DNA from: a virus
Virus record (IMG/VR): IMGVR_UViG_3300035126_000576
Span: 1 to 27,197 of that record
Length of the DNA stretch: 27,197 nucleotides
Strand: one strand, 5' to 3'
Position numbers and translations under genes: made by a program. The notes beneath the pieces were generated by a model, which was given only the letters and a program-made list of their open reading frames with translations, did not search any database and was not told the origin of the DNA. The first letter of the stretch is position 1. Each line of letters begins with the position of its first letter. Shown here piece after piece: positions 1-27,197 of this stretch.

Positions 1-729
1 GCCGACGCGGCCCGCTCCTCGCAGCGCAATCTCGAAATCATCCGGCAGACGGCGAAGGGCGCGCAAGACTCATGGAAGAACGTCCGCACGGGCATCTCGC
101 GCCAAGTCTCCACGATCCAAACCGACTTCTCCCGCGCCGTGGTCAACATCATCCGCGGGACAGAGAGTATCGGCGAAGCGATGCGGAAGGTTGGCAACGC
201 GGCGGTCGATGGCCTTCTGCGGATGGGGATTGAGTACGCCGTTAACGAAGGCATCAAGCTTCTCGGCAAGCTGCTGGCCAGTATGGGTGGCGTAGCCGCA
301 AAGATTGGCGGCATTCTTGGCGGCGGCGGTGGTAATGGTGGCAAGTCACCGGGCGGGCAGAATCCTGCAAGCTCTGCCGTGTCCGCTGCCTCGGGCGGCA
401 TCTTAGGCATGGTCACCAGTATCGGATCGCTGGTGTCTGGAGTCATCGGGAACTTTCAAATGGCCGGGATGAATAAGACCCTCGACCTGATCGAAAAGGA
501 AGTTCGCTATTCCCAGATTCACCTGCTGCACATCCTCGAAAAACACAACGAGTACCTCCCAAAACTGAAGGACATCTGGGACTCGCTGATCCGCATGGAG
601 ACGCGACAGATGAGCGTCGCTGGTGGCGGCGGCGCAACAGTGACCATCAACGTCAACGGCGGCGACCCGCGACAGATGCTCGAAGCCATCACGCGCGAAC
701 TGAAGCAGCTTGGAGTCATCCCGAAGTGA
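1..729 (+). CDS. Tail tape-measure protein, C-terminal part (5' end outside window)
   Basis: The frame is open from base 1 and ends at TGA 727-729, so about 242 residues of a longer protein are visible; the true start lies upstream. The segment begins with polar helical sequence, then shows 'GTESIGEAMRKVG' followed by an amphipathic/hydrophobic helical stretch, a glycine-rich linker (GGGGGNGG) and an Ala/Gly-rich hydrophobic region. It ends with a charged helix and a beta-like 'VTINVNGGDP' tail. This order of helices and Gly-rich hydrophobic spans is typical of the C-terminus of siphophage/myophage tape-measure proteins, which set tail length and help DNA entry. The position directly before a hub-like protein and a tail fibre supports the call. 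No catalytic domain is visible in this part. An internal methionine at about 181 is not a likely start, because the frame is open and plausible upstream of it. Confidence 0.72.
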   Translation, partial: ADAARSSQRNLEIIRQTAKGAQDSWKNVRTGISRQVSTIQTDFSRAVVNIIRGTESIGEAMRKVGNAAVDGLLRMGIEYAVNEGIKLLGKLLASMGGVAAKIGGILGGGGGNGGKSPGGQNPASSAVSAASGGILGMVTSIGSLVSGVIGNFQMAGMNKTLDLIEKEVRYSQIHLLHILEKHNEYLPKLKDIWDSLIRMETRQMSVAGGGGATVTINVNGGDPRQMLEAITRELKQLGVIPK

Positions 730-2666
730 GCCTAGACGTCTACATCGACGGCGCCATCCGCGAAATCGCTCACTACTCGCTAAACATTGCGGCGACGGCC
801 GGTCAGCGTGGATCGTTCAATATGCGCGTGATCTCAACGAGCGGCGCGTATCGACCTGAGCAGGGCCACGAGATAGAACTGTTCGACGGAGCAACCAAAC
901 TATGGGCCGGTTCGGTCGATGAGGTATCCGAGGTTTCGATCACTGAGGCGGGCTCAGCCGCGGGCGCGTTTTATGATATCCGGGGCATCACCTGGGAGCA
1001 GCGCTTGGACCGGCGGCGCTGTTACAACCCGAGCACTTCGCTGCCAGCGCATTACGACGGGACGTTTCTTTTCACGGCCAATCCGGCAACGGACACGCTG
1101 ACGACGGTATCGGCGCACGGGCGCAGCAACGGCGACCGGGTGCGGGTGAAAGCGCACGCGCAGGGCACGCTCTGCGACGGCCTCGATGCAACCATCGAGT
1201 ATTTTGTCATCGGTGCGACAACAAGCACGCTACAGCTATCCCTGACCAGCGGCGGCAGCGCGGTAGATATACTCGACGCCGGGACGCTGGACCAGGTCCT
1301 GCTCACCACGCGCGCGGGCGATGTCGTGGTGGACCTAGTGACCAACTACGCATCGAACGAGGGCATCGGCACCACGAACGTCGACGCGGGCGCGGTGCTT
1401 GACGTGGTGACGTTCGACGCCAACGCCAGCGTTATGGAAGCGATCAACGAACTCGCCCAAGTATGCGGCTTCGCTGTGTGGATGGACGAGGAGCGGGAAC
1501 TGTACTTCAAGCCGCGCACGTTTGCCAACGCGCCGTTCAACGTCTCCACGACCAGCGGCAACTATCGCTCACTGCGAATCCGCCGCACGCGCGAGGACAA
1601 GGTAAACGCGATCCTCACCCGGGTGCCTTGGAACCAGATCGTGAGCGAAACGGAATCGTTCTCGGGTGACGGCACCGCGCGGACCTTCACGCTAGCGCAC
1701 CGGTTGGCGCAGATCGTGAGTATCAGCGTCGATGGGCAGGTAGCTGAAATCGGCCAATTCCTGGCCGACACGGACCGCGAATGGTACTGGGAGTTCGGAT
1801 CGACAAAGATCCGGCAAGACGCGGCGGGCGACGTGCTGACCAGCGGCAACACGCTCCAAGTGATCTACCAGAAACTCGGGGCCGACGTGGTGACTGCCGA
1901 GGACGCCACTGATATCGCGGCAACGATCACGCAGGAAGACGGCGGCAGCGGACGATATGAGCGTTACACAGAGCGGGAGATCGGGCAAGTCCAAGCATTC
2001 TTAGCGGCTGAGGCCGTGATCGCGGCGCGGAAGAATCCGGTTGTCGAGGTCGAGTATGAGACCGACCAGATAGTGGAGCCGCTTTGCGCAACGGTCAAGC
2101 CGGGGCAACTGCAAACCGTAGCGAACACTCCGCGCGGTGTGAGTTCGGCCACGTACCTCGTAAATGAAGTCTACCTGACGGACGTTGCAGGCCAGTATCT
2201 CAAGGCGCGCGTGCGGGCTATCAGTGGAACATCCATCATTGGCATCCAGGAGTACTGGAAAGCCATGATCGGCGGCGGCGCGGCAAGCAGTTCCATTTCG
2301 GGCGGCGTGTTGACGCCCGCGGCCCCTTACAGCACTTCAGGCGGCATCTATTACGTTGGCGGGGCTACGACGATCACGCTTGACCTGTCAAACGGGCTCA
2401 CTCAGGAAATCCTACTCGACCGCGCCACCACCACGATCAGCGATGCCGTTTTTGGCACCGACCCATCGACGCCCGGAACGATGTTTACCGTGATTATCGA
2501 GAACGACGGTACAGACGGGAGAGTGCTTGTTTGGGGCGGCAATTTTCGCGGCGTTGGAGCTGTCGGGATCGACTCGACCCCGAATCTGCTCAACGTCTTT
2601 CAGTTCATGACAATGCGCGACGGAAAGCACGTCCGCTGTAATACTCCAGCCTTCGGACTGATCTAA
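726..2666 (+). CDS. Tail hub/baseplate-type protein with inserted Ig-like domain
   Basis: A 646-residue protein starting at GTG 726, which overlaps the tape-measure stop by 4 bp (GTGA). The N-terminal about 100 residues carry a beta-rich pattern ending in 'YDIRGITWEQRLDRRR', as in gp27-like/distal-tail hub proteins. The matching second half resumes near residue 197 with 'AGDVVVDLVTNYAS', then 'VMEAINELAQVCGFAVWMD' and 'LYFKPRTF'. Between them, residues about 112-195 read like a phage Ig-like module (Gly-x-x-Val, 'IEYFVIGATTSTLQLS' pattern), apparently inserted into the hub fold. Residues about 400-510 hold further hub-like sequence ('VVEVEYETDQI', 'YLVNEVYLTDVAGQYLKARV'). The last 100 residues are Gly/Ser-rich and may contact the fibre. 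It probably sits at the tail tip and joins tape measure to fibre. Assignment rests on pattern and order, not on a catalytic motif. Confidence 0.66.
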   Translation: MSLDVYIDGAIREIAHYSLNIAATAGQRGSFNMRVISTSGAYRPEQGHEIELFDGATKLWAGSVDEVSEVSITEAGSAAGAFYDIRGITWEQRLDRRRCYNPSTSLPAHYDGTFLFTANPATDTLTTVSAHGRSNGDRVRVKAHAQGTLCDGLDATIEYFVIGATTSTLQLSLTSGGSAVDILDAGTLDQVLLTTRAGDVVVDLVTNYASNEGIGTTNVDAGAVLDVVTFDANASVMEAINELAQVCGFAVWMDEERELYFKPRTFANAPFNVSTTSGNYRSLRIRRTREDKVNAILTRVPWNQIVSETESFSGDGTARTFTLAHRLAQIVSISVDGQVAEIGQFLADTDREWYWEFGSTKIRQDAAGDVLTSGNTLQVIYQKLGADVVTAEDATDIAATITQEDGGSGRYERYTEREIGQVQAFLAAEAVIAARKNPVVEVEYETDQIVEPLCATVKPGQLQTVANTPRGVSSATYLVNEVYLTDVAGQYLKARVRAISGTSIIGIQEYWKAMIGGGAASSSISGGVLTPAAPYSTSGGIYYVGGATTITLDLSNGLTQEILLDRATTTISDAVFGTDPSTPGTMFTVIIENDGTDGRVLVWGGNFRGVGAVGIDSTPNLLNVFQFMTMRDGKHVRCNTPAFGLI

Positions 2667-5600
2667 TGAGACTCCTTGCCCTACTTGCATTCTCGCTCCC
2701 AGCGCTGGCGCAGTTCCGCGTTAGTGACATAGCCATCTATCCGTCATCCAACGACGTCAGCACCGGGCAATTGCAATTTTTGACTCGGCGGGCAGACGGC
2801 AAGCTGGTGACGATCCAAGCGCCCACTACGGCCACCGCCTCCTACACCCTCACCCTGCCCACCGCCGCGCCCGCATCGAACGGCCACTGCCTTACAGGCA
2901 CCACGGCGGGAGTGTTGTCTTTCGCGGCCTGCCCTGGTGTGGGCGCGGTCCTAACGACGACCAACCAAGAGGTCGAAGGCTTTAAGTATTTCGGCGTCTC
3001 CGGCGCTGATCGGCTCGTGATGTATCGAATTGCCGATAACCAGATGGGCATCCAGACGATGCTTGACGGGCAGACGGACCCAACGACGTACGCCTACGGG
3101 GGCGTCAATAATCAGCTGCTTCTACAGCCGCGTGAAGGTGTTGTGGGCGTGGGCGCGATTGACACATCGTTCCGGCTGAACGTGGCCGGGACGTTCCGGG
3201 CGGCGGGCGCGGTGACGTTGGGGAGTACGCTTGCTGTTGCGGGGACGGCTACGATCTCCTCGCACATCCTCACGACGTCGCCTTCGACGGCGGATATCGG
3301 GGACGCGACGAACTATTTCCAGACTCTCAACGTCGAAAACATCAACGCGGCCCCCGGTGGCGTGGCGGCCGCCTACACGAAGGTCCGCAAGCTGGAGATC
3401 TCGGACATCCTCGGCGGCACGGCATTCTGGGACCAACGGGCAAACGCGACGACCGTAACGAGCGCGTGGACTCTCCGCGACAATGGCGGCTCTCGTGCAT
3501 TGCAAGCGGTACGGCAAGAGGCATCCAGCGCGGCGAACTATGTTCGCGTGTTCGGCGAACTCCGGCCCGCTCAGCGCGCCACGGCAGACGGCGACGCGGT
3601 GAACGACTCGGCAATGCCGACGCTTGGCAATACCTCCGCGCGTTGGTTGTCCATCTGGGGCGATGCTGCCACCATCACGAACGCATTGAGCGCGGGCTCC
3701 GCGACGGCCGGAACCATCACGGCGACGACTGCATTTGCGGGCGGCACGGACGGCGGGACGCCGATCGGCTCCTCGTCGGTTCGCATGGGGAAGATCTGGG
3801 GCTATGACGTGGATTTCGCGGGCACCGTGAAACTCGGGACTTCCTCGACCGTAGGCCAAGTCTGGACCGCCACCGGCACCGATGGCAGCGGCGACTGGGC
3901 CACGCCTGCTACGTCGCCGTGGGTGGTGAGCGGGAGCGACCTCTACTACAACACCGGAAACGTCGCAATTGGCGACACGACGACATCAATCGCTCGTCTG
4001 CTGGCGCGAACTTCCGACGTCAACGTCCTCGCCATCCACAACAGTGGAACGTCATCGAGCACGGCTGGCGCTGGGATTCAGGCGGCGATGGAATCGACGC
4101 CTTCCAGCGGGGATCGGCTCGCGTTCTACAGCTTCGGCAGCTTCGTCTCCGGCACCCGCTACAACGGCGCGTCGGTGACTGCCTTCACGACCCAAACCTG
4201 GACGCTTGGTTCGGCGCAAGGCACCGAACTGCGCTTGGAAACCACCGCCAACGGCGCGGCGACGCGGACAGCATCGGTAGTTGCCCGCGCATCAGGCGCG
4301 ACCGTGGCGGGCTCCCTGGGCATCAATACGTCGACTCCAGCGCACGCGCTCGAAGTGATCGGAGCCACTGCGAAGGTTTACAGCGGGACGAATACCGCCG
4401 ATACGACGCTCCACATCGGAAACGGAGACACCGGAGCCCCCGGCCAAGGTGCATTTCTGGCGTTCGTTGCTTCAGCCGCGACGCCGTACTTTTCCATCAA
4501 TGCACTTTCGCAGGGTGTGGCTTGGCGGGACATCGCTCTGGTGAATTCTGGTGGCTCGGTTTGCGTGGGGTGTACATCTCCGTCCACGAAGCTCGACGTA
4601 TCCGGCACGTTTGGCGCCAACGGCGCGGCGACGTTCGGTAGCACCTCGACCTTTGCTGGGGCCGTCGCAGTCGGCTCGACGGACCTGACCACGGCAACGC
4701 TGTTTAGCCGTGCTGCGGACGTGAACGGCCTCCGCATCCACAACTCCGGCACGCCTTCGCCATCGGGCGGCGCGGGCATCCAGGCGGCTATTGAGACCGC
4801 TCCGGCATCGGGCGATCGGCTTGCGTTTTATGCCTTCGGCCTTCGCACGGGCGGCGCGAACTACAACGGCGCGAACATCACGGCATGGGCCACGCAGAAC
4901 TGGTCCGCTGGTTCCGCGCAAGGCACCGAACTGAGATTCGAGACGACGGCGAACGGTGCGGCTTCGCGGACGACTTCGGTGGTGGTGAATGCGGCAGGGT
5001 TGGCTGTGACGGGGAACCTGTCGTTTACCGGCACGCTGAACACGTCGATTTCCACAACGGAACTGGGGTATCTGGACGGCGTGACTGCGGCAATTCAGAC
5101 GCAGTTGAATGCCAAAGGGAATCTCGCAGGCGGCAATAGTTGGTCTGGTAATCAGACTATAGGTGGGGTGCTGACTACCAACAGCACACTGATATTCAAC
5201 GGCCTAGTCCGCCCGCTGACGGACCTTTGTTGCGACATCGGCGAAGCCGGGTTCCGAGTTGGCGGAATTTTCTACGCGAGCGCGGATCAGTACGGATCGC
5301 ACCGCGTTCGCAACGGAGCAAATACTGCCTATCAGAGCGGCGGCACTCTCATACTTGAAACTGGCAGCACGATCAGTGCGGCCTCTGCTTCGATCAGTCC
5401 TGCCGAGGTCAGCTTTTTGGATGGCGTCACGTCGAACATTCAGACGCAATTGAACGGAAAAGGCTCTGGCACGGTAACGTCCATCGCAACGTCCGGCCCG
5501 ATCTTCGGCGGGACCATCACGGGATCTGGGACTATCTCGTGCCCTACTTGCTACACCACGGGCGGCGGCACCATCAGCGGCAACGTGGTTGTGACTGGGA

Positions 5601-5956
5601 CGCTTGCGGTAAACGGAACCTTGAGCACTGCCGGAGTTACGTTCGGCGGCAACTTGCTGCCGAGCATCAGTTCAACGTGGGAAATCGGCTCAGCATCGCA
5701 GCGAGTGGCCGGACTCTTCTACAACGGCGCGGACACCTACGGATCGCACCGGATCAGGAACGGCGCAAATATCACCCTGCAGAGCGGGGGGAGCCTGTTT
5801 TCTGATGCTGGATCAAGCGTAGATTTTTCCGGCACCGTCACGACGGGCGGCTCGGCCACGGCAACCGCTACCTATTCGTGTGGCGCCGGTGAAGCGATCA
5901 AGACTCTCACCGTGTCGCGCGGCCTCGTAACGGCGGCGACTTGCGGAACCCCCTAA
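2666..5956 (+). CDS. Large tail fibre/receptor-binding protein with signal peptide and internal repeats
   Basis: A 1096-residue protein starting at ATG 2666, overlapping the previous stop by one base (TAATG). It begins with a clear Sec-type signal peptide (MRLL, hydrophobic core, cut after 'LALAQ' or 'PALAQ'), which is unusual for a virion fibre. The rest is Gly/Ser/Thr/Ala-rich, beta-structured and repetitive. A segment of about 110 residues occurs twice (about residues 443-553 and 676-786, sharing 'IHNSGT', 'GAGIQAA', 'SGDRLAFY', 'SAQGTELR'). The motif 'LDGVT..IQTQLN.KG' occurs twice (about 5069-5119 and 5416-5463), and 'YGSHR.RNGAN' also occurs twice. 'GINTSTPAHALEV' and 'SPSTKLDVSG' are short trimeric-fibre type motifs. 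Such proteins usually form trimeric fibres that bind the cell surface. No S74 intramolecular chaperone was recognised at the C-terminus, which ends with two Cys (YSCGAG..., ATCGTP). Confidence 0.75.
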   Translation: MRLLALLAFSLPALAQFRVSDIAIYPSSNDVSTGQLQFLTRRADGKLVTIQAPTTATASYTLTLPTAAPASNGHCLTGTTAGVLSFAACPGVGAVLTTTNQEVEGFKYFGVSGADRLVMYRIADNQMGIQTMLDGQTDPTTYAYGGVNNQLLLQPREGVVGVGAIDTSFRLNVAGTFRAAGAVTLGSTLAVAGTATISSHILTTSPSTADIGDATNYFQTLNVENINAAPGGVAAAYTKVRKLEISDILGGTAFWDQRANATTVTSAWTLRDNGGSRALQAVRQEASSAANYVRVFGELRPAQRATADGDAVNDSAMPTLGNTSARWLSIWGDAATITNALSAGSATAGTITATTAFAGGTDGGTPIGSSSVRMGKIWGYDVDFAGTVKLGTSSTVGQVWTATGTDGSGDWATPATSPWVVSGSDLYYNTGNVAIGDTTTSIARLLARTSDVNVLAIHNSGTSSSTAGAGIQAAMESTPSSGDRLAFYSFGSFVSGTRYNGASVTAFTTQTWTLGSAQGTELRLETTANGAATRTASVVARASGATVAGSLGINTSTPAHALEVIGATAKVYSGTNTADTTLHIGNGDTGAPGQGAFLAFVASAATPYFSINALSQGVAWRDIALVNSGGSVCVGCTSPSTKLDVSGTFGANGAATFGSTSTFAGAVAVGSTDLTTATLFSRAADVNGLRIHNSGTPSPSGGAGIQAAIETAPASGDRLAFYAFGLRTGGANYNGANITAWATQNWSAGSAQGTELRFETTANGAASRTTSVVVNAAGLAVTGNLSFTGTLNTSISTTELGYLDGVTAAIQTQLNAKGNLAGGNSWSGNQTIGGVLTTNSTLIFNGLVRPLTDLCCDIGEAGFRVGGIFYASADQYGSHRVRNGANTAYQSGGTLILETGSTISAASASISPAEVSFLDGVTSNIQTQLNGKGSGTVTSIATSGPIFGGTITGSGTISCPTCYTTGGGTISGNVVVTGTLAVNGTLSTAGVTFGGNLLPSISSTWEIGSASQRVAGLFYNGADTYGSHRIRNGANITLQSGGSLFSDAGSSVDFSGTVTTGGSATATATYSCGAGEAIKTLTVSRGLVTAATCGTP

Positions 5957-5963
5957 ACGACTT

Positions 5964-6356
5964 ATGCGTACCACCCTACTACTCTTAATTTTCGCGGCGT
6001 TCGCGCTTGCCCAAGATAAGTCCGCGCTTCGCATTGTAGTCACAATGCCAGACGGGACGAAGCATGAATCTGCCATCACTGGCCCACCAGCCGCAGCCGG
6101 GCTGCAGATTCTGCAGCAGTCCATCGCGGCAGAACAGGCATGCGACCTGGACGGCGACGGCAACAATGTCAACTGCCGCGCGAAGTTCGCGAACCCCGCG
6201 CTGTACGTCCGCGCCCTCGTAATCGAGAAGGCGAAGGAGCTCGCGTTGCTGTATCCATCCTCCCAACTCAAGCCGCTGGTTGATGACCTGAAAGCCCGCG
6301 AAGCCGCTATCGCAGCCGCGCGTAAGGCACTCTTTGACGCGGCGAAGGCCCAATGA
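5964..6356 (+). CDS. Small exported protein, unknown function
   Basis: 130 residues, starting at ATG 5964 eight bases after the fibre stop. It has a signal peptide (MRTT, hydrophobic core, 'FALAQ' cut site). The mature part starts with a beta-like 'LRIVVTMPDGTKHE', then has a Pro/Ala stretch, an acidic 'DLDGDGNN' loop between two Cys (ACDLDG...VNCRA), and a long C-terminal amphipathic helix. The acidic loop resembles a calcium-binding DxDxDG loop, but a single loop is weak evidence. The DNA around the start is identical over 19 bp to that of the next gene, so the two signal peptides share ancestry although the mature parts differ. It sits between fibre and lysis genes and is likely exported to the periplasm or envelope. 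It lacks a lipobox, so it is not an obvious outer spanin. Confidence 0.6.
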   Translation: MRTTLLLLIFAAFALAQDKSALRIVVTMPDGTKHESAITGPPAAAGLQILQQSIAAEQACDLDGDGNNVNCRAKFANPALYVRALVIEKAKELALLYPSSQLKPLVDDLKAREAAIAAARKALFDAAKAQ

Positions 6357-6360
6357 TTTT

Positions 6361-6624
6361 ATGCGTACCACCCTACTGACCCTGACCCTAGCGGCGTTCG
6401 CCCTCGCGCAGACCCCGCTCAACAACGAAGAAAAGCTCGCCCTCGAAAACGCGCAACTCAAGCTGGCGCTGCTCGAGAGCCAGAAGAAAGAAATCCAGGC
6501 CGACGCGCAGAAGGTCTTCGAGGGCGCTTGCAAGCGCGCCGGGATCGACCTTGCCGCGTGCCAGTTCGACCAGGCCACGGCGTCGGTCAAGAAGGCCGAA
6601 GCGGTGAAAGAAGTGAAGAAGTAA
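6361..6624 (+). CDS. Small exported coiled-coil protein, unknown function
   Basis: 87 residues from ATG 6361. The frame could start nine codons earlier at TTG 6334, but ATG 6361 is preferred because it gives a proper signal peptide (MRTT, hydrophobic core, 'FALAQ') matching the preceding gene base for base at its beginning. The mature part is a Lys/Glu/Ala/Gln-rich helix ('EEKLALENAQLKLALLESQK') with heptad-like spacing, then a Cys pair (GACKRAG, AACQFD) and a second short charged helix. It is probably a periplasmic helical protein. Size and position next to a lysis region would fit a spanin-like or envelope-interacting role, but there is no lipoprotein or transmembrane anchor besides the signal. 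It ends at TAA 6622-6624, overlapping the next ATG by one base. Confidence 0.58.
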   Translation: MRTTLLTLTLAAFALAQTPLNNEEKLALENAQLKLALLESQKKEIQADAQKVFEGACKRAGIDLAACQFDQATASVKKAEAVKEVKK

Positions 6625-7049
6625 TGAGTATCCGGACGTTTCTCATTGACCTGTTCACGTTTGCGGTCATCGCTCTGGCCGCGTGCTTCGCATGGGCTAC
6701 GGTGGCTTCGGCGCAACCCTCCGACCTCTGCGGCCGCGAAACGAAAACGGCCACCGGCTACGTCAGGGTGCAGTGCATCGACTACCCGGCGGTCCTCCGC
6801 GCGACCGGCGCGACGATGTTTCCCACCGAGAAAGGCCAACAGGTATGGGTGCGGTCTTCCGACCCGACCATCCGCGCATATCGCATCGCCATGACCTACC
6901 GCAGAAACGGCCACCTCGATACGGTCGTGCAGTTCGCCGAGGTCCACCCGACCTACGACTCGGGGGCGTCCTGGGTGCTTGGGGAAATCGAGATCGTCAG
7001 CGTTGAAGTCACCGAGTTGCGGGAATCGGCGAAGGTGGCGGTCCCGTAA
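6624..7049 (+). CDS. Exported/membrane-anchored small protein, unknown
   Basis: 141 residues from ATG 6624 (TAATG overlap). The N-terminus is a long hydrophobic segment (about residues 9-30: 'FTFAVIALAACFAWATVASAQ') that reads as a signal peptide cut after SAQ, or as an N-terminal membrane anchor. The mature region has two Cys (DLCGRE, VQCIDY) and beta-rich sequence with several aromatic and charged residues ('QQVWVRSSDPTIRAYRIAM', 'GASWVLGEIEIVSVEVTEL'). I recognise no family. Tight coupling to the two exported proteins before it suggests a shared envelope role. The longer same-frame extension upstream (from about 6528) lies inside the previous gene and encodes Arg-rich shadow sequence, so it was not used. 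Confidence 0.55.
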   Translation: MSIRTFLIDLFTFAVIALAACFAWATVASAQPSDLCGRETKTATGYVRVQCIDYPAVLRATGATMFPTEKGQQVWVRSSDPTIRAYRIAMTYRRNGHLDTVVQFAEVHPTYDSGASWVLGEIEIVSVEVTELRESAKVAVP

Positions 7050-7052
7050 GGC

Positions 7053-7781
7053 ATGAGCGCCTGGCGCAAGATCATGGCCGTGGGTTGTACTCACGGCCCA
7101 TTGATATGCCCGGTTGCTGCGGCTGCTGTGCTGGAGTTCAAGCGCCAGTTCGAGCCCGATGTGGCCATCGACTTGGGGGATATCAATGATTGGGCCGCGT
7201 TCCGTTCCGGCGCGGGGGCTTGTGATCTTGACCAAGATCTAGTCGAAGACTTCGCGGCGTCCAAGCGTTGGCTGGAAATGTACCGACCCACGCATCGGTG
7301 CTTCGGAAACCACGACAACCGGGTGACGAAGCTATCGAATCACCCAAACAAGATCATCCGCTTTGCGGCATCGGCGTTGTTCAACGACTTGGCCGAAGTA
7401 GATCGGGAGAATGGAACAATCGTCAAGCCCTACCGGCAGCGCGGCGGCTGGCACCAGTTCGGCGGGACGCTTTGGGGCCACGGCTGGATGTACAACGAGC
7501 AGGCCATCCGGGATCACGCCGAGGCCTATGGGCGCTGTGTAATTGCTCATCTCCACGTCCCAGGAACTGCTATCGCTCGGAATACTGAAGCGGATCAAGC
7601 GTGGTGCGTCGGAATGATGGGTGACCCAGACAAGTTCGGTTATGCGGCAGATCGGCGGAATACGCTTCGCTGGAAGCACGGCATGGTCTGGGGCTACTTC
7701 AGCGACACGCACTCGCACTTATACCTCGAATCCTGGGACTGCAAGCACGGCGAGAAGGAGGATGTCCGATGGATGCTCTAG
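7053..7781 (+). CDS. Calcineurin-like metallophosphoesterase
   Basis: 242 residues from ATG 7053, three bases after the previous stop. The metallophosphoesterase motifs appear in order: 'GCTHG' (residues 11-15), 'LGDIND' (41-46), 'FGNHDNR' (84-90), 'WGHGW' and 'IAHLHVPG'. These supply the two-metal-binding Asp, Asn and His residues of the fold. The first motif is normally GDxH; here Asp is replaced by Cys (C12), so metal site 1 may be altered. Proteins of this kind occur in many phages and hydrolyse phosphodiester or phosphomonoester bonds; the substrate cannot be read from sequence. The gene ends inside the next gene's start region (13 bp overlap) and belongs to the late transcription unit. 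Confidence 0.82.
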   Translation: MSAWRKIMAVGCTHGPLICPVAAAAVLEFKRQFEPDVAIDLGDINDWAAFRSGAGACDLDQDLVEDFAASKRWLEMYRPTHRCFGNHDNRVTKLSNHPNKIIRFAASALFNDLAEVDRENGTIVKPYRQRGGWHQFGGTLWGHGWMYNEQAIRDHAEAYGRCVIAHLHVPGTAIARNTEADQAWCVGMMGDPDKFGYAADRRNTLRWKHGMVWGYFSDTHSHLYLESWDCKHGEKEDVRWML

Positions 7782-8005
7782 AAGCCCTCGCCCTACTCCG
7801 GCGCGAAATCTCAGGCAACGTCGAAACCGTCCCGGACGGATGGCGGACCTGCCAGCAGTGGTCCGAGGCTTGGGGCCTGAGCCGCCCGCATACGTCAACA
7901 CTGCTTTCCTCCGGCATTCCGGCGGGCCGCGTTGAGATGCGCGAGTTCAAAGTCCAGACGCCTGCCGGGGTGCGGCGCGTCCCGCACTATCGGGTGAAGC
8001 CGTGA
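7769..8005 (+). CDS. Small helix-turn-helix-like protein
   Basis: 78 residues from ATG 7769, with a strong ribosome-binding site (GAAGGAGG, about 7753-7762) inside the end of the phosphoesterase gene. The middle reads 'WRTCQQWSEAWGLSRPHTSTLLSSGI', a helix-turn-helix-like spacing of Trp, Trp and Gly-Leu-Ser. It is followed by a short basic beta-strand pattern ('GRVEMREFKVQTPAGVRR' then HYRV) that could form a wing. Small phage proteins of this form are usually taken as DNA-binding, but no target or partner is known. It is translationally coupled to both neighbours (GTGA overlap with the next gene). It could regulate late genes, or be a terminase- or virion-related DNA-binding accessory protein. 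Confidence 0.55.
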   Translation: MDALEALALLRREISGNVETVPDGWRTCQQWSEAWGLSRPHTSTLLSSGIPAGRVEMREFKVQTPAGVRRVPHYRVKP

Positions 8006-8466
8006 TCCTCCGCGCAACCCTCCCCAAGAATCGCGACATCCCCGGCGAACTCGTGGCCCTCGACGATGGCGCGGTAATCCACCGCTGCCCGGTCCTGGGC
8101 CGCTCCGACAACGCAAGGGCGCGTCAGGAAGGCAACCCGACCAGGAACCCTCTGTTGCCGTTCGGCGACACGCCTACGGGGCTGTGGCAGTGCGGGAAGC
8201 GCGGCCCAGTGGCTCCGGCGTCAACCTACGGTGTACATGCGGTCATAACCATGAACCCGATCAGCGGGGACGCGCTGCGGGCGTCGAAACGCTCCGGCAT
8301 CTGGCTGCACGGCGGGGCACCGGGACGCTCTGCGGCTTGGGCATACCTGCGGCCCACGTTCGGATGCTTGCGTGTGGCCGATGACGACATGCGGCAGATA
8401 TGGCTCTTGGCGGCTACGTTTGGCGAACCCGAAACCATTGAAACATTGGAGACTGAAAATGTTTGA
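8002..8466 (+). CDS. YkuD-like (L,D-transpeptidase fold) protein, candidate cell-wall enzyme
   Basis: 154 residues from GTG 8002 (GTGA overlap). The C-terminal half contains 'GIWLHGG' (H103) followed by 'LRPTFGCLRVADDDM' (C122, R124). This His...(S/T)xGCxR arrangement is the active site of the YkuD family, where Cys forms an acyl-enzyme with the peptidoglycan stem peptide. Upstream, 'LLPFGDTPTGLW' matches the usual substrate-cleft 'TPxG' strand. Family members cross-link or trim peptidoglycan. In a phage lysis region the likeliest role is cell-wall cleavage or modification during lysis or entry. No lysozyme, amidase or other endolysin is recognisable elsewhere in the window, so this is the best candidate. 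There is no signal peptide, so it would depend on the holin encoded nearby. Confidence 0.62.
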   Translation: MILRATLPKNRDIPGELVALDDGAVIHRCPVLGRSDNARARQEGNPTRNPLLPFGDTPTGLWQCGKRGPVAPASTYGVHAVITMNPISGDALRASKRSGIWLHGGAPGRSAAWAYLRPTFGCLRVADDDMRQIWLLAATFGEPETIETLETENV

Positions 8467-8851
8467 TCGCATCGTAAAAGTCGGCAAGCCCGACATTCTG
8501 AAGAAATATCAGGCGACCTTCGCCGGGAAGCTAGACACCGACACGGCCACCGTGCAGGAGGGCCGGTTGCTCGCCGAGGAGCTTTCCGCGAAGTCCATGC
8601 GGTATCGCAACGGCATGGGCCTGCCGACGCCGTTGCTGATCGCTAACGGTGGCGGGCTCGGCGAGACGTACTTCGACGCCGAAGAGATGGTCCGCGAAGG
8701 CTTCCCGCCTGACAAGCCAATCCACCTGCACCTCCGCTACGACATGGGCACGTTCGAGCGCATGATCGAGGTCCACGACGCCGCCTACCAGATTGCCGTG
8801 AATGGCGAGGATGGCTACCGGCGCGTGTACAACGACCTGGAGCGGCCGTAA
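8459..8851 (+). CDS. Hypothetical phage protein in lysis region
   Basis: 130 residues from ATG 8459, overlapping the previous gene by 8 bp, with 'GGAG' about 9 bases upstream. An in-frame extension upstream to 8372 would encode Trp/Arg-rich shadow sequence and was rejected. The protein is soluble-looking: a basic N-terminus (FDRIVKVGKPDILKKY), a central 'GMGLPTPLLIANGGGLGETYF' pattern, and an acidic/aromatic C-terminus. I do not recognise the family. Its place between the YkuD-like protein and the holin suggests a role in lysis or late function. Stop and next start overlap by one base (TAATG). Confidence 0.5.
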   Translation: MFDRIVKVGKPDILKKYQATFAGKLDTDTATVQEGRLLAEELSAKSMRYRNGMGLPTPLLIANGGGLGETYFDAEEMVREGFPPDKPIHLHLRYDMGTFERMIEVHDAAYQIAVNGEDGYRRVYNDLERP

Positions 8852-9177
8852 TGGCTTGGGGCTGGCTGAAAAAACTGGGGCGCGGGGTAAAGACCGCCGC
8901 GCCCATCGCGCTGATGTTCACGCCGCCGCCGCTCAATGCGCTGGCGCAGACGGTCTACAGCGCGGTGACCGCCGCGGAGCAGGCGGGCGGCAGTGGCCCG
9001 GAGAAGCTGCAGAACGCCATGCGCACGCTCGAATGGTCCGCCCCGCTGATGGCCCGCGAAGTAGAGCGGCTGACGGGGAAGGAAATCATCGACGAGGAAG
9101 CCTTGGCCGACGCGATGCAGAAGCTCGCTGAGTTCCAGGTGCTGATTACGAAAGCCGTGGGAGGGAAGCCGGAATGA
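8851..9177 (+). CDS. Hypothetical protein next to holin
   Basis: 108 residues from ATG 8851 (TAATG). The N-terminus is basic and amphipathic (MAWGWLKKLGRGVKTAAP), followed by a weakly hydrophobic stretch ('IALMFTPPPLNALAQTVYSA') and a helical Ala/Glu-rich remainder containing 'AEFQVLITKAVGG'. Similar small proteins often precede phage holins. It could be a membrane-associated lysis accessory, but no motif fixes this. It overlaps the holin gene by 4 bp (ATGA), implying coupled translation. Confidence 0.5.
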   Translation: MAWGWLKKLGRGVKTAAPIALMFTPPPLNALAQTVYSAVTAAEQAGGSGPEKLQNAMRTLEWSAPLMAREVERLTGKEIIDEEALADAMQKLAEFQVLITKAVGGKPE

Positions 9178-9563
9178 CCGCAGCGAAAAAGATGATCCTG
9201 GCCCTACCGGGCGCATTAATGGGGGTGTTTCTGTCAATGAGCGTGGCACTGCAAGCACTCCTGATCCTGCAAGCCATCGACTTTGCTACGGGCTTTCTCG
9301 TGGCGTGGTCCTCCGGCGCGGTGTCGTCGGACGTATCGCGCCGAGGATTCGTCAAAAAGGCCGTGGCGCTGCTGTTGATCGCCGCGATTCATGCCTTTGT
9401 TGCAGCCCATCCCATCGGCTTCGACCTCGCAAGCATGATGGCGACTTGGTTCTGTGCCACTGAACTTATCAGCATCGCCGAGAACGTCGGCCGCGCTGGC
9501 TGGCGCTTGCCGAAATTCCTCACCGACGCATTGGCTAAGGTCAACGCGGAAACGAACAAATAG
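9174..9563 (+). CDS. Phage holin (holin_4-like family)
   Basis: 129 residues from ATG 9174. Three hydrophobic segments are visible, near residues 7-35, 60-80 and 82-105. The diagnostic pattern is 'AIDFATGFLVAW' followed by a short 'SSGAVSSDVSRRGFVKKAV' loop, then 'CATELISIAENVGRAGWRLPK'. The combination of D-x-x-TG in the first hairpin, a Ser/Lys-rich loop and 'E-x-x-SI-x-EN-x-x-x-G' near the end is characteristic of PF05105-type phage holins. It would form inner-membrane lesions that release a cell-wall enzyme at lysis time. Together with the YkuD-like gene about 1 kb upstream it defines the lysis cassette. Confidence 0.8.
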   Translation: MTAAKKMILALPGALMGVFLSMSVALQALLILQAIDFATGFLVAWSSGAVSSDVSRRGFVKKAVALLLIAAIHAFVAAHPIGFDLASMMATWFCATELISIAENVGRAGWRLPKFLTDALAKVNAETNK

Positions 9564-9574
9564 GAGCCCCACCC

Positions 9575-10177
9575 ATGAAATACCTTCTCTACCTGGCCTT
9601 TGCCGGGGCGATGCTGCACGCGCAGACGACCGTGACTATCACCGACACTATCAAAACGCCCATGGGCGGCAACTGGAGCGGTGCGGTCGTCGTGACATTG
9701 AACAACCCGGCGACGAGTCAGCCGCTGTACGCTGGCTCGGAAACGCTCTCCGGCTGGTCGCAGACTGTGACCGTGGCGAACGGCGCGTTCAGTATCACGC
9801 TCTACCCCAACGACGCCATCACGCCCACCGGGACGTCGTACACGGCCCGCTATTCGCCCACGAGTGGCGCGGGCTGGTCAGAAACCTGGGTGGTCCCGAC
9901 CGGCGCGACCACCATCCGCGCGATCCGCTCCACGACCGTGCCGACGCCAACCGTGCTGTTTCTGCCGTCGCAGATCCGGCAGCAGGGCGCATCTCTGGGG
10001 CAACTGCTCCGATGGAACGGCGCAGCTTGGGTGCCTTGGTCTCTGGTCGTTGGCCCGACGACTCCAGCCTCAGCGGCGGCAGCGTGTACGGCAGGAACCA
10101 TCGCCGGGGATGTGGATTATCTGTATTTCTGCACTGCCAGCGGCGCGTGGAAGCGCGTACAAATTCAGACGTGGTAA
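9575..10177 (+). CDS. Exported tail-type protein (fibre-tip-like)
   Basis: 200 residues from ATG 9575, with 'TAGGAG' overlapping the holin stop as ribosome-binding site. The signal peptide (MKYLLYLAFAGAMLHAQ) is followed by a beta-rich domain containing 'GGNWSGAVVVTLNN' and 'GAFSITLYPND', an extended Thr/Pro region, and a C-terminus ('GTIAGDVDYLYFCTASGAWKR') resembling the ends of many tail-fibre proteins. It is the last gene before two terminators, so it closes the late operon. The combination of export signal and tail-type C-terminus repeats what is seen in the large fibre. It may decorate the tail or be presented on the lysogen's surface; neither is proven. Confidence 0.55.
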   Translation: MKYLLYLAFAGAMLHAQTTVTITDTIKTPMGGNWSGAVVVTLNNPATSQPLYAGSETLSGWSQTVTVANGAFSITLYPNDAITPTGTSYTARYSPTSGAGWSETWVVPTGATTIRAIRSTTVPTPTVLFLPSQIRQQGASLGQLLRWNGAAWVPWSLVVGPTTPASAAAACTAGTIAGDVDYLYFCTASGAWKRVQIQTW

Positions 10178-10201
10178 AGCCCGCACTGCCGTAGATACTC
10201 G

Positions 10202-10232
10202 AGCCCCTGCCCTAACCGGCGGGGGCTTTTTT
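10202..10232 (+). terminator. Rho-independent terminator 1 of the late operon
   Basis: The stem AGCCCCTGCC (10202-10211) pairs with GGCGGGGGCT (10218-10227), with one wobble, around a six-base CTAACC loop. A run of T follows (10227-10232). It lies 25 bases after the stop of the last late gene. Confidence 0.88.
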
Positions 10233-10266
10233 CGTTTGTAGACCATATTCCCGACGTCAGCAAAAT

Positions 10267-10297
10267 GCCCCTGCCCTAACCGGCAGGGGCTTTTTTT
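10267..10297 (+). terminator. Rho-independent terminator 2, near copy of terminator 1
   Basis: The perfect 9 bp stem GCCCCTGCC (10267-10275) pairs with GGCAGGGGC (10282-10290), with the same CTAACC loop and seven T (10291-10297). It shares 18 consecutive bases with terminator 1, so the pair arose by duplication and gives very tight insulation from the next promoter. Confidence 0.9.
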
Positions 10298-10319
10298 ATT
10301 TGGGGCGTGCGTTTTTCCC

Positions 10320-10348
10320 TTGCACATACTGTGGAGTATGTGTATTCT
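10320..10348 (+). promoter_or_regulatory. Sigma70-like promoter for the downstream small-gene operon
   Basis: The -35 box TTGCAC (10320-10325) and the -10 box TATTCT (10343-10348) are separated by exactly 17 bases. The promoter follows the double terminator, and a ribosome-binding site and start codon at 10373 lie 25 bases further on. It is the clearest promoter in the window. Confidence 0.72.
10323..10342 (+). promoter_or_regulatory. Operator-like inverted repeat between the -35 and -10 boxes
   Basis: CACATACT (10323-10330) and AGTATGTG (10335-10342) are perfect reverse complements around GTGG, making a 20 bp palindrome that fills the promoter spacer. A dimeric repressor bound here would block RNA polymerase, as at many phage early promoters. 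No second copy was noticed in the window, and the repressor is not identified. Confidence 0.62.
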
Positions 10349-10372
10349 GGAGGTGTAGAGGAGATCAAGCAA

Positions 10373-10642
10373 ATGACTGGCACTGTTAAGCAAATCGAAT
10401 ATGCAGCCGACCTGATGGCGCAGTATGCCGAAGGCGTAGCGACATGGAAGGCGATGATCCCCGCCGACAATCCGAAAGCCACGGCGCTGATCGCCCGCAT
10501 TGATGCCGCGACCGCAAAGGCGCAGGCCTTGGCCGCCGGAACCATCATCGACATACTGAAGGGGCGCCGCGACGATCAGGCCACCGGCGAAGCGCTTGTG
10601 CGCTGGACGGCATTGGCGGTAAAGCTGCTCGAAGCGGCGTAA
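10373..10642 (+). CDS. Small helical phage protein, first gene after the repressible promoter
   Basis: 89 residues from ATG 10373, preceded by 'GAGGAG' (about 10358-10363). The frame extends upstream to GTG 10307, but that would pass through the promoter, so the ATG is preferred. It opens with 'MTGTVKQIEYAADLMAQY', a pattern found at the start of many small phage proteins (TGT.KQI.(W/Y)A). The rest is Ala-rich and predicted helical, with a basic 'LKGRRDD' near the end. No enzyme motif is seen. Being promoter-proximal, it is expressed first in this operon; a hairpin follows its stop directly. Confidence 0.6.
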   Translation: MTGTVKQIEYAADLMAQYAEGVATWKAMIPADNPKATALIARIDAATAKAQALAAGTIIDILKGRRDDQATGEALVRWTALAVKLLEAA

Positions 10643-10645
10643 ATG

Positions 10646-10672
10646 AAAAAGGCCGGGCTAGCCGCCCGGCCT
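10646..10672 (-). terminator. GC-rich hairpin; terminator-like on the minus strand
   Basis: GGCCGGGC (10651-10658) pairs perfectly with GCCCGGCC (10664-10671) around a 5-base loop. On the + strand no T run follows, but five A precede it (10646-10650). On the minus strand this becomes hairpin plus U run, a proper intrinsic terminator for antisense transcripts. On the + strand it may stabilise the upstream mRNA end. Confidence 0.5.
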
Positions 10673-10728
10673 AGTCCAACAGCAATCAACAAAATGTTTT
10701 AATCCACCGGCTGGGAGGCCGGAGAACC

Positions 10729-10974
10729 ATGATACTCAAGACTACCGAAGACATCAAGCGCATCGCTGCAATCATGAGCGACGAATGCACCCACGAACAG
10801 GACATGACCTTCTGGGAAGGAACGGACGGCTACACCCACGCCACCGATGAACCGCGTGGCACATCGGCCGATTGCCTTGCCGCGATTAACTGCGGCGGCG
10901 GGATGAGCGCGGAATTGTTGGTTGAGATGCTTGCGCAGCGGGGCGTGCGATTGCCCACAGAGGCCTATCCCTAA
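10729..10974 (+). CDS. Small acidic hypothetical protein
   Basis: 81 residues from ATG 10729, with 'GGAGAA' six bases upstream. It is acidic, containing 'DECTHEQDMTFWEGTDGYTH' and 'SADCLAAINCGGGMSAELL'. The scattered Cys and His could bind metal but do not form a recognised finger. The C-terminal half ('MSAELLVEMLAQRGVRLP') is a single amphipathic helix. I recognise no family. It overlaps the next gene if that gene uses its most upstream start. Confidence 0.5.
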   Translation: MILKTTEDIKRIAAIMSDECTHEQDMTFWEGTDGYTHATDEPRGTSADCLAAINCGGGMSAELLVEMLAQRGVRLPTEAYP

Positions 10975-11137
10975 ACTCCCCGACCTCTCCCGCATCCCCC
11001 GCGAAGCCCTCGAAGCCGAACTGGCCCGCCGCAAGCGGCCACCAGGCAAGCCGCCCAAGCTGGCACCGTGCCCGCGGTGCGGCGCTGTGGTATCGGCCCG
11101 CCTTCGCCGCCGCCCGTGCCCGCATGACCCCGCCTAG
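10922..11137 (+). CDS. Small zinc-ribbon-like protein, start uncertain
   Basis: Up to 71 residues. No ATG or GTG is available near the previous stop; TTG 10922 or TTG 10931 are the only starts, both inside the preceding gene. The C-terminal half is convincing: 'LSRIPREALEAELARRK' then 'PCPRCGAVVSARLRRRPCPHD', a CxxC...CxH zinc-binding pattern. It probably folds as a minimal zinc ribbon that binds nucleic acid or protein. The stop (TAG 11135-11137) lies in the loop of the terminator that closes this unit. Confidence 0.45.
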   Translation: MRCLRSGACDCPQRPIPKLPDLSRIPREALEAELARRKRPPGKPPKLAPCPRCGAVVSARLRRRPCPHDPA

Positions 11138-11150
11138 CGCGGGGTCTTTT
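11126..11150 (+). terminator. Rho-independent terminator
   Basis: GACCCCGC (11126-11133) pairs perfectly with GCGGGGTC (11139-11146) around CTAGC, followed by TTTT (11147-11150). It overlaps the end of the zinc-ribbon gene and ends the operon that begins at 10320. Confidence 0.85.
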
Positions 11151-11202
11151 GCGTTTCAGGGGAAAATTTTCGCCGGTCAAAATTTGTTTCGTAATTTTTG
11201 TA

Positions 11203-11234
11203 GACAACCGGCGGTCACCTGACGTAATGTTGTC
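11203..11234 (+). promoter_or_regulatory. Inverted repeat / possible promoter-operator before the RHH gene
   Basis: GACAAC (11203-11208) and GTTGTC (11229-11234) form a 6 bp inverted repeat 20 bases apart, ending three bases before the ATG at 11237. A weak promoter may overlap it (TAGACA 11201-11206, 18 bases, TAATGT 11225-11230). The surrounding 11150-11236 is clearly AT-richer than the genes. It could serve for autoregulation by the ribbon-helix-helix protein; this is inference. Confidence 0.4.
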
Positions 11235-11236
11235 AT

Positions 11237-11410
11237 ATGAACGCAGAACGTAACGAAACGGCGCAAAACGGTACAAAACGTATTTGCGTGTCATTGGAGC
11301 CCGATCAGGTGCCGTGGGTAGAGGCCGAGGCTGCTGCACTGAAGCTCACCCAGGCGCAGTACATTCGAATGCGGCTCGCTCAGTTGCAGGCGGCGGAGGT
11401 AGCGGCGTGA
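11237..11410 (+). CDS. Ribbon-helix-helix (Arc/CopG-like) DNA-binding protein
   Basis: 57 residues from ATG 11237. After a polar N-terminal tail comes a short beta-strand 'TKRICVSLEPDQ', then helix 'VPWVEAEAAALK', a turn at 'LT', and helix 'QAQYIRMRLAQLQ'. This strand-helix-helix order with 'KRI-x-VSL' and '(S/T)-x-x-x-YIR' is the hallmark of ribbon-helix-helix repressors, which dimerise through the strand and place it in the DNA major groove. It sits directly after a terminator and an AT-rich regulatory region, and is first of five tightly overlapping small genes. It is a good candidate for a regulator of this operon. Confidence 0.68.
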   Translation: MNAERNETAQNGTKRICVSLEPDQVPWVEAEAAALKLTQAQYIRMRLAQLQAAEVAA

Positions 11411-11523
11411 CCTCCGCTCTCCTCAATATCCCACCCGGCGAGGTGATCCAGTTTGCGTTTACGATGGCGCTGGTGATCGGCTTCGGGTATCTGATCATTT
11501 GCGACACCGGGAGGCCCCGGTGA
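11407..11523 (+). CDS. Tiny single-span membrane protein
   Basis: 38 residues from GTG 11407 (GTGA overlap with the RHH gene). The sequence is a short N-terminus ('TSALLNIPPGEV') followed by one hydrophobic segment ('IQFAFTMALVIGFGYLIIC') and a basic tail (DTGRPR), consistent with one membrane helix. The same-frame extension upstream to 11284 runs through the RHH gene and was rejected. Support comes from the overlap chain and the hydrophobic profile; function unknown. Confidence 0.45.
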   Translation: MTSALLNIPPGEVIQFAFTMALVIGFGYLIICDTGRPR

Positions 11524-11708
11524 AGGCGGCCATTGTAGTAGCCCTCATCGCCCTCGCCATGCTTGCCGGTGGCGTCTCCTGCGGGTATCACGCCTTGGCG
11601 ACCCCGCACCTGTACCTATTTGAGCGCATGGCGTTCGGTGGTGTTGGCGCGGTGCTGATCTTCAATGCTGCGGTTGGCCTGCAACTCGCCTGGCAGGTGC
11701 GCCAGTGA
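11520..11708 (+). CDS. Small two-span membrane protein
   Basis: 62 residues from GTG 11520 (GTGA overlap). Two hydrophobic segments are visible: 'AAIVVALIALAMLAGGVSC' and 'MAFGGVGAVLIFNAAVGLQ', joined by a polar loop with His and Tyr. No lysis motif is present. It lies far from the holin and belongs to the RHH-led operon, so it may act at the membrane early in infection, for example in exclusion of other phages; that role is only a guess. Confidence 0.5.
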   Translation: MKAAIVVALIALAMLAGGVSCGYHALATPHLYLFERMAFGGVGAVLIFNAAVGLQLAWQVRQ

Positions 11709-11851
11709 CCCGCCGCGCCATCGACTCCCAATCCACGGCCAAGGCCATGATCGAGCACTACATCCGCATCGGCGCGGTGGTGGTCGAGGAGCGGAACGAA
11801 GTGGAGAAGCTGCGGATTGCGTTGAAGAAGGAGCGGAAGCGTGCAAAGTGA
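11705..11851 (+). CDS. Tiny basic helical protein
   Basis: 48 residues from GTG 11705 (GTGA overlap). It reads 'MTRRAIDSQSTAKAMIEHY', then 'IRIGAVVVEERNEVEKLRIA' and a Lys/Arg-rich end ('LKKERKRAK'). It is predicted to be mostly helical, with possible coiled-coil pairing in the second half. It overlaps the next gene by 11 bp, and its end carries that gene's ribosome-binding site (AAGGAGCGGAA). Function unknown. Confidence 0.42.
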   Translation: MTRRAIDSQSTAKAMIEHYIRIGAVVVEERNEVEKLRIALKKERKRAK

Positions 11852-12005
11852 AGTGGTGTATTTGCTGGTAGTGACAACAGTAGGCTTTCTGTTTGGCCAG
11901 AGCGGATATCAGGCGTGCAAGCACAAGCAGTGGTTTCGTTGGGATGTTGTGATTCTCCAGTTACTCGCCTACGCCATACTTCGCGCGGCGTTTCACAAGC
12001 CGTGA
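11841..12005 (+). CDS. Small two-span membrane protein
   Basis: 54 residues from GTG 11841, with 'GGAG' about 9 bases upstream. An N-terminal hydrophobic segment ('VVYLLVVTTVGFLFG') is followed by a basic, Cys/His/Trp-containing loop ('YQACKHKQWFRW') and a second segment ('VVILQLLAYAILRAAF'). It ends the chain of overlapping genes begun by the RHH protein. It probably sits in the inner membrane; function unknown. Confidence 0.45.
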   Translation: MQSEVVYLLVVTTVGFLFGQSGYQACKHKQWFRWDVVILQLLAYAILRAAFHKP

Positions 12006-12120
12006 ACCGAAGCGGGGGCCGCTTGCCCCGGCTTGGCTTCACTGCCACCCGCCCAGGGTAACAGGGCATAAATCACAAAAGGAGTAGGCGGATTTAGCTC
12101 GAACGTGTTTAGGTAACAGC

Positions 12121-12167
12121 CCCCACCCGACCCGGCCCGGCTGGCTTCGGCTAGCCGGAGGGTGGGG
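12121..12167 (+). other. Large structured leader with UUCG-capped stem upstream of gene 12186
   Basis: An inner 9 bp stem CCGGCTGGC (12137-12145) / GCTAGCCGG (12150-12158), with one wobble, is capped by the very stable TTCG tetraloop. An outer 8 bp stem CCCCACCC (12121-12128) / GGGTGGGG (12160-12167) encloses it. No T run follows. It ends seven bases before the GAGGAG ribosome-binding site, so it is more likely an mRNA leader structure or processing site than a terminator. The rest of 12006-12120 shows another GC-rich imperfect hairpin near 12007-12040 and no gene. Confidence 0.6.
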
Positions 12168-12185
12168 AATCCCGAGGAGAAACAT

Positions 12186-12440
12186 ATGAACTGGACATGG
12201 AAAGACGAACTCGAATCCCGCGCCGCGCAGGCGCAGCAAGCGCAAGACGAATCTGACAGGCAGCGCGTCTGCATGGCTCGGTTTCATCCGTCGCGTAAGC
12301 TTACCATGCGCGAAAAGTACCAAGACGACTGCATCGCATATCTGAAGCATCGCCTTCGTCGTTCCGAGCGCTGGGCCGACACGCTGCTGTGGTTTTTCTT
12401 GGCGTCGCTGTTTGGCAATATCTTTCAAGCATTGAACTAA
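12186..12440 (+). CDS. Small C-tail-anchored membrane protein
   Basis: 84 residues from ATG 12186, with 'GAGGAG' (12174-12179) at good spacing; an upstream in-frame TTG/GTG extension to 12162 would run into the leader hairpin and was rejected. The N-terminal two thirds are charged and helical ('ELESRAAQAQQAQDESDRQR', 'MREKYQDDCIAYLKHRLRR'). The end is one hydrophobic segment ('TLLWFFLASLFGNIFQAL'), so the protein is probably anchored by its C-terminus with a cytoplasmic coiled domain. It sits just before the recombination genes; function unknown. Confidence 0.52.
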   Translation: MNWTWKDELESRAAQAQQAQDESDRQRVCMARFHPSRKLTMREKYQDDCIAYLKHRLRRSERWADTLLWFFLASLFGNIFQALN

Positions 12441-12552
12441 TCCGGCTTGGTCCGGATAGATCGGCCTAACTTACGAAAAACGAGGCGCTCGCCGTTGAGT
12501 CGCTAACCGGATTCGTGCGCTGTGGAAAGCGTGGAACCCTAGGCCGGTCCAT

Positions 12553-12598
12553 CGGGGCCAAACCAACGAAGCGGCGCTCTCGCAGCGCAGCGGCCCCG
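12553..12598 (+). other. Stem-loop leader upstream of the recombination operon
   Basis: The outer stem CGGGGCC (12553-12559) / GGCCCCG (12592-12598) encloses an inner stem GCGCT (12574-12578) / AGCGC (12584-12588). It ends 12 bases before the GAGGAG site of the exonuclease gene and lacks a T run. A structured leader that could tune translation is likely. I see no convincing promoter in 12441-12618. Confidence 0.5.
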
Positions 12599-12618
12599 TA
12601 TTGTCTCAACGAGGAGTT

Positions 12619-13539
12619 ATGGATAGAACAAAACACATCGGCGGGAGTGACATCGGTAGCGTAGTCAACGCCCCGCCATACGGATGCGCTCGGAAGCTCT
12701 GGTATCAGAAGCGAGGCATCGAGCCCGACTACGTCATCGAGTTCAAAGGACACCTGATCCGTGGCACGAAGCTGGAACCGCTGATCGTCGAGGAGTACAC
12801 AGCGAAGACCGGCAACACGGTGCGGCGGCGCAAGACGATCCATGGCGAGAAAGACTACGAGATCGGCCAACCCGACCGGATTATCCTAAACGATCCACGC
12901 GGCCCTGGTATCCTCGAAACTAAGTCGGCCAACGAACGCAACTTTCGCAAGTTCCAGAAGGAAGGCCTGCCGCTCTCTTACCAACTTCAGATCCAGTGGT
13001 ATATGGGGCACGCTGGTTATCGCTGGGGCGCGTTCGCGATTCTGGAACCGAGTAACTGGCGGTTCGATCACTTCGAGGTCACTTTCGACGCGCAAGCGTT
13101 CGACCTTGTTCGCGAGATGGTGGCGCAGTTCTGGGCAATGGCCCAGGGCGAAGGCGAGCCCGACCGCTTGCCGGTGTCAGATAAGCGCTGCCAGTCCTGC
13201 GAGTGGCGGCACTCGTGCCAAGGCGTTGCGCTGCTTGAAGCGGTGGACGCTGACGACACTGACGCCGAGATCCCGGCGCTGGCCGACTTGGCGCAGGAGT
13301 ACTTGCAGCTCCGCGACGTTCGCGACGAAGCAGAGGAGGCGATGGAGTCGGTGAAAGAGGAGGCGACGCGGCTCCTGCAGGATCGTGCCGGCGCGACCGC
13401 TCCGGGGTTCCGTGTTCTGTACAAGCCGCAGACATCAATGCGCGTCGATTCCAAGGCGCTCAAGACCAAGTTCCCGGATGTGTACGAGGCGGTCGTCAAG
13501 CCGTCCGTGTCCCGTCCATTTCGCGTGTTCCCGGCGTAA
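12619..13539 (+). CDS. YqaJ/RecB-type recombination exonuclease with probable 4Fe-4S cluster
   Basis: 306 residues from ATG 12619 (GAGGAG 12611-12616); an upstream TTG at 12601 was not used. The N-terminal 'HIGGSDIGSVVNAPP' is typical of YqaJ/lambda-exonuclease proteins. The PD-(D/E)xK core is visible: E53 in 'GTKLEPLIVEEY', D86 in 'IGQPDRIIL', E100 and K102 in 'GILETKSAN', and the following 'SYQLQIQWYM' helix. C23 in 'YGCARKLWYQKRG' and the trio C191-x2-C194-x5-C200 match the four iron-sulphur Cys of Cas4/AddB-type nucleases. A coiled-coil C-terminal region (about 225-260) follows. It would degrade one strand of linear DNA for single-strand annealing with the RecT-like protein 18 bases downstream. 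Confidence 0.82.
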   Translation: MDRTKHIGGSDIGSVVNAPPYGCARKLWYQKRGIEPDYVIEFKGHLIRGTKLEPLIVEEYTAKTGNTVRRRKTIHGEKDYEIGQPDRIILNDPRGPGILETKSANERNFRKFQKEGLPLSYQLQIQWYMGHAGYRWGAFAILEPSNWRFDHFEVTFDAQAFDLVREMVAQFWAMAQGEGEPDRLPVSDKRCQSCEWRHSCQGVALLEAVDADDTDAEIPALADLAQEYLQLRDVRDEAEEAMESVKEEATRLLQDRAGATAPGFRVLYKPQTSMRVDSKALKTKFPDVYEAVVKPSVSRPFRVFPA

Positions 13540-13557
13540 CAGGGAAGGAGAATAACC

Positions 13558-14301
13558 ATGGCAACACAGACCGCTCCCCTCGTGGAGCAGATTCAACAGG
13601 CGCAGGCAGTGGCAGCGCAGCCGCAGCCTGAGCTGATGTCGTCCATCTTGGACCAGATCATTTCGGCATCCGATCGAGGCAGCGCCGAACACGGCGAAGC
13701 TCTTCAGATGAAGACCGACTTTGCCCAAGGCCTCATGTACGCCCGTGGCACGTCGGGCAGTGGCAAGAAACTCGACGCGGCCGATATTGCGATGCGTATC
13801 CGCTTTGGCCGTGAATTGGGCCTCAGCGCGTTTCAAGCGGCGCGGGGGATCTATTTCATCAACGGCATCCCGGCGATGATGGGCACGGTCCTGGAGCTGC
13901 TGATGCGGCGGCACGGCTACACCTGGACGTTCATCCAGCGCGACACGAAGGGCTGCATCCTTGAACTGAACAAGAACGGCGAGAAGGTCATGGATGGCGC
14001 GAAGCCTGCCCGCGCGTCGTTCACCGAAGAGGACGCCAAGCGCACCGGCTACGACAAGAAAGAGACGTACAAACAGGACCCCGAATCCATGTACTACTGG
14101 CGTGCCCTCGGCCGCCTTCAGAAGTTCTACGTCCCCGAGGCGACCGAGTACGTTTCGGTTCTGGCCCCCGGCGAACTCCCGATTGATGAGGTTGTCGCGG
14201 CTACGGAGTCCCGCATGGGCGAGGCGACTGCGGCGGCGGCGCTGCGCGACAAGTTGGCGGCTGTGACGCAGGCTCCGGTGGCTGAAAAGGTGACGGCGTG
14301 A
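13558..14301 (+). CDS. recT: RecT-like single-strand annealing protein
   Basis: 247 residues from ATG 13558, with 'GGAAGGAG' about 8 bases upstream. After a Gln/Ala-rich N-terminus comes the conserved annealase-like core: 'AMRIRFGRELGLSAFQAARG' (about 78-97), 'IYFINGIPAMMGTVLELLMRRHGY', 'FTEEDAKRTGYDKKETYKQDP' and 'MYYWRALGRLQKFYVPEATE'. This matches the RecT/RecT-like layout (GRE-G...INGKP...HGY...FT.eDA...RA). It would bind single strands exposed by the exonuclease and pair them with homologous DNA. The gene lies between the nuclease and a small SSB-like gene and forms a phage recombination operon with them. Confidence 0.78.
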   Translation: MATQTAPLVEQIQQAQAVAAQPQPELMSSILDQIISASDRGSAEHGEALQMKTDFAQGLMYARGTSGSGKKLDAADIAMRIRFGRELGLSAFQAARGIYFINGIPAMMGTVLELLMRRHGYTWTFIQRDTKGCILELNKNGEKVMDGAKPARASFTEEDAKRTGYDKKETYKQDPESMYYWRALGRLQKFYVPEATEYVSVLAPGELPIDEVVAATESRMGEATAAAALRDKLAAVTQAPVAEKVTA

Positions 14302-14699
14302 AGTACGAAGACGGCCAGTATTACGACGGCAAGATCATCGGCATCCGTCACAAGAAACTCGGCGAGCGCGAGACGCAGGCTCTGGAGTTTGCACTGGAGA
14401 TGTCAGATGGGCGGCAGGACAGCGTAATGAAGTTCCTGAGCCCCAACGCTCTGCCGTACACCAAGGAACGGCTCGTCGATCTTGGCTGTCAGCCGTCCGA
14501 CCTTACCGGGCCGGATTGGCTGCGGAAGATCAACGCCAAACTCGAAGGCGTCGATGTTCGCTGCAAGGCCAAGGCGAACGATAAGGGCGTGCGGCTGGAG
14601 GATCTGTATCTGCCGAAGACCGGTGGCGTGGTGATCGAGGGAGCGGCGAGTCCGTTCGATGCGGTGGCTGATGACAACATTCCGCCCCACGCTTGGTGA
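14298..14699 (+). CDS. Small SSB-like / recombination accessory protein
   Basis: 133 residues from GTG 14298 (GTGA overlap with recT). It starts with a beta-strand rich part ('YDGKIIGIRHKKLGERETQA', 'ALEFALEMSDGRQDSVMKF'), continues with 'LKGVDV'-like strands ('KLEGVDVRCKAKANDKG'), and ends in an acidic tail 'PFDAVADDNIPPHAW'. The strand-rich body and acidic DD-x-IP tail recall single-strand DNA-binding proteins, whose tail recruits partner enzymes, though the final residue pattern differs from the usual DDDIPF. Its position as third gene of a nuclease/annealase operon supports a single-strand DNA role. The family is not certain. Confidence 0.5.
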   Translation: MKYEDGQYYDGKIIGIRHKKLGERETQALEFALEMSDGRQDSVMKFLSPNALPYTKERLVDLGCQPSDLTGPDWLRKINAKLEGVDVRCKAKANDKGVRLEDLYLPKTGGVVIEGAASPFDAVADDNIPPHAW

Positions 14700-14770
14700 C
14701 GACGACCTCCCCACCAGCGACCGCCACAACTACGCCAGCCCCCAGTGGCTCTGGCAACCAGACACACAAC

Positions 14771-14791
14771 CCCCGTCCGATGCGGACGGGG
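14771..14791 (+). other. Perfect 9 bp hairpin before gene 14813
   Basis: CCCCGTCCG (14771-14779) and CGGACGGGG (14783-14791) are perfect complements around a three-base ATG loop. It lies between the SSB-like gene and the GGAGGAG ribosome-binding site of the next gene. No T run follows, so it is a leader or mRNA-stability hairpin rather than a plain terminator. The rest of 14700-14812 shows no separate gene. Confidence 0.55.
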
Positions 14792-14812
14792 TGGAGGAAG
14801 GAGGAGAGAAAG

Positions 14813-15208
14813 ATGGAAGTCGGATCGAGAATTACCCTACAAGACACGTTTATGAGCGCCGCGATTAAGGTTGCCGAGGGCAACCCCGGCGCAATCACGG
14901 CCATCCTTGAGCTGTGCAAATTGAGCCCTAGCGTTGATCCGGAATCGTGGTCTAGGAACTTTGCGCCGTTGTTTTCGCTGGACACGCACCGGATCTATGG
15001 CAGCAATGTGTGGCGACTCTACAAGGACGCGCACGACTGTAGCGCGCTCAAGACATTGACCACGTTGCGCTGTATCCAGATGGGCATTATCACCGAGCGG
15101 GAGGTGTTTGCCGCGATGTCGCGGGAGCGCAAACTGGACCATGACGATCTCTTGAAACGGCTGCAAGAGAAGCTGCCTTCCTTCGCTGCCGCCACGGAGG
15201 CCGCATGA
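14813..15208 (+). CDS. Hypothetical helical phage protein
   Basis: 131 residues from ATG 14813, with 'GGAGGAG' about 7 bases upstream. The frame is open upstream to 14693 but encodes Thr/Pro-rich shadow there. The protein is helical ('SAAIKVAEGNPGAITAILEL', 'DCSALKTLTTLRCIQMGI'), with 'LDTHRIYGSNVWRLYKDAHDC' in the middle and a charged C-terminus. I recognise no domain. It opens the cassette of small accessory genes that runs to 18680 and is coupled to the next by ATGA. Confidence 0.55.
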   Translation: MEVGSRITLQDTFMSAAIKVAEGNPGAITAILELCKLSPSVDPESWSRNFAPLFSLDTHRIYGSNVWRLYKDAHDCSALKTLTTLRCIQMGIITEREVFAAMSRERKLDHDDLLKRLQEKLPSFAAATEAA

Positions 15209-15453
15209 TCCCCGCCCTAGCCCTCCTCGCGTGCTTTGCGGCGATGCTGCCGTTCCTCCGCCACCGCACCACCGGACGCGATGGGCTGTATCACTGCATC
15301 CTGTGGCTCAGCGTGGCGGTTGGCGCCGTCTCCCGTGCGCTGTTCGCCCTCGCTGAAGGCTACGCCCGGTTCCGTACCGGCGTCGATGCTGCGGCTGCGG
15401 CGGCGCGGGGTGAGGTCGTGGCGGCGTGGAAAGAGGCGGAGGTGGGGCGGTGA
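15205..15453 (+). CDS. Small membrane protein
   Basis: 82 residues from ATG 15205 (ATGA overlap). A hydrophobic N-terminus ('IPALALLACFAAMLPFL') is followed by a basic loop (RHRTTGRDG), a second hydrophobic stretch ('CILWLSVAVGAVSRALFAL') and an Ala-rich helical, charged tail. This fits two membrane helices with a cytoplasmic tail, or an N-terminal signal anchor. Function unknown; the overlap chain supports real translation. Confidence 0.5.
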   Translation: MIPALALLACFAAMLPFLRHRTTGRDGLYHCILWLSVAVGAVSRALFALAEGYARFRTGVDAAAAAARGEVVAAWKEAEVGR

Positions 15454-15911
15454 GTATTGACCACGACAAGATATCGCTGATGACGGAGATTGATTCGCTG
15501 CGGCGGGGCTGGCTGGCTTGCGAAGCCGAGCGCGACGCCCTCGCCGCGCTCGTGGTCGAGTTGCGGGGGGCGCTGGAGGTTTTTGCACGCGCATACCGAG
15601 TTAGTATGTTGCCTTTTGCTCCCGGTATCGACGAGGCGGACGGGGCGCATCATTGGATGCCTCATGGCTGGCCGTCAGTCGCCGACTTTAAGCAGGCCAA
15701 CGCCGCCCTCAGCCTCCCCCTGCCGGCCGCCGCCGAGCGGGTGAAAGAGTGGCGGGAGAAGGCGGAGTTGCTGGATTGGGCCGCCGAGCAGGAGAGCACG
15801 ATTTACTACTGCTACTCCGAAGACGGCGACGAGGACAACTACTGGAGCGTCGGGCAGCACGAGGCCGCCGACCTTCTCTCCGCCCTTCGAGCGGCGCGAG
15901 GTGGACGATGA
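15450..15911 (+). CDS. Hypothetical phage accessory protein
   Basis: 153 residues from GTG 15450 (GTGA overlap); eight extra upstream codons to 15426 lie in the previous gene and were left out. The N-terminal half is a coiled helix ('LRRGWLACEAERDALAALV'). The centre is aromatic/acidic ('EADGAHHWMPHGWPSV'), and the end has 'EREKAELL'-like helices and an acidic 'YYCYSEDGDEDNYW' patch. The helix plus Trp-rich layout resembles Ea22-type variable phage proteins, but I assign no function. Confidence 0.5.
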   Translation: MSIDHDKISLMTEIDSLRRGWLACEAERDALAALVVELRGALEVFARAYRVSMLPFAPGIDEADGAHHWMPHGWPSVADFKQANAALSLPLPAAAERVKEWREKAELLDWAAEQESTIYYCYSEDGDEDNYWSVGQHEAADLLSALRAARGGR

Positions 15912-16621
15912 ACGAACCCAAGTGTATTCACAACAACGGGCCGGAATGCTTGCAATGCAAAGCCCTAGACATTCCCGAGGTCGAAGAACTAGAGCAGGCC
16001 CTCCGCGCCCGCATCGCCGAACTGGAGGCCGAGCGCGAAAAGCTCCGGTTTGATCTAGCCGCCACGCTGACCCACTTCGATGAGGTAGTCAAAGAACGCG
16101 ACGCGGCAAAGGCCGAGGCGGAAGGCTGGCAGGAAGCCGTGTATGTCAAAGACAAGCAGCTTACCGAGTTCATGGACTGGGAGGATCGATTTCTCCGCGA
16201 CCTCGACGCCGCCCGCGCCGGGGAAGCTCGGGCCGTGGAGGCGCTGAAGCGGATCGAGCAGCAACTGGAATGGGTCATCGACAACGGAGACACCTATCAG
16301 GCATCGGCCTTGATCGAATTTGTTTCCCGGATTCGCGACAACTACTTCTCGATCTCCGCCCAACCCGCCCTCGCCTGGCTCGCCCAAGTGAAGCGCGAGG
16401 CGGCGGAAGGGGCGTGGCGGAGCGCGATCACGCTGGCCTACGGCTGCCACGATTACGGCGGCGGGCATACCGGCGAGAAATACGAGGCGTTTCATCACGG
16501 CATCGACACGGTTATCCGAGTTCTCGAAGCCAAGCGAGACGGAGACGAGAGCTTACAGATGAAGGTCATTGAGCAGGTTGGGGCCGCTGCGCTGCTGCCA
16601 AAGGAAGGAATGGATGAGTAA
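15908..16621 (+). CDS. Coiled-coil protein with N-terminal Cys/His knuckle
   Basis: 237 residues from ATG 15908 (ATGA overlap); the in-frame region upstream to 15749 is Gly/Arg shadow of the previous gene. The start 'CIHNNGPECLQCK' is a CxH...CxxC pattern that could bind one zinc. It is followed by a long coiled coil (about residues 25-105, 'ELEQALRARIAELEAEREKL' onward). The C-terminal part includes 'TLAYGCHDYGGGHTGEKYE' and 'HHGIDTVIRVLEAKRDG', a more globular helical segment. Modular coiled-coil proteins like this are common in variable early regions of phages; function unknown. Confidence 0.52.
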   Translation: MNEPKCIHNNGPECLQCKALDIPEVEELEQALRARIAELEAEREKLRFDLAATLTHFDEVVKERDAAKAEAEGWQEAVYVKDKQLTEFMDWEDRFLRDLDAARAGEARAVEALKRIEQQLEWVIDNGDTYQASALIEFVSRIRDNYFSISAQPALAWLAQVKREAAEGAWRSAITLAYGCHDYGGGHTGEKYEAFHHGIDTVIRVLEAKRDGDESLQMKVIEQVGAAALLPKEGMDE

Positions 16622-16784
16622 CGAACCGAAGTCCACGATTAATGTTAGGTCAGCCTTATTGACCATAGGGTTCTTGGTTGCTGTGTGGGCTCCTCCTTTG
16701 TTTTTCATCCGACCGGAACCGCCCTGCAAGGAAGAACGTGCCGCCGCGCTTCGGGCGGGGCAGGGGGCGGGGGATGCCGAATAA
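16614..16784 (+). CDS. Small single-span membrane protein
   Basis: 56 residues from ATG 16614, overlapping the previous stop by 8 bp and preceded by a GGAAGGAA site. It has one hydrophobic span ('ALLTIGFLVAVWAPPLFFI') followed by Pro/Cys and a charged Ala/Glu tail. The local DNA (16625-16710) is slightly AT-richer than its neighbours. Function unknown. It overlaps the next gene by 11 bp. Confidence 0.48.
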   Translation: MSNEPKSTINVRSALLTIGFLVAVWAPPLFFIRPEPPCKEERAAALRAGQGAGDAE

Positions 16785-17025
16785 TCAGCACGCCGCGCGG
16801 CTGCGGGAGATGGCGGAACAGATGCCGAGCATGGGCCAACGCACTCGCGCCGCCCTGCTCGCCGGGGCCGAGGCGCTGGAAGCCGTCGAGGTGGCGAAGG
16901 CGGCGCTGGTGGAACTGAAGAAAGAGTACGAAGGCGCTGGCATGGCAGACGAGAAACGGAAGGTGACCTACAAGTGGTCACTGGCGCGGATCGACGCCGC
17001 CCTAGCGCGGCTGGAGGGGGAATAG
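16774..17025 (+). CDS. Small helical protein, ARLREMAE family-like
   Basis: 83 residues from ATG 16774; the frame opens further upstream but within the membrane-protein gene. It begins 'MPNNQHAARLREMAEQMP' and continues with Ala/Glu-rich helices ('ALEAVEVAKAALVELKKEY') and a C-terminal 'SLARIDAALARLEGE'. A similar 'VARLREMAE' start occurs in the gene at 21409, so the two may be distant relatives within this phage. No function can be assigned. Confidence 0.5.
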   Translation: MPNNQHAARLREMAEQMPSMGQRTRAALLAGAEALEAVEVAKAALVELKKEYEGAGMADEKRKVTYKWSLARIDAALARLEGE

Positions 17026-17142
17026 ATGCTGAGTAACTTTGGCGCTTGCTTAGTTTATGCCGGAGTCGTGATAGCGCTTCTGGGCACGGCACTAATGCTT
17101 CTAGGATTGACCGTCTATCTTTTGGGGGCTTGGCATGACTAA
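17026..17142 (+). CDS. Tiny membrane protein
   Basis: 38 residues from ATG 17026, directly after the previous TAG. Almost the whole protein is hydrophobic ('CLVYAGVVIALLGTALMLLG' then LTVYLLGAW), ending in HD. This is a single long membrane span. It overlaps the next gene by 8 bp, like its neighbours. It is short enough to be skipped by standard gene calling; the overlap pattern and hydrophobicity are its main support. Confidence 0.42.
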   Translation: MLSNFGACLVYAGVVIALLGTALMLLGLTVYLLGAWHD

Positions 17143-17689
17143 CGAGCAGATCGCCAAGCGCCTAACCCCCGCCACCCTCGACGCCCTGGAGGCGGCGCTG
17201 AAGGCCGCGACAGAGGGAGATTGGTTTGTAGAGAACGGTGCGCGCAGTCGCGAGGTATGCTCGGCTGCGTTACTTGATGGCAAAGGCCGCATAATCTGCG
17301 ACACGTCGAACGCCGATGACGTCATGATCTTCGAGGAGCCTGACGAGGACTCTGTTTACTACGTCGAGGGAAACCGCGTAAAGGATCTCGACTTCTGCGC
17401 CCTCGCCCACAACGCCCTCCCCGCCCTGATCGCCGAGGTGCGGCGGCTGCGCGAGGCCGTCCGCTGGAGACCGCTCAGTGAAGCCCACGAAGACCACGGA
17501 CCTGTGATTCTCATGGACATCAAGGACCCAGGGTTCCAGATGATTTCGCACGTTTGCGCCGAAACTTGGCCAGATGACATTGAGGGCATGACCCACTTCG
17601 CCAAGCTACCGCCGCTGACCAACGAAGAGGCGGAGGAGATGCTGGCCGCCCTGCCCATGCCGCCCGCGCCGGAGGGGACGGATGCGTAA
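17135..17689 (+). CDS. Ea22/DUF551-like phage accessory protein
   Basis: 184 residues from ATG 17135. The first half has a pattern common in small lambdoid-type accessory proteins: an N-terminal helix ('LDALEAALKAATEGDWFVEN'), a middle strand region ('GKGRIICDTSNADD'), and 'DFCALAHNALPALIAEVRRL'. The C-terminal part, starting 'WRPLSEAHEDHGPVILMD' and ending 'GMTHFAKLPPLTNEEAEEM', resembles the DUF551 module (W-P-...-T-H-x-x-P-L-P). Such proteins are variable cargo of temperate phages with unknown biochemistry. Confidence 0.6.
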   Translation: MTNEQIAKRLTPATLDALEAALKAATEGDWFVENGARSREVCSAALLDGKGRIICDTSNADDVMIFEEPDEDSVYYVEGNRVKDLDFCALAHNALPALIAEVRRLREAVRWRPLSEAHEDHGPVILMDIKDPGFQMISHVCAETWPDDIEGMTHFAKLPPLTNEEAEEMLAALPMPPAPEGTDA

Positions 17690-17852
17690 GCGCTACCGCA
17701 TCAAAGGCTATCGCCCGATCGACTACCCCGGCTGGCTGTACTTCGTCGTCGAGACAAGCAGTCCGCTGTATCTGGTCGATGACCTTTCGTGGGAACAGGC
17801 CATACTCTACGTCCGGGAGCGACTGCGGAGGACTTATGCTACGCCGCGTTGA
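17682..17852 (+). CDS. Small basic protein
   Basis: 56 residues from ATG 17682, overlapping the previous gene by 8 bp with 'GGAGG' upstream (about 17671). It begins with a very basic N-terminus ('MRKRYRIKGYRP'), followed by an aromatic, strand-like centre ('YPGWLYFVVETSSPLYLVDD') and a basic helix ('AILYVRERLRRTYATPR'). It may bind nucleic acid; no family was recognised. Confidence 0.42.
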   Translation: MRKRYRIKGYRPIDYPGWLYFVVETSSPLYLVDDLSWEQAILYVRERLRRTYATPR

Positions 17853-18126
17853 CCACGACGACCCCGCCATCGAGCGCACCCCGCGATGGCAGATCGAAGA
17901 GTACAGAGAGGAGCAACGAATGGAGATCAAGAAACTAACCCGCCCCGCCCTGCGATCCGTCCACCGGATCGTGTGGCACCCGACGATAGGCGACGTCACG
18001 CGCAGCAACGTCCACGTCACCGTCGAGGCCGTGACATTGAAAGGCCCGTGGCTGCGGGTGCCGGGGCAGCCGGTGATCGTGGTGGATTGGGAGACGTGGG
18101 GGAGGATGGTGAATGCAGACGCGTGA
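17836..18126 (+). CDS. Small hypothetical protein, two possible starts
   Basis: 96 residues from ATG 17836 (ribosome-binding site CGGAGG just upstream), or 68 residues from ATG 17920, which has an equally good 'GAGAGGAG' site (17905-17912). Both may be used. The conserved-looking body ('MEIKKLTRPALRSVHRIVWH' and 'GPWLRVPGQPVIVVDW') is strand-rich. The extra N-terminus of the long form is acidic/charged. It overlaps neighbours on both sides. Function unknown. Confidence 0.48.
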   Translation: MLRRVDHDDPAIERTPRWQIEEYREEQRMEIKKLTRPALRSVHRIVWHPTIGDVTRSNVHVTVEAVTLKGPWLRVPGQPVIVVDWETWGRMVNADA

Positions 18127-18304
18127 CCCCCGAATCGACCCGCAGCCGGGGGATGTGGTGAAGAAAGGCAAGACCCGTCGCGTCAATCACCGCAAGGGCG
18201 ACGAGGTCTTTTATATGAGTGGTGGGTCCATGGTTGAGCGGTCTTGCTGGATCACAACCTGGCAGGACTGGTGCCGTGATGCGGAGGTCCTCCATGCCGC
18301 GTAA
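18113..18304 (+). CDS. Small phage protein, 'DPRPGDVV'-type
   Basis: 63 residues from ATG 18113, 14 bp inside the previous gene with 'GGAGG' upstream. It reads 'RDPRIDPQPGDVVKKGKTRR' then 'CWITTWQDWCRDAEVLH'. The DPxPGDVV start and Trp-rich W-x-x-W end recur in small proteins of many phages and form a compact beta domain. Function unknown. Confidence 0.55.
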   Translation: MQTRDPRIDPQPGDVVKKGKTRRVNHRKGDEVFYMSGGSMVERSCWITTWQDWCRDAEVLHAA

Positions 18305-18680
18305 GCCCCGCACCCTCCGCACCACTTGCAGCGTCTGCGGCGCGCCCCGCAAGGAGAACAGCCGCCACGCCCTGTGCGAAACCCACCAGCGGGAAGCCGA
18401 GTCCCGCAACGCGCAACGGTGGCGCGAACGGCACCCGGAGAAGCTCCGGGCCATCCGGGATGCGGAGAACGCGGCGCGGAAGCGGGAACGGAAATCACGG
18501 GTTGTCAAGGTCAAGCCGGTGCGCGTCGCCGCCCCCAAGCCCAAGCCAGTCGTCGTGCGGCCGTATGTCCCCGATGTCCAGGTCGTCATCGGCCCCGAGG
18601 CGATCGAGCGGGTGCGGCCGGTGGATGTGCGGGGGCATAAGGTGACGCGGCTGGCTCCGGTGCATGGGTGGGGGCGATGA
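18294..18680 (+). CDS. Small zinc-finger, highly basic protein
   Basis: 128 residues from ATG 18294, with 'GGAGG' (18283-18287) upstream; alternative in-frame ATG 18279 lacks a good site. The N-terminal 'CSVCGAPRKENSRHALCETH' is a CxxC...CxxH zinc knuckle, followed by a long basic helix ('NAQRWRERHPEKLRAIRD') and a Lys/Val/Pro-rich tail ('KVKPVRVAAPKPKPVVV'). This points to nucleic-acid binding. It lies immediately upstream of the methyltransferase gene and overlaps it by 4 bp (ATGA). Confidence 0.52.
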   Translation: MPRKPRTLRTTCSVCGAPRKENSRHALCETHQREAESRNAQRWRERHPEKLRAIRDAENAARKRERKSRVVKVKPVRVAAPKPKPVVVRPYVPDVQVVIGPEAIERVRPVDVRGHKVTRLAPVHGWGR

Positions 18681-19963
18681 ACCTTTACAACGAAATCGAC
18701 CCCTACGCCGCGCAGTGGCTCCGCGCCCTCATCGATGCTGGCGAAATCCCGCCCGGCGACGTGAACGAAACCCCAATCGAGGAACTGAATGCAGACGACC
18801 TTATTCGATACACCCAATGCCATTTCTTCTGCGGAATCGCCGGCTGGCCCCTTGCCTTGCGCCTCGCCGAATGGCCCGACGATGAACCAGTCTGGACAGG
18901 CTCCTGCCCCTGCCAGCCCTTCTCGGTCGCCGGGAAAGGCCTCGGGGAAGACGACCCGCGCCACCTCTGGCCTGCGTTTCGGAGACTCATCGCCGAGTGC
19001 CGCCCTAACGTCGTCTTTGGTGAGCAGGTTGCGGGAGCGGCTGGATTGCGATGGCTCTCTGGAGTACAAGCTGACGTGGAGGAAGATTCGTACCGCCTGG
19101 GGTTTGCGGAGTTATGCGCTGCGGGCGTCGGCGAGAAAAGATGGACTGCTGTTGTTGGCGAAGACGGCAGGGTTGAATGGGAGGGCGACTATGTTGTTGG
19201 GGCGCCCCACATCCGGCAGCGGCTTTTCTGGGTGGCCGACCACCCGGAGCGAGGACGCGGAGAGCAGCGGGGCGAGGATCAGCCGAGGAGTGGCGGATAC
19301 GCTGACGGCGGTGGCGCGACTGGCGGGGTGGCTTTCTCCGACAAAGCAGGATGCGGCGCACGCAACACTCTCACCGGCGCAGGCGAATCGAAATGGCAGT
19401 TTGGTAAATCAGGCTTACCTCTCCGGCTGGACTACGCCCAACGCCCGCGATTGGAAGAGCGAGACGGGCAGCGAGAACAACAGCTACGACAAGTCGCCGA
19501 ACCTGTCGCGGCAGGTGCTGGCGGGGTGGGAAACCCCGACGAGTCGCGATCACTTCCCGGCTCACAGTCAGGAATACGTGGACGACAAGAAGGCGCAGGG
19601 GCACGGCATGGCGAACTTGAACGATCAGGCGGCGCTACTGGTGGGTTGGCCGACACCCATGGCGGGCTCTCCAGCAACGGACACCTACAATGCGGCGGGG
19701 AACAACGACTTCAGTCGCAAGGTGGCCGAGGTGACGCCTTCTGGTCCGACTTCGACATCCTCCCCTGCCTCGACGGCAAATCGCGGCGCACTCAATCCGG
19801 ACTTTTCCCGCTGGCTCATGGGGTATCCGGCCGCGTGGCTGTTCGCCGCCCCGGTAAAGAAGAACACTGGTACTCGCGGACGGGAACGCTCCGGGGCTTC
19901 GGGAACGCCATCGTGCCCCAAGTAGCGGCGGAGTTCGTGCGGGCTTATATGGAGGTTCGATGA
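18677..19963 (+). CDS. Phage C5-cytosine DNA methyltransferase
   Basis: 428 residues from ATG 18677. Motifs in order: motif I-like 'FFCGIAGWPLAL' (about 50-60), motif IV 'GSCPCQPFSVAG' with the likely catalytic C79, motif VI-like 'FGEQV' (114-118; Asn of the usual ENV replaced by Gln), motif VIII-like 'GAPHIRQRLFWVA' (175-187), and C-terminal motif X 'GFGNAIVPQVAAEF'. Between about residues 190 and 350 lies a long Gly/Arg/Gln-rich stretch of low complexity in the target-recognition position. That stretch coincides with the most protein-like part of the nested gene. The enzyme would methylate a cytosine in a short target, probably protecting phage DNA from restriction. It is coupled to the integrase by ATGA. 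Confidence 0.85.
   Translation: MNLYNEIDPYAAQWLRALIDAGEIPPGDVNETPIEELNADDLIRYTQCHFFCGIAGWPLALRLAEWPDDEPVWTGSCPCQPFSVAGKGLGEDDPRHLWPAFRRLIAECRPNVVFGEQVAGAAGLRWLSGVQADVEEDSYRLGFAELCAAGVGEKRWTAVVGEDGRVEWEGDYVVGAPHIRQRLFWVADHPERGRGEQRGEDQPRSGGYADGGGATGGVAFSDKAGCGARNTLTGAGESKWQFGKSGLPLRLDYAQRPRLEERDGQREQQLRQVAEPVAAGAGGVGNPDESRSLPGSQSGIRGRQEGAGARHGELERSGGATGGLADTHGGLSSNGHLQCGGEQRLQSQGGRGDAFWSDFDILPCLDGKSRRTQSGLFPLAHGVSGRVAVRRPGKEEHWYSRTGTLRGFGNAIVPQVAAEFVRAYMEVR
18789..19925 (+). CDS. Nested gene in another frame of the methyltransferase; GWxTP-repeat protein
   Basis: A 378-residue open frame lying wholly inside the methyltransferase gene in a different + frame. It starts at ATG 18789. The N-terminus is Ser/Pro/Ala-rich, followed by 'DCDGSLEYKLTWRKIRTAWG'. 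The central part has about six repeats of L-x-G-W-x-T/S-P-x-x-x-D ('GWPTTRSED', 'GWLSPTKQD', 'GWTTPNARD', 'GWETPTSRD', 'GWPTPMAG'), and near the end 'NPDFSRWLMGYPAAW'. By eye, over 19420-19660 the third codon positions are strongly G/C in this frame and mixed in the methyltransferase frame, the mark of real coding here. I know proteins of this form beside or within phage methyltransferase genes, but no function. It may be a true overlapping gene. Confidence 0.55.
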   Translation: MQTTLFDTPNAISSAESPAGPLPCASPNGPTMNQSGQAPAPASPSRSPGKASGKTTRATSGLRFGDSSPSAALTSSLVSRLRERLDCDGSLEYKLTWRKIRTAWGLRSYALRASARKDGLLLLAKTAGLNGRATMLLGRPTSGSGFSGWPTTRSEDAESSGARISRGVADTLTAVARLAGWLSPTKQDAAHATLSPAQANRNGSLVNQAYLSGWTTPNARDWKSETGSENNSYDKSPNLSRQVLAGWETPTSRDHFPAHSQEYVDDKKAQGHGMANLNDQAALLVGWPTPMAGSPATDTYNAAGNNDFSRKVAEVTPSGPTSTSSPASTANRGALNPDFSRWLMGYPAAWLFAAPVKKNTGTRGRERSGASGTPSCPK

Positions 19964-21150
19964 GCGCAGACCGATACAATCTCCGTGAGGCCATCTCTAT
20001 GGCCCCGGAGGATGACATGAAACGAAAGGGCCAACAAAAAGGCACCGTGCGCGCCCGTGGCGACAAGTGGTACATCGAGTACCGGGAGATGGTGGCCGAC
20101 GAATCCGGCACTCTGCGGTGGCGGTCCACCAGCAAGGCAGTAGGACCGACGACCGGCCCCGAGCGGCTGACAAAGCACAAGGCGTGGGAGAAGGGTTATC
20201 GCGAGTTCGTTGCGCCGGCCAACGGCCTGACGATCACGCCCGGAGGGACGGCGACGGTGGCGCAGTTCATCGACCTGAAGTTCCGGCCGGACTGCATGAT
20301 CGGGCTCGCCAAAGGAACCCTCGACACCTACGAAGGCACGCTGTCGAAGCACATCATCCCGGCACTCGGGCATGTGCAACTGCGCGACGTGTCCCGTTCG
20401 ATGGTCCAGACACTCATCAGCGCGAAGACTCGCTCCGGACTCTCTACCGAGTCCATTCGGCGCGTGCGGAACCTGATCCGGCTGATCTTCAAGCACGCCA
20501 AGCGGCTGAACTACTTCGCGGGCGAACTGCCTACCGAGGATCTGGTCATGCCACGGCAGAACGCCGCACAGCGGAATCCGCTGACGGCCGAGCAGGTTGA
20601 CCTCATCAAGTCGTTCTGTGACGGCCGCACGCGGTTGCTGATCGACTTCCTGCGCTCGACGGGCGTGCGGATCAGCGAAGCGTCCGGGCTGCGTTGGGAC
20701 GCCATCAACCTGACCGACTCGGATATGTGGCACGACGGTGAGCGGGTGCCGCCGTTCTGCGCGTTCATCTGTCGTCAGTACACGCGGGCCGAGATGAAGA
20801 CCGTCAAGACTTCGAAATCACGGCGCATGGTCCCGTTGACGACGTCGCTAGCGGTGCAGTTGCTGGAGTGGAGCGGCAAGCGGTACGAGACGGTCTTTGC
20901 GGGGCGCGGCGGGCGTCCGCTGTCGGGCAAGAACCATTTACGGCGGGTGCTGGCTCCGGCGGCGGTCAAGGCCGGAGTGCCCGGTATCGGGTGGCACCAC
21001 TTCCGCCACACGACGGCGACGGCAACGGATACGGTATTGACGGAAGCGCAGCGCATGAGCCTGCTCGGGCACACGCGGAAGTCAACAACGATGCACTACA
21101 CGAAGGCCGACTTGGAAGAGATCCGGGTTGGCTTGGAGCGGATTCAGTGA
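19960..21150 (+). CDS. int: Tyrosine recombinase (phage integrase)
   Basis: 396 residues from ATG 19960 (ATGA overlap). An N-terminal beta-rich arm-binding region ('KGTVRARGDKWYIEYREM') is followed by a SAM-like core-binding domain (about 97-190) and the catalytic domain. Catalytic residues are all present: R237 in 'STGVRISEASGLRW', K286 in 'TSKSRR', H346-x-x-R349 in 'GWHHFRH', H371 in 'LLGHTRKS' and Y380 in 'MHYTK'. It would integrate the phage into the tRNA-Arg(TCT) gene whose 3' half lies just downstream. Inferred arm sites lie on both sides of that core. Transcription from the methyltransferase region is likely, since no separate promoter is visible. Confidence 0.92.
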   Translation: MSADRYNLREAISMAPEDDMKRKGQQKGTVRARGDKWYIEYREMVADESGTLRWRSTSKAVGPTTGPERLTKHKAWEKGYREFVAPANGLTITPGGTATVAQFIDLKFRPDCMIGLAKGTLDTYEGTLSKHIIPALGHVQLRDVSRSMVQTLISAKTRSGLSTESIRRVRNLIRLIFKHAKRLNYFAGELPTEDLVMPRQNAAQRNPLTAEQVDLIKSFCDGRTRLLIDFLRSTGVRISEASGLRWDAINLTDSDMWHDGERVPPFCAFICRQYTRAEMKTVKTSKSRRMVPLTTSLAVQLLEWSGKRYETVFAGRGGRPLSGKNHLRRVLAPAAVKAGVPGIGWHHFRHTTATATDTVLTEAQRMSLLGHTRKSTTMHYTKADLEEIRVGLERIQ

Positions 21151-21168
21151 AGGTCGGGCGACCCTTAT

Positions 21169-21188
21169 TGCTGGCAAACTGCTGGCAG
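21169..21188 (+). repeat. attP left arm: paired TGCTGGCA repeats
   Basis: TGCTGGCAAACTGCTGGCAG contains two TGCTGGCA units 11 bp apart. It matches the repeat at 21375-21394 in 19 of 20 bases. It lies 18 bp after the integrase stop, before the tRNA core, a placement expected for integrase arm-binding sites. Confidence 0.7.
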
Positions 21189-21254
21189 ACGCCCAAAGGC
21201 ATAGAGGAGAATGAAGGAATCAAACGAGTTATCGACGCAATCAGCGACCAACCC

Positions 21255-21304
21255 ACGACCTTCTAAGTCGGGGGTAGCGCGTTCGAACCGCGCCGAGTCC
21301 GCCA
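21255..21304 (+). other. attP: attP core: 3' half of tRNA-Arg(TCT)
   Basis: The sequence supplies a tRNA from the anticodon arm to CCA. The anticodon loop CTTCTAA (21260-21266, anticodon TCT) lies between ACGAC and GTCGG (four pairs plus one mismatch). The T-arm GCGCG (21277-21281), TTCGAAC, CGCGC (21289-21293) is perfect. Acceptor strand CGAGTCC (21294-21300), discriminator G and CCA (21302-21304) follow. No matching 5' half (GGACTCG) lies upstream, so this is not a working tRNA. It is the segment that restores the host tRNA after integration. Phage genes on both sides show it is attP. Confidence 0.85.
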
Positions 21305-21374
21305 GAAACAAAGGGGTTAACGCTGATGCGGTGACCCCTCCCCCGCCTGAAACGCGAGGTCGGGAGACGCTTAA

Positions 21375-21394
21375 TGCTGGCAAAGTGCTGGCAG
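21375..21394 (+). repeat. attP right arm: paired TGCTGGCA repeats
   Basis: TGCTGGCAAAGTGCTGGCAG differs from the left arm at one base and lies 70 bp past the tRNA core in the same orientation. Together they give four TGCTGGCA units around the core, the usual arrangement for a tyrosine integrase. Confidence 0.7.
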
Positions 21395-21408
21395 GCACCG
21401 CCGCCCAG

Positions 21409-21738
21409 GTGGCGCGGCTGAGAGAGATGGCGGAACCACTGAAGCGGCGAGCGCAGGAGTACGCGCGGCAGGCAGCGGCGTCGGACAACGTGGGGATGAC
21501 TGGCATCGCCCGTCTTGAAGCGCAGATCGGGGCTGAATCAGCGATGGGCGCTGCGGCTATCTCCGCCGCCGCCGACGCCCTGGAGCGGGAGGCGTGGTGC
21601 GAGGAGATGGGGGCGGATGTGGTGTATTCCGACCACGAGGCCCAGTGGCAGGTCTTGTGGGACTCGGGCGACGATATCCAGCAGGTTTCCGCCCCCACCC
21701 GCAACGCCGCCATCGACTCGGCACGAGGCCCCCAATGA
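21409..21738 (+). CDS. Hypothetical helical protein after attP, start uncertain
   Basis: About 110 residues from GTG 21409. The frame is open back to ATG 21211, but that would run through the tRNA-derived core and would be split on integration, so a start downstream of the core is preferred (also possible: GTG 21385, ATG 21427). The N-terminus 'VARLREMAEPLKRRAQEYAR' resembles the start of the protein at 16774. The middle is Ala-rich helix ('AESAMGAAAISAAADALERE'). The C-terminus is acidic/aromatic ('VVYSDHEAQWQVLWDSGDD'). It starts the replication-side gene cluster; function unknown. Confidence 0.45.
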   Translation: MARLREMAEPLKRRAQEYARQAAASDNVGMTGIARLEAQIGAESAMGAAAISAAADALEREAWCEEMGADVVYSDHEAQWQVLWDSGDDIQQVSAPTRNAAIDSARGPQ

Positions 21739-21998
21739 CCCCCACCAAACCCCATCCCCGATCCCGGCGCACGGCCGCAGACCGCGCCCCGGAGATGACC
21801 GTCGAGGCGCTGCGGGCGCGGGCGGAACGGTGTCGGGAGCACCTGGAGGACACGTTGGAGGCCGTGCGGCGGTGGGATGGCCGGATGGACTTGGCTCGGT
21901 TGCGCTGCCTACGCGGTGACCTGCGACGGGCGGACCTGGAGGCGGAGATGGTGATTGAGGCGGTGGAGAAGTTACGCAGGCGGGCGGCAGCCGCATGA
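21735..21998 (+). CDS. Small helical protein, unknown
   Basis: 87 residues from ATG 21735 (ATGA overlap). After a Pro/Arg-rich start ('TPTKPHPRSRRTAADRAPEM') it is a charged helical bundle ('ALRARAERCREHLEDTLEAV', 'LRRADLEAEMVIEAVEKLRR'). The in-frame stretch upstream to 21594 is shadow of the previous gene. No family was recognised; it is coupled to the next gene by ATGA. Confidence 0.48.
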   Translation: MTPTKPHPRSRRTAADRAPEMTVEALRARAERCREHLEDTLEAVRRWDGRMDLARLRCLRGDLRRADLEAEMVIEAVEKLRRRAAAA

Positions 21999-22189
21999 CC
22001 CGCATCATCATCCAGCACGAGCCCGACATCCCGTGGGACCTCGTGTCTCGCTACGTCGGCCGGGCCATCGACACGCAGGCGGACATCATCACGTTCGTTG
22101 ACCACATCGAAGTCCTCCGCCGTCCCGCCCGGCCCGACGTGCAGGCGCAGTCGTTTATCGTGCGGCGGGTGGCGCCGCAAACCACATAA
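21995..22189 (+). CDS. Small hypothetical protein
   Basis: 64 residues from ATG 21995 (ATGA overlap). It reads 'TRIIIQHEPDIPWDLVSRYV' then 'TFVDHIEVLRRPARP', a mixed alpha/beta sequence without Cys. It could be a small folded domain; no motif indicates function. It is followed by about 75 bases holding two small hairpins before the nuclease gene. Confidence 0.48.
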   Translation: MTRIIIQHEPDIPWDLVSRYVGRAIDTQADIITFVDHIEVLRRPARPDVQAQSFIVRRVAPQTT

Positions 22190-22224
22190 CTAAACCTGCC
22201 GTGTCAGTTTCTGTTTTGCCGAAG

Positions 22225-22260
22225 CTGCCTACGAGGCAGGGAGCACCCCAAAAGGAGGGG
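22225..22260 (+). other. Leader hairpins, one masking the nuclease ribosome-binding site
   Basis: CTGCCT (22225-22230) pairs with AGGCAG (22234-22239) around ACG. Just after, CCCC (22246-22249) can pair with GGGG (22257-22260), which belongs to the GGAGGGG ribosome-binding site of the next gene. The second stem is short, so its effect on translation is uncertain. Confidence 0.4.
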
Positions 22261-22264
22261 AGAC

Positions 22265-22603
22265 GTGTCTACTGTAACAGAAAATGACGTCGAGGCCGAA
22301 ATCCTACGGTTTCTAGTGCGCCATGGGTGGATCGTTCGGCGGCAGCATTCGGGCGTGTTTCGCACGAACGCGGGGCACTCCGTCCGCATCGGCGAGAAGG
22401 GCATGGCCGACTGGTCAGCGATGAAGCCCACCGGACGCGGCACGGTTCGATACCTCGAAGTCGAGGTAAAGGCACCAGGCAAGGCGGCGCGGCCGGAGCA
22501 ACGAGAATACATCGCCAAGCGCAAGCACCAGGGGATTTCGTGCTGCGTGGCGGATTCCGGGCTGGCGTTCGAGACGTGGTATTTCGCGGAGGGGTTTGAG
22601 TGA
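22265..22603 (+). CDS. VRR-NUC domain nuclease
   Basis: 112 residues from GTG 22265, with 'GGAGGGG' upstream. The whole protein is one VRR-NUC (PD-(D/E)xK) domain: E12 in the first helix, D49 in 'GMADWSAM', E67-x-K69 in 'YLEVEVKAPGK', and 'RPEQREYIAKRK' after it. The standalone form is common in phages and is found next to SF2 helicases; the eukaryotic relative FAN1 cuts branched DNA. It probably resolves branched intermediates of phage replication together with the helicase at 23319, from which it is separated by an endonuclease gene. Confidence 0.82.
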   Translation: MSTVTENDVEAEILRFLVRHGWIVRRQHSGVFRTNAGHSVRIGEKGMADWSAMKPTGRGTVRYLEVEVKAPGKAARPEQREYIAKRKHQGISCCVADSGLAFETWYFAEGFE

Positions 22604-23322
22604 TGAGCGCCCAATGGTTCATTTACGCGCTGACAGACCCTAAAACAGAAGCCGTCCGTTACATCGGCTATACCGCTAACCCAAAGAAGCGTTTGTACCA
22701 GCACATATACCACTGCAATGGAAAAGATAGCCACAAAAACAGCTGGATAAAGAAGCTGCTATCCGAAGGGAATTCGCCGAATCTGGTCATTCTTGAACGG
22801 GGCGATGGGCCATGGCAGGAGCGTGAGAAGTACTGGATACAGCATTATCGAAATCTTGGCGTGCGGCTTACCAATTCGACCAATGGTGGCGATGGTGCGT
22901 GCGGTTTGCTTGTCAGCGAAGAAACCCGCCGAAAGATCGGCAATCAGTCTCGCGAGAGTAAGCGATATGTAAATTGGATTAACGCCGCCATAAGTTCAAA
23001 CATAGGCAGGAAGCAGTCAAAAGAGGCAATCGAAAAGCGAGTAGCCAAGGTCATTGGCCGGAAGATGTCACAAGAAACTAAGGACAAGATCAGGGCGAAA
23101 GCGCTTGGCAGGGCAGTATCAGAAGAAACTAAGGCCAAGATGTCTGCTTCTCACGTAGGTAAAGTCAAGAGCGAGGAAACGAGAAAGAAACTATCTCGGT
23201 CCTTGATGGGGCGCCCAGTCAGCCAAGAGCTACGGCAGCACTTCTCCATCACTAGGAAGGGTATCCCGTGGTCGGATGAGCGCCGAAGGAAACACGAAGC
23301 AAAAAAGGCGGTGCAGGCATGA
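22603..23322 (+). CDS. GIY-YIG homing endonuclease with NUMOD3 repeats
   Basis: 239 residues from ATG 22603 (TGATG overlap; GTG 22600 is possible). The GIY-YIG nuclease domain covers about residues 5-95: 'WFIYALTDP', 'VRYIGYTANPKKRLYQH' with the catalytic Arg, and 'EREKYWIQHY' with the metal-binding Glu. The C-terminal half holds about four helix-turn NUMOD3-like repeats ('SEETRRKIG', 'SQETKDKIRAKALG', 'SEETKAKMSASHVG', 'SEETRKKLSRSLMG') that bind DNA. The gene is clearly AT-richer (about half GC) than its flanks and uses more AAG/AAA/ATA codons, a sign of recent arrival. It sits as a free-standing mobile gene between nuclease and helicase. Confidence 0.9.
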   Translation: MSAQWFIYALTDPKTEAVRYIGYTANPKKRLYQHIYHCNGKDSHKNSWIKKLLSEGNSPNLVILERGDGPWQEREKYWIQHYRNLGVRLTNSTNGGDGACGLLVSEETRRKIGNQSRESKRYVNWINAAISSNIGRKQSKEAIEKRVAKVIGRKMSQETKDKIRAKALGRAVSEETKAKMSASHVGKVKSEETRKKLSRSLMGRPVSQELRQHFSITRKGIPWSDERRRKHEAKKAVQA

Positions 23323-24899
23323 GCGGACAACAATTGCGGCCATATCAGCAAGCAGCCATAGAGCAGGTTCGGGTAGCGTTTTCTGACGGAGCAAGAAGGG
23401 TTCTCCTAGTTGCCCCCACGGGCGCTGGGAAAACCACAATTTCCGCAAGTATCATTGCCAGCGCAGTGTCGAAAGGTAGAAGGGTTTGGTTTTTAGCACA
23501 CCGATCGGAGTTAGTGACTCAGGCCTCTACCCGCCTCGACCAGTTCGGCATCCGTCACGGCGTCGTGATGGGGCAGCACTGGCGCGACCGGCCGCATGAG
23601 CTCGTGCAGGTGGCATCGGTGCAGACTCTCATGAACCGGGACTTCGACGTTGCGCCGTCGCTCATCATGATCGACGAGGCGCACAGGGCGACGGCGAACA
23701 GCTATCAGGAAGTCATCCGGAACGCTGGTAATCCATACCAGATCGGCCTAACCGCTACGCCGATCCGCGGCGACGGAAAAGGCCTCGCGTCGATGTTTGA
23801 CGTAATGGTGCAGTGCCCGCCCATCGCGGAGCTGATCCAGCAGGGGCACCTCGTTCCGCCCCGTTCCTTCGCTGGTCGCCGCATCGACCTTCATGTCGTC
23901 CGGATTGCGGGTAACGACTACGACCGGGACGAACTGGCCGATGCGATGAACAAACCGCACCTCGTGGGGGACGTCGTGACGGAGTGGCTGCGGCTAGCGA
24001 AGGAACGGCCGACGATGGTATTCGCTGCGGGCGTGAAGCATTCGCGGACCATCGTAAATGCGTTCCTGGCCGCGGGCATCAAGGCGGCGCACCTGGACGG
24101 GGAGACCCCCAAACAAGAACGCGAATCTATCCTGCAGCGCCTGGCCGATGGCCGCGTCACCGTAGTCAGTAACGCCATGGTGCTCACCGAAGGCGTAGAC
24201 GTGCCCGTGGTGGCTGCCGTCGTCCTGGCGCGGCCGACGAAGTCGAAGGGCCTGTATCTGCAGATGGCGGGCCGCGGGCTACGGACGGCACCGGGGAAGG
24301 CGGATTGCCTGATCCTCGACCATGGCAACTGCACCATGGAGCACGGTCTGGTGACGGCGGAGCAGAACTGGCAGTTGCTTGACGATTCGACGCGGAAAAG
24401 GGGCAAGCAGGTTTCGTATGCCGAGACGTTCAAGGTTTGCCCGGATTGCGGGGAGGTTCACGAACTCCAGGCCGACGTGTGCAAGTGCGGGTACGTTTTC
24501 GCCGTTCGGTCCAAGCAGAAGCAACTGAAGGTCTACAACGGCGTACTGGAAGAGGTCAACGAGAAACGCATCAGGGATTACACCGAGGCGCAGCGGAAGC
24601 GGAAGTATTTCCAGCTACTCCGCGACCAGCACACCGAGCGCAAGAAAGACGGCTCACCGTTCTCGAAGGGATACGCATTCGTGAAATACGAGGGGATCTT
24701 TAAGCAGAGGCCTGAGTCGGGTTGGCGGGCGGAGTGGAACGAAAAGAACGCGGGACTGATTCAGGAGTATGCGGATCGGTGGGCGGAGTGGTTGGAGTAT
24801 AAAACTCCGACTGTATCGGCTGAAAAATACCAAGCATATCTGGAGGATTACTTATCAGAGTGGCCAACCCTAGATGCGTTAATTGAGGCGCATTCATGA
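23319..24899 (+). CDS. SF2 DEAD/DEAH-box helicase with zinc ribbon
   Basis: 526 residues from ATG 23319 (ATGA overlap). Helicase motifs: 'QLRPYQQAA' (Q-tip, 5-13), Walker A 'APTGAGKTT' (32-40), 'DEAH' (119-122), 'LTATP' (144-148), 'VLTEGVDVP' and 'QMAGRGLRT' (315-323). A zinc ribbon follows (C374, C377, C388, C390). The C-terminal 130 residues are a charged helical extension. Together with VRR-NUC and the primase it forms the replication module. By eye, the first about 200 bases and the last about 120 bases are AT-richer than the middle, matching the two flanking endonuclease-type genes. Confidence 0.9.
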   Translation: MSGQQLRPYQQAAIEQVRVAFSDGARRVLLVAPTGAGKTTISASIIASAVSKGRRVWFLAHRSELVTQASTRLDQFGIRHGVVMGQHWRDRPHELVQVASVQTLMNRDFDVAPSLIMIDEAHRATANSYQEVIRNAGNPYQIGLTATPIRGDGKGLASMFDVMVQCPPIAELIQQGHLVPPRSFAGRRIDLHVVRIAGNDYDRDELADAMNKPHLVGDVVTEWLRLAKERPTMVFAAGVKHSRTIVNAFLAAGIKAAHLDGETPKQERESILQRLADGRVTVVSNAMVLTEGVDVPVVAAVVLARPTKSKGLYLQMAGRGLRTAPGKADCLILDHGNCTMEHGLVTAEQNWQLLDDSTRKRGKQVSYAETFKVCPDCGEVHELQADVCKCGYVFAVRSKQKQLKVYNGVLEEVNEKRIRDYTEAQRKRKYFQLLRDQHTERKKDGSPFSKGYAFVKYEGIFKQRPESGWRAEWNEKNAGLIQEYADRWAEWLEYKTPTVSAEKYQAYLEDYLSEWPTLDALIEAHS

Positions 24900-25555
24900 A
24901 GATAGGCAACCACGAGTTTCCTACCAAAGCAGCCGCCGAGACTTTCATCCGTGAATTGTTATCGAAGTGGAAAGGCCAGCCTTTTATCAGCGGCGATGAC
25001 GCGCAGTTCGTGCAGTCTTTACTGGCGCTACACCCACGGCAGCACTTAATCATTGATTGCGGCCTCAAGCATATCAAGGTGCAGGAAATAGATAAGGGTT
25101 ATCTACGGTTTCTAGCCGTCCGGGTTGACAGTTCAATCCGTGATTTCTCATGGAGAAACTGCCTGTCGCCGAAGTCGCAACGCTCACAGGTTATGAGTAT
25201 TTGCAGGTCAGTGGTTGACCCTCAAATCATAGCCTTCCGTAACGACTTCTGGCGCAACCGCAAGACAGCGGATTGTCCTGTCACGTCGGAGCCAATGACT
25301 ATTAGGGACTCAGACGTTGACCATGCGCCGCCGAATACCTTCGCGGTGTTGGTTGAACAATGGCTTCGGGTAGTGAGAAGCGATTTCGAGTTGATCGAGA
25401 TCGAGTACCGCTCCGGATATGAGGAGCGCTCTATGTTCGCCGAAAGATGGCTAGAAGGGGATTGGTCGGAATATCACATGCAACTTGCAGAACTTAGGGT
25501 CGTCTCCCGCACAGCCAACCGATCAATTCTTCGCAGGAAGGTGGCCCATGTCTAA
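24896..25555 (+). CDS. DUF3223/DCL-like protein with HNH-like C-terminus
   Basis: 219 residues from ATG 24896 (ATGA overlap). The N-terminal part has the DUF3223 pattern: 'FPTKAAAETFIRELL' (8-22), 'GDDAQFVQSLLALHP' and 'IKVQEIDKGYLRFLAVRVD' with 'RDFSWRNCL'. After it, 'CPVTSEPMTIRDSDVDHAPP' (C127, D142-H143) resembles the core of an HNH nuclease. Base composition is AT-richer than the flanking helicase core and primase, like the GIY-YIG gene. I take it as a candidate mobile nuclease; the nuclease claim rests on a short motif. It overlaps the primase start by 8 bp. Confidence 0.62.
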   Translation: MKIGNHEFPTKAAAETFIRELLSKWKGQPFISGDDAQFVQSLLALHPRQHLIIDCGLKHIKVQEIDKGYLRFLAVRVDSSIRDFSWRNCLSPKSQRSQVMSICRSVVDPQIIAFRNDFWRNRKTADCPVTSEPMTIRDSDVDHAPPNTFAVLVEQWLRVVRSDFELIEIEYRSGYEERSMFAERWLEGDWSEYHMQLAELRVVSRTANRSILRRKVAHV

Positions 25556-27197
25556 ACTAATCGACGCCGCCCTTCACTACGCCCGCCGCGGCTGGCCGGT
25601 TCATCCGCTCAAGCCGCTCTCGAAGATTCCCGCATCGAAACACGGATGCCTAGACGCCGTGACCGATGAATCCCAGATCCGTAAATGGTGGACAGAAAAC
25701 CCGCAGTACAACATCGGCCTAAAGACCGGCGTGATGTGGTTCGTCCTCGACGTCGATTCCAAGCACGCCGATGCCGCCGAGTGGCTGGAGTCGGTCAGCC
25801 TGCCGGAAACGATCACGGCGGTCACGGGTACGGACGGCCGACACTTCCTGTTTAAGTCGCCGGAGTTCGCGGTCCAGAACTCGACATCCAAGATCGGGCC
25901 GCACATCGACATCCGCGGCGTGGGTGGCTACATCGTCGCGGCGCCGTCGATCCATCCGGATACGAAGCAGGAGTATGCCTGGGACTGCCCCGACGAGTTC
26001 CCCGTAGGCCATCCGGCAAACGCTCCCGACTGGCTACTGGAGCGGCTGAAGCCTACCGGCAGTCAGCGAGTCGGGCCAGCGCCGAACATCATTCCGCATG
26101 GCCAGCAGCACACAACGCTGTTCAAGTACGCCTGCTCGATGCGGTCGAAGTACGGCATGGAGGAGGCCGAGATCCTACCAGCGCTCATCACTCTCTCAAA
26201 GCGCTGTGAAATTGTACCTCCCGAAAAAAACATCGTGAAGCTGGTGGCCGATGTCTGCAAGCGGTACGCGCCGGGGATGTCGCCGGAATACCTCGCACCA
26301 CAGCAGGCTGAAACCATCGAACCCGAGTACGAATCGAGCGACGTCGAAGTCCCCGCCAAACTCACTCCGAACGCTCACGCTGACCGGTTGATGCAGCAGC
26401 ATTCCTTCCTAAATCACAACGGCGTGCTCTACCAGTACAACGGCACGCACTGGGGCCAGATCGACGCCGGATCGCTTAAGCACCTGGCGCTGCGCGCCGA
26501 ACCCCGGCACTCGAATATGAAGCGCCGCTCGGAAATCGCCAATCGGATCGTGGACGAATCGCGGAACGATAACGTCCGGTGGCGGAACCTAGAGAAATAC
26601 GAAATCCCGCTGATGAACGGCGTGATCGACGTCCGTTCGATGTCGCTGCGCTCGCATCGCAAAACCGACTATCTGCAGTCCTGCGTCCCACATGAGTACA
26701 ACTCCTCAAGCACCTGTCCGGTTTGGCAGGAGTGCCTCGATACCTACTTCGGCGGCGACATCGACCAGGAGGCGAAGCAAGACGCCCTGCAGGAGTTCTT
26801 CGGTTACTGCCTTATGCCCCACGCCACTTATAAAAAGGCCCTTCTCTGTAAGGGCGAATCGGACTGCGGGAAATCCACCATCCCGTATCTGCTGCGAGTC
26901 CTGGCCGGCCAGCAGAACTGCTGCGCGGTGGGAGTCGAGGCGATGGACGATCCGCGGAAGCGGGCGCCGCTGCGGGGCAAGCTGGTCAATCTTCTCACGG
27001 AGCTTACCTCGGACGCCATGATCGCCGATGGTGGATTCAAAACACTGGTGAGCACGGAAGAGCCGATTCTGTTCGACGAGAAGTTCCTACCTCCCGTTCT
27101 CGACGTTCCCATCGCCAAGCACGTTATCGTGACCAACGTGCTTCCGACCATCAACGACCGTTCGCGGGGTACGTTTAACCGGCTGCTCCTGATATCG
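25548..27197 (+). CDS. Primase-polymerase / SF3 helicase replication protein (3' end outside window)
   Basis: Open from ATG 25548 to the window end, 550 codons visible, no stop. The N-terminal prim-pol domain is clear: 'HYARRGWPVHPLKP', 'IRKWW...NIGLKTG', catalytic D68-x-D70 in 'VLDVDSK', 'GRHFLF' (H99), and 'IDIRGVGGYIVAAPS' (D121). After a linker comes a D5-type region ('HNGVLYQYNGTHWGQID', 'ALQEFFGYCLM'). An SF3 helicase follows: Walker A 'GESDCGKST' (G436-T444, nucleotides about 26853-26879), and 'LVNLLTEL' as Walker B. It would prime and unwind phage DNA at the origin. The C-terminus lies beyond base 27197. Confidence 0.9.
   Translation, partial: MSKLIDAALHYARRGWPVHPLKPLSKIPASKHGCLDAVTDESQIRKWWTENPQYNIGLKTGVMWFVLDVDSKHADAAEWLESVSLPETITAVTGTDGRHFLFKSPEFAVQNSTSKIGPHIDIRGVGGYIVAAPSIHPDTKQEYAWDCPDEFPVGHPANAPDWLLERLKPTGSQRVGPAPNIIPHGQQHTTLFKYACSMRSKYGMEEAEILPALITLSKRCEIVPPEKNIVKLVADVCKRYAPGMSPEYLAPQQAETIEPEYESSDVEVPAKLTPNAHADRLMQQHSFLNHNGVLYQYNGTHWGQIDAGSLKHLALRAEPRHSNMKRRSEIANRIVDESRNDNVRWRNLEKYEIPLMNGVIDVRSMSLRSHRKTDYLQSCVPHEYNSSSTCPVWQECLDTYFGGDIDQEAKQDALQEFFGYCLMPHATYKKALLCKGESDCGKSTIPYLLRVLAGQQNCCAVGVEAMDDPRKRAPLRGKLVNLLTELTSDAMIADGGFKTLVSTEEPILFDEKFLPPVLDVPIAKHVIVTNVLPTINDRSRGTFNRLLLIS

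Follow-up and report, generated by a model that had tools for sequence, protein, structure and literature searches.

A phage C5-cytosine methyltransferase gene that very probably carries its specificity and motif IX subunit in a second reading frame

The window analyzed here is the whole of a 27,197-nucleotide stretch of viral DNA (IMG/VR record IMGVR_UViG_3300035126_000576, positions 1 to 27,197), in which positions 18789-19925 of the + strand are covered by two open frames, that of a C5-cytosine methyltransferase (alpha) and, in the +1 register, that of a 378-aa nested ORF (beta). The features of the locus are the following:

18668-19963, + strand: alpha, C5-cytosine methyltransferase frame with motifs I-VIII and X (431 aa; the likelier start is ATG 18677)
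18779-18784, + strand: Shine-Dalgarno-like GAGGAA, 4 nt ahead of the nested ATG 18789, read from the sequence
18789-19925, + strand: beta, nested ORF with putative target-recognition repeats and motif IX (378 aa; from phrog_1008, profile match and selection test)
18789-18940, + strand: N-terminal tail of beta, free of nested-frame selection and dominated by alpha motifs I-IV (NN/NS 0.89-1.24)
18940-19239, + strand: dual-coded zone, alpha motifs VI-VIII and a nested helix-strand-strand-helix (LTWRKIR...YALRASAR), both frames constrained
19230-19742, + strand: five nested-frame GW-x-TP repeats, over which alpha is a neutral Gly/Arg/Gln spacer (nested NN/NS 0.39, alpha NN/SN 1.07)
19743-19922, + strand: dual-coded zone, alpha DGK/PLAHG segment and the nested C-terminus (alpha NS/SS 0.21, nested SN/SS 0.29)
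19806-19838, + strand: motif IX-like SRWLMGYPAAW of the nested frame, on the same bases as alpha FPLAHGVSGRV (19805-19837)
19901-19921, + strand: motif X (GNAIVPQ) of the alpha frame

The initial annotation of this DNA, made from the letters alone, had noted two long overlapping + frames, methyltransferase motifs at both ends of one of them, regular GW-x-TP repeats with G/C-rich third codon positions in the other, and FPLAHG and SRWLMGYP on shared bases, all of which we recovered. The alpha motifs lie at 18899-18925 (PCQ), 19199-19237 (GAPHIRQR) and 19901-19921 (GNAIVPQ), and the five nested repeats start at 19230, 19326, 19425, 19524 and 19644, with a spacing of 32-40 codons. Between 19240 and 19742, the GC content by codon position is 0.60/0.55/0.78 in the nested frame, which equals 0.78/0.60/0.55 in the alpha frame; the non-overlapped or alpha-dominated 5' part has 0.65/0.47/0.74, so that the alpha frame is reversed in the repeat zone.

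A phage integrase ORF (19960-21150) begins 4 nt before the end of alpha, so that the methyltransferase adjoins the integration genes of what is likely a temperate phage. Elsewhere in the window, a RecE-like exonuclease (phrog_434, 2.4e-49) is followed by a RecT-like annealing protein (phrog_4171, 1.7e-7) at 12601-14301, and a homing-endonuclease-like ORF (22600-23322; phrog_314, 1.2e-16) stands directly upstream of a helicase gene. Within the locus, about 23 codons are inserted in frame ahead of motif VIII (19125-19200; alpha VGEKRWTAVVGEDGRVEWEGDY) and are open in both frames; L036 has the insertion too, and the close relatives L035 and L037 lack it.

Alpha is recognized by Pfam PF00145 (5.9e-10, above the cut-off) and phrog_363 (1.8e-67), and matches M.HhaI at 1e-15 in a PDB sequence search. 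It carries the C5-methyltransferase motifs PCQ (IV), an ENV-like motif (VI), QxRxR (VIII) and X, and these motifs show little or no variation across 40 relatives, EQV standing in for ENV. The AF2 model is mostly confident for residues 1-195, the catalytic domain, and 413-431, the C-terminal motif X helix, while residues 199-412 mostly have a pLDDT below 50 and are mostly disordered; in a Foldseek search, the model matches M.HhaI (E 5e-7) as well as other C5-methyltransferases. The alpha chain showed no folded small domain that would hold TRD and motif IX; its middle is mostly disordered in the model and neutral under selection. Where motif IX belongs, alpha carries PLAHG (as a pattern, PLADGxPxRV), on the DNA that codes for motif IX in the other frame.

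The initial annotation left the nested protein unnamed; it appears to be the half of this enzyme, with TRD and motif IX, that alpha lacks. Beta was not recognized by Pfam, NCBIfam or a PDB sequence search, and none of 40 family members had a Pfam match at E <= 0.01. The profile phrog_1008, in turn, matches it at 1.2e-24 and also covers K1ind1 ORF28 (2.6e-54), Shelly gp56 (8e-74), the one-piece Ritam007 gp68 (1.1e-62) and the split Conboy gp79 (2.7e-102), spanning residues 211-351 of beta and 270-462 of Ritam007 gp68 from the same profile position on. An hhalign comparison with a set of actinophage methyltransferases aligned nested residues 148-353 to the stretch from the repeats up to and including motif IX (Prob 96, E 2.8e-9), the match running through EWLMGLPDGW of the actinophage family; repeats may inflate such profile scores, and the beta match is anchored at motif IX. 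By these alignments, beta is a homologue of the TRD and motif IX segment of one-piece and split C5-methyltransferases. Its residues W342, L343, M344, G345, Y346, P347 and W350 are invariant in 40 sequences, and WLMGxPxxW, which we take to be motif IX, is read in this way because it is placed before motif X and resembles the classical R-L-Q-G-F-P motif. The Pfam match of the motif IX-X stretch in Samy gp50 reaches only E 0.2. The AF2 model of beta is mostly unconfident (pLDDT 51.7), and a PDB fold search with it gave no match at E <= 0.001. Its sole substantially confident part is the helix-strand-strand-helix of residues 69-128, the segment that is dual-coded over motifs VI-VIII, and since non-overlapping actinophage betas begin directly at the repeats, this segment may be an overprinted docking piece.

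Selection in both frames was estimated from 285 distinct locus sequences, reduced to 78 independent pairs in which each sequence was used once; the pairs share no sequence, come mostly from two big sequence groups and are unevenly spread over phages. Every possible change was classed as synonymous (S) or nonsynonymous (N) in each frame, and ratios were calculated by zone with bootstrap. Non-overlapped alpha 5' sequence had a dN/dS of 0.19. In the repeats of the 78 pairs, the nested frame is constrained (NN/NS 0.39, bootstrap range 0.32-0.46; SN/SS 0.39) and alpha is neutral (NN/SN 1.07, bootstrap range 0.95-1.20; NS/SS 1.09). Both frames are constrained over motifs VI-VIII (alpha NN/SN 0.27 and NS/SS 0.25; the nested frame more weakly, NN/NS 0.66 and SN/SS 0.61) and in the motif IX zone, i.e., the last 150-180 nt or so of the nested gene (nested NN/NS 0.45 and SN/SS 0.29; alpha NN/SN 0.33 and NS/SS 0.21). 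In sliding windows, nested-frame constraint sets in about 240-300 nt into alpha (window positions of about 18910-18970) and lasts up to the nested stop codon; past that codon, NN/NS is 1.04-1.08. Compared with its closest relative, L035, the window shows alpha-only changes at 12 of 57 sites in the repeats and nested-only changes at 1 of 59.

The initial annotation had suggested that the nested protein is selected, and that part of the methyltransferase recognition region is a by-product or both frames are used. Selection on the nested protein is borne out for the repeats and fails for its first 50 or so codons (18789 to about 18940), where NN/NS is 0.89-1.24 in the windows from nt 120 to 240 of the methyltransferase start. 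As to the methyltransferase frame, it is indeed a by-product in the repeats, although it is kept open there, and both frames are in use at motif IX and over motifs VI-VIII. Substitutions that are synonymous in the methyltransferase frame are suppressed, at 0.11 per site in the repeats versus 0.41 in non-overlapped methyltransferase sequence.

The openness of the two frames was compared with synonymous shuffles. When the nested codons of the window were redrawn synonymously, 6.4 alpha-frame stops were expected in the repeats and none was observed (P(open) 0.000, 200 shuffles), and in the reverse shuffle over motifs VI-VIII, 3.2 nested-frame stops were expected (P(open) 0.02). Across 83 loci, for which an open alpha frame had been a condition of inclusion, redrawn nested codons produced a mean of 2.3 stops in alpha over the repeats, and 8.1 loci would have stayed open by chance; in the unfiltered set retrieved with the nested query, alpha is broken in only 3 of 113 (frameshifts in L028 and L078, one stop in L102). 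Over motifs VI-VIII, 2.2 of 79 loci would be expected to stay open in the nested frame, and all 79 loci found with the methyltransferase profile hold a nested homologue, so that the nested frame is kept where the methyltransferase frame is intact, with only isolated single stops. Such stops occur in L079 (2027-2890), in the nested frame just past a repeat, and in L102 (2353-3267), in alpha just before motif VI; they reflect either decay or sequence error. Stop-avoidance estimated from substitution counts was set aside, since the loci were defined as open. The middle of alpha is thus free in sequence yet kept open, as would be the case if translation of alpha has to reach motif X.

The initial annotation had called the nested gene conserved-looking, and its pairing with the methyltransferase turned out to be more general than supposed. 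Searches with the nested protein fetched 33 bacterial-genome loci, 32 of them with a methyltransferase frame, and 80 viral loci, all with one; the overlapping pair was present in 32/32 and 80/80 of these, always in the +1 register. It was also found in all 79 viral loci retrieved with the methyltransferase profile, a query blind to the nested frame, and in 5/5 viral loci from a further methyltransferase query. Among 119 methyltransferase loci recovered with an EWLMGFP DNA pattern, at least 113 have a profile-detected overlapping partner; L182, L210 and L222 fall below the profile threshold, yet overlap when inspected. For L164, a candidate one-piece methyltransferase with EWLMGFP, inspection suggests a fortuitous match, and the idea that EWLMGFP proteins are stand-alone genes was rejected, as nearly every pattern locus overlaps a methyltransferase frame. 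All eight named phages fetched have the overlap, and those with the pair include K1ind1, N15, epsilon15, Edwardsiella phage eiAU, Paenibacillus phage Shelly and Pseudomonas phage 5399. Most fetched records list one of the two ORFs; both are already present in a few, i.e., K1ind1 (ORF28, 'Mte8-like'), Xanthomonas phage PhiXhv-18 and Shelly (gp56, 'g55 internal gene'). In Cyanophage Cy-LDV1 (L124:1735-2614), a stretch of the overlap is annotated as 'methyltransferase' next to an antisense ORF, and the full catalytic frame is unannotated; in Paenibacillus phage HB10c2 (L327:1293-2345), the catalytic frame is labeled 'BsuMI methylase subunit YdiP' and the internal gene is, unlike in Shelly, unannotated.

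Both frames are open and selected, each in its own zones; the motifs are divided between them, and beta shares ancestry with the TRD and motif IX segment of other C5-methyltransferases. We consider it highly probable, from the sequences, that the locus encodes a two-subunit phage C5-cytosine methyltransferase whose specificity and motif IX subunit lies out of frame inside alpha. In the proposed scheme, frame 0 would yield alpha with motifs I-VIII, a long unstructured spacer and motif X, and the +1 frame, from its own internal start codon, would yield beta as a separately translated chain with the dual-coded N-terminal segment, the GW-x-TP target-recognition modules and motif IX. Docked onto alpha in an alpha-beta complex, beta would furnish the enzyme's DNA-recognition (small) domain, with each repeat acting as a recognition module and the modules together setting the methylated sites. 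The phage might thereby methylate its own DNA, presumably against host restriction.

An unlikely alternative is one fused chain with motifs I-VIII, TRD and motif IX, made beside full-length alpha by programmed frameshifting, in which ribosomes reading alpha would pass to the +1 frame close to motif VIII. One shift would be enough, and the one-piece relatives do hold the same elements in the same order in a single chain. However, nested-frame selection begins some 300 nt before motif VIII ends, which a shift after that motif leaves unexplained, and natural split pairs exist (Samy 49/50, RedFox 42/43 and PeaceMeal1 76/75). The starts also point away from it. The nested ATG 18789 is preceded by GAGGAA with a gap of 4 nt, and among 178 relatives, which are not independent of each other, an ATG or GTG with a Shine-Dalgarno match of at least five bases occurs near the nested 5' end at alpha nt 100-140 in 19% versus 3% expected from alpha-synonymous shuffles, and at nt 60-100 in 13% versus 5%. 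No nested start codon is universally conserved, its position varies, and raw Shine-Dalgarno counts at nested starts were uninformative, the signal coming from the comparison with the shuffles. This enrichment favors internal initiation over frameshifting.

Somewhat less probable still is that a separate protein with another job, e.g., a regulator, an anti-restriction factor or a hidden homing endonuclease, is concealed in the methyltransferase gene, as in the out-of-frame HNH genes reported inside phage methylase genes (PMC11855218). Those ShiLan elements are optional insertions with a disjunct distribution, whereas the overlap described here is near-universal in the methyltransferase family and runs across catalytic motifs; the 40 members lack any Pfam match at E <= 0.01, and the homology of beta is to the TRD-motif IX segment of methyltransferases themselves. 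A hidden homing endonuclease was rejected, as beta has no such domain and is not an optional insertion. It is extremely improbable that base composition and selection on the methyltransferase produced the nested ORF as a mere by-product, as G+C-rich DNA with few stops allows and as the N-terminal tail of the ORF behaves; this reading was rejected by the selection and shuffle tests, considering the purifying selection on the nested frame where alpha is neutral and an openness far beyond the synonymous-shuffle expectation.

The nested proteins hold 0-6 recognizable repeats, with a median module of 37 residues, and 66 module pairs (pairs counted, not events) are at least 80% identical between loci with catalytic parts less than 60% identical; L199 and L201, for instance, share a module at 97% identity with catalytic parts at 37%. 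Loci with near-identical shared modules are L199, L201, L144, L160, L162, L215, L233, L043 and L059. The pattern suggests, with differing evolutionary rates uncontrolled, that recognition modules may have been swapped between phages, and multispecific Bacillus phage enzymes exchange recognition modules as well.

The two-subunit reading bears on existing records. Since annotation pipelines tend to retain a single frame where two overlap, many phage records hold only half of the enzyme, name the other half hypothetical or attach the methyltransferase label to the nested half (e.g., Cyanophage Cy-LDV1), and cloning or specificity studies expressing the annotated half alone would miss the specificity subunit. 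As a same-strand overlap, the locus is unusually clean and widespread, since its dual-coded zones can be distinguished from its single-coded ones, and it offers swappable recognition modules for targeted methylation work. A broader reading, to which we give an even chance, is that these loci form a very large unrecognized class of phage methyltransferases, obligately two-subunit with an out-of-frame specificity subunit, in which both sides of the split are overprinted and the spacer leaves modules free to be traded. If this is true, the beta docking segment would be new over alpha motifs VI-VIII and the alpha DGK-PLADG segment new over beta motif IX, and the annotated 'recognition regions' of such enzymes would have been read in the wrong frame.

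The kind of enzyme is most likely that already known from M.EcoHK31I. As far as we found, its near-universal presence throughout a large family of phage methyltransferases, the location of the recognition repeats on the nested subunit, the sharing of modules, the neutral alpha spacer and the two dual-coded ends are undescribed; literature searches of partial coverage returned no paper on this overlap.

Among the known systems, the ShiLan domain, an out-of-frame HNH endonuclease gene in a phage methylase gene that behaves as an optional mobile insertion (PMC11855218), shares with the locus the placement of one gene out of frame inside another. An HNH domain and optional insertion were not found here, with no Pfam family in 40 members and the overlap in nearly all relatives. 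M.AquI is a C5-methyltransferase split into catalytic and recognition polypeptides (PMC3404938); it differs in having motif X on the small subunit and in its separate, not nested, genes.

The closest homologues of the parts are the actinophage C5-methyltransferases, among them the one-piece Jabberwocky gp4 (Gordonia) and Ritam007 gp68 (Mycobacterium), which have the same order of parts, i.e., motifs I-VIII, LPTP repeats, motif IX (EWMMGWPAGW) and motif X (GNGV) in one frame, and to which beta is homologous. They differ in that repeats, IX and X share a frame, also in the split pairs named above, where all three are on the second gene, the subunits being fused, side by side or slightly overlapping; their non-overlapping betas are without the dual-coded N-terminal segment of nested betas. 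An equal motif IX-X spacing in both layouts was rejected, as it is 11 codons in 241 overlapped loci versus 22-23 in the in-frame actinophage enzymes. In Mycobacterium phage LittleB, the catalytic and recognition genes 79/78 overlap by 173 nt in the +1 register (L335:1054-1226), possibly an intermediate between the side-by-side and nested layouts. In the catalytic-domain tree, the overlapped RWLMGYP set forms a single clade with support 1.0, most in-frame enzymes of actinophages group together (0.95), and Samy and Vash stand apart.

The BsuMI enzyme YdiO/YdiP of B. subtilis is likewise a split C5-methyltransferase with separate genes, and in the multispecific C5-methyltransferases of B. subtilis phages (SPR, phi3T), motif VIII is followed, ahead of motif IX, by several recognition modules, each some 40 residues long; the latter enzymes resemble the window locus in module layout and differ in being a single chain in one frame. 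M.EcoHK31I, a two-polypeptide C5-methyltransferase (YGGCCR), has motifs I-VIII and X on the large subunit and motif IX on the small one (PMC3404938). The window locus has the same division, with I-VIII and X on alpha and IX on beta; it is likened by motif layout and, unlike M.EcoHK31I, is phage-borne, with no restriction gene noticed adjoining it. Lee, Kam and Shaw in 1995 reportedly found the small polypeptide to come from an alternative frame within the gene of the large one, and beta, too, lies in an alternative frame within the alpha gene. The TRD of M.EcoHK31I has been assigned in the literature to the large subunit, whereas the TRD-like repeats of the window locus are in the nested subunit, over a neutral alpha middle.
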